Positions 1 to 64,000 of a stretch of 64,000 nucleotides of DNA are shown here, in pieces. Below the pieces are notes generated by a model, which had not been told where the DNA came from, did no database searches, and saw only the letters and a program-made list of their open reading frames with translations. The first letter of the stretch is position 1; every line of letters starts with the position of its first letter. Made by a program: the position numbers and the translations under genes. Origin of the DNA: Thermococcus piezophilus (GTDB lineage: Archaea > Methanobacteriota_B > Thermococci > Thermococcales > Thermococcaceae); the NCBI RefSeq assembly GCF_001647085.1, contig NZ_CP015520.1, forward strand, positions 1,632,219 to 1,696,218. The letters are read 5' to 3'.

Positions 1-1012
1 CGCGCTCCCCCGGGAACGGGTGAACCGTCTTCGGCACGAAGAGGCCGACCTTTATTCCTTCTTCTCTGGCATTGAGAACCGCCCCGAGCGAGGGCCTGGC
101 CGAGACGCCCCAGCTTATGACCAATATCTCAGCATCGTCGGTAAAGTGCTCATCGTACTTCTCATAAACGTGTTTATTCTGCTCTATCTTCCGGTGAATT
201 CTTCTCACGAGTCTATCGTGAACTTCTGGGGTGTAGACATCCCTGAGGCCGTTCTCCTTGTGGGTTGAACCCGTAACATGGGTGAAGTGACCGTGGCCAA
301 AGAGGGGCATGGGTGAGACGCCGTCGCCGTGCGGGTCTCCGAAGGGGAGCTTTGCTTCCTCCTCATTGGCCGGAAGCTTGCGGTAGGTTACTTCGACCTC
401 TTCCGGATCGGGAATCCTTATCCGCTCCCTCGCGTGGGCACTAATGCCATCGAAGAGAACCACGACCGGTGTTCTTAGCTTCTCAGCTATGTTGAAGGCC
501 CTGACCGTCTCCCAGAATGAATCTTCAACACTCGTCGGTGAGACGGCTATTATAGGATGGTCGCCGTGGGTTCCCCAGCGAGCCTGGAAAAAGTCCCCCT
601 GAGCGCCCTTGGTGGCCTGGCCCGTTGATGGGCCGCTCCTCTGGACATCGACAAGAACGAGCGGAGTTTCTGTCATCACGGCATAGCCGAGGTTTTCCTG
701 CATGAGGCTGAATCCGGGACCGGCTGTGGCGGTCATCACTTTGAATCCGGTCCACGAGGCGCCGACCATGGCGGCAATGCTCGCTATCTCGTCCTCCATC
801 TGGAGGTAATATCCTCCCAGTTTCGGTAGTTCCTTCGCCATCGTTTCGGCTATCTCACTCGAAGGCGTGATTGGATAGCCCGCGTAGAAGCGACAGCCGG
901 CAAAGAGGGCGCCGTAAGCGACAGCCTCATTGCCCTGCATGAAATAGTTGCCTTTTTTGTAAGGCTTTCTCAGGAGCCTGATTTGCTCAGGCTCATCACC
1001 GCGAATTATCAT
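1..1012 (-). CDS. korA: 2-oxoacid:ferredoxin oxidoreductase, alpha subunit (2-oxoglutarate type), partial
   Basis: The gene runs off the left edge, so only about 337 N-terminal residues are visible. The ATG at 1012 follows a GGTGATG ribosome binding site that overlaps the stop of the delta-subunit gene. The translation shows the pyrimidine-binding domain of the family: PITPSSEI near residues 47-54, then MEDEIASIAA and the TATAGPGFSLMQE segment. The order delta then alpha is that of the 2-oxoglutarate:ferredoxin oxidoreductase operon of Pyrococcus and Thermococcus, so beta and gamma genes should lie just outside the window. The enzyme oxidatively decarboxylates 2-oxoacids to acyl-CoA and reduces ferredoxin in the cytoplasm during peptide fermentation. 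Family assignment is firm. The exact substrate is inferred from the delta subunit and gene order. Confidence 0.9.
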   Translation of the reverse strand, partial: MIIRGDEPEQIRLLRKPYKKGNYFMQGNEAVAYGALFAGCRFYAGYPITPSSEIAETMAKELPKLGGYYLQMEDEIASIAAMVGASWTGFKVMTATAGPGFSLMQENLGYAVMTETPLVLVDVQRSGPSTGQATKGAQGDFFQARWGTHGDHPIIAVSPTSVEDSFWETVRAFNIAEKLRTPVVVLFDGISAHARERIRIPDPEEVEVTYRKLPANEEEAKLPFGDPHGDGVSPMPLFGHGHFTHVTGSTHKENGLRDVYTPEVHDRLVRRIHRKIEQNKHVYEKYDEHFTDDAEILVISWGVSARPSLGAVLNAREEGIKVGLFVPKTVHPFPGER

Positions 1013-1018
1013 AGGTCA

Positions 1019-1273
1019 TCACCTTACTGATATAGCGAAGTCGGGACAGAGCAGCTCGCAGAGCTTGCATCTGACACATTTGTCAGCAGCGGCCGGAACG
1101 GGATAGTGCACGCCCTTTTCGCTCAACTCCTTACTCCACTCAAAGACCTTCCTTGGGCACATTTCAACACAGATCCCACAACCCTTGCACAGAAAAGTAT
1201 CAACATCAATTTCCACGGCGTCGGTCTTCCCGATCACGAGGTAGTTATCCCGGCTAATTTCGACATCCGCCAT
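1019..1273 (-). CDS. korD: 2-oxoacid:ferredoxin oxidoreductase, delta (ferredoxin-like) subunit
   Basis: This 84-residue protein has two CxxCxxCxxxC motifs (CKGCGICVEMC and CVRCKLCELLC), which bind two [4Fe-4S] clusters. It passes electrons from the thiamine-diphosphate subunits to soluble ferredoxin. The start is placed at the ATG at 1273 because GGTGAT lies 4 nt upstream. An upstream in-frame ATG at 1318 has no ribosome binding site and would add 15 poorly structured residues. The stop overlaps the ribosome binding site of the alpha gene, so the two are translationally linked. The KVFEWSKELSEKG segment between the clusters resembles KGOR-type delta subunits more than pyruvate-type ones; this subtype call is from memory of the family. 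Confidence 0.88.
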   Translation of the reverse strand: MADVEISRDNYLVIGKTDAVEIDVDTFLCKGCGICVEMCPRKVFEWSKELSEKGVHYPVPAAADKCVRCKLCELLCPDFAISVR

Positions 1274-1423
1274 AATTATCACCTGCGATTTGTTAAATCC
1301 GTTTACGTATGTAAACATTTAAAGCTTTCGTGGGTGTGCATTTCTGAACATCAAAGAAGCCCGGTGGATGTTAAAAGGCAGGCGAAAAGAAGGCGTGAAA
1401 CGAATTTCAAAAACGAAATCTCT

Positions 1424-2398
1424 TCACCACGTGAGGAGCTGCCAGTCGAGGAGCCCTTCCTCAACTATGTACCTCCACGCCTCCCTGCACACTGGTTCAA
1501 GCTTCTCGAGGTGGCCGATGTCCTGCGTTGCCGAGAACTTCTTTATCACCCTGCCAATTTTTCGGTCATGGTCGGTCAGGCAGTTGTGGGGGCCTCTCTT
1601 GGAGCCCGCTCCTACCGGGTCGCTGAGGATTCTCTTGTTGGGAAAATGCCTCTTTGCCCACAGAAGAACCTCCACGGCACTCCAGAGCCACGGCGGGCGG
1701 TATTCACTCTTCTCCCAGAGCCTCTCGTAGAGCGTGCCCTTCTGGATGTCGGTGATGTTTATCGAAAAGGTATCCGTGTAGGGCTCCGCCCGAATAATGC
1801 TCTCCTTCACGTCCTCAATCCCATCGCGCTCGCTCAGGAATATCGGCTTGAGCAGGAGGTAGGTCTTGACCTTGGCGCCAGCCTCGTGGGTTATCTCCGC
1901 CGCCCTCACGAAGTCATCGAAGGTGTTGCCCTTGTTTATGCTCACATCGGAGATATCGTCGTTTGCCGTTTCAAGGCCTATCGCTACCTCGAAGTGCTTG
2001 TCGGAGACTATGTCGACGAGCTCTTTAACCGCGTCGTAGCGGACAAGCTCGCTCCTGCTTTCGATAACTATCTCCTCAACGTTCTCCATCTGGGCCAGAA
2101 GCTCGAAGATTCTCCTCCTTGTCTCGGGTTTTAGCTCTCTGTTGTCGAGGAACGAGCCAGAGGTGAACATTCTTACCGCAAAGGGCCCCTTTTTGCCTTC
2201 TATCATCTTCAGCGCTTCCCTCACGTAGTCGACTATAGCCTCTTGGCTCCACTTGATCTTGGGTGCCGCAGTTGGATATGAGCACATGTAGCAGGCTTGG
2301 TTGATACTAAACCTGTAACAGCCTATCGTGGGGAGGATTATGAAAAGCGCCGTTCCGGGCTTTCCGGCCACGTTGTCCTCGTTCGTCCAGTAGGTCAT
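1424..2398 (-). CDS. Archaeosine synthase radical SAM subunit RaSEA-like protein
   Basis: This 324-residue protein belongs to the radical SAM family. The N-terminal cysteine cluster is atypical (C-x8-C-x2-C, in CYRFSINQACYMC), and the rest matches the archaeosine-biosynthesis branch: SGSFLDNRE, a GLETAND segment and a DPVGAGSKRGPHNC segment. RaSEA acts with ArcS on tRNA guanosine-15 carrying a preQ0-lysine adduct and yields archaeosine. The transglycosylase that starts this pathway is also in the window (36748-38490). I chose the ATG at 2398, preceded by GGGTGAG; a TTG 12 nt upstream is in frame but would place that motif inside the gene. The gene is divergent from surE. Family membership is strong. 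RaSEA itself, rather than a close paralogue, is inferred. Confidence 0.82.
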   Translation of the reverse strand: MTYWTNEDNVAGKPGTALFIILPTIGCYRFSINQACYMCSYPTAAPKIKWSQEAIVDYVREALKMIEGKKGPFAVRMFTSGSFLDNRELKPETRRRIFELLAQMENVEEIVIESRSELVRYDAVKELVDIVSDKHFEVAIGLETANDDISDVSINKGNTFDDFVRAAEITHEAGAKVKTYLLLKPIFLSERDGIEDVKESIIRAEPYTDTFSINITDIQKGTLYERLWEKSEYRPPWLWSAVEVLLWAKRHFPNKRILSDPVGAGSKRGPHNCLTDHDRKIGRVIKKFSATQDIGHLEKLEPVCREAWRYIVEEGLLDWQLLTW

Positions 2399-2457
2399 GC
2401 TCTCACCCAACTCCGCTCGAAGTTAGGGTTTTTAAAGGTGAGGCCTTAGTCCCTAGC

Positions 2458-3240
2458 ATGCCGAGGATACTCATAACGAACGATGATGGGATATATTCGA
2501 AGGGCCTCCTGGCCGCAGTCGAGGCAGTCAGAGACATTGGAGAAGTCTACGTCGTTGCTCCCCTCTTTCAGAGGAGCGCCAGCGGAAGGGCTATGACCCT
2601 CCACAGGCCGCTGAGGGCCAGACTGGTGGACGTTCCTGGTGCGGAAATTGCTTACGGCCTCGACGGCATGCCGGTTGACTGCGTTGTCTTTGCTCTCGCA
2701 AGGTTCACCCATTTCGACCTGGCGATAAGCGGTATCAACCTTGGCGAGAACCTGAGCACAGAGATAACAGTCTCCGGAACGGCTTCTGCTGCCATAGAAA
2801 CTTCCACCCACGGGATTCCCAGCATAGCGATAAGCCTCGAGGTCGACTGGGGAAAGGCCCTCAGTGAGGGCGAGGGGATAGACTTCTCAGTTGCGTCGCA
2901 CTTCCTGAGGAGAATAGCCAGGGCCGTCCTTGAGAAGGGCCTTCCAGAGGGCGTTGACATGCTCAACGTGAACATCCCGAACGACGCCACTCCAGAGACG
3001 GAGATAAAGGTGACGAGGCTCGCGAGGAGGAGGTACCGGCCAACCATTGAGGAGCGCATCGACCCGAGGGGGTATCCTTACTACTGGATAGTCGGCAGAA
3101 AGTGCGAGAAGTTCGAGCCCGGGACGGATGCTTATACCCTAAAAGTGGAGAGGAAGGTCAGTGTAACGCCGATAAACATAGACATGACCGCGGGAGTGGA
3201 TTTTGAGAAAATTGGAGATATTCTTCTCGATGATACATAA
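2458..3240 (+). CDS. surE: 5'/3'-nucleotidase SurE
   Basis: This 260-residue protein is a full-length SurE phosphatase. The metal-binding NDDG is at residues 8-11, QRSASG near 39-43 supplies the phosphate-contacting Ser, SGIN at 91-94 supplies the conserved Asn, and SGTASAA is at 106-112. SurE removes phosphate from nucleoside 5'- and 3'-monophosphates and short polyphosphates in the cytoplasm. It starts about 60 nt from the divergent RaSEA gene, with TTTTTAAA upstream as a likely TATA element. Two TAA-rich, gene-free stretches follow before the degraded region beginning near 3360. I saw no sequence anomalies. Confidence 0.95.
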   Translation: MPRILITNDDGIYSKGLLAAVEAVRDIGEVYVVAPLFQRSASGRAMTLHRPLRARLVDVPGAEIAYGLDGMPVDCVVFALARFTHFDLAISGINLGENLSTEITVSGTASAAIETSTHGIPSIAISLEVDWGKALSEGEGIDFSVASHFLRRIARAVLEKGLPEGVDMLNVNIPNDATPETEIKVTRLARRRYRPTIEERIDPRGYPYYWIVGRKCEKFEPGTDAYTLKVERKVSVTPINIDMTAGVDFEKIGDILLDDT

Positions 3241-3359
3241 CTGTATACCGCATAAATGTGTTCTTTATTTCTGTTGAAATTAGAGTAATCTTTAGTTATG
3301 GAATAGGTGATCAAAAAACTTTTTAAACTGTTGTGCCCTACAACTTATTGTGGTTTGTT

Positions 3360-4096
3360 ATGCACCGACTGAGTACCTGCATACTAGCGGTTTTTTGCAG
3401 TTTTGGTTTTGAGTAGCTTCGCTGGGGCTTTGAGTTTGGTTTCCCCTCGGTCACGATGGTTCCGTGACGCCAGCTGAGGCTATGCTTGTTGCTCAGAGAC
3501 ACCTTCAGTGGACATCCTCAAACATTCCGAACTTTGAGGACTGGAAGAGCGCGAAACCTTTAGTTGATATCTTCCATCACACTATGGGAACCAGTAATGA
3601 TGGATGGACATATTAGTGTGGCAGACTCGGTAGCGATGCTTGTGATGGAATTGAGGCATTTGCAGGTGAATATCAAAAACTAAAGAATGAGGGAATAGTC
3701 TCGTGGTCTCTTGTCCACAGCTACGATGCACAGCCTACTTGTACATTAGGATTATGCTGGCTAGATGCATACATAAATGCAGGTGATGTTATTAGTGAAG
3801 TTGACAACAACCGCCCTATTTTACTTCAACTTGATAATGGCAGAAAAGCAACGGATGGTCAGGGGCCTTATGGAGACCATAGTGTTGTTATAGTGGGCTA
3901 CATAAAAAACAGTAACGGGCAAATTGAGTACGTGGTGATTCATAGCGGATGGGACATGTATGACCATTACTTGGCATGGGGCAACTGGGGCAGTGATACA
4001 CATCTCGTGAAAGTGCATCCTCAGGGGGTGAATCCTCATGAAATTCATAAAACTCCTTTACCCCCTTTTTTGTATTGGAGTTTGTGGTTCTGCTGA
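3360..4096 (+). pseudogene. Broken secreted cysteine-peptidase-like gene (C39-like fold)
   Basis: An ATG at 3360 with a TATA-like TTTTTAAA 35-40 nt upstream starts a signal-peptide-like segment (MHRLSTCILAV). The frame then shifts near 3400 and again near 3455, after which VTPAEAMLVAQRHLQW begins. The frame stays open except for a TAG at 3614-3616, just before a Cys-Gly pair that sits where the catalytic cysteine is expected. Downstream, GDHSVVIVGY followed by HSGWDMYDHYLAWG resembles the catalytic His and Asn/Asp region of C39-like peptidases. Secreted proteins of this kind are common in Thermococcales. The lesions make it non-functional as read. The family call rests on the His-region motif and general layout, so it is moderate. 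Confidence 0.55.
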
Positions 4097-4471
4097 TACT
4101 CCCCTCAGAATACTACGTTAAAGCAACCTGCGGATCGTTAAATCCGTCCTCCCGCACCTTCGGCTTCGGTCCCTTCTTGGTTTTCTTCTGGCTGTTACGC
4201 TACCCTTCACGCTGGCCGTCGCCGTTTCCTGCTGGAAAAACTGGATGAGAAGGTGGTGATTTTTGCATCATCCTGCGCGACGTTGCTTGTTGGGGTTGCA
4301 CTCATTTATCTTCTGAAAACCTCCCCACTCGCTCTCTCCGTGTCCGTTTCTCCTGCGCTCCTTCTGGGCAAAAGGGGAAAGAGACAGGGGAGGATTGCGT
4401 CATTGGTATCTTTCATGAGCATCCTCTCGGTTTACCTTGCGATAAAGATGGCCATTGCTATGAGTATATGA
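4038..4471 (+). pseudogene. Broken small membrane protein gene
   Basis: An ATG at 4038 has a strong GGGGGTGA ribosome binding site 6 nt upstream and opens with a hydrophobic segment (MKFIKLLYPLFCIGVC). The frame is lost within 30 codons. Hydrophobic stretches continue in other frames: LLGFLLAVTLPFTLAVAV around 4170-4225, then ASSCATLLVGVALIYLL and SLVSFMSILSVYLAIKMAI from about 4260 to the stop at 4471. This looks like one four-helix membrane protein split by at least two frameshifts. It follows the broken peptidase gene closely and was probably co-transcribed with it. No family is recognised. Confidence 0.4.
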
Positions 4472-4513
4472 GAGAATGTGAGCTTCATGCTGATCTCAGA
4501 TTAGATAGTTCCT

Positions 4514-5235
4514 ATGAAAAAATACGCGGTTCCTTTTACTATTATCCCTTTTCTGTTTAGGGATTTTTTCTTTTCCTCTGCTAGGGATGCGACGGTCGGC
4601 GGTGAGCCCTGCTTTTCAAGAGTAATGGTGAACGTCAGTGATGTTAAGCCTCCCCTCGTCAGCGGGGCCGAGGTTCCCGCCGAGCTACAAGTTCAGGGAA
4701 ATAACCCCGGATGGGGTTATAAACGGAAGCCCTCGACACGTGCTCCTCGGGTTTTTTTGGCTTTGAAAACGTGTCGTGGCTCATTGAAAAGCCCGCCTGC
4801 TACTTTAAATCCCTAGAAGGCGTTTCCGAGAAATGGACTGGGATTATAGCACCGGCCTGAACGTTGAAGGAGTTGAGATCTCTGGAACCCTCAATATGGC
4901 CGTTTACGTGTATCCGTTTGAGGAAACGACAATAATAGCTAAGGTGAATTACGAAGAAACACCTGAGAAGTCAAAGCTAACCGAAGCATTTCGGCTCAAG
5001 TATAAGGAACCTCCAAGTGAGATTGTGGATGCCTACATTTCCAAGCTTAAGCACTCAGGCCATACTTCAGTCAGGGAACTTTCTGACGGTCTCTTCAGGA
5101 GTTGGATGTTCAGGAAGGGAAAATAATTACCTGCTTGTGCTTAAGGTTAGGGATAAGGGCAACCTGTACCTAATTCTCGCTGTAGGGGATGAGGGCGACA
5201 TCAAAAAACTCTCTGACTCAATTTCCCTTATGTGA
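4514..5235 (+). pseudogene. Broken secreted-protein gene with several frameshifts
   Basis: Reading starts at ATG 4514 with a hydrophobic leader. Protein-like segments then appear in successive frames: VNVSDVKPPLVSGAEVPAE to about 4690, EITPDGVINGSPRHVLLGFF to about 4755, GFENVSWLIEKPACYFKSL to about 4830, then GLNVEGVEISGTLNMAVYVY and on to 5100. The last segment is LLVLKVRDKGNLYLILAVG, ending at 5235. At least three frameshifts are needed to join them, one at a run of seven T near 4755. The product would have been a secreted protein of about 230 residues. I do not recognise the family. Confidence 0.4.
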
Positions 5236-5240
5236 GGTGA

Positions 5241-5713
5241 TGTGGTGGTGAGGCTCAGAGGATCCCCCACATTTTTGTCCTTGCCTTAGCAACGCCGTGG
5301 GAGCTTCTATTAGCGTACAACGCATCCCTGCTGGACGACGACTACTACATCAAAGGCAGAATGATTCATCTGAGCAGTGGAGTCATCAAATGCTGGAGGG
5401 GGTACTCACAATCATTAACTTCCTCATTCTCGTTCTCCTCCCCGCTCTTGTCTTGCTCGCCCTGTATCTCCTCTTCAAGAAAGCCACCCTAAAGAGATCG
5501 GGTCTCGCGATTGGAGTGCCCGTTCTGTTGGTGGTTCTCGTCTCCCTCATAAACCCCGATAGTTCTCTCGTGGTTCTGCCTGTCATTTCCGTCAGCGTTG
5601 GTGCCGTGCTCGGAGAAGGAAAAGGAGAGAAGGTGTTGCTCGCTATTAGGGGCTTTTTGCCGGGCTTTGTCGTGCTTGTGATAATACTCGGCGGGCTTGC
5701 TGTCAGTTGCTGA
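5241..5713 (+). pseudogene. Small four-helix membrane protein, probably with a disrupted N-terminus
   Basis: From the ATG at 5390 there is a clean 107-residue hydrophobic protein with about four membrane segments (IINFLILVLLPALVLLALYL, GVPVLLVVLVSLI, LVVLPVISVSVGAVLG, FVVLVIILGGLAV). Just upstream, another frame encodes a coherent stretch (HIFVLALATPWELLLAYNAS, then DDDYYIKGRMIHLSSG) that looks like the missing extracellular N-terminus, joined by a frameshift near 5388. It may therefore be one broken gene, or a short intact gene with a degraded neighbour. It ends 5 nt before the convergent ftsY stop. No family is recognised. Confidence 0.4.
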
Positions 5714-5717
5714 TTGT

Positions 5718-6623
5718 TCACCCCTCCCCAAAAATCCTCTCAACGAACCACTTCTCGTCGAAGGGCTTGAGGTCGTTGTAGCCCTGACCGACGCCGACAA
5801 AGAGTATCGGCGCCCCTATGGCGTGGCTTATGCTGAGTGCGGCCCCACCACGGGCGTCGGCATCAAGCTTTGTGAGTATGACGCCGTCTATCCTTACCGC
5901 CTCATTAAACTGCTTCGCCTGTTCTACCACGGCATTTCCAGCGAGGCTGTCACCGACAAAGATGACCAAATCAGGTTTTGAAACGCGGACGATTTTCTTC
6001 ATTTCGTCCATCAGGTTCCTGTTAAGCTCGTTTCTTCCGGCAGTGTCTATGAGAACCACATCAATGCCCCTAGCCTTCGCGTGCTGTATTGCGTCATAGG
6101 CAACTGCCGCGGGGTCCGCTCCATAGTCATGCTTAATTACTTTGACACCAACCCTTTTGGCGTGCTCCTCAACTTGCTCTATGGCCCCAGCCCTGAAGGT
6201 GTCGCTGGCAGCGATGACAACGCTTAAGCCGTTCTTCTTGAGCCAGTGGGCGAGCTTCGCTATGGTGGTTGTCTTTCCAGAGCCGTTGAAGCCGACGAAG
6301 GCTATGATGAAGGGCTTCTCCTCCTTGGAGCGGATCATCCCGAGCAGGTCTATCTTTTTGGGAGGGGTGAGAATCTCCAGGACTGACTCTCTGACGGCGT
6401 TTTCGATGAGCTCCTTCTTGTTGGTACCTATCTTGACCTTCTGACCAACAAGCCTTTCCTTTATCTTCTCCTTGAGGGCCTCGACGGTCTCAAGGGCAAC
6501 GTCGGCCTCGAGGAGCTCGAGTTCCAAGTCCCATAGGGCGTTTTCGACGTCTTTTTCCTTTATCTCGGTTTGAGACACCTTCTCGACGAATGAGCCTAAC
6601 TTCTCCTTCAGCTTCCTGAACAT
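5718..6623 (-). CDS. ftsY: Signal recognition particle receptor FtsY
   Basis: This 301-residue SRP-type GTPase has the N domain at residues 1-95 and the G domain after it. The P-loop [10 protein letters not shown] is at 111-120, DTFRAGA is at 141-147, DTAGR at 193-197 and [10 protein letters not shown] at 251-260. It docks SRP-ribosome complexes at the membrane and resets SRP by GTP hydrolysis. The N-terminal acidic A domain of bacterial FtsY is reduced to a short basic helix, as usual in archaea. I start at the ATG at 6623 because GGTGGTGA directly precedes it. An in-frame GTG at 6632 is possible but lies inside that motif. Confidence 0.95.
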
Positions 6624-6761
6624 CTTCACCACCGGATGAGCAAGGGGGTCAAGTGTATATAATTATTATGAAAATGCCCTCGGCGATAGCTGGTGTCATC
6701 ACACCTCAGACCCGAAACCGTTCGTCATCGGGCGTTGATGGTTCAGCGGAGGGTTTATAAA

Positions 6762-7217
6762 TCAGCGCCTCCTGACGTAGGTCCTGCTCTCCACGATTTT
6801 TCCATCCTCAAAGCGCATCACGTCTATCCTCTCAAAGCCAACTGTCTCGCGCTTGTAAGCGATTAAATAATCAATGAGTTCCCTAATTGCATAGCGCGTT
6901 ATGGAGTCCTTCACGTATTTACCTTCGTAGAGCAGGATAAGTTTATCTCTGTTCCTAGCAAGCCAGCGGTGGAGCTTTTCGCGCTCTGCCTTTGAGCGTG
7001 AGAGCGGGTTTACTATACGGTAAGCATCGAAGCTTGTCCCCTCGTAGGGCGAGCCGATGTACACCTCCCCATCGATCTGAAATGGTATGTACTCAATGAG
7101 TATGGTCTTTCCCCTGCGACTCCATTCAGTGAGGTACATTCTCACAAGTCTCTTAGCATCACCGGTTATTAAAACCACTCCCGAGTCCAGTTCGGCTATT
7201 TCCTTCAGCGCAGGCAT
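6762..7217 (-). CDS. Hypothetical protein, about 151 residues
   Basis: I do not recognise this protein. It has no signal peptide or membrane segment. It alternates beta-like and helical stretches (GVVLITGDAKRLVRMYLTEW, then KTILIEYIPFQIDGEVYIG), ends in a basic RTYVRRR tail, and its N-terminal third loosely recalls the start of a P-loop NTPase fold, although a true Walker A motif is absent. Start choice lies between ATG 7217 and GTG 7220, which are adjacent. It is divergent from the ABC importer operon and shares a short AT-rich intergenic region with it, so it could be co-regulated with nucleoside uptake; that link is only positional. Confidence 0.65.
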   Translation of the reverse strand: MPALKEIAELDSGVVLITGDAKRLVRMYLTEWSRRGKTILIEYIPFQIDGEVYIGSPYEGTSFDAYRIVNPLSRSKAEREKLHRWLARNRDKLILLYEGKYVKDSITRYAIRELIDYLIAYKRETVGFERIDVMRFEDGKIVESRTYVRRR

Positions 7218-7280
7218 CACAAAAAACTTTTACCAATCAGTTAAAATTTTTTCCCATGTTTTCGGCATTCTCTTGACCGC

Positions 7281-7290
7281 AAAGTATATA
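7281..7290 (+). promoter_or_regulatory. TATA box of the nucleoside ABC importer operon
   Basis: AAGTATATAT lies about 50 nt upstream of the lipoprotein ATG at 7334, preceded by a purine/C-rich element that fits an archaeal BRE. Transcription would start near 7312, leaving a short leader with GGGGTGTT as ribosome binding site. Confidence 0.55.
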
Positions 7291-7333
7291 TCCCGCGCGG
7301 AGTTATAACTGTGAAAACTCCAGGGGTGTTAGT

Positions 7334-8569
7334 ATGAGGAAGTTGTTAAGTCTGTTTTTAATCGGCCTCCTGGCTATTAGCGTCGTGGCCAGTGGCTGTA
7401 TTAGCGATAAAGGAGAGACAACCAGTACTCCCCAGTATAAGGGCAAGATAGCCATCGTTTATGACGTCGGTGGCAGGGGTGACCTGAGCTTCAACGACAT
7501 GGCCTATCTCGGCGCCTCCAAGGCCGCCAAGGACTTCAACCTGGAGCTGGTTGAGGTCCAGAGCGCCAAGGAGACTGACTATCTTCAGAACCTTGAGACC
7601 CTTGCCCAGCGGGGCGAGTATGAGATAATTATTGCTGTCGGTTTCATGATGACCGATGCCGTTAAGCAGGTCGCCGCCAAGTACCCCGACCAGAAGTTCG
7701 CCATCATCGACGGATTTGACCCAGAGATGCCAGACAACGTCATGATGATACTCTTCAAGGAGAATGAGGGTTCAGCACTTGTCGGCGCCCTTGCAGGAAT
7801 GGTCGCCGCCAACGATGACAAGGACAAGGTCGGTATCGTCCTCGGCATGGAGATCCCGGTTCTCTACAAGTTCGAGGCTGGATACAGGTTCGGTGTTTCA
7901 TGGGGCGTTGACTACTACAACCAGAAGATGGGCACCAACAAGAAGGTCGACGTTATCTACCAGTACACCGGAACCTTCACCGACGCGGCCAAGGGTAAGG
8001 CTGCCGCCCAGGCCCAGCTCCAGCAGGGCGCTTGGGTCATCTACCAGGTCGCCGGTGGAACCGGTGTTGGTGTCTTTGATGCCGTCGCTGAGGCTCTGAA
8101 GGCCCAGGGTAAGGACATGGGACCGCCGTTCGCTATCGGTGTTGACTCAGCCCAAGACTGGATCAAGCCGGGCATCATCATCGCAAGCATGATGAAGAGA
8201 GTTGACGTCGGTGTCTACACCGCAGTTAAAGCGGCCGTCGAGGGCACCTTCAAGGGCGGTGTCGTCGAGCTCGGTCTCAAGGAGGGCGGTGTTGGAATAA
8301 GCACCATCGAGGACGTTAAGGAGATGTTCAACTCCCTCCCGGAGGACACCAAGAAGCAGAAACTCCAGGAGCTTGGATTCGACAGCGAGGATCAGCTCTT
8401 CGCCAAGCTCGAGGAGACCAGGAAGCAGGTTCCCGACTGGGTCTGGCAGGCCATTGACGAGCTCAAGCAGAAAATAATCAACGGCGAGATCCAGGTTCCA
8501 GCGCCAATGGACAAGGACGGCATTGAGAAGATAAGGAACGCCAACGACTGGACCGAGATGATGGGTTGA
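7334..8569 (+). CDS. BMP-family ABC transporter substrate-binding lipoprotein (nucleoside-type)
   Basis: This 411-residue protein starts with a lipoprotein leader ending in ASGCIS, so it is anchored outside the membrane by a lipidated Cys. The mature part has the BMP/PnrA fold: GKIAIVYDVGGRGDLSFND near residue 37, then QSAKETDYLQNLETLA, VGFMMTDAV and IDGFDPEMPDN. It carries an extra C-terminal helical stretch beyond the usual family length of about 350. It is the first gene of an operon with a double ATPase and two permeases of the RbsC/YufPQ class. BMP proteins of this arrangement usually bind purine nucleosides; here the ligand is inferred. Confidence 0.88.
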   Translation: MRKLLSLFLIGLLAISVVASGCISDKGETTSTPQYKGKIAIVYDVGGRGDLSFNDMAYLGASKAAKDFNLELVEVQSAKETDYLQNLETLAQRGEYEIIIAVGFMMTDAVKQVAAKYPDQKFAIIDGFDPEMPDNVMMILFKENEGSALVGALAGMVAANDDKDKVGIVLGMEIPVLYKFEAGYRFGVSWGVDYYNQKMGTNKKVDVIYQYTGTFTDAAKGKAAAQAQLQQGAWVIYQVAGGTGVGVFDAVAEALKAQGKDMGPPFAIGVDSAQDWIKPGIIIASMMKRVDVGVYTAVKAAVEGTFKGGVVELGLKEGGVGISTIEDVKEMFNSLPEDTKKQKLQELGFDSEDQLFAKLEETRKQVPDWVWQAIDELKQKIINGEIQVPAPMDKDGIEKIRNANDWTEMMG

Positions 8570-8573
8570 GAAC

Positions 8574-8600
8574 CTTTTTCTTCTTTTTCCGTTTCTCTTT
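8574..8600 (+). terminator. Pyrimidine/U-rich tract after the binding-protein gene
   Basis: The 46 nt between the lipoprotein and ATPase genes contain CCTTTTTCTTCTTTTTCC and more T-rich sequence. Oligo-T tracts are intrinsic terminators in Thermococcales. A partial stop here would give more binding protein than transporter, a common ratio for such operons. The ATPase gene then has its own GGGGG ribosome binding site. Confidence 0.4.
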
Positions 8601-8615
8601 GCAGGGGGTGTTGCC

Positions 8616-10142
8616 ATGGAAGAAGTGCCGCTGATACAGATGAAGAACATTGTGAAAGTTTACTCTGATGGTACAAAGGCTCTGAAGGGTGTTGACTTTT
8701 CCGTTAAAAAGGGCGAGATTCATGGTCTGTTAGGTGAGAACGGAGCAGGTAAGACCACCCTCATGAAGATTCTCTCCGGCATGATAAAGCCCACTGAGGG
8801 TAAAATTTACATAAACGGTGAGGAAGTTCATTTTAAGAGCCCTGCAGATGCCTTGGAAAAGGGCATTGGTATCGTCCACCAGCACTTCACGCTTGTTGAG
8901 GTGTTTAACGCTCTTGAGAACATAATCCTCGGGATGGAGGGGCACAGTTTATTCTCGAAGATAGATGTGGTAAAAGCCACTGAAAAGCTCCAGAAGCTGA
9001 TGGACGAGCTGAACTTCCAGGTTCCCCTTGATATTCCAGTTGAGAAGCTGCCCGTCGGTGTCCAGCAGAGGATTGAAATCCTCAAGATGCTCTTCAGGGA
9101 TGTCGACATACTTATCCTCGACGAGCCGACGGCTGTTCTAACGCCGATAGAGGTCAAAGAGCTGTTCAGGGTTCTCAACCTGCTGAAGAGCCAGGGTAAG
9201 ACGATAATCTTCATCAGCCACAAGCTTAAGGAGGTCATCGAGATAACTGACCGCGTTACCGTCCTCAGGAAGGGCGAGCTCATAGGAACCATAGACACCA
9301 AGAACGCAACGCCCCAGGTACTCGCCAAGATGATGGTTGGAAGGGAGGTCGTTCTCAGGGTGGAGAAGCCCCCCAAAGAGCCGGGAGCGCCTATTCTTAA
9401 GGTTGAGAACCTCTGGGTTAAGGGCGACAGAGGTGAGGACGCCGTTAAGGGTCTCTCCTTTGAGGTTCACGCCGGCGAAATATTTGGTATAGCCGGCGTT
9501 GAGGGCAACGGTCAGACCGAGCTTATAGATGCTATAACTGGTCTCAGAACGGTTGAGAGAGGAAAGATCATTCTAAACGGTAAGGACATCACAGACAGGC
9601 CACCGAGAGAGCTCTACGACCTCGGGCTGGCCCATATTCCAGAGGACAGAATAAACATGGGTCTCATCGTTGACATGAGCGTCGCCGAGAACTCGATCCT
9701 CGGCCTTCAGTGGAGGGAGAAATTCAAGGGACCGCTCAACTCGATAAGGTGGAACGCCGTCAGGGAGCACGCTAAAAAACTCGTTGAGCAGTTCGATGTA
9801 GTTGTTCCAGGTATAAACGCTCCAGCAAAGAGCCTGAGCGGTGGAAACCAGCAGAAGCTCATCGTTGCCAGAGAGGTAAGCAAGGAGCCTGTCTTGATAG
9901 TCGCATCCCAGCCTACAAGGGGTGTTGACGTTGCCTCCACTGAGTACATTAGGAACTACCTCGTCAAGCTCAGGAACGAGAACAAGGCCGTTCTGCTCGT
10001 TTCCGCCGACCTTGATGAGGTAACCCAGCTGAGCGACAGGATGGCCGTCATGTATGAGGGAGAGTTCATGGGCATCGTGAAGCCCGAGGAGGTCACAGAG
10101 GAAGAGATTGGAATGATGATGGGAGGGATCAGACGTGAATGA
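8616..10142 (+). CDS. Nucleoside-type ABC transporter, double ATP-binding protein
   Basis: This 508-residue protein has two fused ABC ATPase domains. The first has GENGAGKTT near residues 40-48 and DEPTAVL around 171; its signature is degenerate (LPVGVQQRIEIL). The second has GVEGNGQTEL in place of a canonical P-loop and an intact LSGGNQQKL signature near residue 408. This asymmetry is typical of the RbsA/MglA/YufO class, where one site is catalytic. It energises the two permeases that follow, on the cytoplasmic side. The coding region overlaps the next permease by 8 nt. Confidence 0.93.
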   Translation: MEEVPLIQMKNIVKVYSDGTKALKGVDFSVKKGEIHGLLGENGAGKTTLMKILSGMIKPTEGKIYINGEEVHFKSPADALEKGIGIVHQHFTLVEVFNALENIILGMEGHSLFSKIDVVKATEKLQKLMDELNFQVPLDIPVEKLPVGVQQRIEILKMLFRDVDILILDEPTAVLTPIEVKELFRVLNLLKSQGKTIIFISHKLKEVIEITDRVTVLRKGELIGTIDTKNATPQVLAKMMVGREVVLRVEKPPKEPGAPILKVENLWVKGDRGEDAVKGLSFEVHAGEIFGIAGVEGNGQTELIDAITGLRTVERGKIILNGKDITDRPPRELYDLGLAHIPEDRINMGLIVDMSVAENSILGLQWREKFKGPLNSIRWNAVREHAKKLVEQFDVVVPGINAPAKSLSGGNQQKLIVAREVSKEPVLIVASQPTRGVDVASTEYIRNYLVKLRNENKAVLLVSADLDEVTQLSDRMAVMYEGEFMGIVKPEEVTEEEIGMMMGGIRRE

Positions 10143-11169
10143 AAAAGTGAAGGGCTTCCTCAAACCGCTCGCGGAGAGCCTGCTGGCGGTGTTCATTGGA
10201 TTCTTCTTAGGTGCAATAATCCTCCTAGCGTTCGGTTACAGCCCCTTTGAGGCCTATTATTGGCTCCTAAGGGGTTCTCTCGGTTCCGCATCAGGAGTAG
10301 CTTCCACACTTAGCTATGCCACTCCTATCATGCTTACCGCCCTGACATTCGCAATAAGCGCTAGGACAGGAATCTTTAACATCGGTGCTGAGGGTTCTGT
10401 TTACTTCGGAGCAATAGCTGCGATAATATTCACCAACGTCTACGGCAACGTCCTCTTTGGGCTCCTCATGGGCATGCTGGTTGGGGCGATGTGGGGCCTT
10501 CCAGCAGCTTTCCTCAAGGTCTTCCGCGGTGTTCACGAAGTTATCTCAACTATCATGCTCAACTGGATAGCCTGGTATGCCGTCCTCTACCTCGTCACTG
10601 GCCCATATGCCAATCCCAGCGACCCTAACAAGACCATTCTCGTCCCGGAAAGCGCAAGACTTCCGCTCCTCGGCGGCTCAAATCTGTCAGTGGGGTTTAT
10701 ACTTGCCATCGTAGCTTCCATCATCGTTTACTACATCCTCTGGCACACTGAGCTGGGCTTCGGCATGAGGGCCAGCGGCATGAATCCGAAGGGTGCAGAG
10801 TACGGGGGAATCGATCCAAAGAAAGCGATAATATGGTCATTTGTCATAGGCGGATTTGCTAGTGGTCTTGCTGGCGCCGTTGAGGTCATGGGAAGACCTC
10901 CAACTTATGCCATAAGCCAGGGAATGGCCAACATCAACGGCTATGGTTTCGACGGAATAGGTGTTGCCCTCGTCGGAAGAAATCACCCACTAGGCATAAT
11001 CCTCGCGGCAATGTTCTTTGGCATGCTCCGTGCCGGAACAACAATGATGCAGATTGGAGCAGGGGTTCCGCTTGAGATTATCTACGTCATTCAGGGTATA
11101 ATCGTCGTTGCCGTCGCGATTCCTGGTCTGATTGACATATTCAGGAACTTGAGGAGGGTGAGGGCATGA
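10135..11169 (+). CDS. Nucleoside-type ABC transporter permease 1
   Basis: This 344-residue integral membrane protein has about nine hydrophobic segments and the BPD_transp_2 layout. Typical elements are TFAISARTGIFNIGAEGSVY near residue 72 and LWHTELGFGMRASGMNPKGAEYGGI (shortened: GFGMRASGMNP) near 215, the loop that contacts the ATPase. It starts with GTG at 10135, with GGGAGGG 7 nt upstream, and overlaps the ATPase gene by 8 nt. It forms the translocation channel with permease 2. Confidence 0.92.
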   Translation: MNEKVKGFLKPLAESLLAVFIGFFLGAIILLAFGYSPFEAYYWLLRGSLGSASGVASTLSYATPIMLTALTFAISARTGIFNIGAEGSVYFGAIAAIIFTNVYGNVLFGLLMGMLVGAMWGLPAAFLKVFRGVHEVISTIMLNWIAWYAVLYLVTGPYANPSDPNKTILVPESARLPLLGGSNLSVGFILAIVASIIVYYILWHTELGFGMRASGMNPKGAEYGGIDPKKAIIWSFVIGGFASGLAGAVEVMGRPPTYAISQGMANINGYGFDGIGVALVGRNHPLGIILAAMFFGMLRAGTTMMQIGAGVPLEIIYVIQGIIVVAVAIPGLIDIFRNLRRVRA

Positions 11170-12062
11170 GCCTCGGATCATCAATCGTCCCAATCCTAGT
11201 GACCTCCCTGATGGCCATGGTGCCCATAGTCCTTACGAGCGTTGGTGCGGTTGTCAGCGAGCGCGCTGGAATAGTCAACATCGGCTACGAGGGAATCATA
11301 ATGATAAGTGCCTTCTTCGGCGCTATTTTGGCAGAAGTCAGTGGAAGCTGGTTCATCGGCCTTCTTGGAGGAGCCTTCGTCGGCGCCCTTCTCGGAATGC
11401 TCCACGGCTTCATCACGGTCTACCTCAAGGGAGACCACATCATCCCGGGTATTGGTATAAACCTCCTCGCCATGGGTCTCGTCCCCTTCGGTATCGTGGC
11501 ATACTGGGGAACGGCAGGTCAGCACCAGGTTCCAGACACCGTCAGGGTTCCCAACTGGAACACCACCTACGGGAACATCAGTCCCATGATACTAGTGACC
11601 CTTGTCATAACTTTCGTCACCTACTGGGTGCTCTTCAAAACGCCGCTTGGGCTAAGGATAAGGGCCATGGGTGAGAACCCAGAGGCGGCAGATGCCATAG
11701 GCCTGAACGTTGAGAAGTACCGCTTCTGGGCGGCAGTGTACGGTGCCGCACTGGCGGGTCTCGCTGGAGCATACATCAGTATAGACTGGGTCGGAGCGGT
11801 CACCAAGAACGTTGCAGCTGGAAGGGGTTTCATAGCGCTCGCCAACATGGTGTTCAGCGGCTGGAACCCGCTAATGGCTCTGGTCGGAGGATTCCTCTTC
11901 GGATTCTTTGACACGCTGGCAATATGGGTCCAGTCCAGCCAGGTCGTTCCGTGGCAGTTCGTCCAGATGCTGCCCTACGTGATGACCATCATCATTGTGG
12001 CTGGAATAATAGGAAAGGTCCGCCCGCCCAAGTGGGACGGCAGGCCCTACAAGAGGGAGTGA
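11166..12062 (+). CDS. Nucleoside-type ABC transporter permease 2
   Basis: This 298-residue paralogue of permease 1 has about eight membrane segments, SERAGIVNIGYEGIIM near residue 30 and LGLRIRAMGENPEAADAIGL around 160 as the ATPase-coupling loop. The ATG overlaps the previous stop as ATGA, indicating translational coupling, and a GAGGGTGAGG ribosome binding site precedes it. It is the last gene of the operon. T-rich sequence at 12064-12086 probably ends transcription and separates it from the convergent zinc-type binding protein. Confidence 0.92.
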   Translation: MSLGSSIVPILVTSLMAMVPIVLTSVGAVVSERAGIVNIGYEGIIMISAFFGAILAEVSGSWFIGLLGGAFVGALLGMLHGFITVYLKGDHIIPGIGINLLAMGLVPFGIVAYWGTAGQHQVPDTVRVPNWNTTYGNISPMILVTLVITFVTYWVLFKTPLGLRIRAMGENPEAADAIGLNVEKYRFWAAVYGAALAGLAGAYISIDWVGAVTKNVAAGRGFIALANMVFSGWNPLMALVGGFLFGFFDTLAIWVQSSQVVPWQFVQMLPYVMTIIIVAGIIGKVRPPKWDGRPYKRE

Positions 12063-12110
12063 TCCTCTTCTCATTTTCTCTTTCCCGACAAATTGGGAGA
12101 AAGGAAAGGC

Positions 12111-13094
12111 TCACTTCTTGAGTATTACTCCAAGAGCGGTTCCTAAGACAAGACCAACAATGATGGAAACGACGACATACCGTGTGACGTCTGTCCTAGC
12201 CTCGGCTAGTTTTTCAGGGGGCTTTTCTTCGAGCGCCTTGATCACCGCGGCACTGTTCTCTATAAGCACCTCTGTATAGGGTCTGTCCTTCCAGAAGACC
12301 GTTATCTCGGCTGGGGACTTCCTGCTCTTTACAGCTAACTCCTTGGCTGCGTCCGTTAACTGCTCCGGGCTCTCGTGGCCGTAGACGATTAGATCTGCCT
12401 CGGCGGCCTTCTCAACTAGCTCATCGACACCCAAGGCTGGAACTTCTTCCTCAGGCTTTATCGAGGCTACCGCCGTTATTCCAAGCCACTCTAAGGCGTA
12501 CTGGTTGGAGGGCATCTGGATGATTGCGGTAAGGTTTTCCGTCAAAATGGCCCTGTAGGATTCTACGATGGTTATGACTCTCTCATTGAAGCATTCAAAG
12601 CCCTTCCTGTAAAGCTCGGCGTTGTGGGGGTCGGCTTTTTCCAGGGCTTTTTCTGTCGCCTGGGCAATCGCTAGGGCATTGTAGGGATCAAGCCATATCC
12701 CGTGGGGATTGTCCTTCTCGTTGTACCAGTGCTCTTTTAGATAGCGAAAGCCATTGGCCTTGTAATCGTCTATGAAGAGGGCCTCGCCGGTTATTGTCCC
12801 TTCAGCCTTCAGCTCGGCGATTTTCTTTTCCACGGGTAAATGGCCCCCGGTAGTCACTATGATATCTGCCTGGCGCAGGAGCTCGATTTGGCTTGCTGTC
12901 AGCTGATACTCGTGCGGATCTGCGCCAAGAGGGATTATGTAAACAACCTCCACGGAATCCCCGAAGGCATCTTGAACTATCGCTGCCAAAGGTGCTATAC
13001 TCGTCACCACGAGGGGCTTTTCTCCAGCCCCACTGGTGAGTGGAATGAATGATCCGATTAAAAGCAACGCTATGAGTAGAGTTCCCGCCCTCAT
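12111..13094 (-). CDS. Metal-ion (zinc/manganese-type) ABC transporter substrate-binding protein, orphan
   Basis: This 327-residue protein has an N-terminal signal peptide (TLLIALLLIGSFIPLTSGA) and the cluster A-I binding-protein fold. Metal-ligand candidates are the His in GADPHEYQLT, the His in TTGGHLPVE, the HGIWLDPYN segment and the GHESP segment. There is no His-rich loop. A C-terminal membrane segment (VVVSIIVGLVLGTALGVIL) ends in KK, so the protein is anchored at its C-terminus rather than lipidated. No permease or ATPase gene lies nearby, so it must use a transporter encoded elsewhere or serve another role. Family is firm; the metal is not known. Confidence 0.85.
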   Translation of the reverse strand: MRAGTLLIALLLIGSFIPLTSGAGEKPLVVTSIAPLAAIVQDAFGDSVEVVYIIPLGADPHEYQLTASQIELLRQADIIVTTGGHLPVEKKIAELKAEGTITGEALFIDDYKANGFRYLKEHWYNEKDNPHGIWLDPYNALAIAQATEKALEKADPHNAELYRKGFECFNERVITIVESYRAILTENLTAIIQMPSNQYALEWLGITAVASIKPEEEVPALGVDELVEKAAEADLIVYGHESPEQLTDAAKELAVKSRKSPAEITVFWKDRPYTEVLIENSAAVIKALEEKPPEKLAEARTDVTRYVVVSIIVGLVLGTALGVILKK

Positions 13095-13185
13095 TTTCGG
13101 CCACCCTAACAGAATTCAACGCTTAACTTTAAATGTTGTCGGAAAGTTTTATAAGTTTTCGCCCTCAATACCACTTGGTGTCGTC

Positions 13186-14914
13186 ATGAAGAGATTGGCG
13201 GCGTTAATAATCATGCTGTTGTTCCTGAGTAGTGCTGTCTCAGTAAGCGCTTACGATGTCAGCTCCAAGGTTTCGGTAACCATAAGCCCCAACTCGGAGC
13301 TTCTTTCAGCTATTATCTGGCTTTTGGAAGAAACGATACCTTCGTCATAGATAGAGAGGACTACCTCAGTGATGTTGATTCTTACTTTGGCCCATATAGA
13401 AATCATCCTGTCGTCAAGATGCTCAGGGAGTATTTGGAGAATGCTACGACAATCCCAGACAGGGACATAAGGCTCTACTACCTTGAGGCATATCTTTTGA
13501 TGTGCACGGGGCCGCCAGAGCTGAAACCTCTGGTTCTTGTGGATGATGAGTGGTTTACAAAACCAGTCAGAAGTATTGTCAGGAAGACCTTAATACCTAC
13601 ATCACTGCTCTAGAACTTTTACCTCCCGATGAGTTTATGGGGCAATACGTTAGCATTTCAAACGTGCGCTTTGAGTTTCTGCATCCATACCTCGTTGCCG
13701 TCCATGGCCACAGCTTCAACCCGATAATCAACGGCACACAGATATACGGCGCTGGCGGAATGATTCCCCTAGTGAGGCGCGACCCACAGAGGACTGAGTG
13801 GACATACAAGACAGCCCGCGACACAATGTTTGGTCTGCCGCTCAACAGGGACTACATTAAGAACAAGAGACTGGACGAGCTTATCTATCTCGGCTTCGTA
13901 TACCACGAGCTTGGCCATGACATCACGACCGAGGAACTGAACTGGAACTACGGCCTCACCTACGACCTCAGATACCTCGAGGATACGATAGAGGGGGATA
14001 TGCCTTACCTTGCGACATATGACATCCACTTCTGGTGGGACACGATGATGGTGTACGAGGGCTTCGCCGATGGGTGGATGGACTTTTCACTGAAGCGTGT
14101 TGATCCCGCCTACGTGGAGCTGGCAATGTGGATGCAGAGGGCATGGGGAGAGTTCTGGATAGAAGACATGGTTGAAATCTACGAGAAGTACACTCTGATA
14201 AGCGTTCAGGAAGGGAGGTCGCTGGGTGACTACATTGTTGACATGATGAACGAGCTGAAGGACAGGGTTTCGCCCGGAAAAGCGGGAGAGTTATACCAAA
14301 AGCGCGTTCCAGTGACACCCTTCAGGGCCCTTGCCAGGGGAGCCGTTGCCAGAAAGGTTATCGTAGTTTACGGCATCCAGAATCCAGACCCGAGTGGAAC
14401 CGAATATGACAGGGAGACGGCTGAGATTGTTGCGAATTACCTTAAGACCTTCTACTCCCAGTGGCCAGACGGCGTCGAGGTAGTCATTAAGGCCGACGTT
14501 AACGTTACCGACGAAGAACTGAAGGAGAACCTTATCCTTATTGGCGGCCCTCTTGCCAACAAGATTGTCGCCGAACTCCAGGACAACTTCCCGTTGCGCT
14601 TTGTGAAATACGGAGACGAGTGGGTTTTGGAACGGTCGGAGCACTGGAACTGGGAGATTGCCTCCTTCATACTCCAAGAGAATGATGCCTATCCAGTCCT
14701 TGAGGGCTGGAATGCCAACTACCTCAACGCATCGGTGATAATGGCCATCAGGAACCCGCTCAACCCTGAGAACTACATTATATGGATAGCTGGAGCAGAT
14801 CGCTACGGCACGAGACTTTACAAAAATCCAACCTACTACCTCAGCAGCTATGAACTCTTCAATGGAAAAGAGATAGAGATGGGATTCTACGTTCAGCCGC
14901 TCGCGTCTTCCTGA
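13186..14914 (+). pseudogene. DUF4932-type secreted HExxH protein gene with two frameshifts
   Basis: A signal peptide begins at ATG 13186 behind a TATA-like TTTATAAG at 13147. Coherent protein sequence needs two frame changes, each explained by one missing base: near 13322 (IIW to AFGRNDTFVIDRED) and near 13575 (KPVRS to YCQEDLNTYITALELL). The remaining 440 residues are intact. They contain YHELGHD, a zinc-metalloprotease-like HExxH, followed by VYEGFADGW. The C-terminal third has an ILIGGPLANKIV element seen in archaeal surface proteins. The last 22 nt overlap the convergent gene. Unless these are sequencing errors, the gene is broken upstream of the catalytic region. Confidence 0.65.
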
Positions 14915-15228
14915 ATGGGGATGGTCTCTTCTGCTTTCTGCCTTTCCTTTCCGTTTCCGTTGCTTTTTATGTGCGGCTTGCCGATGGCTATGGTAAATCC
15001 CCTGAAGCTGTCATCCTTCCTGTTGAACTCCATGGCTAATGGGAGGCCATGGTCGTCGTTGAAGACTATTCTCACTATCCTCGCCCGCGAGTGATCGTTC
15101 AGGTAGTCCTCTTTCAGCCGCTCGTAGTTGTCTATGGCCTCGTTGATGCTCTCACTGTGCATGTCGTAGATTTCCTTGGCATAGACGCTGTGGCTCTTGA
15201 TTTCCTCGACAGTCCTCTTCCGATCCAA
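14893..15228 (-). CDS. Hypothetical protein, 111 residues
   Basis: I do not recognise this family. It is a soluble, charged protein with a helical N-terminal half (EEIKSHSVYAKEIYDMHSES) and a beta-rich second half (RARIVRIVFNDDHGLPLAMEF). The start is a TTG at 15228, with GGTGTGGT 4 nt upstream. No ATG is available without losing about 20 residues. It follows the phosphoribosyltransferase gene by 12 nt, so it is probably the second gene of that operon. Its C-terminus overlaps the convergent DUF4932 gene. Confidence 0.6.
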   Translation of the reverse strand: MDRKRTVEEIKSHSVYAKEIYDMHSESINEAIDNYERLKEDYLNDHSRARIVRIVFNDDHGLPLAMEFNRKDDSFRGFTIAIGKPHIKSNGNGKERQKAEETIPIQEDASG

Positions 15229-15240
15229 GCTACCACACCC

Positions 15241-15888
15241 TCAGGCTTTGCGCCAGGCTCCGTCGCGGAACTTAAAAACCTTCCTGCGCTCGGCCATTCT
15301 GAGGGCTTCCTCAAGTCTGCCTTTTGGAACCTCAATGCCGTGGAGCTCCTTGAAGAGCTCGACGATTTCATCGGTGGTTAGGGCTTCCTTCTCCTCGAAG
15401 ATGTTGTTGACGAGATTTATCATGTCCTCCACGAAGTTCCAGGGGAAGACTATCCAGGCCCAGTCAATCTCCTCGCCGTAGTAGTCTGGGTTGAAGCGGG
15501 AGCCTCTTATTGTAAGCAGTGTTGCCGCCCTAACCTCCGCCGGATTCTGGCTCTCCACGTAATTCTTTGCCAGGGTTAAGCTCTCTCCAGTGTCACTGAT
15601 GTCGTCCACGATAAGAACATTCTTTCCGCTCATGTCGTAGTTGCTGCCGTACTTGAGTCTTGCCTTTCCGTCCGGAGTGGCTGTAACGCCCCAGTGCTCC
15701 ACCTTGAGGCTGACGAGGTCCTTAACACCGAGGTAGTCGCAGTAAAGCCTTGCTGTAATCCAGCCGCCTCTGGCAAGACCGACTATAACGTCCGGTCTCC
15801 AGCCGTCTTCAAGAACCTTCCATGCGCACTCCTTTGCCCACTTCTCTATATCGTCCCAAGAAGCAAGATAAGCCGGAAACTTCTTCAT
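15241..15888 (-). CDS. Phosphoribosyltransferase (purine salvage type)
   Basis: This 215-residue protein has a type I PRTase core. The PRPP-binding loop VLIVDDISDTGES lies at about residues 91-103, preceded by VIVGLARGGW near 35, which forms the pyrophosphate loop. A C-terminal extension of about 60 residues (from LTTDEIVELFKELHGIEVPKGRL) looks like a small helical or winged-helix add-on. Archaeal members act on xanthine, guanine or hypoxanthine; the base is not readable from sequence. TTATATTT upstream near 15920 is a likely promoter. The 111-residue gene follows directly. Confidence 0.85.
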   Translation of the reverse strand: MKKFPAYLASWDDIEKWAKECAWKVLEDGWRPDVIVGLARGGWITARLYCDYLGVKDLVSLKVEHWGVTATPDGKARLKYGSNYDMSGKNVLIVDDISDTGESLTLAKNYVESQNPAEVRAATLLTIRGSRFNPDYYGEEIDWAWIVFPWNFVEDMINLVNNIFEEKEALTTDEIVELFKELHGIEVPKGRLEEALRMAERRKVFKFRDGAWRKA

Positions 15889-15978
15889 TGGATTTCCCTT
15901 AACGGAGCAAAGGAAAGGTTATATTTAAGCCTTACGCTCTGCCGTTTGACGGAAAAGTGGCAAAAGAATTGAGGAAAA

Positions 15979-17409
15979 TCAAACGTTAATCCTCTTCCAA
16001 ACCGTCCCCTGGGGGGTGTCCTCGAGCTGTATGCCCAGCGCTTTAAGCTCGTCTCTGATTTTATCGGCTAAAGTAAAGTTGCGCTGTTTTCTAAGTTCGG
16101 CCCTGACTTCTATGAGGAGTTCTATCAGCGTCTCCTCGCTCCCTGCCTTCTCCTCCTTGAAGTAGTCCTCAAAAATGCCGAATATCTCGCTTACCATCCT
16201 GAAGAACTCCATGGCCTTCCTGAGGACGCTCTCCTTCGTATTCTCCACTTTGGTGAGGTACCTGTTCACGGCATTTGAAACTTCAAAGATTGGTTTCATG
16301 GCTTCGGCTGTGTTAAAGTCGTCGTCCATCGCATTGTAGAACTTCTTCCTCGCTTCCCTGATGGTCTCGTAGAGCTCGAACTCTTCACTGCCCCACCTGA
16401 AGGAAATCTCCGCCCTCTCTAGGGCAATCCTAATGTTCTCCAGCGTGTTGTAGAGCCTCTCAAGGTTGTTCTTGGCGTGCTGGATGCCTTCCTCTGTGTA
16501 ATCCAGTGGTGAGCGATAGTGCTTTTGGAGGACGAAGAAGCGGATGACCTCGGGCGAGTACTTCTCGAGGAGCTCCCTAATCGTTACAAAGTTGCCGAGG
16601 CTCTTGCTCATCTTTTCGCCGCTGACCATAACGAAGCCCGTGTGCAGCCAGTACTTGACCCACTCATGACCCGTGCAGGCCTCGCTCTGAGCGATTTCAT
16701 TTTCGTGGTGCGGGAAGATGAGGTCGTTTCCGCCTCCGTGGATGTCGAAGCTCTCACCGAGGTACTTCGTGCTCATCGTGGAGCACTCGATGTGCCAGCC
16801 TGGCCTCCCCTCGTCCCATGGGCTGTCCCACTTAGGCTCTCCGGGCTTGGCCTTCTTCCAGAGGGCGAAGTCCTCGGGGTTCTTCTTGCCTTCGCCGGGC
16901 TCGACCCTCGCTCCCTTAACCAGCTCTTCAAGCTTTATTCCGCTCAGCTTACCATAGCCCTTAAACTTCCTGACCTCGAAGTAGACTCCATCGCTCCCCT
17001 CGTAGGCGTATCCCTTTTCCTGGAGCTTCTTCACGAAGTCTATAATGTCCTGAATGTGCTCCGTAACGCGCGGATAGATGTCGGCCGGCTTAACATTTAG
17101 AGCTTTCATGTCCTCTAGGAAGTAGCGAAGGAACTTCTCAGCGAGCTCCTTAGGGTCTTCGCCGGTCTCGTTGGCGCGCCTGATAATCTTGTCGTCTATG
17201 TCGGTGAAGTTCATGACCATGAGAACAGTATAACCTCTGTGCTCGAGGTAGCGCCTGATGACGTCGAAGGCTATGTAGGTTCTGGCGTGACCGAGGTGGG
17301 TGTAATCGTAAACCGTTGGACCGCAGACGTACATTCTGACCTCCCCTTCTCTCAGGGGCCTGAACTCCTCCTTCTGCTTCGTCAGGGTGTTGTACACTCT
17401 AATGGCCAT
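15979..17409 (-). CDS. cysS: Cysteinyl-tRNA synthetase
   Basis: This 476-residue class I aminoacyl-tRNA synthetase has Cys29 (CGPTVYDYTHLGHART at 29-44), with the HIGH-type HLGH at 38-41. Further zinc ligands are the Cys in IECSTM and the HHENEIAQSEACTG segment, and KMSKS is near residue 270. The start is the ATG at 17409, preceded by GGTGGTGAG; the GTG codons upstream are part of that ribosome binding site. It charges tRNA-Cys with cysteine. Length is normal and no lesions were seen. Confidence 0.97.
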   Translation of the reverse strand: MAIRVYNTLTKQKEEFRPLREGEVRMYVCGPTVYDYTHLGHARTYIAFDVIRRYLEHRGYTVLMVMNFTDIDDKIIRRANETGEDPKELAEKFLRYFLEDMKALNVKPADIYPRVTEHIQDIIDFVKKLQEKGYAYEGSDGVYFEVRKFKGYGKLSGIKLEELVKGARVEPGEGKKNPEDFALWKKAKPGEPKWDSPWDEGRPGWHIECSTMSTKYLGESFDIHGGGNDLIFPHHENEIAQSEACTGHEWVKYWLHTGFVMVSGEKMSKSLGNFVTIRELLEKYSPEVIRFFVLQKHYRSPLDYTEEGIQHAKNNLERLYNTLENIRIALERAEISFRWGSEEFELYETIREARKKFYNAMDDDFNTAEAMKPIFEVSNAVNRYLTKVENTKESVLRKAMEFFRMVSEIFGIFEDYFKEEKAGSEETLIELLIEVRAELRKQRNFTLADKIRDELKALGIQLEDTPQGTVWKRINV

Positions 17410-17525
17410 CTTTCTCACCACCGGGTGAACTTTGCCGAGGCGTTTTATTAGGTTATCGCCCGGTGGGAAAGCTTAAAAACCAACTCCCTTAATCGGGGTA
17501 GGAGCACGAAAAGGAGGTAATGCTC

Positions 17526-18575
17526 ATGGTCAAGGTTCAGAAGGGAGACGTCATAAGGCTTCACTACACCGGCAAGGTCAAAGAAACCGGGGAGATTTTT
17601 GACACCACCTATGAGGAGGTTGCCAAAAAGGCCGGCATCTACAACGAGAAGGGCATCTACGGCCCTGTCCCGATAGCGGTTGGAGCTGGCCACGTGCTTA
17701 AGGGCCTTGACGAGCAGCTTGAGGGGTTAGAAGTCGGCAAGAAGTACGAGATAATTATCCCGCCCGAGAAAGGCTTTGGAAAGCGCGACCCCAAGCTCAT
17801 CAAGACATTCACCCTCGGCCAGTTCAGGAGGCAGGGCATCTTCCCGTTCCCCGGAATGCCGGTTGAGATAGAGACCGAGAGCGGCAGGAAGCTCAAGGGC
17901 AAGGTCCTCACCGTCAGTGGCGGCAGGGTGAGGGTTGACTTCAACCACCCCTATGCCGGCAAGCACCTCGTCTATGAGGTCGAGGTCGTCGAGAAGATAG
18001 AGGACCCGATAGATAAGGTCAAGGCCCTCATAGAGCTCCGCATGCCAATGGTCAAGCCGGAGGAGGTCATCATCGAGGTCGGTGAGAAAGACGTCAGCGT
18101 TGACTTTAGCAATGTCGGGATAGACAGAAACACCCTCGTTCTCGGCGAGATACTCCTTGAGAGCGACCTCAAGTTCATAGGCTACGAGGAAGTCAAGTTA
18201 AAGCCAAGCGTCGACGAGCTTCTCAAGCCACCGGAAAAGGAAGAGCAGGTCACAGAGCTCGAGGAGGAGGTCAGCGAGCCGCTCATCGAGAAGGCCGAGG
18301 AAGAGAAGCCTGCTGAAGAGACCACCGAAACTGAGGGAGTGAAGGCCGAGGAAAGCGAGGAGAAGAAGGAAGAGACTTCCGAGGGCGAGGAGGTCAAGGA
18401 GGAGCCAGAGACCAGGAAAGAAGAGCAGGCTGAGGAGAAACCGAAGAAGAAGTCCACCAAGAAGTCCAAAACCACCCGAAAGAGGAGCACCTCAGCCAAG
18501 AAGAGGAAAACTACCAAAAAGAAGACCGAGAAGCCAGCCGAGAGTGCCGAGGAGAAGACGGAAGAGACTGAGTGA
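17526..18575 (+). CDS. FKBP-type peptidyl-prolyl isomerase with long charged tail
   Basis: The first 155 or so residues form a long archaeal FKBP (GDVIRLHYTGKVKETGEIFD near the N-terminus, VGAGHVLKGLDEQLEGL near 52) with the SlyD-like insert-in-flap domain. Residues 155-230 form a second folded region found in archaeal trigger-factor-like FKBPs. From about residue 235 the chain is low complexity: first Glu-rich, then a strongly basic Lys/Ser/Thr block (KKKSTKKSKTTRKRSTSAKK) and an acidic end. The start is ATG 17526, 7 nt after GGAGGT; an ATG at 17520 is too close to it. It acts as a cytoplasmic folding catalyst and chaperone. The role of the tail is unknown. Confidence 0.9.
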   Translation: MVKVQKGDVIRLHYTGKVKETGEIFDTTYEEVAKKAGIYNEKGIYGPVPIAVGAGHVLKGLDEQLEGLEVGKKYEIIIPPEKGFGKRDPKLIKTFTLGQFRRQGIFPFPGMPVEIETESGRKLKGKVLTVSGGRVRVDFNHPYAGKHLVYEVEVVEKIEDPIDKVKALIELRMPMVKPEEVIIEVGEKDVSVDFSNVGIDRNTLVLGEILLESDLKFIGYEEVKLKPSVDELLKPPEKEEQVTELEEEVSEPLIEKAEEEKPAEETTETEGVKAEESEEKKEETSEGEEVKEEPETRKEEQAEEKPKKKSTKKSKTTRKRSTSAKKRKTTKKKTEKPAESAEEKTEETE

Positions 18576-18612
18576 GGCCAAAACTTTTATCTTCTTTTCC
18601 TAACTTTTCTCC

Positions 18613-19215
18613 ATGGAACTGAAGCGAAACCCCTGGCTTCTCTATGCGCTCTCCCTTGTGTTCATTCCCCTTGTCTGGGGTAGGGGAGACAATGTTTTCG
18701 GGTGGGCGGCTTACAACGCGGCTTTTTACGTCGTTCTGCCGTTGGCCGTTGGTTACCTTCTCGGTTTTAAGCCAAGAGAACTCGGCTTTCAACTTGGAAA
18801 CCGCAAGGGTTACAGGTGGTTTGTCGTTCTCTTTTTGATCTCGATCCCGATAAGCTTGTATGGGACGGGGGTTCCCGAGATGAAAAACTACTATCCAATA
18901 TTCGCTTACTCCAACTGGACCGACGTTCTCCTCAAAGAGCTTGCTGTTGGTGCGATAATGTTCGCCCACGAGGCCTTCTATCGGGGGATATTACTCTTCC
19001 CGCTGGCGAAGAAAAATGAATGGCTAGCTATACTGGCCCAGGATGTTCCCTACACCTTAGTTCACATCGGAAAGCCTGGTATCGAAATCCCCTACGCATT
19101 CTTTGCGGGAATAGTCTTTGCAAAAATGGATTTGAGGGGTAAGAGCTTCCTTCCTAGCTTTCTCCTCCACTGGTTCGGCTCGGTCCTCTTCGACGTCATG
19201 TGCATTCTCCTTTGA
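18613..19215 (+). CDS. CPBP-family intramembrane protease-like protein
   Basis: This 200-residue protein has about six membrane segments. It carries CPBP/Abi motifs: HEAFYRG at 119-125, TLVHIG with His151, and LLHWFGS with His186. The usual first motif is EExxxR; here the first Glu is a His while Glu120 and Arg124 remain, so catalytic status is uncertain. Members cleave membrane-associated substrates, as in Rce1-type CAAX processing, or act in bacteriocin immunity. It lies 37 nt after the FKBP gene, with a TATA-like CTTTTATC in between, so it may have its own promoter. Confidence 0.75.
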   Translation: MELKRNPWLLYALSLVFIPLVWGRGDNVFGWAAYNAAFYVVLPLAVGYLLGFKPRELGFQLGNRKGYRWFVVLFLISIPISLYGTGVPEMKNYYPIFAYSNWTDVLLKELAVGAIMFAHEAFYRGILLFPLAKKNEWLAILAQDVPYTLVHIGKPGIEIPYAFFAGIVFAKMDLRGKSFLPSFLLHWFGSVLFDVMCILL

Positions 19216-19250
19216 GCAAGCCTTTTTAAATCCGTCTCGAAGGAATGTTT

Positions 19251-20001
19251 ATGCTCGGAGCCGAGGTGTACTCTCGCGGACGCTTCTGGGAGGTTGACTT
19301 CCTCAGGGGGATAGGCATCACTATGGTGGTTCTCTCCAACTTCGTCACGGATTTACAGCTCTTCCTGAACTATTCAGGACATCCCTTCTTCTGGAAGGCT
19401 TTCGTCTATGCAACGGCATCGATACTCGTCTTCGTCTCCGGCCTCTCCTTCTGGATAAGTTACTCCCGGACGATCAAAAAGAACCCCCGTCCCTACGCCA
19501 AGTACTTTAGGAGATTCCTTAAGCTCTTCGGCCCGGCATGCTGATAACAGTCGTCACGTACCTTTTCCTCGACGGCATGACAATTTACTTTGGGTTCTCC
19601 ACTTCCTCGGCGTCGCAACGCTTTTAGCGATTCCCTTCTACCGCTTTGGGAAACTTAATCTCTTGTGGGCGGCCTTTCTTCATCCTCGGCTCCCTCTGGG
19701 TGAGAAACCTAATCGGCCCTGCATGGCTTCTTCCCCCGGAATAACCTTCAAAGGTTTTTCTTCCCCGGACTACTTCCCGATATTTCCCTGGTTTGGGATT
19801 TACTTCCTCAGTCTCACAGCAGGCAGCGCCTTCTATCCTGAGGGAATGAGGAAAAAGGAGCTGAGAATTCCCGCAAACCCTCTCGTTTTAGCCTTCTGCT
19901 TGGCCGGCAGGCACACTCTCGTCATATACCTCGTCCATCAGCCCCTGCTGGTTGGTCTTCTCATGCTGATTTACGGCCCTCTTCCAGGGATTTCCCTTTA
20001 G
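19251..20001 (+). pseudogene. Broken multi-pass membrane acyltransferase (DUF1624/HGSNAT-like)
   Basis: Hydrophobic, protein-like sequence runs across all three frames. It starts at ATG 19251 with GRFWEVDFLRGIGITMVVLS, the N-terminal signature of DUF1624/heparan-alpha-glucosaminide N-acetyltransferase-like proteins. Frame changes are needed near 19532, 19592, 19665 and 19737; three fit one missing base each and one fits an extra base. The last segment, AGRHTLVIYLVHQPLLVGLL, is the conserved C-terminal helix. With four lesions in 750 nt the gene is almost certainly dead as read. The 3' end overlaps the convergent fusion-protein gene by 41 nt. Confidence 0.6.
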
Positions 20002-21877
20002 CCTCAACCCTTGCCGTCCCGTAGCCGACGAAGAGCACCTTATCCGGGTCCAGAGCCCTCAGCACCTCTGGCCTGTGGGTGATTATGAGGGCGGTGATGC
20101 CAGCCTCCCTGATAATCTCGGCCACCTTTTTGGCCACTCTCATGGCCGTAAGCGTGTCGAGATGCGCTGCAAACTCGTCCATGAGGAGGAGATTCGGCTT
20201 CTCAGCGAGGAGTGAAGCTATCTTTGCCCTCTCCTTCTGGCCGGTCGAGAGCTCACCAAAGCGGGCTCTGTAAAGCACTGCATCGCTCAGTCCGGTCCGG
20301 TTGAGAATTTCGACGGACGCATTTAAATCTCTGATTTTCCTGTAAATGTGCTCCAATATGCTCTCTGAGCCAAATTCTGGCTCGAACTCACTCGGAATCA
20401 GCACGGAGACCTTGACGTTGTCGGGCACCTCTATCTCCCCAACTGTCGGCCTGTATTTTTCCTCCCAGTATCCCCTCACCGCGCCGAGGATGAGCCTCAG
20501 CAGGGTGGTTTTTCCTGCTCCGCTCGCTCCGACTATGGCCACAATCTCGCCGGGCTTGAGTTCAAAGTCCAGATTTCTCAAAACGGGCCTTTGAATTACG
20601 CGGTGCCTGACGCCGAAGGCCTTTAAAAGTTCCTGAATTTCTTCGGGCAATCCCTTAACGTCAAGCTCGCTCTCAAAGACCTTGCTGACGTTCTTAAAGA
20701 CTATTGGCCCGCTTAGCGGCTCGACTCTTCCGTAACTCGGCCTCCATAAGCGGCCGTCCTTCGGGGCATAGGGGTCTTCCCTCAAAAAGCGCTCTATGTA
20801 TTCCTTAGCCTCATCACTGAGCGGGTAAAAGAGAACCGGTCTCCCGCTCGCGGTCTCCCAGAGGAACTTAAAGCCGACCTTCTCAAAGAAGGGGTTGTAG
20901 CGGGCCATTTGAGCTATGGTCTCGACTATGTGTTTCCTCTTCTTCATCTCAGGGATTCTTCTCCCGGCAATCCACTCTAGTGCTGCCTTGAGGCTTAATT
21001 GGCCCAACCCGTCGGAGCGGTAGTCTGGGTGAACAACAACGCGCGCTATCCTTGATCCAGCTGTGTTCGTCTCCCTCATGGCCCTCCACTTTGCCTCCTC
21101 CCAGAGCATTGAACGGGCTACTCTCCTGGTGTGCTTCCTCTTCAGCTCCCCGTATAGCTCCCTCATTATTCTCTCGGGCCAGAAAGCAGGCTTAAACCAG
21201 TCCTCTGGAAAGACCTTTTCACGAATGTTCCCTTCCACCTCACCGTTCGGCAAACGCCTGTGCATCAGCGGAATCGGAGGGTCAATGCGGACGTATGCCA
21301 AAATCCTCGGCTCGTACTCCTCACTGTTCTCCAGCTCGAGAATCAAGAAGCGCGACGCTGGGATTGAGCCTTTGATTTCGAGGATGTGAACATTGTCACT
21401 CCCGCAGACTGGGCAGCTCTCCTTCGTGTTGGCCTCGAAGATGTGGCCGTTCTCACAGCGCCATAAGGCCACCTTCTCCTTCTGGCTGGCGTAGTGGTAC
21501 TGCTCCAGCTCGGCTATAGCCTCGAAGTCGCTCTCGTATTTTGCCTCTCTCGCGCATATGCTGTAGGTGTATAGGAGCTCTCCAGTCAGGGGAGAAAAGC
21601 GCTTTGCCTCGAACGTCTTTTCCCACAGCGGCCAGACCTTGACCTTATCACCCGAATAAAATTTGTAGAGCTCGTAGTCGTCGAAGTCGAGGATTTCTTC
21701 CTCCGGCTCTTTCTTGAGGTGAATCTCTACCTCATCACCGCTCAGGAACCACTGGGCGGCGTTGCCCGTCATGTAGAGCTTGAACCTTCCCTTCTCGGTC
21801 TCGACCGCAAGAATCCCAAACCACCGGTGTTTGAAGCGCGGGATTTCGCTGTCAATTACCCTGCCCCGAAGAATCAT
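19961..21877 (-). CDS. Acetyltransferase (GNAT)-ABC ATPase fusion protein, COG2401-like
   Basis: This 638-residue soluble protein has several parts. Residues 1-135 are an uncharacterised N-terminal region. A zinc-ribbon-like element has C141, H145, C155 and C158. The GNAT-like domain spans about 170-350, with VVHPDYRSDGLGQLSL as motif A. The ABC ATPase covers 390-620, with GASGAGKTT at 450-458, an LSTGQKERAKIA signature and a LLLMDEFAAHLD Walker B with an unusual Phe. There are no membrane segments or neighbouring permeases, so it is not a transporter. It matches the orthologous group described as an ABC-type ATPase fused to a predicted acetyltransferase, of unknown function. RNA or nucleoside modification is one possibility, by analogy only. 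Confidence 0.82.
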   Translation of the reverse strand: MILRGRVIDSEIPRFKHRWFGILAVETEKGRFKLYMTGNAAQWFLSGDEVEIHLKKEPEEEILDFDDYELYKFYSGDKVKVWPLWEKTFEAKRFSPLTGELLYTYSICAREAKYESDFEAIAELEQYHYASQKEKVALWRCENGHIFEANTKESCPVCGSDNVHILEIKGSIPASRFLILELENSEEYEPRILAYVRIDPPIPLMHRRLPNGEVEGNIREKVFPEDWFKPAFWPERIMRELYGELKRKHTRRVARSMLWEEAKWRAMRETNTAGSRIARVVVHPDYRSDGLGQLSLKAALEWIAGRRIPEMKKRKHIVETIAQMARYNPFFEKVGFKFLWETASGRPVLFYPLSDEAKEYIERFLREDPYAPKDGRLWRPSYGRVEPLSGPIVFKNVSKVFESELDVKGLPEEIQELLKAFGVRHRVIQRPVLRNLDFELKPGEIVAIVGASGAGKTTLLRLILGAVRGYWEEKYRPTVGEIEVPDNVKVSVLIPSEFEPEFGSESILEHIYRKIRDLNASVEILNRTGLSDAVLYRARFGELSTGQKERAKIASLLAEKPNLLLMDEFAAHLDTLTAMRVAKKVAEIIREAGITALIITHRPEVLRALDPDKVLFVGYGTARVEAKGKSLEEGRKSA

Positions 21878-22079
21878 CGGACATCACCCCTGATAATTGA
21901 ACGGATGAAATTAATAACTGTTCTCCCTTTTTACAAGGAATCCAGGCTTCTAAGTACCTGTGCACTTGTTTTCTTAATGATTATCGCGACCCACCATGGG
22001 AACTCCCTTGTGAGAAGCGTCCACTCATTGTTTCTCCAGACTTCTTGGGACGTTGCCAGGAGAATAATCGAATTGGTTA

Positions 22080-22839
22080 TCAGGGCATGGTCTTTGAGAT
22101 TTTAAAAAACTTGAAAACCTGCTGAAAGCCGTTCTCGATAACGAGATACTCTAGACAGTCTATCATAACGACCTTGGGTGTTTCGTTTTCCTTGAAGAAC
22201 TCGACCACCAGATGTCCCCGAGTACTCAAGACGGGTGGGGGAAACGTGCGATTTCCCGTCTACTCTCGTGATCCATATGACGGGCGTCCGCTCAAGCCCG
22301 AGTCTCCTCTTGATTTCCTCCGGGGGTGTTCTTGAAATCATAGGCCAGGATATTTCTTCAAGAGGCTCAGGAAAAACCCTTCCGCCTTTCCTGGGAAAAC
22401 TATGTGTGTGCCAGGGGTAACATTAACGCCGATTCGTTCTCACCGCCTTTTGGAACCTCTTTAAAGACCTTCACCCGATAGTTGTTTATAAGTGCCCCAA
22501 ACAGCAATGCAAAGGCATAGAAAAACAGCAGCTGAAACACTATCCATATGTTATCTGCTATCAATTCAGATTTTTCCATGAACTCTTCGCTGAAATAGCC
22601 AGAGAAATAGCCTGGGCATAGAAGCATTCTGCGATAAACCATACAATTGTGGCGAGGAGAAGTGCATCGTAGAACTTTCCTACGCCGGGATACGTGCTCC
22701 GGAAGAACTTTCTGAATTTAACTGCCAAGGCCACCGTGGCTATGTTGATTATCAAGGTGACAGTTTCATTAAATTCGGCACTTAGGAGTATTTGGATTAT
22801 ACCCCTGTAAATGCTACTACCTAGAACGTTAGTGTTCGT
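22080..22839 (-). pseudogene. Broken DUF835 membrane protein gene
   Basis: Read on the minus strand, the N-terminal half has hydrophobic helices (TLIINIATVALAVKF, ALLLATIVWFIAECFYAQ, WIVFQLLFFYAFALLFGALI). The C-terminal half has DUF835 hallmarks (VTPGTHIVFPGKAEGFF, then ISRTPPEEI, RTPVIWITRVDG, VVMIDCLEYLVIENG), ending at the stop at 22080-22082. At least four frameshifts separate these pieces, near 22603, 22417, 22340 and 22221; three fit one missing base. No start codon is visible at the expected N-terminus, where an ACG sits. DUF835 membrane proteins are a large Thermococcales paralogous family, so this is a decayed copy. Confidence 0.65.
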
Positions 22840-23041
22840 AATTTAAAACTCCCGCTGTATGGGTTATGATTGTAGTTGCATAATTCAGCGGTCTTTAACA
22901 AAACTTTAGGTACTTTAGGGTCATTATTTCCCATTTATTTAAGTTATTTATCCACAGTTATCAACGGAAGACCCATTACGTCTGTGTGGGACACCAAGAT
23001 AGGAGCTCACTTTGAAGCCCGTTGAGAGAAAGCAAACATTT
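22840..23041. other. AT-rich gene-free stretch
   Basis: Between the DUF835 remnant and the short remnant at 23042 there is AT-rich sequence (for example CCATTTATTTAAGTTATTTATCC cut near 22931-22953) with no open frame longer than about 30 codons that looks coding. It may be the promoter region of the next remnant. Nothing else was seen. Confidence 0.4.
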
Positions 23042-23216
23042 ATGGGATTCATAAGGAGAGCCCGAAAGCTATTTGGCCCTTGAGAGGACCGATCTGATTG
23101 ATACGGCCATATGGACAGCGAGAAAAAATAAGGGGGGAAGACACGTTCTAGATGTCTCTATCGACTGTCGTACCATCGGCCTGAGCCAGTCGAGGAACCA
23201 CACTGGAACACCTTAG
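23042..23216 (+). pseudogene. Possible short gene remnant
   Basis: An ATG at 23042 gives MGFIRRARKLFG. One missing base later the reading continues as LERTDLIDTAIWTARKNKGG and on to a TAG at 23214-23216, about 58 residues in all. The composition (basic helix, then an amphipathic helix) looks protein-like, but no family is recognised and the piece is short. It converges on and slightly overlaps the end of the thiD-thiN gene. It may be the tail of a decayed accessory gene. Confidence 0.25.
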
Positions 23217-24523
23217 GATTGCCCTCTTGGAACGTCCAAGAGTCCCTTGACTTTTTCAAGAACCTTCAACGGATTCTCTCCAAATATAAGGACCATCGGC
23301 TCCTTGCCCCAGTCACCAAGGTGATATATGACGTCGGGCCTGTCCCCGACCCTCCTTATCGCCGTCTCTATGCCCCACGGAATCGTTCCGCCCTCCCTGG
23401 CCTTAACATCCCCTGGCTCCTCGCGCCTGTCGTAGAAGGAAACCATAAGGCCCAGCTTTTCTGCCCTCTCGATGAGCTCCCTTGAATAGCGGAGGTTGAT
23501 AACTGCCCTTACCTCAGGGTAAAACTCACGGAACTTGAGGAGGGCTCGTTTTAGGTGGTCCGACGCGTTTAGCTCGACCGGCCCAACTGGTTTAATCGTT
23601 TTTCCGTAGCGCACTATCCTGCCATTCACAGCGAAGACCTCGCCTTGGGGAGTGGCGTAGGCAAAGTTCGTCCCAACCTCCGGAACGAGAGGGTTCAAAA
23701 GCTCACCCATCTTCATGAGTCTTTTCACTTCATTTTTGAGCCCTGAATAGGTCCTCCAGCGCTCGACGTCGATTTCAAGCGGTGCAAGGGGGTTAATGCA
23801 CTTGCCCTCTCTGGAGGAGAACCTTATCGCAGTTTCAACGAAGCGCTTTGCCTCCTCCACGGCCTCTGGAAGCTCCATCCCCTTGGCGAGGAGGGAAGCC
23901 AAAGCCGAAGAAAATGCGCAGCCCGTTCCGTGGGTGAAGCCTTCAATCATCTCACCTCGGAACTCGTAGAACTCTCCATTCCAGTAGAGGACGTCGGTGT
24001 AGTCGAGGTGTCCTCCATTAACGACGGCCGCTTTGGCTCCGAACTCCTCAACGAGAATCCTGGCGGCCTTCTTCATGCCTTCAACGCTTGAAACCTTCAT
24101 CCCCGTAAGCTTCTCGGCCTCTGGAACGTTCGGCGTGACTATTGAACCTGGAATCAGGAGGTCCTTTAGCGTCTCGATGCCTTCCAAGTCTATCAGGGGA
24201 TGACCGATGGAGGAAGCCAAAACAGGGTCAAGAACCCTCAAAAGGCCCCCCGTTTCCTCGGCGACTATTCTTACAGCCTCTCCGTTGCCGAGCATACCTA
24301 TTTTTACCGCCTCAATCTCGAAGAAATCCTTGACGGCCCTTATCTCCCCGCGGATGAGCTCTGGGGGAAGGACATGGTAGCCTCTGACTCCATCGGGGTT
24401 CTGGTAGGTTACCGCAGAAAGGATAGGGAGTGGATGGAGACCGAGGGCTGAGACGGTCTTTATGTCGGCTGCTATTCCAGCCCCGCCGCCGGTGTCGAGG
24501 CCCGCTATTATCAAGACGGCCAT
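23213..24523 (-). CDS. thiDN: Bifunctional HMP/HMP-phosphate kinase and thiamine-phosphate synthase (ThiD-ThiN)
   Basis: Residues 1-255 form the ThiD kinase (AGLDTGGGAGIAADIKT at 7-23, SAVTYQNPDGVRGY, and the C-terminal GFTHGTGCAFSSALAS anion hole). Residues 265-436 form ThiN, the archaeal replacement for ThiE (MGELLNPLVPEVGTNFAYA, then NLRYSRELIERAEKLG). The fusion phosphorylates hydroxymethylpyrimidine twice and condenses the product with the thiazole phosphate. It follows thi4 by 3 nt in one operon, which is divergent from thiC. Length of 436 residues is normal. Confidence 0.95.
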   Translation of the reverse strand: MAVLIIAGLDTGGGAGIAADIKTVSALGLHPLPILSAVTYQNPDGVRGYHVLPPELIRGEIRAVKDFFEIEAVKIGMLGNGEAVRIVAEETGGLLRVLDPVLASSIGHPLIDLEGIETLKDLLIPGSIVTPNVPEAEKLTGMKVSSVEGMKKAARILVEEFGAKAAVVNGGHLDYTDVLYWNGEFYEFRGEMIEGFTHGTGCAFSSALASLLAKGMELPEAVEEAKRFVETAIRFSSREGKCINPLAPLEIDVERWRTYSGLKNEVKRLMKMGELLNPLVPEVGTNFAYATPQGEVFAVNGRIVRYGKTIKPVGPVELNASDHLKRALLKFREFYPEVRAVINLRYSRELIERAEKLGLMVSFYDRREEPGDVKAREGGTIPWGIETAIRRVGDRPDVIYHLGDWGKEPMVLIFGENPLKVLEKVKGLLDVPRGQS

Positions 24524-24526
24524 GGC

Positions 24527-25285
24527 TCACACCTTGAGCTTCTCGAAGATTTCAATGGCTGCTTTTCTCCCGCTCAGGAACATGCCGCCGAATATCGGCC
24601 CCATCCTAGGGGCACCTGCAACTGCGTTTGCCGCCATGCCTGTGACGTACAGTCCCGGGAAGACCTCCCCAGTATGCTCCACCGTGAGCCTCTCACCAAT
24701 CTCGGCCCACATGGGGCCCTCCCCCGGGAGCTTCTCTATCAGCCCTCTCTTCAGCAGGTGCTGAGTTACCTGAGCTCCATGGCCCGTTGAATCAATCACG
24801 AACCTTGCCTCAACAGTTAGGGGATCCACGTGGAGGCCCGTCATCTTCACCGGCGTCCAGTTTATGACCACACCAGCCACGCGGTCGTTTTTAACTACTA
24901 AGTCCTCGACCTCAAACATGTTGAATATCTTTACCCCAGCCTTCACCGTCCTGCTGGCTATCGTCGTGGCAACTTCAATCGCGTCGGCTACGTAAAGACC
25001 CGGTCTGAACTCCCCATAATTTATCCCAAACTCATCGAGTATCTTCCTGGCTCTCTCCTCCACGACGATCCTGTTGAAGCCCATCGCGCCGCCCCAGATT
25101 CCACCGCCCACGCTGAGCTTCTTCTCGAAGATTGCCACCTTTGCTCCGCCCTTGGCGAGATAGTAAGCCGCAACCATGCCCGATGGGCCAGCACCGATGA
25201 TGGCAACATCAAGCGTGAGGTTGTCGAGCAGGTCTTTCATGTAGGCCTCGATTATCGCCCCACTTATCTCGACGTCTTTCAGCAT
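24527..25285 (-). CDS. thi4: Thi4-type thiazole synthase (sulfide-dependent archaeal form)
   Basis: This 252-residue protein is a Rossmann NAD-binding enzyme: AIIGAGPSGMVAA near 28-40, FEKKLSVGGGIWGGAM near 53 and RMGPIFGGMFLSG near the C-terminus. At the position of the sacrificial cysteine of yeast THI4 it has His152 (GLHVDPLTV), as in methanogen enzymes that use free sulfide catalytically. It makes the ADP-thiazole precursor from NAD and glycine. I start at ATG 25285, behind GGGGTGGTC. The gene is first in the operon with thiDN; a TTTAAA box near 25335 on this strand fits its promoter. Confidence 0.93.
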   Translation of the reverse strand: MLKDVEISGAIIEAYMKDLLDNLTLDVAIIGAGPSGMVAAYYLAKGGAKVAIFEKKLSVGGGIWGGAMGFNRIVVEERARKILDEFGINYGEFRPGLYVADAIEVATTIASRTVKAGVKIFNMFEVEDLVVKNDRVAGVVINWTPVKMTGLHVDPLTVEARFVIDSTGHGAQVTQHLLKRGLIEKLPGEGPMWAEIGERLTVEHTGEVFPGLYVTGMAANAVAGAPRMGPIFGGMFLSGRKAAIEIFEKLKV

Positions 25286-25365
25286 TCTGACCACCCCAAA
25301 TCTTATAAGCTACGGTGAAAACTAAGTTTTGAAATTTAAAAACCTTGTTATACATGGTGGTGGCA

Positions 25366-26654
25366 ATGACCAGCTGGAGGAAGCTAGACGGGGGGTAATT
25401 ACGGAGGAAATGAAGTTCATAGCGGAGCGCGAGGGGATAAGTGCTGAAAAGCTGAGGAGAAGCGTCGCCAAAGGCCACACCGTCATATTCCGCAACGTAA
25501 GGCACGATTGGGTCAAGCCCGTTGCAGTTGGTGAAGTCGTCCGCGTTAAGGTCAACGCCAACATAGGCACCTCGCGCGACATAGTAGACGTCGAGGCTGA
25601 GATAGAGAAGGCCAAAATCGCGGTCAAATACGGCGCCGATACCATAATGGACCTCTCAACTAGCGGCGACCTCGATGAAATAAGAAAGCGCATAATGAAG
25701 TCTGTGGACGTTCCCATTGGCACCGTTCCCATCTACCAGGCCGCCGAGGAGATGCTGGCCAAGGGAAAGGCCATCATCGACATGACTGAGGACGACATGT
25801 GGAGGGCTTTGGAGAGGCACTTCAGGGACGGCGTTGACTACACGACGATACACGTTGGAGTTACGAAAGAGGTCGTCGAGAAGATGAAGAGAACCAAGAG
25901 GATCGTCGGCATGGTCTCCCGTGGCGGAACGTTTCTGGCAGCGTGGATACTCCACTGGGGCGAGGAGAACCTCTTCTACAAGAACTACGACTACCTCCTT
26001 GAGCTCGCCAAGGAGTACGATGTCGTCCTAAGCCTCGGCGACGGGTTGAGGCCTGGTGGACTGCCCGATGCTGGCGATGAACTGCAGATAGCCGAGCTTT
26101 ATACCCTCGGAAGGCTCGTTAGGAGAGCCAGAGAGGCAGGAGTTCAGACCATGGTTGAAGGGCCCGGCCACGTTCCGATAGACCAGATAGCAGCCCAGGT
26201 GAAGCTGGCCAAGATCGCCACGGATAACGCTCCTTTCTATGTGTTAGGTCCGATAGTTACCGATGTCTTCCCAGGCTATGACCACATCACGGCGGCCATA
26301 GGCGGAGCAATAGCCGCTCTAAACGGGGCTGACTTCCTCTGCTACGTCACCCCAGCGGAGCACCTCGGCCTCCCGACTGTCGAGCACGTGAGGGAGGGGG
26401 TTATAGCTACCAGGATAGCCGCTCACGCAGTCAATCTAACGCGCTTCGAGGCCGATTTTAAGAAGGATTACCTCATGAGCCTCGCGAGGGGAAGGCTGAA
26501 CTGGGCGAAGCAGTTCGAACTCAGCGAGGACAAGGAGATGTTCGTCGAGATAAGGAAGGATAGACCGACAAAGACCGAGGCATGCTCCATGTGCGGCGAT
26601 TTATGCGCGATAAAGCTCATCAACGACATGCTGAGGACAGGTGAGGCAGAGTGA
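25366..26654 (+). CDS. thiC: Phosphomethylpyrimidine synthase ThiC (N-terminal frame disrupted)
   Basis: ThiC converts AIR to HMP-phosphate by radical SAM chemistry. Family motifs are all present: KGHTVIFRNVRHDWVKP, KVNANIGTSRD, VSRGGTFLAAWIL, VEGPGHVPIDQI, FLCYVTPAEHLGLP and the C-terminal CSMCGDLC cluster-binding motif. The natural start appears to be ATG 25366, behind GGTGGTGG. From it the frame reads MTSWRKLDGG and stops, whereas one extra C after ATGACC would give MTQLEEA, the expected N-terminus. As written, the long frame can only start at a TTG at 25329, in AT-rich promoter sequence, or at Met 28 of that frame. It is either a sequencing slip or a recent lesion. The stop overlaps purC as GTGA. 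Confidence 0.85.
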
Positions 26655-27310
26655 GGCTCATCTACTGCGGCAAGACGAAGGACGTTTACGAGGATGGTCC
26701 GTATCTGGTCTTTTACTTCAAGGACTCCCTGCTGGGCGAAGACGGCAGAGAAGACACGGGTGGCAACGAGGTGATAGGCGAGAAACCTGGCAAGGGGAGT
26801 GCAGTTCTCAAGCAGACGGAGTTCCTCTTCAGCCTGCTGGAAAGGAACGGGATAAGGACCCACTTCGTCGAGCGGATTGACGAGAGAAGGGCGCGCTTTC
26901 TGAAGGCAGAGAGGATTCCTCTGGAGACTATATACCGCTTCAAGGCTTACGGAAGCTTTCTCAGGAAATACAGCGGCTGGGTGGAGTCCCTTCAAGAGCT
27001 GGGAATAGTCGAGTTCACCCTCAAGGACGACTCGCTCGGTGATCCCCTCATAACCGAAGAAGCAATATTACGGCTTGGTATAGCGAGCGAAGGAGAGCTG
27101 GAGGAAATGAAGGAGGTAACGAAAAGGGTCGCCGAAATCCTGGCGGAGTTCTTCTCCGCAAAGGGGCTTGAGCTAATAGACTTCAAGCTGGAGTTCGGCA
27201 GGCTGAATGGAGAGCTTCTGGTGATAGACGAGCTCAGCGGCGACACGATGCGCGTTATGAAGGGCGGAAGGCTTTTGAGCCAGGAAGAGCTCCTGGAGGT
27301 GGTAGAATGA
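26651..27310 (+). CDS. purC: Phosphoribosylaminoimidazole-succinocarboxamide synthase
   Basis: This 219-residue SAICAR synthetase shows IYCGKTKDVYEDG at the N-terminus, RFKAYGSFLRKYSG around 97, IDFKLEFGR near 176 and VIDELSGDTMR near 192. It joins CAIR and aspartate with ATP in purine synthesis. It starts with GTG at 26651, overlapping the thiC stop by 4 nt. The grouping is logical, because ThiC withdraws AIR two steps upstream of this enzyme. purP overlaps its 3' end by 4 nt. Confidence 0.95.
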   Translation: MRLIYCGKTKDVYEDGPYLVFYFKDSLLGEDGREDTGGNEVIGEKPGKGSAVLKQTEFLFSLLERNGIRTHFVERIDERRARFLKAERIPLETIYRFKAYGSFLRKYSGWVESLQELGIVEFTLKDDSLGDPLITEEAILRLGIASEGELEEMKEVTKRVAEILAEFFSAKGLELIDFKLEFGRLNGELLVIDELSGDTMRVMKGGRLLSQEELLEVVE

Positions 27311-28239
27311 TAATCTCCACCATAGCTTCCCATTCCTCTCTTCAGATACTCATGGGGGTAAAGAGAGAGGGCTTCAGAACGAGGCTCTACGTCAAACCGA
27401 ATAGAAAGGCCTTCTACTCCTTCATCCCGCTCGTCGATGAAATCGTCGTAACGGAAAACATGAGGGAAGTACTCGGTGATGACGGCATCGTCGTACCCCA
27501 CGGCTCTTTCGTGGCCTACCTTGGCATAGAGACCATCGAGAAAGCAAACACTAAGTTCTTCGGCAACAAGCGTTTCCTCAAGTGGGAAACCAGCTTTGAA
27601 CTCCAGGATAGGGCCCTTAAAAAGGCCGGCATCCCGATGGTTGAGGTCATCGAGCCCGAAGAGGCTAAGCCAGACGAGCTTTACTTTGTCCGCCTTGAGG
27701 GACCGAGGGGTGGAAGCGGGCACTTTTTGGCTTACGGTTATGAACTGGAGGAGAAGATCAAAGGTCTGAGCGAACCCTACAGGATTGAACGCTTCACAGA
27801 CGGCGTTTACCTCTACGTCCACTTCTTCTATTCGCCGATTTTAAACCGTTTGGAGCTCTTTGGCATTGATGAGCGCCTGGTCATCGCGGACGCAAACAAG
27901 AGGCGGCCCTTCAAGATCCTCCCATACACCATAGCGGGAAACAAGGCCGTAGCGCTGAGGGAGTCGCTCATTCCAATGCTCTATGATTACGGATTGGTTT
28001 TCGTCAAGGCCATGGAAGAGCTTGAACCTCCCGGTATTATAGGTCCCTTCGCTCTCCACTTCGCCTACGATGGTGAATTCCGCTGCATAGGCTTCGCCTC
28101 GCGCATAGACGGCGGCAGCAATGCCAAACACTGGTACTCGGCCCTCTACTGGGAGAGGCCGATGCTCATGGGCGAGAGGATAGCGCGCGAGATTAAGCTC
28201 GCCCTCGAGGAGGACCGTCTCGAGGAGGTGGTAACTTGA
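27307..28239 (+). CDS. purP: Formate-dependent FAICAR synthetase PurP
   Basis: This 310-residue ATP-grasp enzyme formylates AICAR using formate and ATP, replacing the folate-dependent PurH step in many archaea. Visible signatures are FIPLVDEIVVTENM, GDDGIVVPHGSFVAYLG, LEGPRGGSGHFLAYG (loop over the active site), and the C-terminal IDGGSNAKHWYSALYW. The ATG overlaps the purC stop (ATGA). Some Thermococcales carry several PurP paralogues; position next to purO supports the genuine purine enzyme here. Confidence 0.93.
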   Translation: MIISTIASHSSLQILMGVKREGFRTRLYVKPNRKAFYSFIPLVDEIVVTENMREVLGDDGIVVPHGSFVAYLGIETIEKANTKFFGNKRFLKWETSFELQDRALKKAGIPMVEVIEPEEAKPDELYFVRLEGPRGGSGHFLAYGYELEEKIKGLSEPYRIERFTDGVYLYVHFFYSPILNRLELFGIDERLVIADANKRRPFKILPYTIAGNKAVALRESLIPMLYDYGLVFVKAMEELEPPGIIGPFALHFAYDGEFRCIGFASRIDGGSNAKHWYSALYWERPMLMGERIAREIKLALEEDRLEEVVT

Positions 28240-28826
28240 GGTACGTCGGGAGAATGCTCGGAGTGGGCCTAAACAACGGGAGGCCCTTCGCCTTCTACCG
28301 CCTGAACTCCCGCTCATTCCCTAACAGGAGGGCGGTTATTCGGGGAAACGAAATTTACATAGCCAACCAGACCGAGACTGACAACCCCTACGTGAGCTAT
28401 CCCGTTGTGAAGCTGCTCGAAAACTACGCGGTCGTGAGCAACGGACTGCAGACTGTCTTTATGGCCCAGGCTCTCGAAGAGGAAAGCCCGAGAAAAGCGT
28501 TGATCCATGTCCTCGACGCCCTCGACTACGAGCGTGATGACTACAGCACACCAAGGATAGCTGTCATAGTGGAGTGCGGGAAAGCTAGAGGCTGGCTCGG
28601 CTTCGTTGGCAGAGAAGAGCTCTGGGTTAAAGCCATTAAGCTGGAGGAAGGAAAGGCCCTCTTTACCGCGACGTACAACGTCGATGGCATTGAAGAGCTG
28701 GAGCTGAGCTTTTCGAATGCCGAAGAACTGGCCGAGAAAGTCTTAAGGCTGGAGTTCTCTCATCCTGTGCTGGCAATTGCGGTGGTTGAAAAAGAGGGTG
28801 GTTGGAAAGCGGCAGTTAAGCCTTGA
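28236..28826 (+). CDS. purO: Archaeal IMP cyclohydrolase PurO
   Basis: This 196-residue protein matches PurO: YVGRMLGVGLNNGRPFAFYR at the N-terminus (NGRPFAFYRLNSRSFPNR being typical), YIANQTETDNPYVSYPVV and NGLQTVFMA further on. It closes FAICAR to IMP, the last step of the route. It starts with TTG at 28236 overlapping the purP stop, with GAGGTGG upstream, and completes the thiC-purC-purP-purO operon. PurO is found only in archaea. Confidence 0.93.
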   Translation: MRYVGRMLGVGLNNGRPFAFYRLNSRSFPNRRAVIRGNEIYIANQTETDNPYVSYPVVKLLENYAVVSNGLQTVFMAQALEEESPRKALIHVLDALDYERDDYSTPRIAVIVECGKARGWLGFVGREELWVKAIKLEEGKALFTATYNVDGIEELELSFSNAEELAEKVLRLEFSHPVLAIAVVEKEGGWKAAVKP

Positions 28827-28907
28827 ACCTTCTCTTTTAAGCTCCCCCAACTTAACACCACGGAATCTTTTTATTGTCTTCCTCATAACGTTAAAGCGGT
28901 GATTTTC

Positions 28908-30758
28908 ATGGAGGACCCATACGTCTGGATGGAGAACCTCCAGGACGAGCGTGTTCTCAAGCTGGTTGAGGAGGAGAACAAACGCTTTAGGGAGTTCGTT
29001 GGAGAGCTCAGCGACGAGCTTTTCCCAGAGGTCAAGGAGCTCTACTTTCTGCCCATCGTTAGAATGGCAAAGCTGACCGAACGGGGCACGCTCGTAATGG
29101 TCAACGAGGCCGGAAGGCAGGTCGTTAAGTGGCTTGACGGTGATGTGATAGTCGATTCCAAAAAGCTTGAAGAAGAGCTCGGTGATGAAGTGCTTTTGCA
29201 GGGCTTCACAGCAGATAGCGAAGGAAAAAGGCTCGCCTACAGCTTCTCCATTGGGGGGGCGGACGAGGGGATAACAAGGATAATCGACCTCGAGAGCGGG
29301 AAACTCATCGAAGAGATTAGACCTTCAGTTTGGGGAATCATCTTCCTCGAGGACGGCTACTACTTCGCGCGCTTCTACAGAAAGGAGAAGACCCCCGATG
29401 GAATGGAGCCGCCGGCGGTGAGGCTCTTCTTCAAGGACGAGAGCGGTGAAAGGATGGTCTTCGGTGGGGGCCTCGGCTCAGGCTACTTCATCAACATGGG
29501 GAAGAGCACCGACGGAAAGTGGGCGATGGTAGTGGTGACCTTTGGCTGGAACAAGGCTGAGATATACCTCGGCCTCATAGAGGAGCCCGAAAAGTGGAAG
29601 AAGGTTTACTCAGCTGAGGTTCCGGCACAGCCGATAGACGTTGTCGATGGAAAGATCTACATCCTCACGAAGGAAGGAAAGGGCCTCGGAAAGGTCATCG
29701 CAATCGAGGATGGCGAAATCGAGGAGGTTATTCCCGAGGGCGAGTTCCCGCTGGAGTGGGCAGTAATAGTAAGCGACAGAATCCTAGCCGGCAGGCTCGT
29801 CCATGCCAGCCACAGGCTCGAGGTCTACTCACTTAATGGCAAGAAGCTCGACGAGATTATCTTTGACCTGCCCGGAAGCCTCTACCCACTCGACACCGAT
29901 GGCAAGAAGGTTATCCTCCGATACGAGAGCTTCACCGTCCCCTACAGGCTCTACGAGTTTGACGGAGAGCTGAAGCTTCTCGACGAGAGGAAAGTTGAAG
30001 GTGACTTTCAGGTGAGCGAGGACTTCGCGATGTCGGGGGACGGCACGAGGATTCATTACTTCCTAGTCAAAGGTGAGGGGGGCGAGAGGAAGGCCTGGGT
30101 CTTCGGCTACGGCGGCTTCAACATTTCCCTGACCCCGAGGTTCTTCCCGCAGGCGATTCCGTTCATCCGGCGCGGCGGAACCTTTGTAATGGCCAACCTC
30201 AGGGGAGGTAGTGAATACGGCGAAGAGTGGCACCGTGCCGGAATGAGGGAAAACAAGCAGAACGTCTTCGATGATTTCATAGCCGTTCTCGGTAAGCTCA
30301 AGGCCAAAGGTTACAAAGTGGCCGCATGGGGCAGGAGCAACGGCGGACTGCTCGTCTCAGCGACGCTCGTTCAGAGGCCGGACGTAATGGACGCGGCACT
30401 GATAGGCTATCCCGTCATTGACATGCGTCGCTTCCACAAGCTCTACATCGGCAGTGTTTGGGTCCCTGAGTACGGCAATCCCGACGACCCGAAGGACAGG
30501 GAGTTTCTGCTGAAGTACTGCCCCTACCACAACGTCAAAAGGCAGAAATATCCGCCAACGCTCCTCTACACTGGCTTATATGATGACAGGGTTCACCCAG
30601 CACATGCCATCAAGTTCTTCATGAAGCTGAGGGAGGTCGGCGCGCCCGTTTATCTGCGCATCGAGACCAAGAGCGGCCACATGGGCGCTTCGCCTGAGAC
30701 GAGGGCGAGAGAATTAACTGACTTGCTGGCGTTCGTGATTAAGGTACTGGGGGTCTAG
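28908..30758 (+). CDS. Prolyl oligopeptidase (S9 family)
   Basis: This 616-residue protein has an N-terminal beta-propeller and a C-terminal alpha/beta hydrolase domain. The catalytic Ser is at 477 (GRSNGG), Asp near 560 (YDDRVHP) and His at 591 (KSGHMG). The oxyanion region shows NLRGGSEYGEEWH. It has no signal peptide, so it works in the cytoplasm on proline-containing peptides, in keeping with peptide-fermenting growth. I start at ATG 28908 because GGTGAT lies 5 nt upstream; a TTG-like upstream start at 28899 is less likely. A T-rich tract at 30762-30774 probably ends transcription. Confidence 0.94.
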   Translation: MEDPYVWMENLQDERVLKLVEEENKRFREFVGELSDELFPEVKELYFLPIVRMAKLTERGTLVMVNEAGRQVVKWLDGDVIVDSKKLEEELGDEVLLQGFTADSEGKRLAYSFSIGGADEGITRIIDLESGKLIEEIRPSVWGIIFLEDGYYFARFYRKEKTPDGMEPPAVRLFFKDESGERMVFGGGLGSGYFINMGKSTDGKWAMVVVTFGWNKAEIYLGLIEEPEKWKKVYSAEVPAQPIDVVDGKIYILTKEGKGLGKVIAIEDGEIEEVIPEGEFPLEWAVIVSDRILAGRLVHASHRLEVYSLNGKKLDEIIFDLPGSLYPLDTDGKKVILRYESFTVPYRLYEFDGELKLLDERKVEGDFQVSEDFAMSGDGTRIHYFLVKGEGGERKAWVFGYGGFNISLTPRFFPQAIPFIRRGGTFVMANLRGGSEYGEEWHRAGMRENKQNVFDDFIAVLGKLKAKGYKVAAWGRSNGGLLVSATLVQRPDVMDAALIGYPVIDMRRFHKLYIGSVWVPEYGNPDDPKDREFLLKYCPYHNVKRQKYPPTLLYTGLYDDRVHPAHAIKFFMKLREVGAPVYLRIETKSGHMGASPETRARELTDLLAFVIKVLGV

Positions 30759-30759
30759 G

Positions 30760-30776
30760 CTTTTTCTTTTTTTCCA
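30760..30776 (+). terminator. Oligo-T terminator after prolyl oligopeptidase
   Basis: The stretch GCTTTTTCTTTTTTTCC directly after the stop codon fits an archaeal intrinsic terminator, for which a T-run suffices without a stem-loop. Confidence 0.5.
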
Positions 30777-30815
30777 TCATTGAGCTGATTGGTGCCAAGT
30801 TAAGTTTCTCGGCCG

Positions 30816-30875
30816 AAGTATCTGATAATGAATTTTCTCCTAACTAGTGGATACTTATCAAGATGTAAGTATCTT
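30816..30875 (+). promoter_or_regulatory. Triple AAGTATC motif with a dyad upstream of the KaiC-like gene
   Basis: AAGTATCT occurs at 30816-30823 and AAGTATCTT at 30867-30875, and the inverse GATACTT at 30850-30856. The last two form an 8-bp perfect inverted repeat (GATACTTA, 8-nt spacer, TAAGTATC; 30850-30873). A TATA-like CTTATATT follows at 30901 and the ATG is at 30941, so the motifs sit about 55-110 nt upstream of the likely transcription start. Position upstream of the TATA box fits an activator site better than a repressor site. Confidence 0.4.
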
Positions 30876-30940
30876 GAGATTTGCCGAAGCTCGAAAGGTT
30901 CTTATATTCCCTTGGGGAGAGTTAGATTAGGGAGCGAGAC

Positions 30941-31645
30941 ATGGAGAACACACGGATATCAACTGGTATTCCCGGGCTCGATGCAATGCTAAATGGGGGT
31001 CTCATTCCTGGTAGAACATACCTAGTCAAGGGAGCTCCCGGAACTGGAAAAACGACGTTTGCGATGCACTTTGCCATGGCCGGCATTGCCAACGGAGAGA
31101 ACGTTCTCTACGTGACCTTAGAAGAGCCAGCAGATAACCTCAGAGCGGACATGATCAAGCTGGGATTTAACCTCCGCGATCCCAGGTTCACCCTGATAGA
31201 CGCGACTCCAACGGCTGAGAGATACGTTCTCGTAGACGACTTCTTTGAGTCCTTCGCTAAGAACATAGAGAGGATGACGGAGGCCATAAAGCAGCAGCTC
31301 CGCACAAAGCACTACACCCGGATAATTCTCGATCCCGTAACCATGCTCAAGCTGACAGCGACGAAGGAGATAGAGTACAGGAGGGCCTTCCTGACCTTCA
31401 TAAAGACGATGATGAGGATGAGGACGACCGTTCTGCTGACATCGGAGCTTCAGAGAACGGACATCGAGGAGTACCTTGTGAGCGGTGTGATAGAGCTGAA
31501 GGCCTTCGAAGTCGACGGGAGACTCTCCCGGGGCATCAAGATAACCAAATTTAGAGGGAGCGGCTTCGACGGAACCATCAGGCCGTATGAAATTACTGAC
31601 AGGGGGATAGTGGTCCATAACGATCGCGTGATTTCTTCACCCTGA
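30941..31645 (+). CDS. KaiC-like single-domain RecA-family ATPase
   Basis: This 234-residue protein begins STGIPGLDAMLNGGL, typical of KaiC/RadA-type ATPases. Walker A is GAPGTGKTT at 31-39, YVTLEEPADNLRADM follows with the catalytic Glu, and RIILDPVTM around 127 is Walker B. It has one ATPase domain, no zinc finger and no recognisable DNA-binding loop, so it is not RadA. Thermococcales have many such proteins; some pair with archaeal signalling or motility, but this one has no telling partner. It is convergent with the Lhr gene and overlaps its stop by 9 nt. The motif cluster upstream suggests dedicated regulation. Confidence 0.85.
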   Translation: MENTRISTGIPGLDAMLNGGLIPGRTYLVKGAPGTGKTTFAMHFAMAGIANGENVLYVTLEEPADNLRADMIKLGFNLRDPRFTLIDATPTAERYVLVDDFFESFAKNIERMTEAIKQQLRTKHYTRIILDPVTMLKLTATKEIEYRRAFLTFIKTMMRMRTTVLLTSELQRTDIEEYLVSGVIELKAFEVDGRLSRGIKITKFRGSGFDGTIRPYEITDRGIVVHNDRVISSP

Positions 31646-34237
31646 TGCTTCTATCATCGCCATTATCTTTCTGTGCAGCTGCTTGATGAGCTCCCTTCTG
31701 TCTTCCATCAAAACGACGTCGCTCGAGCCAATAGCCTCCAGGTTGAAGGCGAAGGGACTTGGCAGCTCGTTGTGATCGATCACAACCTTAACTTTCCCGT
31801 CGCGAACCCAGCTCAGGAAGAGCTCGGCACTTTTCACATCCATCTTGTCCTCCATTATCTCGCGGTACACCTCTTTAAGAAGGGGAAAGTCTGGATAGTT
31901 CTCCTTGAGCACCTTGAGGAGCGCAACGGCCATGACCTGCTGCCTGCCGAGCCTCTTGCTCCTCCCGATGTAGCGCCTTAAAATGAGCAGTCCGCGATTG
32001 GCAACGTGTCTAAATCTCCTCTTCAACAGCTCCGTGTTGTCGAGGGCTTTCCTCAGCGTCTCCCTCAAGTCTTCAATCTCAAAGAGGGCTTTAATATCCT
32101 CCTCACTCAGTCTTTTGTCTGCTGGCAGGAGAAGGGCAAAGCCGTTGTCATTTATCGCTATCCCGACGTTACAGCCCTCCCACTTGCTCACGAGATAGGC
32201 AAAGGCCCTGCTTAAAGCGTCGTTTGCTCGCCTGCCGATGAGCGTGTGGAAGAAATAGCGGTTTCTCTTCTCGCCAAGAGCCTCTTCAACTAGCACCGTG
32301 CCGTCTTCCGGAATCACCGAATAGCGTGCCTGCTCGCAGAAGTAGGTTAAAATTGCTCTCGAGGCTCTTTCATCTATGCCGTACTTCTTCATGAGGAGGG
32401 ACTTTGCGTTCCTCTTGTCTAGAAGGTTCTTGACTTCCCTCCTAAATCTCTGGACATCCCGGGCAAGGTCAAAGCTCAGCGGAAGCATCTCCGAGAACCA
32501 CGCCGGTATCGTTGGCCTCGCGCCCTCGCGCGGAATAACGTAGATCTTGTTGCCCCTGCTCTTGATGAACTCGTAGGTTCTTCCGGCGAGAACGAAGATG
32601 TCTCCTGGCATGAGCCTCTCGGCGAACTCCTCCTCTACAGTTCCTATCAGCTTCTTGTCCATCGTGTAAACTCGGATTTTGGCCTCGTCTGGAATGGTGC
32701 CGACGTTCATATAGTAGATTGCCTTTGTCATCTTGCCGCGCCTTCCGAACTTACCGTCCTCAAGCCATATCTTTGCGTAGACTTTTCTCTCTGCAAGGCC
32801 AGCGTATTCGCCAGCCAAATATCTCAGAACGCTCATGAAGTCCTCGTAAGACAGGTCGTGGAATGGATATGCCCTCCTTACCAGTTTGTATGCCTCATTG
32901 ACCTCCCAGATCTGATTCAGTGCCATTCCTAGCAAATGCTGAACCAGAACATCGAGAGGATTCTTCGGAATTCTAACCCTGTCAAGCCTCCTGTTGCGGG
33001 CGTTGTGCGCCAAAACGGTAACCTCAACCAAATCATCCCTATCGAGGGCCAAAATGACGCCTTTGCTCACGTCGTGCAGCCTGTGACCGGCCCTTCCAAT
33101 CCTCTGCAATGCTCTATTGACGCTCTTTGGCGAACCGATAAGGACAACCAAATCTATTGTACCGATGTCAATGCCGAGTTCTAAGCTTGTCGAAGTGACG
33201 ACGGCCTTCAGCTCACCCCTCTTTAGCTTCTCCTCGACGTCCAGACGAACCTCTCGCGAAAGGCTTGAGTGATGAGCTTCGATCAGTCCCTCAAACTCCG
33301 GATAGCGCTTCTTCAGGTTGAAGGCCACCCTCTCCGCACCGTTTCTCGTGTTGGTGAAGATTAGCGTCGTTCTATGTTCTCTTATCAGCTCGGCGAGGCG
33401 TTTGTAGAGGGCGTCGCTCAGGGTTCCAGCGTCAGTGTAAATCAAATCCTCGACGACGCTCTCGACCCATATTCTGGTCTCTTTGGCGAAGCTGACGTCA
33501 ACTATTAGGCCCGGCCTCGGTTTGCCCTCATCGTCAAAACCGAAAACGAACTTGGCGACTTCCTCAAGTGGATGAATCGTCGCACTCAAGCCTATCCTGA
33601 CGAATTCACTCTCGGCGAGATTTGCCAGGCGCTCGATGCTCAATGCCAGATGAGAACCGCGCTTGTTCTCGGCCAAGGCGTGAACCTCATCGATGATGAG
33701 GTACTTTACAGTTCTCAGCCTCTCGCGGAACTTTGGCGCGTTGAGCGCTATGGCGAGGCTTTCTGGAGTGGTTATGAGTATGTGGGGTGGTTTTCTCACC
33801 ATCTTGCTCTTCTCGTAGCTCGAGGTGTCGCTCGTCCTTATGCCGACCCTTATCTCCGGCAGCTCGTAGCCAAGCTCTTTTGCCACTTCCTTTATCTCCG
33901 CGAGAGGCCCCTCAAGGTTCCGCTTTATGTCGTTGTTCAGCGCACGGAGGGGTGAAACGTAGAGGACGTAGATTTTGTCCTCCAGCTTTCCTTCCTTGGC
34001 GAGGAGGATGAGCTCGTTTATGGCAGCGAGAAAAGCGGAGAGGGTCTTTCCTGAGCCCGTCGGGGAGGATATGAGAACGTTCTCACCCTTGTGTATTTCT
34101 ATGACCGCATAGCGCTGGGGCGGGGTGAAGGTGCCGAACTTTCTCTTGGACCACTCCCTAACCGGCTCGCTCAGTATCTCGAATATCTCCTCATCATTGT
34201 ATTCCCTGACGGCGTATCTTATCCTCTCCTCACTCAT
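31637..34237 (-). CDS. lhr: Lhr-family superfamily 2 helicase
   Basis: This 866-residue protein has Walker A SSPTGSGKT at 58-66, IIDEVHALAENKRG with DEVH at 183-186, the SAT motif in GLSATIHPLEEVA and motif VI QRIGRAGHR near 390. After the two RecA-like domains come the winged-helix and Lhr-core regions (PGDIFVLAGRTYEFIKSRGN and on to the C-terminus). Archaeal Lhr proteins unwind DNA and RNA-DNA hybrids and are linked to repair or RNA metabolism. Length matches the archaeal family. Which Lhr subgroup it belongs to cannot be settled by eye. Confidence 0.92.
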   Translation of the reverse strand: MSEERIRYAVREYNDEEIFEILSEPVREWSKRKFGTFTPPQRYAVIEIHKGENVLISSPTGSGKTLSAFLAAINELILLAKEGKLEDKIYVLYVSPLRALNNDIKRNLEGPLAEIKEVAKELGYELPEIRVGIRTSDTSSYEKSKMVRKPPHILITTPESLAIALNAPKFRERLRTVKYLIIDEVHALAENKRGSHLALSIERLANLAESEFVRIGLSATIHPLEEVAKFVFGFDDEGKPRPGLIVDVSFAKETRIWVESVVEDLIYTDAGTLSDALYKRLAELIREHRTTLIFTNTRNGAERVAFNLKKRYPEFEGLIEAHHSSLSREVRLDVEEKLKRGELKAVVTSTSLELGIDIGTIDLVVLIGSPKSVNRALQRIGRAGHRLHDVSKGVILALDRDDLVEVTVLAHNARNRRLDRVRIPKNPLDVLVQHLLGMALNQIWEVNEAYKLVRRAYPFHDLSYEDFMSVLRYLAGEYAGLAERKVYAKIWLEDGKFGRRGKMTKAIYYMNVGTIPDEAKIRVYTMDKKLIGTVEEEFAERLMPGDIFVLAGRTYEFIKSRGNKIYVIPREGARPTIPAWFSEMLPLSFDLARDVQRFRREVKNLLDKRNAKSLLMKKYGIDERASRAILTYFCEQARYSVIPEDGTVLVEEALGEKRNRYFFHTLIGRRANDALSRAFAYLVSKWEGCNVGIAINDNGFALLLPADKRLSEEDIKALFEIEDLRETLRKALDNTELLKRRFRHVANRGLLILRRYIGRSKRLGRQQVMAVALLKVLKENYPDFPLLKEVYREIMEDKMDVKSAELFLSWVRDGKVKVVIDHNELPSPFAFNLEAIGSSDVVLMEDRRELIKQLHRKIMAMIEASG

Positions 34238-34328
34238 CGGTCGACCATTTGCTTTTGGATTTTTAAACTATTCGGTTGGCTTAACAAACTTTTTAAGTGC
34301 TTATGATGAACCCCAGTTGGGTGAGAAG

Positions 34329-34604
34329 ATGGAAATACTCAAAAAGGTTCTTGAAGAGTTCAACAGGCTCCACGGCAGCGAGGCCCAGGCAAGGATAGTC
34401 AAGAGAAAAGATGACGAAGTAATCATAGAGTTTGAAGGTTCATTCTGCGCCACCTGTGGGCTCTATGACTATTTTGACGACATAAAGTGGGAGGCTATGG
34501 AATTTGGCCTCAACATTGAGCTCGTGGAGATCATCGCGGCTGAGGAGGATGAGTTCGAGCACGGACGGTACGTTGTGAAGTACAGGCTCGGAAAGGGCGA
34601 TTGA
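34329..34604 (+). CDS. Hypothetical CxxC protein, 91 residues
   Basis: I do not recognise a named family. The protein is small and acidic and has a helix (ILKKVLEEFNRLHGSEAQAR), a beta segment (DEVIIEFEGSFCATCG) with a CxxC pair, then a second helix and strand. This order recalls small alpha/beta NifU- or MoaD-like folds but no motif proves it. The start at ATG 34329 has GGGTGAGA just upstream; TATA-like TTTTTAAG lies at 34291. It is divergent from lhr and 29 nt before the glycosyltransferase gene. Confidence 0.65.
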   Translation: MEILKKVLEEFNRLHGSEAQARIVKRKDDEVIIEFEGSFCATCGLYDYFDDIKWEAMEFGLNIELVEIIAAEEDEFEHGRYVVKYRLGKGD

Positions 34605-34633
34605 GTTTTAAGGCCTCGCTTCGATTTTAGGCC

Positions 34634-35680
34634 ATGCTCCTTGAGTTGGTCCTCGCGGTGATATTCCTCTGGGATGGCTACTTCTTCCTTAATTACATAA
34701 TTAGCCTTTTCCGTAATTACAGAACTAAAGAATGGACGCCGAAGGTAAGCCTCCTCATACCCGCCTACAACGAGGGAGAGCGCGTTTTGAAGTCCATCAA
34801 AGCCGCTCTCGGGCAGGACTACCCAGACTTTGAGGTCATAGTTGTCGATGATGGAAGCGAGGACAACACCTTTGAGGTAGCCAATTCCGTTAAAGATCCG
34901 ATGCTCAGGGTTTACAGAAACGAACACAGCGGAAAGGCCAGAGCATTGAACTTCGGTCTCTCAAAAGCCAGTGGGGAGATAATAGTCACCACAGATGCAG
35001 ACAGCGAGCTTGATGAAAACGCCCTGAAGGAGCTGGTGAGACGCTTCTACTCCAATGAGGTACTTGGCGTGGGCGGCCAAGTACGGGTTATGGGCTCGTC
35101 CTTTCTCGAGAGGGCTCAAGATATTGAACACCTGAGGATTGCCATGTTCCGACGCGCTAAAGAGCTCGAGGATTTAAGCCTCGCCCCCGGGCCTATAGCG
35201 GCCTTCAGAAGGGAAGCCCTCGAGAGAATTGGCGGCTTTGTTGAGGACATAGTCGAGGACTACGCGACAACCAAAGCCATCAAAAAGCTCGGAAAGGTCG
35301 TCTACGCCCCAAGGGCCAGGGTTTATACTGAGATGCATAATACTCTCTCCAAACTCTGGCGCCAGAGGAAGCGCTGGTTCCTCGGCGACCTGAAGAACCT
35401 CGGTGGCGGCTTCACCAAGGACTGGGCTTTTCTGCTCCTCGGCGACTTCGTTGCGTTGCTTGACATTCTCGTCCCGCCGCTACTGCTCGCTCTCGGTCGC
35501 TGGGAGCTCTTCCTCCTCTGGTACGGCTTTGAGGTTATCACGATGCTCGTGCCAACGGTCGTTGAAGAGGGCTCACTCCTAAACGCGCTCCTGTTTCCTT
35601 TCATCGTGTGGTTCTGGGCGCTGTTCTACCTTATGCTCCACGTTTACGGATACGTTAGGCTACTCCTGAGCAGGCTTTGA
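34634..35680 (+). CDS. Membrane-bound family 2 glycosyltransferase
   Basis: This 348-residue protein has one N-terminal membrane helix, a GT-A domain and about three C-terminal helices. Motifs are VSLLIPAYNEGERVLKSIKA, VVDDGSEDNT, TTDADSELD (the DxD-type metal site), VEDY and RQRKRWFLGD, the QxxRW motif of processive enzymes. It probably builds or modifies a cell-surface glycan or glycolipid, with its active site on the cytoplasmic face. The acceptor and sugar are unknown. No other glycan genes lie nearby. Confidence 0.9.
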   Translation: MLLELVLAVIFLWDGYFFLNYIISLFRNYRTKEWTPKVSLLIPAYNEGERVLKSIKAALGQDYPDFEVIVVDDGSEDNTFEVANSVKDPMLRVYRNEHSGKARALNFGLSKASGEIIVTTDADSELDENALKELVRRFYSNEVLGVGGQVRVMGSSFLERAQDIEHLRIAMFRRAKELEDLSLAPGPIAAFRREALERIGGFVEDIVEDYATTKAIKKLGKVVYAPRARVYTEMHNTLSKLWRQRKRWFLGDLKNLGGGFTKDWAFLLLGDFVALLDILVPPLLLALGRWELFLLWYGFEVITMLVPTVVEEGSLLNALLFPFIVWFWALFYLMLHVYGYVRLLLSRL

Positions 35681-35745
35681 CTCTCTTTTCCCTGTCTCTT
35701 TTGGACGAAACCTTTAAATGCCCATCCCTGTGCTACATAAACTAT

Positions 35746-35772
35746 ATAGACTATGTGTTAGCCAATAGACTA
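35746..35772 (+). promoter_or_regulatory. Direct repeats ATAGACTA before the phosphate transporter gene
   Basis: ATAGACTA occurs at 35746-35753 and again at 35765-35772, 19 nt apart, that is about two DNA turns. A TATA-like CTTTAAAT lies at 35712, so the repeats fall at or just after the likely start of transcription, just before the PiT start codon. This spacing and position fit a repressor site, perhaps a phosphate-responsive one; that role is a guess. Confidence 0.35.
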
Positions 35773-35782
35773 AATAGATGTG

Positions 35783-36706
35783 ATGACGATGATCCTCATA
35801 ACCGCCGCCCTCTTCATGGCCTGGGCGATAGGCGCAAACGACAGTGCAAAGGCCGTTGGAACCGCCGTTGGGTCTGGAGTTATCGGATTCAAGCGGGCCG
35901 TGCTGCTCATCGGGATATTTACGACTTTGGGTGTCCTTCTCGGCGGTTCGGGCGTTTCAGGAACGGTGAGCGGGTTAGCCGGAGGTATAGAAGCCCCGAC
36001 GCTCGGTTTAGTGCTCTTCAGCGCGGCGGTGGCGGTTACAATTGCAAGCCTCTGGGGAAAGCCCATCTCAACCACTCAGTCCCTCCTCGGAGCTTTAACC
36101 GGTGCCTCCCTTGCGCTTGGCCTGTCTGTGGACTGGGGAACGCTGGGGAGGATAGCCCTTGCATGGGTTCTCTCCCCCATCCTGGCGGCTCTTGCGGCCA
36201 TAGTCGTCTATCGTCTCTACTCCCCGGTGTTGAAGAAAGTAAAGTGCCTCAGAAACTTGGAGCTGAGCCAGAGGTGGCTGATATTCACGGCGGCTTCTTT
36301 CTCAGCTTTCAACCTCGGTGCAAACGAGCTCTCCAACGTGGCAGGTATACTAGAAAGCTTGGGCTTTGATGGGCCTTTCAAGGTCGTCCTTGCACTTATG
36401 CTTGCTATTGGAGCGCTTACCTTTAGCTACGAGGTCATGATGACGGTTGGAAGAAACCTCTCTCCTCTGGGGCCAACTTCGGCCTTCTCATCACAGTTAG
36501 GGGCTTCTTTAGCGGTCAGCGCCGCTAACCTGCTGGGCCTTCCAGTTAGCTCTGGCCAGGCGATAATAGGCGCCATAAGCGGGCTTAGTGCTTATAAGGG
36601 CGAGCATGTAAACGTCAGGGTTCTCCTTGGAATAGTCCGGGGGTGGATTCTCGGTCCTCTGGCTGCGGGTGGGCTGGCATACCTGCTCGTCGGCCTCTTA
36701 GCTTAG
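35783..36706 (+). CDS. PiT-family inorganic phosphate transporter
   Basis: This 307-residue protein has about ten membrane segments and both PiT signature repeats: GANDSAKAVGTAVGSG near residue 17 and GANELSNVAG near 185. GKPISTTQSLLGA and PVSSGQAIIGA are the paired substrate loops. It moves phosphate with a cation across the cytoplasmic membrane. Start is ambiguous between GTG 35780, ATG 35783 and ATG 35789. There is no PhoU-like regulator next to it, although many PiT genes have one. Confidence 0.92.
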   Translation: MTMILITAALFMAWAIGANDSAKAVGTAVGSGVIGFKRAVLLIGIFTTLGVLLGGSGVSGTVSGLAGGIEAPTLGLVLFSAAVAVTIASLWGKPISTTQSLLGALTGASLALGLSVDWGTLGRIALAWVLSPILAALAAIVVYRLYSPVLKKVKCLRNLELSQRWLIFTAASFSAFNLGANELSNVAGILESLGFDGPFKVVLALMLAIGALTFSYEVMMTVGRNLSPLGPTSAFSSQLGASLAVSAANLLGLPVSSGQAIIGAISGLSAYKGEHVNVRVLLGIVRGWILGPLAAGGLAYLLVGLLA

Positions 36707-36747
36707 GCTTTTAAACCGACCGCCGAAGGTTCTTGAGGTGTTGCGAG

Positions 36748-38490
36748 ATGGTCGAGTTTAAGTTTGAGGTAAAGGCGAGAGACGCCGCTGGTAGGATTGG
36801 AAAGCTTGAAGTTAACGGGAAGAAGATAGAAACGCCTGCCATAATGCCAGTTATCAACCCGAAGCAGCTCATAGTGACGCCGAAGGAACTGAAGGGGATG
36901 GGCTTCGGCATAATAATCACAAACTCCTACATAATTTATAATACGCCGGAGCTGAGAGAGAGGGCCCTCGAGGTTGGCATCCACAGGCTCCTCGACTACG
37001 ACGGCATCATCGAGGTCGACTCCGGCTCCTTCCAGCTCATGCGCTACGGCGGCGTTGACGTTACCAACAGGGAAATAGTCGAGTTCCAGGAGAAGATTGG
37101 CGTCGACATCGGGACTTTCCTTGACATCCCCACACCGCCAGATGCTCCGAGGGAGAAGGCGGAGAAAGACCTCATGATAACCCTTGAGCGCGCTAAGGAG
37201 GCCGAGGAGATAAAGAGGATAGCGATGAACGCAACGGTTCAGGGCTCAACGTATCCGGACCTGAGGACATATGCCGCCCAGAAGCTCAGCGAGATGAACT
37301 TCGAGATTCATCCCATTGGCGCCGTCGTGCCGCTGATGGAGAGCTACCGCTACAGGGATCTGGTTGATGTTGTCATAGCCTCCAAGCAGGGGCTGAGGCC
37401 CGACAGGCCGGTCCACATCTTCGGCGCTGGCCACCCGATGATATTCGCCTTAGCTGTGGCGATGGGGATAGACCTCTTCGACTCTGCCAGCTACGCCCTC
37501 TACGCCAAGGACGACCGATATCTAACGCCTGAGGGGACAAAGCACCTGAGCGAGCTTGAGTACTTCCCGTGCTCATGCCCCGTCTGTTCCCGCTACACCC
37601 CTCAGGAGCTCCGCGAGATGCCGAAGGAAGAGCGCACGAGGCTTCTGGCTTTGCACAATCTCTGGGTAATCCGGGAGGAGCTCAATCGCGTGAAGCAGGC
37701 CATCAAGGAGGGCGAACTCTGGAGGTTAGTTGACGAGAGGGCGCGCTCACACCCGAAGCTCTACGCGGCCTACAGGAGACTGCTCAAATACCAAGATTAC
37801 TTGGAGCAGAACGAGCCGATAACCAAGGCGAGCGCCTTCTTCAAGGTGAGCGGAGAATCCTTGAATTGGCCGATAGTCCAGATGGCCAGAGCGAGGGCGG
37901 AGGGCGTTAAGGCCAAGTTCCCTGAAACAATCAACCATCCGATATTCGGGGAGATTCCCAAGTATTTAAGCCTCAGCTACCCCTTCGCTCAGAGTGAGGG
38001 CGAGGAGGACTTTACAATAGAGAAGCCAAAGAAGAGTGAGGTCAGGAACTACGTTATGGCTGTAGCCGAGTACCAGTTCGGAGAGGGTGCTGGGGAGGCC
38101 TTTAAGGACGCCTTCGTCGAGCTGTCGAGGAAGACGGGGATGCCAAGGCAGATAAAGGCAAAGGGCAAGCACCTTGCAACCTTCAGGGCCGAGGATGGGC
38201 TTTTAACGCTCGGTATCGAAGGTGCTAAGAGGCTCCACGAAATCCTGCCGTTCCCGAAGATGCGCGTGGTGGTCGATGAGGACGCCGAACCCTTCGCGAG
38301 GAAAGGCAAGAACGTGTTCGCGAAGTTCGTTATTGATGCTGACGAGAACATAAGGCCCTATGACGAAGTTCTGGTTGTGAACAAAAACGATGAGCTCCTG
38401 GCAACCGGGCAGACACTGCTGAACGGAAGGGAGCTCAAGCTCTTCCAGAGCGGTCTGGCCGTGAAGGCCAGGAGGGGAGTTGAGAAGTAG
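36748..38490 (+). CDS. tgtA: Archaeal tRNA-guanine(15) transglycosylase
   Basis: This 580-residue protein replaces guanine-15 of tRNA by preQ0, the first step to archaeosine. The catalytic domain shows DSGSFQLM at 91-98 with the general-base Asp, a second key Asp near 245 (DSASY), and zinc ligands C275, C277 and C280 (PCSCPVC). The C-terminal third holds the archaeal C1/C2 domains and a PUA domain (KMRVVVDEDAEPFARKGKNV). I start at ATG 36748, with GAGGTG 7 nt upstream. The partner RaSEA-like enzyme is at 1424-2398. A tRNA-Val gene follows by 43 nt. Confidence 0.96.
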   Translation: MVEFKFEVKARDAAGRIGKLEVNGKKIETPAIMPVINPKQLIVTPKELKGMGFGIIITNSYIIYNTPELRERALEVGIHRLLDYDGIIEVDSGSFQLMRYGGVDVTNREIVEFQEKIGVDIGTFLDIPTPPDAPREKAEKDLMITLERAKEAEEIKRIAMNATVQGSTYPDLRTYAAQKLSEMNFEIHPIGAVVPLMESYRYRDLVDVVIASKQGLRPDRPVHIFGAGHPMIFALAVAMGIDLFDSASYALYAKDDRYLTPEGTKHLSELEYFPCSCPVCSRYTPQELREMPKEERTRLLALHNLWVIREELNRVKQAIKEGELWRLVDERARSHPKLYAAYRRLLKYQDYLEQNEPITKASAFFKVSGESLNWPIVQMARARAEGVKAKFPETINHPIFGEIPKYLSLSYPFAQSEGEEDFTIEKPKKSEVRNYVMAVAEYQFGEGAGEAFKDAFVELSRKTGMPRQIKAKGKHLATFRAEDGLLTLGIEGAKRLHEILPFPKMRVVVDEDAEPFARKGKNVFAKFVIDADENIRPYDEVLVVNKNDELLATGQTLLNGRELKLFQSGLAVKARRGVEK

Positions 38491-38500
38491 CTTCGAAAAT

Positions 38501-38507
38501 TTTATAA
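38501..38507 (+). promoter_or_regulatory. TATA box of tRNA-Val
   Basis: TTTATAA lies about 30 nt before the mature 5' end of the tRNA, the spacing expected for an archaeal tRNA promoter with a very short 5' leader. Confidence 0.6.
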
Positions 38508-38533
38508 CCTTCTCCTTTTTCTTTACTCTGGGC

Positions 38534-38610
38534 GGGCCCGTGGTCTAGACTGGTTATGACGCCACCCTTACAAGGTGGAGGTCCGGGGTTCGAATCCCGC
38601 GGGCCCACCA
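38534..38610 (+). tRNA. tRNA-Val (anticodon TAC)
   Basis: The acceptor stem GGGCCCG pairs with CGGGCCC, followed by discriminator A and an encoded CCA. The D-arm contains TGGTTATGAC. The anticodon stem CCACC/GGTGG encloses CTTACAA, so the anticodon is TAC, reading GTA/GTG-type valine codons. The T-arm has GGGGTTCGAATCCC. There is no intron. It is the only tRNA in the window. The DNA after it changes to an AT-rich, decaying stretch. Confidence 0.97.
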
Positions 38611-38656
38611 TAACAGCCGAAATCTTTTAGGGAGCTTCACCCAAGGATTAATCCCT

Positions 38657-38932
38657 CTAAGAGCTGTACTCGTTTCCCAATCCTTCTACATACCTTTTCA
38701 AACCTTCAAAATCGCTAATGGATTGTAATAATTTTTCGTTATTTCCGCTAAATTGTACAACTCCGGGGTTCTTTTCATCCTCGACGTAAATGACAAGGGC
38801 CCGCCTTCCATCAACATCCCTTAACTCAATCTCAACCTCCCTCCCAATTAGCCATTCAAACTGCCTGGGCAACCTTAATACGGGATACCTGAATCCATCT
38901 TTACTTCTGCTCTGGCTAACCTTTCTTTTCAT
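38657..38932 (-). CDS. Small hypothetical protein, 91 residues, possible AbrB-like
   Basis: After a basic N-terminus the protein reads RYPVLRLPRQFEWLIGREVE and then ELRDVDGRRALVIYVED, an order of strand, short helix and strand that loosely resembles swapped-hairpin (AbrB/SpoVT) DNA-binding domains. The rest is helical (LLQSISDFEGLKRYVEGLG). The match is by eye and weak. It starts at ATG 38932. The gene is richer in A/T than its neighbours and lies directly after tRNA-Val, which suggests acquired DNA. No toxin partner is next to it. Confidence 0.5.
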   Translation of the reverse strand: MKRKVSQSRSKDGFRYPVLRLPRQFEWLIGREVEIELRDVDGRRALVIYVEDEKNPGVVQFSGNNEKLLQSISDFEGLKRYVEGLGNEYSS

Positions 38933-39030
38933 ACTCACTCTCCCCCAGAGTATCCTTTTTCTGTCTTTACTGAACCACTAAATGTCTTCCTAAACCTTGA
39001 ATTGGTAATAATCCACTTATTCCCTGCATA

Positions 39031-39640
39031 TCATGTGTAGCTTCCCGAATATACATACTTATCTGACAAAAACGCCATAATCTTCCCACTAGTATTTGTG
39101 TCCACAAGGACATTCATGATGATTGCATCATCCTTAGACAGCCTATCTGCTGAAATGAGCATGAACCCATAACAGTTTGGATAATTCTCCCATCCGTCCA
39201 CTATTACAGTAGCCCATGGATACAGGACATCATATTCCGTGCCCTCTGTTGGAACCTTTGAATGGGAGATTATACAACCCGGAAAGTATATCCTAACTTT
39301 GAAATCTTCCACCACATCACTCTTATCCTCTATCACGACAGTGTATACCCTGTAACTCTCTTTCCAGTTACGTTGTTAAGTGTCTTTACCGGAGTTCCGA
39401 CACCGTAAGCCTTCGTCAAGGATCATTGTACCATACACTGACTGACACCTGTGGTTCCTCAAAAATCCCTATTTTTGTGTAAACGAACGCTACCATAGGA
39501 TCTACAAGAGGAGTAAGGGCAATTCCAAGGACCAAACCCAATAGTACCCCTTTTCTTCCACTTATTTTTCTCCATGCCTTTTGAATTATGCCTCCATCCT
39601 TATTGTCCCTTTTATTTTGGTAGTTACTGGATCCTTCCAC
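39031..39640 (-). pseudogene. Broken membrane-anchored extracellular protein gene
   Basis: Read leftward from about 39640, an N-terminal cytoplasmic stretch and one membrane helix (GVLLGLVLGIALTPLVDPMV) lead into an extracellular region (PQVSVSVWYND). Two frame changes follow, each explained by one missing base, near 39418 and 39378, joining YGVGTPVKTLNN and WKESYRVYTVVIEDKSDVV. The rest (FPGCIISHSKVPTEGTEYD to SDKYVYSGSYT) is open to the stop at 39031. No family is recognised. The start overlaps the end of the DUF763 remnant. The region is AT-rich. Confidence 0.5.
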
Positions 39641-40559
39641 GGTGGATAGACATCGTAAACAAGCTCCAGAACGAGCGATAGAGCCCTCAGCGTGCTCGGG
39701 CCGAGACCCTTCAGGAGGAGAAGCTTCTCGTAGTTATTCACACTTAGCTCGCGGGCAAACTCAAGGGCTCTCTTGTTAAGCTCCAACCTTCCGAGGCTCT
39801 CGTATCTCCTGAGAAGGGAGACCTCATCGACGTCGCGCGGCTTGTAGTAGACAAGCGGTCGGTAGCCCCTCGCTATGGCCTTGAGGCTCTCAAACTCGCG
39901 CTCTATCTTCACGGGCTTTTCCTTGATGATATCGAGGAGCGTCTTCTGATATTCCCCGGCCTCTTTCGAGACAGTGTTCAGCGCAAACTCCCTCTTTAAA
40001 CCTGCAATCCCCTTGTGGGGGTCGAGTGTGAAAACCTCTGCGTCAAACCAGTGGAAACGCCTCGCGAGCCTTTCCCTCTCGTTCATACCCTGATGTATCA
40101 CTGCTCAGTTGCCCTCTTCGTCCAGGAAGAAGACGTGGTGGTACAACTGATAGCCCGTCTGGAGGGCCACTGTGTCGCCTTTGCCACAAGCCTGGACGTT
40201 CTGACGTATGGAGTCGGGTCGAGGTCGTAAATCTTGGCTATGGTTTTCAGTTCCTCCGGCGTTGCCCTGCTCTTCTTGCCCTTTCCGCCGGCCGCTTTAA
40301 CCCCGAGTTCCTCCCTCCAGAGGGCGTCCTTTATCATCCCTGCCGTTACCGTCGTACTCCCAGAGGAGTCCCAGTCCATGCCGATGACGTTGTTGAAGGC
40401 CTGAAACCATATCGGGTCGGATAGCCTCTCCAAGAGACCTTTAGTCCCGTACTCATCCACAGCCAGAAGAAGGACTAAGCGGGTGAGCCTTCTCATCCTC
40501 TGGGCCAGCAAGGGCGGAACGTGGCCGCCGTGGAGAGGTAAATCAGCGACGTTCCTCAT
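39586..40559 (-). pseudogene. Broken DUF763 gene
   Basis: The N-terminal part (NVADLPLHGGHVPPLLAQRM, YGTKGLLERLSDPIWFQAFN, NVIGMDWDSSGSTTVTAGM) and the C-terminal part (RRFHWFDAEVFTLDPHKGIAG to the end) are clearly one DUF763 protein. Near 40205 the frame shifts by one missing base between PTPYVR and VQACGKGDTVALQTGYQLYH. About 30 codons later, near 40114, a TGA stands where a conserved Trp (GNWAVIHQG) is expected. Two independent lesions argue for genuine decay. The product's biochemical role is unknown in the family. Confidence 0.7.
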
Positions 40560-40729
40560 CAGGGTTATATCATCACTCAATGTTTTAACCGTTGTTCCGG
40601 AAAATCATCATGTGAGAGCCAGGTGAGATGCATAATCATCGATTTAACCTGGCAGTAAAACAAGGAAAGCCTTTTTATCTTCTACTTCGATTTTCGTCTG
40701 CAGGTCTAATGCTGAAGGAGGTCGCGATA

Positions 40730-41457
40730 ATGGGAGTCGAAAAGGTTCCGAAGTATGACATCCCGACGGTTAAGGTTGATTACGTTTTTATCGAGCTCGA
40801 CAAGATGAAGCCACACGAGCAGCTCGTCCAGAAGGAGCTCGAGGCATTCATCGAGAGCGTCACCGGCTCCGGCCTCTTCTGGAAGCCGATGCTCCTCGCG
40901 AAGGTCCCGGGCGAGGACATGTACCTCATCGTTGACGGCCACCACCGCTGGGCCGGCCTTCAGAAGCTCGGCGCCAAGCGCGCCCCGTCGGTCATCCTCG
41001 ACTACTTCAGCGATGATGTGAAGGTCTACACCTGGTACCCTGCCTTCAAGGGCAGCCTCGAAGAGTTCTTGAGAGGCTCAAGACCGAGGGTCTCGAAGTC
41101 ATCGAGGATCCAGAGGCCGAGGAGAAGGCCGAGAGTGGCGAGATAGCATTCGCTCTCGTCGGCGAGAAGCGCTTTGCCATCCCCGGCGGCATTGATGAGC
41201 AGAAGAAGGTCAGCAAGGTTCTCGACGAGATGAGCGTTGAGGGTAAGATTGAGCTCATCTACTACGGTCTCAAGGAAGACGCTAGAGAGGACATGGCAAA
41301 GGGCGAGATTGACTATGTCTTCCTTAGGAAGGCTCCGAGCAAGGAAGAGGTCATGGAGCTCGTCAAGCGCGGTGAGGTCTACTCCCCGAAGACCACTAGG
41401 CATGTCCTTCCGTTCAACCCCGATAAGATAGACGTTAAGATTGAGGAGCTCTTCTGA
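40730..41457 (+). pseudogene. serK: ADP-dependent free-serine kinase (SerK) gene with one frameshift
   Basis: From ATG 40730 (GGAGGT 8 nt upstream) the first 113 or so residues match SerK, a ParB/Srx-fold kinase that makes O-phosphoserine from serine and ADP for cysteine synthesis. Key positions are Glu30 (KPHEQ), the reported catalytic residue, and the DGHHRW loop at 69-74. Near 41069 one base is missing. The original frame then reads GSRPRVSKSSRIQRP to a stop at 41146, while the expected sequence (ERLKTEGLEVIEDPEAEEK and on) continues in another frame to 41457. With one base restored the product would be 242 residues, normal length. It may be a sequencing error or a recent loss. Confidence 0.75.
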
Positions 41458-41495
41458 GCCCTAAGCTTTTAACCCCTTTTTCCTTAACTCCTTTC

Positions 41496-41568
41496 GCCGA
41501 TGAAGAAGGATCAACCGGCTGAAACCGCGCTTCGCGGTAAAGTGATGAGCAGTCCAGGAGGCTGAGGC
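41496..41568 (+). ncRNA. Candidate C/D box guide sRNA
   Basis: Four box-like elements occur in the right order: C-like GATGA (41499-41503), D' CTGA (41519-41522), C' GTGATGA (41542-41548) and D CTGA (41562-41565). GCC/GGC ends can pair as a terminal stem. The guides would be about 15 nt before D' and GCAGTCCAGGAGG before D. The D'-C' spacer is long and forms a hairpin (ACCGCG-CTT-CGCGGT). The 3' guide also holds the GGAGG ribosome binding site of the HAD gene. Targets were not determined. Confidence 0.5.
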
Positions 41569-42246
41569 ATGCTTAAGGGTTTAATCTTCGACGTGGATGA
41601 GACCCTCGTCTACTATGATGGCTACGATCACCGCGAATGGTACGAGAACTGGGTGATGCCCGCTTTAAGAAAGCATAACATCGAACTGGATTATGAGACT
41701 TACAAAAAGACCGTAACAGGCGAGTTGCCGAGAAGCTACGTCGAGCGCTTTGGGATCGATTACGTCGAGTTCTGGAAGCTCGTGGACGAGGTGAACCTGG
41801 AATACCGCAGGAAAATGGCGGAGATGGGAAGAATAAAGCCTTTCCCTGACGTTGATGCTCTGGGAGAGCTGAAGGAGATGGGCCTGAAGCTCGCCGCGGT
41901 GAGCAACGCCTCGCAGGAGTGCACAGAGTTTGTCCTTGACCTCTTCGGCCTGAGGAAGTACTTCGATGTTGTTTACGGCAAGGACTACTCCAATCTGGAT
42001 GGAGTTAAGCCCAATCCCTACCTCGTGGAGAAGGCCCTCAAGGCGCTGGGCCTCAAGCCGGAAGAGGCCATAGTGGTCGGTGACAGCACTCATGACGTTT
42101 TGGCTGCCCACCGTGCAGGAATGAAGGCCGTCAACGTCACCCGCTTCGGAAAGGTGGAAGGTGCCGACTACTACGTAAGCGACCTCTGGGAGCTGGTTGG
42201 GCTGATAAAAGAGCTCAAAGGAGAAAATAAAACTCAGTCGCCGTAG
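41569..42246 (+). CDS. HAD-superfamily hydrolase
   Basis: This 225-residue protein has the four HAD motifs: DVDET with nucleophile Asp8 and Asp10, AAVSNAS near 110, the Lys in DGVKPNPYL and VVGDSTHDV near 170. The cap is the helical type C1. The substrate is unknown; family members are phosphatases of small metabolites. GGAGG lies 7 nt before ATG 41569. It stands intact between two broken genes. Confidence 0.88.
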   Translation: MLKGLIFDVDETLVYYDGYDHREWYENWVMPALRKHNIELDYETYKKTVTGELPRSYVERFGIDYVEFWKLVDEVNLEYRRKMAEMGRIKPFPDVDALGELKEMGLKLAAVSNASQECTEFVLDLFGLRKYFDVVYGKDYSNLDGVKPNPYLVEKALKALGLKPEEAIVVGDSTHDVLAAHRAGMKAVNVTRFGKVEGADYYVSDLWELVGLIKELKGENKTQSP

Positions 42247-42305
42247 AATTCCTTTTCGTAGATGTCTATGCCAGGTGCTAGTTCTGCCCGGTGTGTGGGG
42301 CTAAG
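42234..42305 (-). pseudogene. Short C-terminal gene remnant
   Basis: On the minus strand the last 23 codons before a TGA at 42234 read as a plausible protein end (RAELAPGIDIYEKEFYGD). The frame is closed by a TAA just upstream and nothing coherent precedes it. The APGID element recalls the C-terminus of CoA-transferases, but the piece is too short to be sure. It overlaps the 3' end of the HAD gene. Confidence 0.2.
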
Positions 42306-42424
42306 TTAGAGTGAGGCTTCCTCTCAATTTTCTCTTTTGATGGCGATGTAATGAGTAGCTTCTCGCGAGAAGGAGTCTGATAGTAAGTTCTATGGGTCAG
42401 CTTTCAGAAGGATAAAGAAGATGT

Positions 42425-43442
42425 TCAAACCCCGAACTTCTCCTCGATATACGCTCTGATCAACTCTTTCGTCGCATTAAGCCCCTTGACGTGAGTGCGC
42501 TCCATGCCGTGACTGGCATGGACGCCTGGGTCAATGAGCGCAACCCTAAAATCCCAGCCGGCCCTTAGAGCGGCTGAACCATCGGAGCCGTAGTATGAGA
42601 AAACATCGATGACGGGGGGATGTCGTGCTTCTCCGCCAGTTCTATCAGCTTTGTCGTCATTCCGTAGTCGTAGGGGTCGCTTGAATCTTTGGCCGCTATT
42701 GAAACGGCCGTCTCTTTGCCAGCGACGCAATCGCCGACGATGCCCATGTCCACAACGAGCAGCTCCTTTATCGTTGGTGGATAGCCAGTCGAACCGCCGT
42801 GGCCGGCCTCCTCGTAGGGCGAGAAGAAGAACGCTACCGGAAGCTTCTCAAGGGCTTCGGCTCCCAAGTCAAGGATTAAGTCTATCATCACGGCCACGCT
42901 CGCTTTGTCGTCAAGGAAGTAGGCCTTGACGAAGCCGTTCACGTACTCAAACTTTGCATCAAAGGCTATGAAATCGCCTGGCCCTATGCCGAGCTTTTCG
43001 GTGTCTTCTCTCTTCTCGACCTCTGCATCAACCTTATGTACATGTTCTCCTCCTTGCGCTCCTTCTTTCCGGCATCTCTGTTCACGTGGACGCTTGGGTT
43101 CTTGAGGAGGAGCGTTCCGCGATAGCGCTTGCCCGAGCGGGTTATTATGGTGCAGTACTCACCCTCGAATGTGGGCAGAAGAAGACCGCCGATTCTTGTG
43201 AATGAGAGATGTCCATCCGGAAGGATTCCCTTCACCATCGCTCCGGGAGTGTCCACGTGAGCCGCTATCACGAGCTCCGGTTCTGGATGGTTGCCCGCTA
43301 TCAAGGCCCCTTTGTTGGTGTAGTAAGTATTTACTCCGTTCTCACGCAGGAGATTCTCGATGTGCTTAATGACCTCAACGGTGTAGCCGGTCGGGGAGGG
43401 TATCTCCAGAATCTCTTTGAGTACCTCGACCACGCGCTCCAT
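42425..43442 (-). pseudogene. M42-family aminopeptidase gene with two frameshifts
   Basis: From ATG 43442 (GGTGGTT upstream) the sequence matches M42/TET peptidases: LEIPSPTGYTVEVIKHIE, VIAAHVDTPGAMV with metal ligands His and Asp, and VHVNRDAGKKERKEENMYIR. One missing base near 43036 shifts to VDAEVEKREDTEKLGIGPGD, which continues with YFLDDKASVAV, SPYEEAGHGG and VVDMGIVGD. A second missing base in a run of six C near 42613-42618 shifts to VIDVFSYYGSDGSAALRAG and ends with HASHGMERTH. All catalytic motifs survive across the three pieces. These enzymes form dodecamers that trim peptides in the cytoplasm. Confidence 0.75.
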
Positions 43443-43497
43443 GATAACCACCGCAGAATATTCCTCCGTCTGCTTAAAACCTACTCGGAAGGTCGAA

Positions 43498-44379
43498 TCA
43501 GACTCCAAGGATTTTGAGCACCATGAACAGGCCAATAACCGCCAGCGTCAGCACGAATGTAACGCTTATTGCCTCCTCAGCCTTTAGTTTGTACTGGGCC
43601 AAAATCGCGTTGGCCGCTATGGCCGGAGGCATCGAAGCCTCAACGAGGACGGAGTATAAGATGTCCTGGTTCGCAAAGCGCAGGGTGAGGAACACGAAGA
43701 GGAATGGCACCGCTATCCTGAACGCCCCGACCTCGAGAAGCTTTTTGGCCTGGAACCTGCTGAAGCTTATGCGGGAGCCAAAGTATATGACAAGCAGAGG
43801 GATGCTCCACCATCCAATGGTCCTTATCGGGTCAAGGAGGGAGGGAGGAAGCTTTATTCCCGCGATAACGATGGCCAAAGCGATGAGGTTAGCGATGGTC
43901 GGTGGGAACTTGAGGACCTTTATGAAGCTTCTCTTTATCGATACCCCACCGCTGGAGTAGTGGGCGGCTATGAACGTGACTATGGGAAGCGCTATCATCG
44001 AGTTGGTGGTCGAGTATAGTATGGCCGGCGTTATGTCATCAAGGAAGAGGCTCGCTATAGGAAAGCCCAGGGCGGCGGTGTTCGGATAAACCGATAGGAC
44101 CATCAGGGCGCCAGCCCACTTCTTGTCCTTAAGGAAAACCCTCCCATAGGCATAGGAGAGACCAAGGCTGAGGGCGATTACCAGGAAAACGTAGAGGAAG
44201 ACGGTCTTGATGCTGAGGAGGTATACCAAATCCTTGCTCGCGACGTTGCCGAAGATGAAAAAGGCCAAGAGGAAGTCGTTTACCAGAATGCGGAGGTAAT
44301 CAAAGGGCTTGTCGTCTTTAATCATCAGCTTGAGGATGTAACCTAAAGCGATGAGCGCGAGCATCTGGACGATGTTCAT
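43498..44379 (-). CDS. AEC-family (auxin efflux carrier type) transporter
   Basis: This 293-residue protein has about ten membrane segments in the inverted-repeat layout of the AEC/BASS group. SVYPNTAALGFPIASLF near 95 is the conserved crossover of the first repeat and EASMPPAIAANAILAQYKL near 245 that of the second. Members export or import organic anions such as malate. It is divergent from the ArsR-like gene, with about 120 nt between, so the operator there could also influence it. The substrate is unknown. Confidence 0.85.
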   Translation of the reverse strand: MNIVQMLALIALGYILKLMIKDDKPFDYLRILVNDFLLAFFIFGNVASKDLVYLLSIKTVFLYVFLVIALSLGLSYAYGRVFLKDKKWAGALMVLSVYPNTAALGFPIASLFLDDITPAILYSTTNSMIALPIVTFIAAHYSSGGVSIKRSFIKVLKFPPTIANLIALAIVIAGIKLPPSLLDPIRTIGWWSIPLLVIYFGSRISFSRFQAKKLLEVGAFRIAVPFLFVFLTLRFANQDILYSVLVEASMPPAIAANAILAQYKLKAEEAISVTFVLTLAVIGLFMVLKILGV

Positions 44380-44435
44380 GGGGACGATTTAGATTTGAGC
44401 GTTAAAACGTTTTTGGCATCACAGACCGATAAACT

Positions 44436-44479
44436 TTTATATACCTACTGCCCAAGTTAAGTACAGAAAATTGTACTAC
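44436..44479 (+). promoter_or_regulatory. Promoter and operator of the ArsR/DUF4097 cassette
   Basis: A TATA box (TTTTATATAC, 44435-44444) is followed by TTAAGTACAGAAAATTGTAC (44457-44476). This contains a perfect inverted repeat, GTACA-6 nt-TGTAC (44461-44476), and a further TCTGTAC lies at 44485. The repeat covers the expected transcription start, a position where a bound repressor would block transcription. The first gene encodes an ArsR-like repressor, so autoregulation is likely. A very similar sequence lies before the MFS gene at 47686. Confidence 0.6.
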
Positions 44480-44502
44480 AAAAGTCTGTACCTGGTGGTA
44501 GC

Positions 44503-44907
44503 ATGGAGGATCTAAAGGTTCAGCTCGAGGAGCTGAAAAAGAGGCTGGAGGTGCTTGAAGAGAGCATTGACCCCGTGGACGAGGTGATGCTCTCGATAAA
44601 GGCCCGGCTCAGGAAGAAGCTCGAGAGCCTTCCAGAGCTTGACGAAGAGAAGGCAGCGAGGACGCTGAAGGCTTTGGCAAACCCTGATAGGATTAGAATC
44701 CTCAAGATGCTCTCCGAGAGGCCAATGGGCTTCAAGGAGATAAAGGAAGCGCTGGGTGTGGAAAGCCCCACCGTTTCACACCATCTCAAGCTTCTCGTCA
44801 AAACGAGGATGGTCAGGAAAGGTGACAAGTACGAGATATCGCCCGACGGTCGTTTGTTTTTGCGTTTGCTAGAGATAATTACTGCCCTTGAGGAGGTGGA
44901 AGAATGA
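44503..44907 (+). CDS. ArsR-type winged-helix transcriptional regulator
   Basis: This 134-residue protein has an N-terminal coiled coil (VQLEELKKRLEVLEESIDP) and a winged helix-turn-helix from about residue 53 (ALANPDRIRILKMLSERPMG, EALGVESPTVSHHLKLLVKT). It contains no cysteine, so it cannot be a classic thiol-metal ArsR sensor; the coiled coil probably gives dimerisation or senses a partner. It is followed by a membrane protein whose ATG overlaps its stop (ATGA). An operator-like repeat at its own promoter suggests autorepression. Confidence 0.88.
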   Translation: MEDLKVQLEELKKRLEVLEESIDPVDEVMLSIKARLRKKLESLPELDEEKAARTLKALANPDRIRILKMLSERPMGFKEIKEALGVESPTVSHHLKLLVKTRMVRKGDKYEISPDGRLFLRLLEIITALEEVEE

Positions 44908-46208
44908 GTTTTGAGTGGAAGTACCGTGTGGTGGTACACGAGAGTCCAAGGTTTAAGATCTCTGAGTATCTGAAGGGTTTTACAGCCGTTTTGCTGCTTC
45001 TCTGGCTGTTCAAGGGGCTATTGAGGCTTGAGGAGTACAACGACTACATGGTCTATGCGATAATAGGTTTGATATTTGCCTTCGAGCTGCTGAGCGTGGG
45101 GAAGTGGTTCGGCGTAACGCTGAGCGGAATAATCTTTGCGCTGGCAAAAGGTGCCTTCTGGACAAGCGTCTTCCTGTTCTTCGGGAAGTGGCTCGGCATG
45201 TTGAAGGCCCTTAGCGGATATGCTGGAACGGCCTTCGCATACGCAGTTGTGTTGACCATCACGGGTCTGCTGATGGCTAAGTTTGACGAGAAGAGGCTCG
45301 ATATAAAGGTCGAGAAAAGCGCCTACGAGTTCAACGGTTCAGACTTCAGCGACGTGAAGCTCAGGGGAAGCGGTAAAGCGTATCCCATTAGATTTGGCAG
45401 AAAAAAGGTTGGCTGGGTTCTGGATGGGGAATTCACAGTCGAGGCAGAAACCCCACTTGGGACTGTAAGGAAGAAGTTGATTTCCCCAGTTGCCGTCTGG
45501 ACATCTGAGAACATAACCGGAAAGAAGACCTCCCCCGATTCCTCCTTCGTGGAAAGGGTAAACGAATTGATAAACCCGGACAGGCTCTACAAGAGGGGCA
45601 GGAGGGACACGGTGGTTGACCTTGGCTTCATCAAAGTCTATGGGGGAGAGGGTTATGAATATGTTAAGCTTCCGTTCATCGAGGTCATAGAGACCCCAAG
45701 CGGCCACGATGTCAAGATAGGCCCCATGAGGTTCCGTGAGGGGCACCCTGAGAGACCGTCAAGCGAGATGCTCACCATCAGGGAGCTTGCCAACGGCTTC
45801 CAGCTCACCAAGGTTGGCGACAGGCTGAGGATTCAGACGGACGAATACTCGATAGAGGTTGACGGCGAGAAGGTTCTCTATAAGAGCGGAAGCGAGAGCC
45901 TATCCCTTGGGAGAGACCACGTCTCACTCCGCTCCGGAGAGGTTTTGATAACGGTGGGCAGGGGAAGGGCAAAGATACGCATCGAGGAGGTGGTGATCTC
46001 GGCCAAGGAAGGAAAGGTCCGCATAAGGGCCGGTGGGAAGAGCTACACGGTAGAGAACAAAGATGCCTACAGGCTCGTCATGGGGAAGGCCAAGGAAATC
46101 GTGGAGGAACAGAGCGCGGAGCTAATAGAGGGCCTTGGCATAGACCGGGCCAGACTAAACAGGCGCGTGAAGGAGCTCCTGGACAAGCTAATGGAGTACT
46201 TAGGGTGA
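44904..46208 (+). CDS. Membrane protein with large soluble domain, cassette component
   Basis: This 434-residue protein is not a family I recognise. Residues 25-130 hold about four membrane helices (FTAVLLLLWLF, YAIIGLIFAFELLSV, GIIFALAKGAFWTSVFLFFG, AFAYAVVLTITGLLMA). The remaining 300 residues are soluble, beta-rich and charged (for example LGRDHVSLRSGEVLITVGRG), ending in a helical segment. With positive charges after the last helix the soluble part is probably cytoplasmic. It is translationally coupled to the ArsR-like regulator, which makes it a candidate sensor or anchor for it. Confidence 0.7.
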   Translation: MSFEWKYRVVVHESPRFKISEYLKGFTAVLLLLWLFKGLLRLEEYNDYMVYAIIGLIFAFELLSVGKWFGVTLSGIIFALAKGAFWTSVFLFFGKWLGMLKALSGYAGTAFAYAVVLTITGLLMAKFDEKRLDIKVEKSAYEFNGSDFSDVKLRGSGKAYPIRFGRKKVGWVLDGEFTVEAETPLGTVRKKLISPVAVWTSENITGKKTSPDSSFVERVNELINPDRLYKRGRRDTVVDLGFIKVYGGEGYEYVKLPFIEVIETPSGHDVKIGPMRFREGHPERPSSEMLTIRELANGFQLTKVGDRLRIQTDEYSIEVDGEKVLYKSGSESLSLGRDHVSLRSGEVLITVGRGRAKIRIEEVVISAKEGKVRIRAGGKSYTVENKDAYRLVMGKAKEIVEEQSAELIEGLGIDRARLNRRVKELLDKLMEYLG

Positions 46209-46213
46209 AAGGA

Positions 46214-46330
46214 ATGGAAACAGTTGCCGTGATAGTGGAGGTAAATACACCTGAGGAACGCGAAAAGAAAAACGGCCACGAAAGGCCGCTTTTTGATTTT
46301 ATTCCTTGTTCGCTGGAGGGATGTCTGTGA
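46214..46330 (+). CDS. 38-residue micro-ORF coupled to DUF4097-like gene
   Basis: An ATG at 46214 has GGGTGA 6-7 nt upstream. It encodes a 38-residue peptide (METVAVIVEVNTPEEREKKN at its start, DFIPCSLEGCL at its end). Its TGA overlaps the GTG start of the next gene as GTGA, the coupling arrangement used throughout this genome. It begins 5 nt after the membrane protein's stop. It has two Cys near the C-terminus and no membrane helix. A hairpin with a T-run lies inside it, so it could act as a leader peptide. Confidence 0.45.
   Translation: METVAVIVEVNTPEEREKKNGHERPLFDFIPCSLEGCL
46273..46294 (+). terminator. Stem-loop with T-run inside the cassette
   Basis: CGGCC (46273-46277), loop ACGAAA and GGCCG (46284-46288) form a perfect 5-bp stem followed by CTTTTTGATTTT. 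It lies between the membrane protein and the DUF4097-like genes, inside the micro-ORF. It could reduce read-through to the downstream genes, and translating ribosomes could suppress it. Confidence 0.45.
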
Positions 46331-47013
46331 GGTTCGAAGGGGTACGAGAAGTTGAGATAGACATAACCAAGGGACACATCAAGCTTGAATGGTGGGAAGA
46401 GGATTACGTGGAGTTGAACCACAGTTCAGAGGGAAAAGCTACTGTCAAAGCTGTTCAAAAGGGAGAAAAGCTCAAAATAGTGGGAGGAGTTAGAAGAAAA
46501 GCCTTCAACTTCCTCAGGAAGCTTGATGATGGCAGGGCCGAGCTGGAAATCAGGGGGCCTGGAGATACGCGGGTTCATCTCCAGGGTTTTAGGGGAGATA
46601 GCGAGGCCTCAGAAGTGAACTTCGAGAACGTGGTGTGTGGTGGGGGAACCCTTATCCTAAAGAATTGCACGGCTAAAACTCTAACACTGGCCCAATCAAC
46701 GCTCAAGGCTTTGCTTTCAGTGGTGGGCTCTATGAGCATCAACATTGCGAGGAGGGATGCGGAACTCAGGATTACGGAACTCGAGGGAAACGTCCGCGCG
46801 AATGTCGTCATAGGTGCCCTCAGGCTGTATCTTCCTGACACCTGCGACGCCAGGATTAACGTTGCATCCCGGAGAAAGGAAAGGGTATGGTTCGAGGGGG
46901 TTGGTCCACTGGATCCCATTATCGGCACAGGGAAGTACAAAGTCACCATAACCTCGGAGATGGACAACGTTACCATCGGACTGCATGAGGAGGATGGTTG
47001 GGATGATGTTTGA
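46327..47013 (+). CDS. DUF4097-like beta-repeat protein 1
   Basis: This 228-residue protein has the same layout as its downstream neighbour: REVEIDITKGHIKLEWWEED at the start, repeated short strands, and DPIIGTGKYKVTITSEMDNV at the end. It is a divergent paralogue whose Val-Asn-Gly repeats are mostly lost. DUF4097 proteins form right-handed beta-solenoid-like folds, and in bacteria occur in envelope-stress modules such as LiaX. I start at GTG 46327, because GGAGGG lies 6 nt upstream and an ATG at 46321 touches that motif. It has no signal peptide. Confidence 0.7.
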   Translation: MRFEGVREVEIDITKGHIKLEWWEEDYVELNHSSEGKATVKAVQKGEKLKIVGGVRRKAFNFLRKLDDGRAELEIRGPGDTRVHLQGFRGDSEASEVNFENVVCGGGTLILKNCTAKTLTLAQSTLKALLSVVGSMSINIARRDAELRITELEGNVRANVVIGALRLYLPDTCDARINVASRRKERVWFEGVGPLDPIIGTGKYKVTITSEMDNVTIGLHEEDGWDDV

Positions 47014-47665
47014 AAACGTGAGGGAAGTTCAGATAAAGTCCGTGAACGGCCGTATCAATATCGAGGGCTGGGACAACGACTACGTGGAAGTCGATTATAC
47101 TCTACACGGTGAGGTAGATGTTGAAGTAGAGCAGGAAGGGGATAAGCTTGTCATCAAAGAAAAGCCCCGGACGAAAAAAGTCCTTGGCATCTTCCAGAAG
47201 TCTTCAGACGGTTGGGCGGAGATTGAGCTGAAAGTTCCGAGGAAAGTCGTTGTGAAGGCTAAGAACGTCAACGGGGAGCTTCACGCAAAGAACGTCCGCT
47301 TCACCGAAGCCATAACCGTTAACGGTGAGCTTGAGCTGGAGAACTGCGAGGCGGAGCTTATAAAGACGGTCAACGGCGAGGCGAAGGCGAGCCTCCCCAC
47401 AGCCGGCCCGCTGAAGGCGACGACGATGAACGGGGATATTGTGCTTGAGATTGAGGAGCTGGAGGACGACATAGAGGTAAAGAGCGTGAACGGGGACGTG
47501 GTGGTTCGTATCACTGACTTCTGCGACGCGCGCATAAAGGTCACTAAAGTCAACGGCGACGTTGAAATTGCTGGAATAGACTCCAACGACCCCGTTATTG
47601 GGGCCGGAACTTATGAGGTTAAAGTAAGCACCGTCAACGGTGATGTGAGGGTTGAGCTTATTTAA
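47003..47665 (+). CDS. DUF4097-like beta-repeat protein 2
   Basis: This 220-residue protein contains eight Val/Met-Asn-Gly turns at fairly regular spacing (SVNGRI, NVNGEL, TVNGEL, TVNGEA, TMNGDI, SVNGDV, KVNGDV, TVNGDV), the pattern of a DUF4097 beta-solenoid. It lacks a signal peptide, so it would act in the cytoplasm or at the inner membrane face. The start is ATG 47003, with AGGAGG 9 nt upstream; it overlaps the end of the first DUF4097-like gene by 11 nt. It is the last gene before the MFS promoter. Confidence 0.78.
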   Translation: MMFENVREVQIKSVNGRINIEGWDNDYVEVDYTLHGEVDVEVEQEGDKLVIKEKPRTKKVLGIFQKSSDGWAEIELKVPRKVVVKAKNVNGELHAKNVRFTEAITVNGELELENCEAELIKTVNGEAKASLPTAGPLKATTMNGDIVLEIEELEDDIEVKSVNGDVVVRITDFCDARIKVTKVNGDVEIAGIDSNDPVIGAGTYEVKVSTVNGDVRVELI

Positions 47666-47709
47666 AAGTCTAATTCTCTACTTACTTAATTACAGAAATG
47701 GTGTAATAC
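47658..47709 (+). promoter_or_regulatory. Promoter and second operator, before the MFS gene
   Basis: A TATA-like TTATTTAAAAG lies at 47659-47669. TTAATTACAGAAATGG (47686-47701) is followed by TGTAATAC (47702-47709). It contains the inverted repeat ATTAC-9 nt-GTAAT. Aligned with the sequence at 44457 it shares TTAA, TACAGAAA, GTA and TAC in the same order, with one extra base in the spacer. The two sites therefore probably bind the same ArsR-like repressor. Confidence 0.55.
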
Positions 47710-47721
47710 GGAGGGTAGGGA

Positions 47722-48951
47722 ATGAGCCTCAACAGAAACTTCTGGCTCTTCGCGGTCGGCCGCTTCATCTCGCAGCTCGGCTGGGCGGTGCAGGAAGTCG
47801 CTTTGCCGCTTTACGTCCTTGACCAGACCCATAGTGGTGGCATGATGACACTCTTCGTTTTAGCGGACATCATCCCCTCTCTCATTATAATGCCGTTCGC
47901 GGGTGTAATAGGTGATCGCTACAACAGGAAAAAGCTTATGGTGGGCTTTGACCTCGCGAGGGGAGTTCTCCTCTTCGCGGTCATAGCGTTCAACTTCCTC
48001 GGCATCTACCAGCTACTCACAATTCAGGTCGTCATGGCGGCCATGGGAACGTTCTTCGGAGCCGCCACGAGCGCGATGTTTCCGGACCTAGTTGAGCCTG
48101 AAGAGCTGGAGAAGGCAAACTCCACGGTGAGTTCGTTCTCAATAATAGCGAGGCTCGTCGGTCCAGCCTTGGGTGGCCTCATCTACGCCTTTGGGGGGAT
48201 AAAGCTCGCCCTGCTCATAAACGCGATGAGTTTCTTTGGCTCCGGCCTGTTTGAAGCTCTAATACACTACGAGTGGAAGACGAGGGAGCTTGAGAGCGCC
48301 AGACAAGTCATCGAGGACATAAAGGAGGGAATAGCGTTCCTGCGCTCCAGCCACTACCTCATGGTTCTCATGTTCTTTGCCCTCTTCATGAATGCCCTCG
48401 GTCAGCCCTTCGGCGCGGTTATAATGCCCTACTCCTTCAGGGAGATCCTTAAGTTTTCCAGCCAGCAGTTTGGACTGCTCGAAAGCGCCTTCATGGGCGG
48501 CATGCTCCTCGGCAACCTCCTCATAGCAGTGAAGCTGAAGAGGCCGGGCAGGCTGTTCTTCAAGGCGCTTGCATTCAACGGTGCCATGATGTTAGTCTTC
48601 ATATGGGTGGTCTCGCCTTATGCAGAGCTTGCCACGACGGTTGCATTCTTTATCCTCGCCGGAGTGTCCATACTGTGGGGCTTTAGCAACGCGCTGATTA
48701 ACGTTCCCCTCAACGCCAAGATACAGCGTGCTATTCCCACAGAACTCCGCAGTAGGGTTTTCTCCGCCCTTGCCCTGCTCATAAACCTATCCGCGCCTCT
48801 CGGCCTTGTGGTTGTGGGGACTCTGATGGACCGCCTCCCTGTCTGGCAGATAAGCGCCGTCCTTTGGATTATGATGGGGGCCGTGATACTCCACTACTAC
48901 ATCAAGCATAGGGAGACCCTACTCAGGGAGCAAAAATATGGAGAGAGCTGA
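47722..48951 (+). CDS. MFS-type exporter
   Basis: This 409-residue protein has about 12 membrane helices and the MFS motif between helices 2 and 3 (GVIGDRYNRKKLMVGFDLAR). Its sequence style (PLYVLDQTHSGGMMTLFVL, LVEPEELEKANSTVSSF) is that of the macrolide/enterobactin-exporter group (MefA/EntS-like), so drug or metabolite efflux is likely. GGAGGG lies 6 nt before ATG 47722. It is probably controlled by the ArsR-like regulator through the operator at 47686. Confidence 0.9.
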   Translation: MSLNRNFWLFAVGRFISQLGWAVQEVALPLYVLDQTHSGGMMTLFVLADIIPSLIIMPFAGVIGDRYNRKKLMVGFDLARGVLLFAVIAFNFLGIYQLLTIQVVMAAMGTFFGAATSAMFPDLVEPEELEKANSTVSSFSIIARLVGPALGGLIYAFGGIKLALLINAMSFFGSGLFEALIHYEWKTRELESARQVIEDIKEGIAFLRSSHYLMVLMFFALFMNALGQPFGAVIMPYSFREILKFSSQQFGLLESAFMGGMLLGNLLIAVKLKRPGRLFFKALAFNGAMMLVFIWVVSPYAELATTVAFFILAGVSILWGFSNALINVPLNAKIQRAIPTELRSRVFSALALLINLSAPLGLVVVGTLMDRLPVWQISAVLWIMMGAVILHYYIKHRETLLREQKYGES

Positions 48952-48962
48952 AGCGGAGAGAG

Positions 48963-49478
48963 CTACTTGACCTCTTTTATCTTTTTCTCCCTCTTTTCTA
49001 TTGCCCGTGCCATTATGAATAACAGGTCGCTGAGCCTATTAAGGTAGATGAGGGCACTGCTTCCAAAGCCGTAATCAAGAACGAGCCGTGCAACGGCCCT
49101 CTCGGACCTCCTTGCAACTGCCCTGCACACATCGAGCTTGGCGCTGGCGATGGTGGAGCCCGGCAGGACGAAAGCCTTCAGCTGAATCTCCTCTTCGTAC
49201 CTCTGTATGAGCTCTTCCATCCACTTGACTTCCCCTTCCCCGACCTTTTTGTACTTGCCCTTACTGGCTATCTCAGCCATGAGCGAGTAAAGCTCGACCT
49301 GGATTTTTTCTAGTACCTCCGCCATCTCTTTGGGCACGTAGTGTTTGGCCTCGCCCAGGAAGCTGCTCAGCTCGTCTATGGTGCCGTTAGCTTCCATTAT
49401 GGGCGAGTACTTCGCAATTCTGTCGCCTGTAAAGAGGCCTGTTAAACCCTTATCACCGGTTTTGGTCGTTATTGGCAT
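48963..49478 (-). CDS. PduO-type ATP:cob(I)alamin adenosyltransferase
   Basis: This 171-residue protein has TKTGDKGLTGLFTGDRIAKY at the N-terminus (ATP-binding motif), NGTIDELSSFLG near 37, and CRAVARRSERAVARL and YLNRLSDLLFIMAR at the C-terminus. It transfers adenosine from ATP to cobalamin to give coenzyme B12. The start is ATG 49478, behind GGTGAT; the longer reading to 49538 adds an N-terminus lacking family similarity. It ends 12 nt before the convergent MFS stop. Confidence 0.93.
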   Translation of the reverse strand: MPITTKTGDKGLTGLFTGDRIAKYSPIMEANGTIDELSSFLGEAKHYVPKEMAEVLEKIQVELYSLMAEIASKGKYKKVGEGEVKWMEELIQRYEEEIQLKAFVLPGSTIASAKLDVCRAVARRSERAVARLVLDYGFGSSALIYLNRLSDLLFIMARAIEKREKKIKEVK

Positions 49479-49616
49479 AGGATCACCGAGGTGGGTATTG
49501 TGTGACCAAGTTTTATTAATTTCGGAATTTCTGAACACGGTGAGTGATAAATTGTCGGAGTAAGTTATGGAAAAACTTATTTATACATGAACGCCGTTTC
49601 TGATTAGGTGGTTCAC

Positions 49617-52214
49617 ATGAAACGATGGGGACTCGCTTTAATTGCTCTGGTAGTGTTGAGCCTAGTGCCGAGCGTCGCGTTTCACGCGGTTTCGGCGGCA
49701 ACAACAACCGTTCAAATAAACCCCACCGACGACGCGTACGTCAAAGACACTACGCCCGATACAAACTACGGCTCCGATGGCAGCCTCTACGTCGGGACTT
49801 ATTACAAGGACAACGCGAACGAGAGGGCTTACCTCAAATTCGACCTCTCCAGCATTCCGGACAACGCGGTCATCATCAGTGCCACGCTCCACGCTTACAC
49901 TTACTATGGCGCCTACTCGCAGGACGTCACCATCAGTGCCTACTCGGTTTCCAACGATTCCTGGACCGAGGACTCCATAACTTGGAACAACAGGCCGGAG
50001 ATTGGAGATTTACTTGACAAGGACATGGTTCCCAATTCAAACAAAAAAACGAATCCTGTAAAGCACTGGTCCGTCTGGAACGTGACGGACTTCGTCAAGG
50101 CCGAGCTCTCCGGAGACAAGGTCGTCAGCTTCGTTCTCATATCGGATGTTGAGGGTGAAATTACCGAGAGCATAGGCTACAACTCCAAGGAGAGCTCGTA
50201 CGGAAACTATCCCTACCTAGAGGTCGTCTACTACGTCCCTGAGGGCCCGCAGTACCAGCCCATCAAGGAGATAAGAGAGAACTGGGAGGCCGGCAAGCAG
50301 GTCGTCACCAGCGGAATAGTCATAGGCACCAAGTACAACGGCTTCTTCATTCAGAACGGCACCGAGCCCAACAGCGGCATCTACGTTTACACCGGGAGTA
50401 CCCCCTCAGTGCAGGTTGGTGACGTCGTCCAGGTGAACGGAACTACCGATGTGTGGAAAGGTCTCTACGAGATATCCAACCCGAGCTACAAAGTGGTTGG
50501 AAAGGCTGAGCTTCCAGAGCCCGTGGTTCTCAAGGCAGGGGAAATCAACGATTCCTACCAGAGCATGCTCGTTAGGCTGGAGTGGGTCAGAGTTACCGAG
50601 GTCGATGGAAAGCTGATCACCATAGCCGACGACACCGGAAGCCTCGCCCTCTACGATTACTACGGAATTATGGACGTCACGGAGGGCAAGATACTGAAGT
50701 ACATCGAGGGTATCGGCTACAAGTACAACGTCATGGAGGTCTACCCACTCGATTACGAGCGTTACATTCCCTTGATAGGCATTTCTGATGTCGACAAGTC
50801 CGAGTATGCTATCAAAGGCGTCCCAATGAACTTCAAGGTTACTGTCATTAACAACGGCAAGGTCGCCGACAACGTCACGGTTGTCCTCTACGCCAACGGA
50901 GTGAAGGTTGAAAACGCCACTCAGAGGATAGCGGTCAATGGAAGCGCCATCTACGAGCTCTCCTACGTCCCAACCGAGCTGGGGGCACTGTCGATAGACA
51001 TACAGGTCATTACCACCAACTGGGGCCTCATCGACGAGAGGATATACGAGTACAAGGTGGTTCCGAACCCCAACGTCGTTGCCTACGGTCTCACTCCTTA
51101 CTACGAGAGGCTCTACACCAAAGAGACGAGCAACCTCACAGAACTCTACGAGAACTTCACCTACACCGTTAACAAGCTCAGACAGTACGGTGTCGATTTC
51201 GGAGATCTTAAGCCTACGATTCAGTGGATTAACGAAACAATGGCAGAGATACAGAGGGAATACAGCATCTATAACAGCCTCAAGGGCCTGCTTGTCCAGC
51301 AGAATCCATACAGGGCATCCTACTACTATCCTGTTATGGTGCACATCAGGAAGGCAGCACTCATGAGCAGAGAAGTTATGCGGGAGATAGAGTTCGTCCT
51401 GCCGCACCTCCAGGATGTTCTTGAGAAAGTTGAAGCAACATACCAGCCACCCACTCCAACACCCGGAAACGAGACCAACATGACCCAGCCAAGTAACATA
51501 ACCATCACCATCACCAAGGTGCTAATCGACGCCTCTCACAGCCAGTACTACGTTGAGGAAGTCGGCGTTAACGGGCTCGCCGAGAAGGTCAAGAGCGATC
51601 TAGGCTGGGAGGTAGAGATCAACAAGCTACCGCTCACCTACGACCTGCTTAAGGAGTACGACGTTGTGATAATCCTCAACCCGAAGGAAGACCTAACTCC
51701 AAACGAGGTGGCGGCACTTCAGGAGTACGTCGAAAACGGTGGTGGGCTCTTTATAGCTGGAGACTGGTACAAGTACTCCAATGTCGAGAGCCTCAATGCC
51801 GTGGTCGAGAAGTATGGCATCAAGTTCAACGCTGATGAGCTTATGGACGATGATGTGAACAGCGGAAGGCCGTACTATCCGTTCGTTGGAATCTACAACA
51901 CCGCCCATCCGGCGATGAAGTTCGTTCCTGAAGCCTGGAAGACCTACTACAACGGTCAGACCCTTACCATCAGCGGCGAAGTTACATGGTTGATCAAGGC
52001 ATACGACACCTCATACTCCGTCGATGCCAATGGAAACGTGGTTAGGGGCAAGGGCACAAATCCGATAGTCGCGGCTGCCGTAGAAGCCGGAAACGGTAGA
52101 ATAGTTGCCTATGGCTCGAGCAAGGCCATTAGTGACTCCTACTACGGCAAGTACATAGACAGCAACTGGCCGTTCGTCAAGGGCGTCCTTCTCTGGCTGG
52201 CCCACGAAATTTGA
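49617..52214 (+). CDS. Large modular secreted protein
   Basis: This 865-residue protein has a signal peptide ending near AVSAA. Residues about 30-210 form a DNRLRE/CBM96-like beta-sandwich (DDAYVKDTTPDTNYGSDGSL, then RAYLKFDLSSIPDNAVIISA). Residues 220-390 contain an OB-fold-like domain (TSGIVIGTKYNGFFIQNGT). A CARDB-like domain spans about 395-480 (VTVINNGKVADNVTVVLYAN), followed by a helical region, a PTPTP linker and a C-terminal alpha/beta domain of the DUF4350/glutamine-amidotransferase-like type (VLIDASHSQYYVEE, LQEYVENGGGLFIAGDWY). No C-terminal anchor is present. It is probably an extracellular carbohydrate- or surface-binding protein. The start has GGTGG 6 nt upstream. T-rich sequence after the stop probably ends transcription. 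Confidence 0.8.
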   Translation: MKRWGLALIALVVLSLVPSVAFHAVSAATTTVQINPTDDAYVKDTTPDTNYGSDGSLYVGTYYKDNANERAYLKFDLSSIPDNAVIISATLHAYTYYGAYSQDVTISAYSVSNDSWTEDSITWNNRPEIGDLLDKDMVPNSNKKTNPVKHWSVWNVTDFVKAELSGDKVVSFVLISDVEGEITESIGYNSKESSYGNYPYLEVVYYVPEGPQYQPIKEIRENWEAGKQVVTSGIVIGTKYNGFFIQNGTEPNSGIYVYTGSTPSVQVGDVVQVNGTTDVWKGLYEISNPSYKVVGKAELPEPVVLKAGEINDSYQSMLVRLEWVRVTEVDGKLITIADDTGSLALYDYYGIMDVTEGKILKYIEGIGYKYNVMEVYPLDYERYIPLIGISDVDKSEYAIKGVPMNFKVTVINNGKVADNVTVVLYANGVKVENATQRIAVNGSAIYELSYVPTELGALSIDIQVITTNWGLIDERIYEYKVVPNPNVVAYGLTPYYERLYTKETSNLTELYENFTYTVNKLRQYGVDFGDLKPTIQWINETMAEIQREYSIYNSLKGLLVQQNPYRASYYYPVMVHIRKAALMSREVMREIEFVLPHLQDVLEKVEATYQPPTPTPGNETNMTQPSNITITITKVLIDASHSQYYVEEVGVNGLAEKVKSDLGWEVEINKLPLTYDLLKEYDVVIILNPKEDLTPNEVAALQEYVENGGGLFIAGDWYKYSNVESLNAVVEKYGIKFNADELMDDDVNSGRPYYPFVGIYNTAHPAMKFVPEAWKTYYNGQTLTISGEVTWLIKAYDTSYSVDANGNVVRGKGTNPIVAAAVEAGNGRIVAYGSSKAISDSYYGKYIDSNWPFVKGVLLWLAHEI

Positions 52215-52271
52215 TTTCTTTTCTTTCCTTCTGTTCTTTCTAGATTTTGAAGATGACAAGAAAAGAGGACT

Positions 52272-53099
52272 TCAAATCTCCTTCGGAGGCACCAGAATTC
52301 CGAGTTCAGTTACTATCCCCCTAACGTATTTCCAGGGCGTGATGTCAAAGAGGTAGCCTCGAATCAGAAGGTGATTCCTCTTGAACTTCCTTTCAACGAT
52401 TTCTACCTCATCGGAGGTCAGTTCTGGATGTAGCTTGAAGCTCTCGGCCGCGATGTAGAACGGAACGCCATTGTCATGACAGGCTAGGGCAAGGAGGTAC
52501 GTGCCAGCCTTGTTGATTACAGCCCCATCCCTAGTCACGTTGTCGGCCCCGACTAAAGCTAAGGTTGCCTTTCCCGCAAAGATGCCGATCTGGGCATCGG
52601 TGATGATCTCGAAGGGAATCCCTAGGCTTTCCAATTCTCTCGCCAGCGCCAGCCCCTCGTAGTCGGGCGCGCTTTCCGTCAGGATGACCCTGAAGCGCTT
52701 GCCCTTTTTCTTAGCAGCCTTGAAAATCTCTAGCACGGCGGAGGAGAAGGAGTGGGTTAGGATTACCTCATTCTCATCTATCAGCTCGCTGCCTATGTTG
52801 CCGATCTCCCTTTTGGCTTCCTCGCTCAGCTTTATGAACTCCTCGGCCTTGGCCCTAACGAGCCCAGAATTATCCGTGATTGGAATGAACCTGCTGAGGT
52901 TGTAAAGCGAGACCATCGTCCTGTTCACCACTGGAATTTCTTCCCTCATCTCTTCGAGCGCTTTTCTGAGCTCTTCGCCGCTTAAAAGCTCAGCGAGCTT
53001 TATGTATGCTTCCGCACCTCTCCTAGCCAGATAGCTCGCGCCCCTTATGCGCTCTGCGCGCATCTCTTCGAGGATGGAGTGAATTTCTGGGGGAAGCAT
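52272..53099 (-). CDS. eIF2B alpha/beta/delta-like protein (aIF2B-like)
   Basis: This 275-residue protein has a helical N-terminal region and the Rossmann-like C-terminal domain of the eIF2B/MtnA/R15P-isomerase superfamily: ILTHSFSSAVLEIF near 112, VILTESAPDYEG, ITDAQIGIFAGKATLALVGA and DNVTRDGAVINKAGTYLLAL. It is shorter than archaeal ribose-1,5-bisphosphate isomerase (about 320 residues), so I favour the eIF2B-like branch. That branch has been proposed to bind aIF2 alpha, but its cellular role is not settled. It stands alone between the secreted-protein gene and the CinA-like gene. Confidence 0.85.
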   Translation of the reverse strand: MLPPEIHSILEEMRAERIRGASYLARRGAEAYIKLAELLSGEELRKALEEMREEIPVVNRTMVSLYNLSRFIPITDNSGLVRAKAEEFIKLSEEAKREIGNIGSELIDENEVILTHSFSSAVLEIFKAAKKKGKRFRVILTESAPDYEGLALARELESLGIPFEIITDAQIGIFAGKATLALVGADNVTRDGAVINKAGTYLLALACHDNGVPFYIAAESFKLHPELTSDEVEIVERKFKRNHLLIRGYLFDITPWKYVRGIVTELGILVPPKEI

Positions 53100-53183
53100 G
53101 GCTCACACCACGACAGTGGTTGATTCCTCTTCGGCTAGATTTGAACCCGATGGAATTGCCCGTTTATCCTTATCACACTTTCG

Positions 53184-53942
53184 CTACCAGCCCTCTTCAA
53201 AGTGAATGCCCCTTTCCTCCATGAAGGCCTTGGCCTTCTCTATCTCCTCCCCGCCCTCGCCGAAGATTATTACCCCGATGTATTTGCCAAAGCCCTTGGG
53301 CGAGGAGTGTATTCTTACCTTGAAGCGCTCTACTGCCTCAGTCAGAATCGGAGCAAGCTTCGACTCGTCGGTTATCTCTGCCAGGAGCTTCCTCTGGATA
53401 AACTTCCTCTCACCGAGCCTTGGGAGGACTTCCCTCTCGAGCATTGCCTTCATCTCACGCGGCATTCCCGGGAGGACGAAAATCTTAACGCCCCCGTGCT
53501 CTGTGAACGCCCCAGGTGCGGCTCCCTCGGTGTTCTCCAGAGGAACGGCCCCTTCCGGAAGGTAGGCCATCTTTTTCCTTCCCTCGTTTAGCTCGGGGTC
53601 GTCGATGTAGCCTTCCTTATAAAGGTGCTCGTAGAAGGCCTTAATCCTTTCAAGGCAGGGCTCACAAAGGGTTAGATTCTTCCCGAGGGCCTCGGCAACG
53701 GCAAGCATAGTCACGTCGTCGTGGGTCGGTCCCAGACCTCCAGAGATGATGAGAACCTCTGGTTTCCTATCTAGGATCTCACGGATAACCTTCTTTATCT
53801 CCTCGACGTCATCGCCAACGGTGGTCTTCCTTCTCACCCAGTAGCCCCTCTGGGTGAGCTTCCGGGCTATGAAAGCCGAGTTACTGTCCACGGTGTTTCC
53901 GGTGAGGAGCTCGTCTCCTATGGTCAGGATTTCTGCGAACAT
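53184..53942 (-). CDS. CinA/MoeA-type molybdopterin-binding domain protein
   Basis: This 252-residue protein starts AEILTIGDELLTGNTVDSNS, the CinA signature, and has IISGGLGPTHDDVT near 58-71 and FVLPGMPREMKAMLE near 160. It has the MoCF-like domain without the C-terminal amidohydrolase domain of full-length CinA. Bacterial CinA proteins hydrolyse ADP-ribose or deamidate NMN; this archaeal form is annotated mostly by domain. I start at ATG 53942, behind GGTGGTGG; a longer reading to 54002 lacks a ribosome binding site. Confidence 0.85.
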   Translation of the reverse strand: MFAEILTIGDELLTGNTVDSNSAFIARKLTQRGYWVRRKTTVGDDVEEIKKVIREILDRKPEVLIISGGLGPTHDDVTMLAVAEALGKNLTLCEPCLERIKAFYEHLYKEGYIDDPELNEGRKKMAYLPEGAVPLENTEGAAPGAFTEHGGVKIFVLPGMPREMKAMLEREVLPRLGERKFIQRKLLAEITDESKLAPILTEAVERFKVRIHSSPKGFGKYIGVIIFGEGGEEIEKAKAFMEERGIHFEEGW

Positions 53943-54096
53943 GCCACCACCGCTGGATATTTTGAAGTCCCCCTTATAATCCCAGCGGGGGGAGTTTTCC
54001 ATTTATATGTCAAAAATTTCTTTCTCGACGTTGTTTTTCACCAGGAGTGAAAGCAACGCTTAAGTATTTCATAGGTATAAAATGGTTGGTGGTGGC

Positions 54097-55101
54097 ATGA
54101 AGGTTAAGGTGGGAATTAACGGCTACGGAACCATAGGAAAGCGCGTCGCTTATGCCGTGATGAAGCAGGACGACATGGAGCTCATCGGTGTAACGAAAAC
54201 AAAGCTCGACTTTGAGGTCCACAGGGCAAAGGAGCTTGGTATTCCGGTTTATGCCGCGAGCGAGGAGTTCCTTCCGAGGTTTGAAAAAGCGGGCTTCGAA
54301 GTCGCTGGAACGCTCACAGACCTGCTCGAAAAGGTTGACGTTATCGTAGATGCAACCCCCGGAGGAATGGGGGCCAAGAACAAAGTTCTTTACGAGAAGG
54401 CAGGAGTTAAGGCCATCTTCCAGGGCGGCGAGAAGGCCAGCGTTGCCCAGGTTTCCTTCGTCGCCCAGGCCAACTACCAGGCGGCCCTCGGCAAGGACTA
54501 CGTCAGGGTCGTTTCTTGTAACACCACGGGCCTAACCAGGACCCTCTCGGCCATTCAGGAGTACATCGACTATGTCTACGCGGTGATGATTAGAAGGGCG
54601 GCTGATCCGAACGACATCAAAAGGGGGCCAATTAACGCTATAAAGCCCAGCGTAACCGTCCCATCGCACCACGGGCCAGATGTGCAGACGGTCATCCCGA
54701 TAAACATCGAGACCTCTGCTTTTGTCGTTCCGACGACGATAATGCACGTCCACTCGATAATGGTCGAGCTGAAAAAGCCGCTGGAAGCAAAGGACGTCAT
54801 AGACATCTTCGAGAACACCACGCGCGTTCTGCTCTTCGAGAAGGAGAGGGGCTTTGAGAGCACCGCGCAGCTCATAGAGTTCGCCCGCGACCTACACAGG
54901 GAGTGGAACAACCTCTACGAGATAGCCGTCTGGAAAGATAGCATAAGCGTCCGCGGAAACAGGCTCTTCTACATACAGGCTGTCCACCAGGAAAGCGATG
55001 TAGTGCCCGAGAACATCGACGCGATAAGGGCCATGTTCGAGCTGGCCGACAAGTGGGAGAGCATAAGGAAGACGAACCAGAGCCTCGGGATTTTGAGGTG
55101 A
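54097..55101 (+). CDS. gap: Archaeal phosphorylating glyceraldehyde-3-phosphate dehydrogenase
   Basis: This 334-residue protein has a Rossmann start ([18 protein letters not shown]) and catalytic Cys141 in [26 protein letters not shown] near 171 and [11 protein letters not shown] are typical of the archaeal family, which is distant from bacterial GAPDH. In Thermococcales glycolysis runs mainly through ferredoxin-dependent GAPOR, so this enzyme works chiefly in gluconeogenesis. The ATG at 54097 is preceded by GGTGGTGG. TATA-like TTAAGTATTT lies near 54060. Confidence 0.97.
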
Positions 55102-55188
55102 GCTTTTATCTTTTCATCTTTGCCAGACTGATAACGCTTCTGTTAAGGTTCAGCCAGGAACCGCTGAAGGAATTGAAATAAAGAAAGC

Positions 55189-56295
55189 TCAGACCAGCGA
55201 CGCCACGGAGTATAGGAAAACCAAGAAGAAAATCGCTCCGGTAAAGTAGGCAACGCCGTGTGGAATCCTCACACACTTCGGTGGGTAAACCTTTCCCGTT
55301 TTAAGATACATACCCACGGGCAGGATTCCAGCGTAAAGGAGGCCGCCGAAGGTTCCAGCGAGCCAGAGGGCACTGACGAAGCTCTTAAGCCCAGCGAAGT
55401 ATATCAGTAGTGGTGGAACCACCGTCAAGAGCCACGCGCTTCTCTTGTCAAGCTTAAACGCCTCGCGAAGGTTGTCCATCTGGGCAAAGCCTATCCCTAT
55501 GTAGCTCGTGCTTATCGCCGCAAGCGGGAGGATAAGACCGAGCACTTTACCGAGACTTCCGTAGTAGTCTTCGAGAGCCGATGTGGCCAGCTGTGGGGTG
55601 TTCCCGCCGAGCGCACCAACAAAGGCGAGGACGAAGAGAGCGTAGAAGGCCATAGGCACTAGGTAGCCTACGAGGACGGCTTTCTTGGTCTCCTCAGCAC
55701 TGCCTAGTCCCTTGTACATCTCGGGCACAACCATGTGGCTGACGTAGGCGAAGATGGCAACGCCTATCCCCGCAACAGCCGCTGAGACATCGACTGTTGC
55801 CATGTTCTCGACGTTGACTTTTGGAAGCATCAGGATAACGGCCAGGGCCAAAGCACCGAGCAGAAGGAAGTTGAGCATCAGCTCGGCCTCTCCAGATGCC
55901 TTGAGGCCCATCAGTACAATGGCACTCATAACCAGCCAAAAGGCAACGGCACAGATGGTTTTGTTGATCCCGAACAGGGACGAGAGAATGTCGCCGCTCC
56001 CAGATATATATGCTATCAGCGCTCCGTAGCTGAGAACGGACATGCTCGCGAGCATGAGCCAGCCGCCCGCTTTTCCGAGCGTCTCGCGCGCAAGTGAGGT
56101 GAGCGTTCCTCCCCTCTGGACTGCCATCTCAAGCACGAGGAGAGCCGTGAGAAGCGTAAGAACGCCAACCGCTGCGATAATCGCTATCCCCGCAAAGCCG
56201 ACATCCTTAAGCGCGTACGGCAGGCCCAGAACGCCCGCCCCTATTTGAGTCCCTATGAGTATGGCACTCGCCTCGGCAAGTGTCAGCTTCTTCAT
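55189..56295 (-). CDS. Aromatic-amino-acid-type permease
   Basis: This 368-residue protein has 11 or so membrane helices. ASAILIGTQIGAGVLGLPYA at residues 8-27 is the substrate-binding first helix of the amino-acid/aromatic permease (Mtr/TnaB/TyrP-like) group, and VSHMVVPEMYKGLG near 190 matches helix 6 of that group. It imports amino acids with a proton or sodium ion. The exact substrate cannot be read. The start is ATG 56295, behind GGTGATGG. It is convergent with gap. Confidence 0.85.
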   Translation of the reverse strand: MKKLTLAEASAILIGTQIGAGVLGLPYALKDVGFAGIAIIAAVGVLTLLTALLVLEMAVQRGGTLTSLARETLGKAGGWLMLASMSVLSYGALIAYISGSGDILSSLFGINKTICAVAFWLVMSAIVLMGLKASGEAELMLNFLLLGALALAVILMLPKVNVENMATVDVSAAVAGIGVAIFAYVSHMVVPEMYKGLGSAEETKKAVLVGYLVPMAFYALFVLAFVGALGGNTPQLATSALEDYYGSLGKVLGLILPLAAISTSYIGIGFAQMDNLREAFKLDKRSAWLLTVVPPLLIYFAGLKSFVSALWLAGTFGGLLYAGILPVGMYLKTGKVYPPKCVRIPHGVAYFTGAIFFLVFLYSVASLV

Positions 56296-56399
56296 TACCA
56301 TCACCGAAGCGTGAAGGAATGTTCATGGATTTAAGCGTTGCTCCGAAAAAAGGTGTTCGTCACTGATACGAGAAAAAGAGCAGAGAACAGACTTGGACG

Positions 56400-56690
56400 T
56401 TAGAGTCCAAGTTTTTTAAGGGCTTCTTTGCTGGAAAGACCCTTAACCAGGAGGTCTTTCTCACGAGAAGTTTCGCCCCGAATTATTTCGACCTCGGCCC
56501 CAAGCAGCTTGGAGAAGAACTTGACTGCCTCTTTATTCGCCTTTCCCTCCACTGGTGGAGCTTTGATTTTCACCTTCAGCCTTCCGCGCCACTCATCAAC
56601 ACCTTCAATCTCGTTCTTCTTCGCCTTCGGCTGGACGTAAAGCAGGATTACAACGCCGTCCTTGGTTTCCCTGATGAACTTTGCGCTCAT
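56400..56690 (-). CDS. DUF167 (YggU-family) protein
   Basis: This 96-residue protein shows LLYVQPKAKKNEIEG near 16, then LKVKIKAPPVEGKANKEAVK and FFSKLLGAEVEIIRGETSRE, the full DUF167 signature. It is a small alpha/beta protein of unknown function, widespread in archaea and bacteria. The start is ATG 56690, with GGAGGG 7 nt upstream, 14 nt after the stop of the HEPN-like gene, with which it may share a transcript. Confidence 0.92.
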   Translation of the reverse strand: MSAKFIRETKDGVVILLYVQPKAKKNEIEGVDEWRGRLKVKIKAPPVEGKANKEAVKFFSKLLGAEVEIIRGETSREKDLLVKGLSSKEALKKLGL

Positions 56691-56704
56691 GTTGAACCCT
56701 CCAG

Positions 56705-57172
56705 TCAACTAATAAATGGAACTCCAATAATGTATGGTGATAGTCCATCAGGATAGCGTTTCATAAATCGCGCGTAGTTCTTTTTGAATACCTCGGTATC
56801 CTTTACTTCGTCTAACCACTTCTCTACATCTTCAAGGATGTCCATCACAAATATCTGGACATCAATGTTCAAAGCATCATTTAAAATGTTGCAATGGAAA
56901 ATATTTGACGTAGCCGTTAGTTCAACAAAAAGAACCCTTGAATAGCTGCTTTTGGGATGCTGAGAGGTGCCCTGATGTACAAATGAGCACCTAAAATAAT
57001 AACAATCCTCCCCAGTTAAGCATCCTTTATACTTCTCTCCCACATACTTGTTGAACCACTCAATATACCGGTGTTTTTTAGCTTCTCCGTCTTCTGAGCT
57101 GAGTGCGCCACAAATATCTGGGAGCTCCAGGACGTGGTTCGGGACACGGCAGTAGAGGAGGTGGATTTTCAT
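56705..57172 (-). CDS. HEPN-like protein with RX4H motif
   Basis: This 155-residue protein matches a widespread uncharacterised group whose core is DICGALSSEDGEAKKHRYIE, then WFNKYVGEKYKGCLTGEDCY and FRCSFVHQG. R61 and H66 form R-x4-H, the active-site spacing of HEPN ribonucleases, within a mainly helical context. The second half (DALNIDVQIFVMDILEDVEK) is alpha/beta. The gene is clearly richer in A/T than glyS next to it, which suggests recent transfer. Start at ATG 57172, with GGTGTC upstream. No paired nucleotidyltransferase (MNT) gene is adjacent. Enzymatic activity is inference. Confidence 0.55.
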   Translation of the reverse strand: MKIHLLYCRVPNHVLELPDICGALSSEDGEAKKHRYIEWFNKYVGEKYKGCLTGEDCYYFRCSFVHQGTSQHPKSSYSRVLFVELTATSNIFHCNILNDALNIDVQIFVMDILEDVEKWLDEVKDTEVFKKNYARFMKRYPDGLSPYIIGVPFIS

Positions 57173-57207
57173 GAGAGACACCAAAAGAGATTGAGAAAAG
57201 GAAGAGC

Positions 57208-58911
57208 TCACTTTCCGAAAATCAGCTCCCTCAGCTTCTCTGGAAGCTCCTCTATCTTTACCCTCATCTGCTCCCTCGTGTCGCGGTCCCTAATCGTTAC
57301 CGTGCCATCCTCCGGCGTCTGGTTGTCTATCGTGACGCAGTAGGGCGTTCCAATCTCATCGTACCTAATGTAGCGCCTTCCTATCGTGTCCTTCTCGTCG
57401 TACACCGCTATGAAGCCCGCCTTCTGGAGCTTTCTGAACACATCATAGGCTATGCTTTTCAGCGGTTCCTTCGCAACGAGCGGCAGAACTGCGACTTCTA
57501 TAGGCGCCATGTCCTTCTTGAGCTTCAGGTATGTTCTGTCCTCTTCGATGACGAGGCTGTTCTCAAGGAGCAGGTAGAAGGGCCTGTCTATTCCAAAGCT
57601 CGGCTCAAGGACGTGGGGCAATATCTTCTCGCCCGTTATCTTCTCCTCAACTTCTTTGATTATGAAGTCGTCCTTCTCAAGCTCGTAGCCGTCTATGATG
57701 GCTTTGCCAGTCTCGTTGAGGCTCTTGACTATCTTTTCGAGCTCCTCCTGGCTCATCGCCTTGAGCTTCTCGTTTATCCTCTTGGCGTCGCCCTTGAGCT
57801 TCGGTCCAACGCGCTTCATGTTGAGGCTGACAATCAGGCGTTTGACTATCTTCGGCTCGTCGTAGTGGATGAGGACGGTTAAATCTGCCCCGCTCATCTT
57901 CATGTGCTTGCTGAGGTCATAATCCCCACGGTAGGCCACGCCGACGCACTCCACCCAGCCGAAGCGTTCGCTGTGTATTTCCACATCCCATGTGTCGCTA
58001 GAGTAGTGGGCCCTTTCCTCGGGCAACTGCTGGCGGAAGCGTATGGCACTCTCGGGAATTCCTATGTCGAGGAGAACGCGCTTGACCATGGCCATATAGT
58101 AGGCGAAGAAGGTGTTCATGATGTAGCCCCTCTTTACAGCCTCTTCTGCGGTTATCTCAATCTCGCCGAGGTTTTTGAGCTGGTTCTCTATCGGATAGAG
58201 CCTTAGCACCTCATCCTTGACCTCGTCGAAGTGTGGATGTTCAGTCTCCTTCGGGTTGAAGAATATCTCCGCCTCGGCCTGCGTGAACTCCCTCAGGCGG
58301 AGCATTCCCTGCCTGGGTGAGATCTCATTACGGTAGGCCTTCCCAATCTGGAACACACCGAAGGGAAGCTTGTTCCTTGCGAAAGAGTTTAAGCGTCTGA
58401 AGTTCACGAAGATGCCCTGAGCCGTTTCTGGCCTCAGGTAACCCTTCTGGTCGCCGTAGGGGCCTATCTTCGTCTCGAACATGAGGTTGAAGTACCACAC
58501 ATCAGAAAGCTCGCCGCCGCACTCGGGGCATTTTATATCGTGATTCCTTATAAGCTGGGTCAAATTGTCGGCACTCATCCCCTCGGTGTCTATGTCTAAA
58601 GCATCTTCAACTAGGTGGTCGGCCCTGAAGCGCGCGCCGCACTTTTTACACTCTACGAGTGGGTCAACGAACTTTTCCACGTGGCCGCTTGCTATGAAAA
58701 CCTTTTCTGGGGTTATGTCGGGTGTTTCGAGCTCGAAGAATCCCTCCCTCTGGAAGGCCTCCCTTATCTTCTGCTCTATCTTCTTCTTGATAGTCGCACC
58801 GAGTGGACCATAATCATAAAAACCTCTCGCACCACCGTAAATTTCAAAGCTGCCCCAAGCGAAGCCTCTCCTCCTCATGAGGTCCTGAAGAATCTCGTAC
58901 TTATCGGCCAT
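57208..58911 (-). CDS. glyS: Glycyl-tRNA synthetase (alpha2 type)
   Basis: This 567-residue class II synthetase starts KYEILQDLMRRRGFAWGSFE, and motif 1 lies in YDYGPLGATIKKKIEQKI. The insertion holds a zinc site with CKKCGA and CPECGG. Motif 2 is in FGVFQIGKAYRNEISPRQGM and motif 3 near SFGIDRPFYLLLE. The C-terminal 100 residues are the anticodon-binding domain. It charges tRNA-Gly. I start at ATG 58911, behind GGTGGTGAG. Length is normal. Confidence 0.97.
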   Translation of the reverse strand: MADKYEILQDLMRRRGFAWGSFEIYGGARGFYDYGPLGATIKKKIEQKIREAFQREGFFELETPDITPEKVFIASGHVEKFVDPLVECKKCGARFRADHLVEDALDIDTEGMSADNLTQLIRNHDIKCPECGGELSDVWYFNLMFETKIGPYGDQKGYLRPETAQGIFVNFRRLNSFARNKLPFGVFQIGKAYRNEISPRQGMLRLREFTQAEAEIFFNPKETEHPHFDEVKDEVLRLYPIENQLKNLGEIEITAEEAVKRGYIMNTFFAYYMAMVKRVLLDIGIPESAIRFRQQLPEERAHYSSDTWDVEIHSERFGWVECVGVAYRGDYDLSKHMKMSGADLTVLIHYDEPKIVKRLIVSLNMKRVGPKLKGDAKRINEKLKAMSQEELEKIVKSLNETGKAIIDGYELEKDDFIIKEVEEKITGEKILPHVLEPSFGIDRPFYLLLENSLVIEEDRTYLKLKKDMAPIEVAVLPLVAKEPLKSIAYDVFRKLQKAGFIAVYDEKDTIGRRYIRYDEIGTPYCVTIDNQTPEDGTVTIRDRDTREQMRVKIEELPEKLRELIFGK

Positions 58912-59060
58912 GCTCACCACCTGAAAGTCAAGTAAGGGATTTTCATAAAAACCTTTTGGGCGGTCGTTCGTCTAATTGTTAAGATGGGCAAGGGGAAAGA
59001 GTTATAAACCGAATACCTCGTTATCGCTATGAACTTTAATTATTTGGGAGGTGTGTGAAA

Positions 59061-59297
59061 ATGGCGGAAAGACCACTCGACGTTATCCACAGGTCCCTCG
59101 ACAAGGATGTGCTCGTCATCCTGAAGAAGGGGTTCGAGTTCAGGGGCAAGCTCATCGGTTACGACATTCACCTGAACATCGTCCTCGCCGGTGCCGAGAT
59201 GATTCAGGACGGCGAGGTCGTTAAGAAGTACGGTAAAATCGTTATCAGGGGAGACAATGTCCTGGCGATTTCCCCTGTTGATGTTGGTGTTGAGTGA
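59061..59297 (+). CDS. Sm-like archaeal RNA-binding protein (SmAP1)
   Basis: This 78-residue protein has the Sm1 motif (ILKKGFEFRGKLIGYDIHLN with the conserved Asp and Asn) and the Sm2 motif (IVIRGDNVLAIS). It forms a heptameric ring that binds U-rich RNA. The start is ATG 59061, after GGGAGGTG; an in-frame GTG lies 6 nt upstream. It is followed 34 nt later by the L37e gene, a conserved archaeal pair. TATA-like GTTATAAACC lies near 59001. Confidence 0.96.
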   Translation: MAERPLDVIHRSLDKDVLVILKKGFEFRGKLIGYDIHLNIVLAGAEMIQDGEVVKKYGKIVIRGDNVLAISPVDVGVE

Positions 59298-59331
59298 ACT
59301 TTAGTGAGCCGAGAGTTGGTGGGGTGATACT

Positions 59332-59520
59332 ATGGGAAGCGGGACTGCACCAAAGGGCAGGAGGAACCACACTCCAACTCACATAAAGTGTCGCAGGTGC
59401 GGCAAGAGGTCATACAACATAAGGAAGGGCTACTGTGCTTCGTGCGGCTTCGGCAGGAGCAGGCGCATGAGGAGGTACCGCTGGTCCCACAAGTGGAAGA
59501 AGAAGAGGAACCTCCTCTGA
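59332..59520 (+). CDS. rpl37e: 50S ribosomal protein L37e
   Basis: This 62-residue protein is [20 protein letters not shown] at the N-terminus, with a CxxC/CxxC zinc finger (CRRCGKR and CASCGFG) and a basic [14 protein letters not shown] tail. It is a structural protein of the large ribosomal subunit near the exit tunnel. It is co-transcribed with the Sm-like gene. T-rich sequence after the stop (59521-59552) fits a terminator. Confidence 0.98.
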
Positions 59521-59642
59521 ACCTTTTCTCTTTGTTTGTTCTTTTTTGGCCCTTTTCGTGGCGTGTTTGACCCGTTATGTTGGACAGCCACCACAACCCT
59601 TTTAAGCTCCACTCTCATCTCACCGTTTAGAGGGGCGTCTTA

Positions 59643-61043
59643 ATGCTGCACTTCAACGAGGATCAGCAAAGGCTGTGGAAGCTTGCCTGGCCGGCCATCA
59701 TGGGCAACATATCCCAGACCCTCCTTAACTTAGTTGATATGGTGATGGTTGGCCAGCTCGGTGCGCTAGCCCTGGCCGCGGTTGGTCTCGGCGGTCAGGT
59801 CAGCTGGTTTATGATGCCGATAATGGCGGCAGTTGCTACGGGAACCCTCGCCCTCGTTGCAAGGTTCGTCGGCGCCAAGGACGAAGAGAACGCAACTTTA
59901 GCTTTAGAGCAGAGTCTTTACCTGTCTTTTCTCCTTGGAATTCCAGTGATGCTCTTCGGCTGGTTCTTCGGCGATGACATCCTTAGGATCATGGGTGCCA
60001 GCGATAACGTCATTGAGCTCGGCTACGAGTACATAAAGGTGCTCTTTGCCTTCTATCCAATAAGGTTCGTCGGATTCACAGCCTTTTCCGCCCTCAGGGG
60101 GGCCGGAGACACAAAAACGCCAATGAAGCTGGGCATACTCATGAACATTGTCAACGCGGTTTTCGACTACCTGCTAATCTTCGGAAAGTTCGGCTTTCCA
60201 AAGCTCGGCCCAGTTGGAGCGGCGTGGGGCTCTGGAATTGGTATAACGACTTCCTTCCTGATAGGCCTTTACCTCCTCAGCAGCGGCAGGCTTGTGCTTC
60301 ACTTCAAGCCAAGCTGGTCTTTCCACACCAGCATGGCCAGGAGGGTATTGCGCATAGGTATTCCAACGATGGTCGAGCGCGGGCTGTTCAGCTTCTACAA
60401 CTTCCTCTACATGAGCATAGTGACGCGCTTCGGGACCATAGCTTTGGCCGCACACCAGGTCGGCATTAGGGTGGAGAGCATAGCATACATGCCAGCCTTT
60501 GGCTTCAACGTGGCAACGGCTGCTTTAGTTGGTCAGAGCCTCGGCGAGGGAAGGCCCGATAAAGCCGAAAAGACCGTTTACGAGGCCATCAAGATGGTCA
60601 GCCTCTTCATGGCCACCATGGCGGTGATCCTTATGGCCTTCCCGCGCTACCTTGTCATGCCCTTTATCAGCCCCAGCGACCCGAATTACGGAGAGGTTCT
60701 CAGGCTCGCGGCGATTTACCTGATAATTGTCGGCATAAGTGAGATACCCCTCGGCTGGCTCTTCGTCATTGGCGGGGCTTTGAGGGGAGCGGGAGACACC
60801 AAGAGCCCGATGTACATAACCGCGGTGAGCAAGCTGCTCTTCAGGATAGTCCCCGCATATCTGCTCGGTTTTGGCTTCACTATTCCGGGCTTTACACTTG
60901 GCCAATGGACATTCCCGGGATTCACTTTTGAAGGTCTCGGCGTTATAGCGGCATGGATAGCCATGAGCCTCGAGACATTCACTACAGCTGCCCTCTTCTG
61001 GTGGGTGTTCAAGCGCGGAAAGTGGAAGCGTGTGAAGGTATGA
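59643..61043 (+). CDS. MATE-family efflux transporter
   Basis: This 466-residue protein has 12 membrane helices in two MatE repeats. The first begins LWKLAWPAIMGNISQTLLNL and contains MMPIMAAVATGTLALVARFV; the second begins RRVLRIGIPTMVERGLFSFY. FSALRGAGDTKTPMK and GALRGAGDTKSPMY are the matching loops of the two repeats. It exports cationic drugs or metabolites in exchange for sodium or protons. The ATG at 59643 has GAGGGGCG upstream. Confidence 0.94.
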   Translation: MLHFNEDQQRLWKLAWPAIMGNISQTLLNLVDMVMVGQLGALALAAVGLGGQVSWFMMPIMAAVATGTLALVARFVGAKDEENATLALEQSLYLSFLLGIPVMLFGWFFGDDILRIMGASDNVIELGYEYIKVLFAFYPIRFVGFTAFSALRGAGDTKTPMKLGILMNIVNAVFDYLLIFGKFGFPKLGPVGAAWGSGIGITTSFLIGLYLLSSGRLVLHFKPSWSFHTSMARRVLRIGIPTMVERGLFSFYNFLYMSIVTRFGTIALAAHQVGIRVESIAYMPAFGFNVATAALVGQSLGEGRPDKAEKTVYEAIKMVSLFMATMAVILMAFPRYLVMPFISPSDPNYGEVLRLAAIYLIIVGISEIPLGWLFVIGGALRGAGDTKSPMYITAVSKLLFRIVPAYLLGFGFTIPGFTLGQWTFPGFTFEGLGVIAAWIAMSLETFTTAALFWWVFKRGKWKRVKV

Positions 61044-61050
61044 CAAAATG

Positions 61051-61057
61051 TTTATAT
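61051..61057 (+). promoter_or_regulatory. TATA box of the VapBC pair
   Basis: TTTATAT lies about 39 nt upstream of the vapB ATG, so transcription would start near 61080. It lies just past the MATE stop, giving the toxin-antitoxin pair its own promoter. Confidence 0.5.
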
Positions 61058-61089
61058 CTTTGTATTGCGAAGATGTAAATGGTGATTGT

Positions 61090-61311
61090 ATGGCAGTCGT
61101 CAGCGTCCGCGTCCCCGATGAGCTTAAGGCGAAGATGAAAGAGGTAAACATCAACTGGAGTGAGGAGATAAGAAAGTTCATCGAATCAAAGATCCGAGAA
61201 TACAATCGAAAAAAAGCCCTTGAAGAGATTCGGACACTTCTTAAAGATGTTCCCGGGACAGAGAAAGGAACCGCAGCCAAATACGTGAGGGATGACCGTG
61301 ATAGTAATTGA
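61090..61311 (+). CDS. vapB: VapB-type antitoxin
   Basis: This 73-residue protein begins AVVSVRVPDELKAKMKEVNI, a ribbon-helix-helix DNA-binding domain, and has a helical C-terminus (EEIRKFIESKIREYNRKKAL) of the kind that wraps around a PIN toxin. It would repress its own promoter and neutralise VapC. The start is ATG 61090, with GGTGAT 5 nt upstream; an earlier in-frame ATG at 61048 lies on the TATA box. The toxin gene overlaps its 3' end by 20 nt. Confidence 0.88.
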   Translation: MAVVSVRVPDELKAKMKEVNINWSEEIRKFIESKIREYNRKKALEEIRTLLKDVPGTEKGTAAKYVRDDRDSN

Positions 61312-61696
61312 TGCCTCTGCAATAGCCAAATACATTCTCAAGGAGGAGGGTTGGGAGCACCTTGAGCAATACCTTGCCATGGGGCCCGTGTCCGTAGACC
61401 ACGCACTCTTGGAGGTCACTAACGCCGTCTGGAAACATTTTGTGCTCTACGAATGGGTAGATAAAGAGATTGCCGAAAAGATGTTCAGGGCCATTGATCT
61501 GCTTCCAAATGTAATTCCCTTCGAAAGATTTCAGGGTTACCTCAAAGAAGCGAGAGAGATAGCAGTTGAATGTAGAATCTCAGTTTACGATAGTCTCTAC
61601 ATATCTCAAGCAAGAAAGTACGGAACACTTCTCACAAGCGATAAAAAGCAGGGAAAAATAGCAGAAGGCCTGGGTATTAATGTAATTTTCATTTAG
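61292..61696 (+). CDS. vapC: VapC-type PIN-domain ribonuclease toxin
   Basis: This 134-residue PIN protein has acidic active-site residues: Asp7 (VIDASAIAKYIL), Glu in LLEVTNAVWK near 40, Asp in SVYDSLYISQARKYG near 98, and TSDKKQGKIA near 116. It would cleave RNA when not bound by VapB. The overlap with vapB shows translational coupling. Its stop overlaps the convergent rubrerythrin-VIT1 gene by 4 nt. All catalytic residues are present, so it appears active. Confidence 0.92.
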   Translation: MTVIVIDASAIAKYILKEEGWEHLEQYLAMGPVSVDHALLEVTNAVWKHFVLYEWVDKEIAEKMFRAIDLLPNVIPFERFQGYLKEAREIAVECRISVYDSLYISQARKYGTLLTSDKKQGKIAEGLGINVIFI

Positions 61697-62787
61697 AGCG
61701 CCGAGACGTTGAAGAGGGCCTCCATCAAACGGCCGAAGAGGTAGCTCAGGAACGCGGCTCCGAGGCCAGTCGCGACCATCTCTGCGACCTTCTTTCTTAT
61801 TGAGATTCCCGACAGGAGCGAGATCAGCGTTGCGACGACGGCCAAAGCAGAGCCCGCGAACAGTATAGAGAACGGCAGCGCCGTTAGGGAGCTTGAAGCC
61901 AGTAAGTAAGGCGTAACCGGGAATGCGACGCCGAGCAGGTAGGCAAAGCCCGTGTATAGTGCTGCCCTCACTTCGTTTTCATCGGCCTCTGGAATGAGGA
62001 GCTTCATTATGGTGTCGCTGTTGTTCGCGAGTTCTTCAGCCACCTCCATTGCGACTTCTTCGGGCATTCCTCCTTCGATGAGCTTATCCAGGAGTTCCTC
62101 CTTTGCCCTCTCAGGGGAAACACGGAAGAGAACCTCCATTCTATCCCTGATGCTCTCGTTCACCTGCCTCTGGGAGCGGACAGAGATGAAGCTACCTATA
62201 GCCATCGAGAGAGCTCCAGCAACGCCGACGATGAGACCGCTTATCCCAACGAGCTGGGGATTGTGAGGATAGACAGCTGAAAGGCCAGTGACCGCACCGA
62301 GTATCTCAACTAAGCCGTCGTTCATGCCCAAGACGAGGTCGCGGATGTTCTCGACGTGGAAGCGCTGCTTGCTCTCGTAGAAGAACTTCTCGTGCTCAAG
62401 CTCATCGAGGATGACCTCCCGTATCTTCCTCATTTCTTCCTCGGAAAAGCGGTCGGCGTAGGTCGTGAGATACTTGAAGTACTTCTGTATCGCGCTGTTC
62501 TCGCCCATCTCAAGGAGGGAAGCACTCGAACCGGGACCGAGGAGCTTCCTTAGGAGCTTGGTGCTCCAGATGGTGAGCCTCCTAATGCTCGGCTTCGGGA
62601 CTTCTCCACCGTGCATCACTATGAAATCGTGCCAGAACTTGGCGTGCTTCGACTCTATATTGGAGAGCCTCAGAAACTCTCTCTTGATTTCTTCATCCTT
62701 CTCCATTTTGGCCAGCTGGGCATAAAGCACCGAATCTGCATACTCGTCCTTGTAGAACTCCCTAGCGAGTTTGAGCATCTCGTCCAT
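61693..62787 (-). CDS. Rubrerythrin-VIT1 fusion membrane protein (MbfA-like)
   Basis: This 364-residue protein has a ferritin-like domain at residues 1-135 with metal-binding glutamates and histidines (YKDEYADSVLYAQLAK, NIESKHAKFWHDFI, LDELEHEKFFYESKQRFH). The VIT1/CCC1 domain follows, with about five membrane helices (LVLGMNDGLVEILGAVTGLS, then GVAGALSMAIGSFISVRS, and three more at the C-terminus). Fusions of this kind export iron or manganese after ferritin-like binding and protect against oxidative damage. The start is ATG 62787, behind GGAGGTGG. The metal is inferred. Confidence 0.88.
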   Translation of the reverse strand: MDEMLKLAREFYKDEYADSVLYAQLAKMEKDEEIKREFLRLSNIESKHAKFWHDFIVMHGGEVPKPSIRRLTIWSTKLLRKLLGPGSSASLLEMGENSAIQKYFKYLTTYADRFSEEEMRKIREVILDELEHEKFFYESKQRFHVENIRDLVLGMNDGLVEILGAVTGLSAVYPHNPQLVGISGLIVGVAGALSMAIGSFISVRSQRQVNESIRDRMEVLFRVSPERAKEELLDKLIEGGMPEEVAMEVAEELANNSDTIMKLLIPEADENEVRAALYTGFAYLLGVAFPVTPYLLASSSLTALPFSILFAGSALAVVATLISLLSGISIRKKVAEMVATGLGAAFLSYLFGRLMEALFNVSAL

Positions 62788-62872
62788 CTGCCCACCTCCC
62801 ATAAGAAATCCGAAGAAAGGTTAAAATGCCTATCGGAAGATTAAGGAATTTCGACTTCCTGTCAATACGAAA

Positions 62873-64000
62873 TCACTGAAGCTCCCTCAAAGCCTCGAGC
62901 ACTTCCTCAAAGGGTGCGTCCGTTTTAAGAGCCGTCGGCGAGAAGTGCGTCCTCGTTGCCTTGTAGCCCTTCTCGCGGAGTATCTCGATGACTCCGGCCA
63001 GCTTCCTGACCTCGAGGCCGTGCCTTCTGGTTAAAGCGTGGGTGTCGTAGTGGAACGGAATGTCCAGCTCGTCTCTGAGTAGCCCCAGGAACTCGGGGGT
63101 TTTCTTCGCGTTGCCGAGCGGGGAGTCCCTGCTCAGCTTATAGAGCTCCTCAACGAACTCCTGGCTCTTCAACGGACCGAGCCAGAGCGGGCCGTATGCT
63201 TTGACTTTTGACGGCAGAAAGGCCCTCTCATAGTCAAACCTCCCGCTCGGCTCCTGATACAGATAGCCGAGCTGCTTCATACTCTCGTCGGCCTTCTTTG
63301 CACCGCTCCTGAGCCTGAGGAAGGTCCTGAAGTAGTGGTCCCTGTAATAAGCCAGCAGAACTTCAACGCCGAGGTCATACTTCGCCGCGTACCTGACGAG
63401 GGTCCCGGTGAGGATCCTAAGACCTGCCTCGTGGCAGAGCTCACCCCTTATGGGCTCTGCAAGGTATTTGCGCAGGCAGGCGTTCCTGTATGCCCCGCAG
63501 AGGACTCCGGTGTCGGTCGCGGTGATGGCCAAAACGCCGCGCCTCTTCACGGCTCTAAGGGCCGAATCAAGGAATTCCATCGGCGAGCCGAAGGGGTCTA
63601 AGTCAACGAAGTCGAAGTACCTAAACTGCTCGTTCATCAGCCTGTTGGCATCTGCGTTCATTGCCACGAGGGTCTTGTCTCCTCTAAGAACCACTTTCTT
63701 CTCGCGGAACTCAGGCTCCCCTGAAAAGTTCAGCTTCAGATTCTCGACTATCAGCCTAAAAGCGTCGGGGTTTATGTCATTGAGCCACACCTCCTCAGCT
63801 GACGTTTCGAGGGCGTATCGAATACCCCTTATCCCCGTTGCCGAAAGGGCATCGAGAACGCGCTTTGAACCAAGAACCTTCAGAGCAAGAACGCTTATGT
63901 CCCTGTTCAACGCCATGACGGGGTTATAGAAGACAGGGGCATCGTAAATGCGCTCTGCCTTTGGAACGAGAATCCCCACGAGACTTTCGTGAACTTCAAC
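62873..64000 (-). CDS. trm1: tRNA (guanine(26)-N2)-dimethyltransferase Trm1, partial
   Basis: The reading frame stays open to the right edge, so the true start lies outside; at least 375 residues are visible. [20 protein letters not shown] is the typical N-terminal region, [18 protein letters not shown] is the SAM-binding motif, [17 protein letters not shown] is motif IV, and [16 protein letters not shown] lies in the C-terminal domain. The enzyme methylates G26 of tRNA twice. An in-frame ATG is absent at the obvious place, and the edge residues ([11 protein letters not shown]) are in register with known homologues. Confidence 0.95.

Follow-up and report, generated by a model that had tools for sequence, protein, structure and literature searches.

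An ArsR-type regulator (R), a membrane protein of an unnamed family (M), Toastrack proteins (D2 and probably D1) and an exporter (T), encoded together on a Thermococcales chromosome of 1,928,800 bases, are read here, with somewhat better than even confidence, as a self-repressed membrane-stress and export operon in which R represses the genes and M relieves R under stress. This reading is based on the conserved order of R, M and T (57 of 57 loci), the joint occurrence of R and M (the same 70 of 94 genomes), an operator at a fixed distance from the TATA box, the persistence of the R-M pair in distant lineages, the Toastrack fold of D2 and the metal induction of the T orthologue tg1358; the lack of an operator before T, the poor modelling of the conserved core of M and the failure to match the SdpI and SdpR families count against it. 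Within this proposal, repression of the operon by R can be predicted with high confidence from the sequence, relief of R by M is suggested with moderate confidence by analogy, and a scaffold formed by the Toastrack proteins and a micropeptide near the membrane is put forward with low to moderate confidence. The window, that is, the whole stretch of 64,000 nucleotides that was analyzed, contains the following elements of the operon:

44425..44443, plus strand: BRE/TATA element of the R promoter, ACCGATAAACTTTTATATA; most columns nearly invariant across 57 loci
44461..44491, plus strand: operator, two abutting TACA-N6-TGTA palindromes, in 57 of 57 loci
44503..44907, plus strand: R, 134 aa, ArsR-type winged-helix regulator (Pfam HTH_5, E 1.9e-13)
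44904..46208, plus strand: M, 434-aa membrane protein with 4 TM segments, unnamed family (AlphaFold2 model, family and fold searches)
46205..46330, plus strand: micro-ORF, 41 aa, C-terminal motif GHERPLFDF (codon pattern; LFD core in 28 loci)
46321..47013, plus strand: D1, 230 aa, putative divergent DUF4097/Toastrack protein (aligns with D2)
47006..47665, plus strand: D2, 219 aa, DUF4097/Toastrack beta-helix (Pfam E 1.3e-13; Foldseek to 4QRK)
47722..48951, plus strand: T, 409 aa, MFS H+-antiporter-type exporter (TIGR00900, E 8.7e-101)

All of the genes that a first-pass annotation had assigned to this cassette were found in place on one strand, including the ATGA overlap that couples R to M and the 8-nt overlap of D1 and D2; the operator and the conservation of the micro-ORF, whose GTG start overlaps the M stop (GTGA) and which itself overlaps D1, were not part of that account. 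Elsewhere in the window, a peptidase-like gene on the minus strand (42425-43442) is split over three frames (-3, -2 and -1), as a result of either recent decay or sequence errors, and its T. gammatolerans copy is intact. In the list of open reading frames, two further genes, one at 39586-40580 (minus strand) and a ParB-like one at 40628-41457, also appear frameshifted, so assembly indels may be present in the stretch 39586-41457; the operon itself is intact.

Comparison of the window with 56 orthologous loci (57 in total) showed that R, M and T are kept in this order on one strand in every Thermococcales locus, which places their synteny far beyond chance. At least one D gene is present in 56 of the 57 loci, two or more D places in 17 and two T genes in 18, and the identity of R among Thermococcales loci is 77-98%. 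The proposal that these genes form one cassette had been staked on their homologues occurring together in other genomes, and the conserved neighbourhood bears it out. Across 94 Thermococcaceae genomes, M was found in 70 and R in exactly those 70, and the complete genomes that have neither belong mainly to genus g4 and to part of genus g5. The search found no plasmid-borne copy of M, and the DUF4097 genes of a genus without R and M were rejected as members of the cassette, being a separate stand-alone paralogue with other neighbours.

A 31-nt operator, GTACAgaaaatTGTACTACAaaaatcTGTAC (written also GTACAgAAAAnTGTACTACAAAAaTcTGTAC), lies just 3' of the TATA box of R in all 57 loci, at a site where archaeal repressors block polymerase. 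It is made of two abutting palindromes, GTACAGAAAATTGTAC and CTACAAAAGTCTGTAC, that have one base in common, and it begins 24 nt from the start of TTATATA in 47 loci and 26 nt from it in the other 10. Over these 31 nt the mean column identity among the 57 loci is 0.96, compared with values of mostly 0.3-0.5 farther upstream. When up to two mismatches are allowed, the double site occurs once in the genome of the window and about once in each other genome, at R; genus g4 has just rare matches with two mismatches. The single palindrome was rejected as the mark of a genome-wide regulon, since GTACAN6TGTAC with one mismatch was matched 34 times versus 35 in the control, and this chance frequency argues that the operator is a local switch. 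On such sequence grounds, control of the R promoter by R is well supported, and the earlier claim that an ArsR repressor acts on its own operon becomes very probable as far as repression of the R promoter is concerned. Between R and a divergent membrane-transport gene (PF03547, 43498-44379), a different element, GTTAAAACGTTTTTGGCA (window 44401-44418), is unique in the genome and conserved in about 10 species, and it probably belongs to the promoter of the PF03547 gene.

Additional copies of the operator were found in four genomes. Good extra sites precede an ABC exporter in two of them (G039 and G066), and in a third (G058) an extra site stands before an 86-aa hydrophobic, small membrane-protein-like ORF that is followed by a second TIGR00900-like, T-type MFS gene (L107 7283-8781); in a fourth (G081), the second site precedes an R gene at a contig end. 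The sites in the first three genomes, where operators have moved to exporters, provide independent support for an export function.

The assignment of R to the ArsR/SmtB winged-helix proteins follows from scores of 50.5 bits against HTH_5 (cut-off 22) and 58.1 bits against NF033788 (cut-off 55), and its 44.2 bits against the SdpR model NF033789 lie below the cut-off of 100. Apart from its DNA-binding domain, R has a leucine-rich N-terminal extension that is short and helical, and no obvious ligand domain. It contains no cysteine in the window copy or in four other aligned Thermococcales R proteins, and so lacks a cysteine metal or thiol site there; 1-3 cysteines occur in two distant homologues, and both R and M are free of cysteine in nearly all Thermococcales copies that were checked.

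The AlphaFold2 model of M, built with 23 homologues, contains four TM helices (15-131), a beta domain, a core, a beta-helix (289-383) and a C-terminal helical hairpin, with a mean pLDDT of 74.8, and the most conserved core (about 239-278) falls in a part of the model that is not confidently built (about 227-286). The even number of TM helices would place both ends of M on one side of the membrane, probably the cytoplasmic side. When 23 members of the M family were scanned, no Pfam or NCBIfam family was matched, nor was one of the SdpI/DUF1648 type; Pfam likewise gave no HAAS (DUF1700), LiaF-type or PspC domain in M, and Foldseek gave no PDB match to its fold at E<=1e-3. The idea that the beta-helix of M is a Toastrack homologue found no support in an hhalign comparison of M with D, which was not significant (probability 0.8%).

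With a profile search, M was also detected in other families within the same phylum, in Theionarchaea and in genomes of the Methanofastidiosia type. In 9 of the 9 Theionarchaea/Methanofastidiosia-type loci that have enough upstream sequence, M is directly preceded by a gene for an R-type protein on its own strand, and no D or T neighbour was found for these distant M genes. At two Theionarchaea loci, where R is just ~30% identical, GTACATAGAAATGTAC presents the same palindrome in the same place. These features indicate that R and M are a core pair, older than the operon. In some distant loci, the interval from R to M also encodes a small protein with two Zn-ribbon-like (CxxC-like) cysteine pairs (L049 3510-3887 and L050 8494-8838), which is a possible extra sensor component in these lineages.

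The age of the R-M pair bears on an alternative in which R directly senses a small molecule, such as a drug or metabolite exported by T, and M, instead of being a sensor, is a further effector that serves, for instance, in membrane protection or immunity. ArsR/MarR-type repressors beside exporters often bind ligand themselves, as do many one-component efflux regulators, and recruitment of the operator to other exporters needs no M. However, the pairing of R with M is older and tighter than that of R with T, distant lineages keep R and M without T or D, the two proteins co-occur exactly, and the short helical extension of R offers no obvious ligand domain, so that direct sensing by R is considered rather unlikely.

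D2 scores 51.3 bits against DUF4097 (cut-off 22.9), and its AlphaFold2 model (pLDDT 94.7) matches 4QRK in Foldseek (E 1.2e-8), a structure that has been named as a Toastrack (PMC11237479), so sequence model and fold agree and a Toastrack fold can be predicted for D2 with good confidence. It contains VNGxI repeats and a conserved cysteine (FCDAR), and no TM segment, signal peptide or membrane anchor was seen in it. D1, present in a minority of genomes, has only 14.3 bits against DUF4097 (cut-off 22.9; E 0.027) and aligns with D2 at 33% identity, which argues that the two are homologous. Toastrack domains have been argued to be intracellular and to build sub-membrane signalling complexes (PMC11237479). 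The first-pass annotation had tied the DUF4097-like genes to envelope-stress modules, a link upheld by the predicted Toastrack fold of bacterial modules, and had drawn a comparison with LiaX that is a poor one: D2 shares the DUF4097 domain with LiaX and LiaG, at ~35 bits per NCBIfam model (35.5 for LiaX), but it falls far below the cut-offs of 350 (LiaX) and 285 bits and is a stand-alone domain without an anchor.

For the micro-ORF, the LFDF core of its GHERPLFDF motif is found in the window and 27 other loci, and about half of the loci have no micro-ORF. In the LFDF codons, positions 1 and 2 are invariant or nearly so and position 3 varies at 0.45-0.51, a pattern that makes translation of the micro-ORF, and selection on its peptide, very probable; the EG..L end is due in part to the next gene, whose ribosome-binding site and start codon lie there. 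The possibility that this region is a mere hairpin or terminator was rejected, as 1 of 9 predicted pairs covaries and the codon pattern is that of coding sequence.

The exporter T scores 337.9 bits against TIGR00900 (cut-off 319.6), which places it among the drug:H+ antiporters of the MFS, and does not reach the cut-offs for Mef and Tap. This agrees with the earlier proposal that the output of the operon includes an exporter, and suggests, with moderate confidence, that T exports a toxic compound. In genome G040, the T copy is the sole close T relative that was found, and counting of ORFs from landmarks named in papers identifies it as tg1358, at most one number off. The landmarks recognized from sequence are those which we take to be tg1302/tg1303 (glutaredoxin-like/SurR), tg1315 (acetyltransferase), tg1390 (amylopullulanase) and tg1396 (RNA methylase). 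G040 itself is taken as the T. gammatolerans EJ3 genome (PMC2718504). Expression of tg1358, a 'drug antiporter protein, MFS', was reported to increase 41.4-fold with 1 mM Cd, 32.1-fold with Zn and 9.1-fold with Ni, and to change -1.5-fold with heat shock and 1.1-fold with gamma rays (PMC3407056). Given such strong inducibility, metals belong to the stimulus, although they may act indirectly. The main text of this publication names only tg1358, and not tg1359-1361, as Cd-regulated, so T could be induced alone (PMC3407056). No gene related to these appears in the main text of a paper on thermal stress in P. furiosus.

These data invite the alternative of a metal-stress system, in which Toastrack cysteines or a metal-disturbed envelope sense Cd, Zn or Ni and T exports metals or metal-ligand complexes. 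The published induction of tg1358 (41x, 32x and 9x, respectively; PMC3407056) and the conserved FCDAR cysteine of D2 are in its favour; nevertheless, R and M lack cysteine in nearly all of the Thermococcales copies checked, T falls in the drug:H+ antiporter group and not in a metal-exporter group, and the same kind of response was reported for a MATE drug pump and further transporters (PMC3407056), so the signal may be a general disturbance, all of which makes this alternative quite improbable. The earlier statement that the signal is unlikely to be a thiol-bound metal thus stands with respect to R and M, and is at odds with the metal-inducible expression of the T orthologue.

The first-pass annotation had also placed the whole cassette under shared control, which agrees with the promoter found upstream of R and not with the region before T, where the R operator is not repeated, so that control of T would depend on read-through. 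A candidate second operator just upstream of T, TTACAGAAATGGTGTAA, was rejected, as a similar sequence was seen in the window and one close relative only. In many genomes, the gap between D2 and T (47666-47721 in the window) contains a repeated AT-rich TTTAATT/TTCAATT pattern with a period of ~8 nt. That R controls R and M only, with D2 and T as conserved neighbours under their own promoter and other control, would fit the upstream region of T, which is without the R operator and often has the TTTAATT element, and would also fit the sequence that separates M from D in some genomes, where a T-rich stretch comes after a potential hairpin, yet it is made very doubtful by M-D gaps of 0-15 nt or slight overlap in many loci, order and strand kept in 57 of 57, and transplanted operators that stand before exporters.

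The known system whose working the operon would most resemble is the immunity pair of Bacillus subtilis sdpRI, in which SdpR is an ArsR-family autorepressor and SdpI, the adjacent multi-pass membrane protein, a signal-dependent anti-repressor. In both cases, an ArsR-family autorepressor (putative for R) shares an operon with a multi-pass membrane protein; however, the archaeal operon also encodes Toastrack proteins and an exporter, and it is not filed as a member because M is outside the SdpI/DUF1648-type families and R is below the SdpR cut-off (44.2 vs 100 bits). The operon is also like the PspA-free, Lia-like and PadR-HAAS Toastrack neighbourhoods, which combine a transcription factor, a multi-TM protein, a Toastrack and sometimes a transporter and for which sub-membrane stress complexes have been proposed (PMC11237479), but R is of the ArsR type and not PadR, LytTR or two-component, and M has no such Pfam domain. 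Neither ArsR nor Thermococcales is mentioned in that study (PMC11237479).

In the proposed self-repressed operon, R dimers would bind the two abutting palindromes over the transcription start and block their own promoter, a step for which the sequence argues strongly. M, a four-helix protein with a probably cytoplasmic C-terminal domain, would be the dedicated partner of R, and a disturbance of the membrane or of the export demand, with heavy metals as the stimulus documented in one species, may cause M to draw R off the operator, as SdpI does with SdpR. Once derepressed, the operon would supply further R and M and the MFS pump T, which would expel the offending compound. It would also supply one or two soluble Toastrack proteins, probably as builders of scaffolds beneath the membrane, and, in loci that have it, the micropeptide.

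No earlier account of this operon in Thermococcales was found in the open-access literature, and subscription journals may hold one; it is real, old and apparently undescribed, although the combination of autorepressor, membrane partner, Toastrack and transporter is of a kind already known. What is new here is the operator, the age of the R-M pair, the unnamed M family, the conserved micropeptide and the mapping of T to the metal-induced tg1358. With slightly less than even confidence, R-M can be viewed as an undescribed archaeal membrane-to-DNA pair, in which a new membrane family antagonizes a repressor, that predates the split of Thermococci, Theionarchaea and Methanofastidiosia and keeps a recognizable operator, and to which Thermococcales added Toastrack, micropeptide and exporter to form an archaeal counterpart of Lia/Psp envelope-stress responses.

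Little is known of the way in which archaea detect injury to their ether-lipid membranes and turn on pumps. This operon provides a concrete case: its operator is sharply defined, its membrane partner is dedicated, metal induction of its pump has been published, and genetic tools work in its host group (T. kodakarensis). The operon further defines a conserved micropeptide and a family of membrane proteins that has no Pfam or NCBIfam name; it also suggests that archaea possess Toastrack-based stress modules with a kind of regulator unlike those of bacteria.
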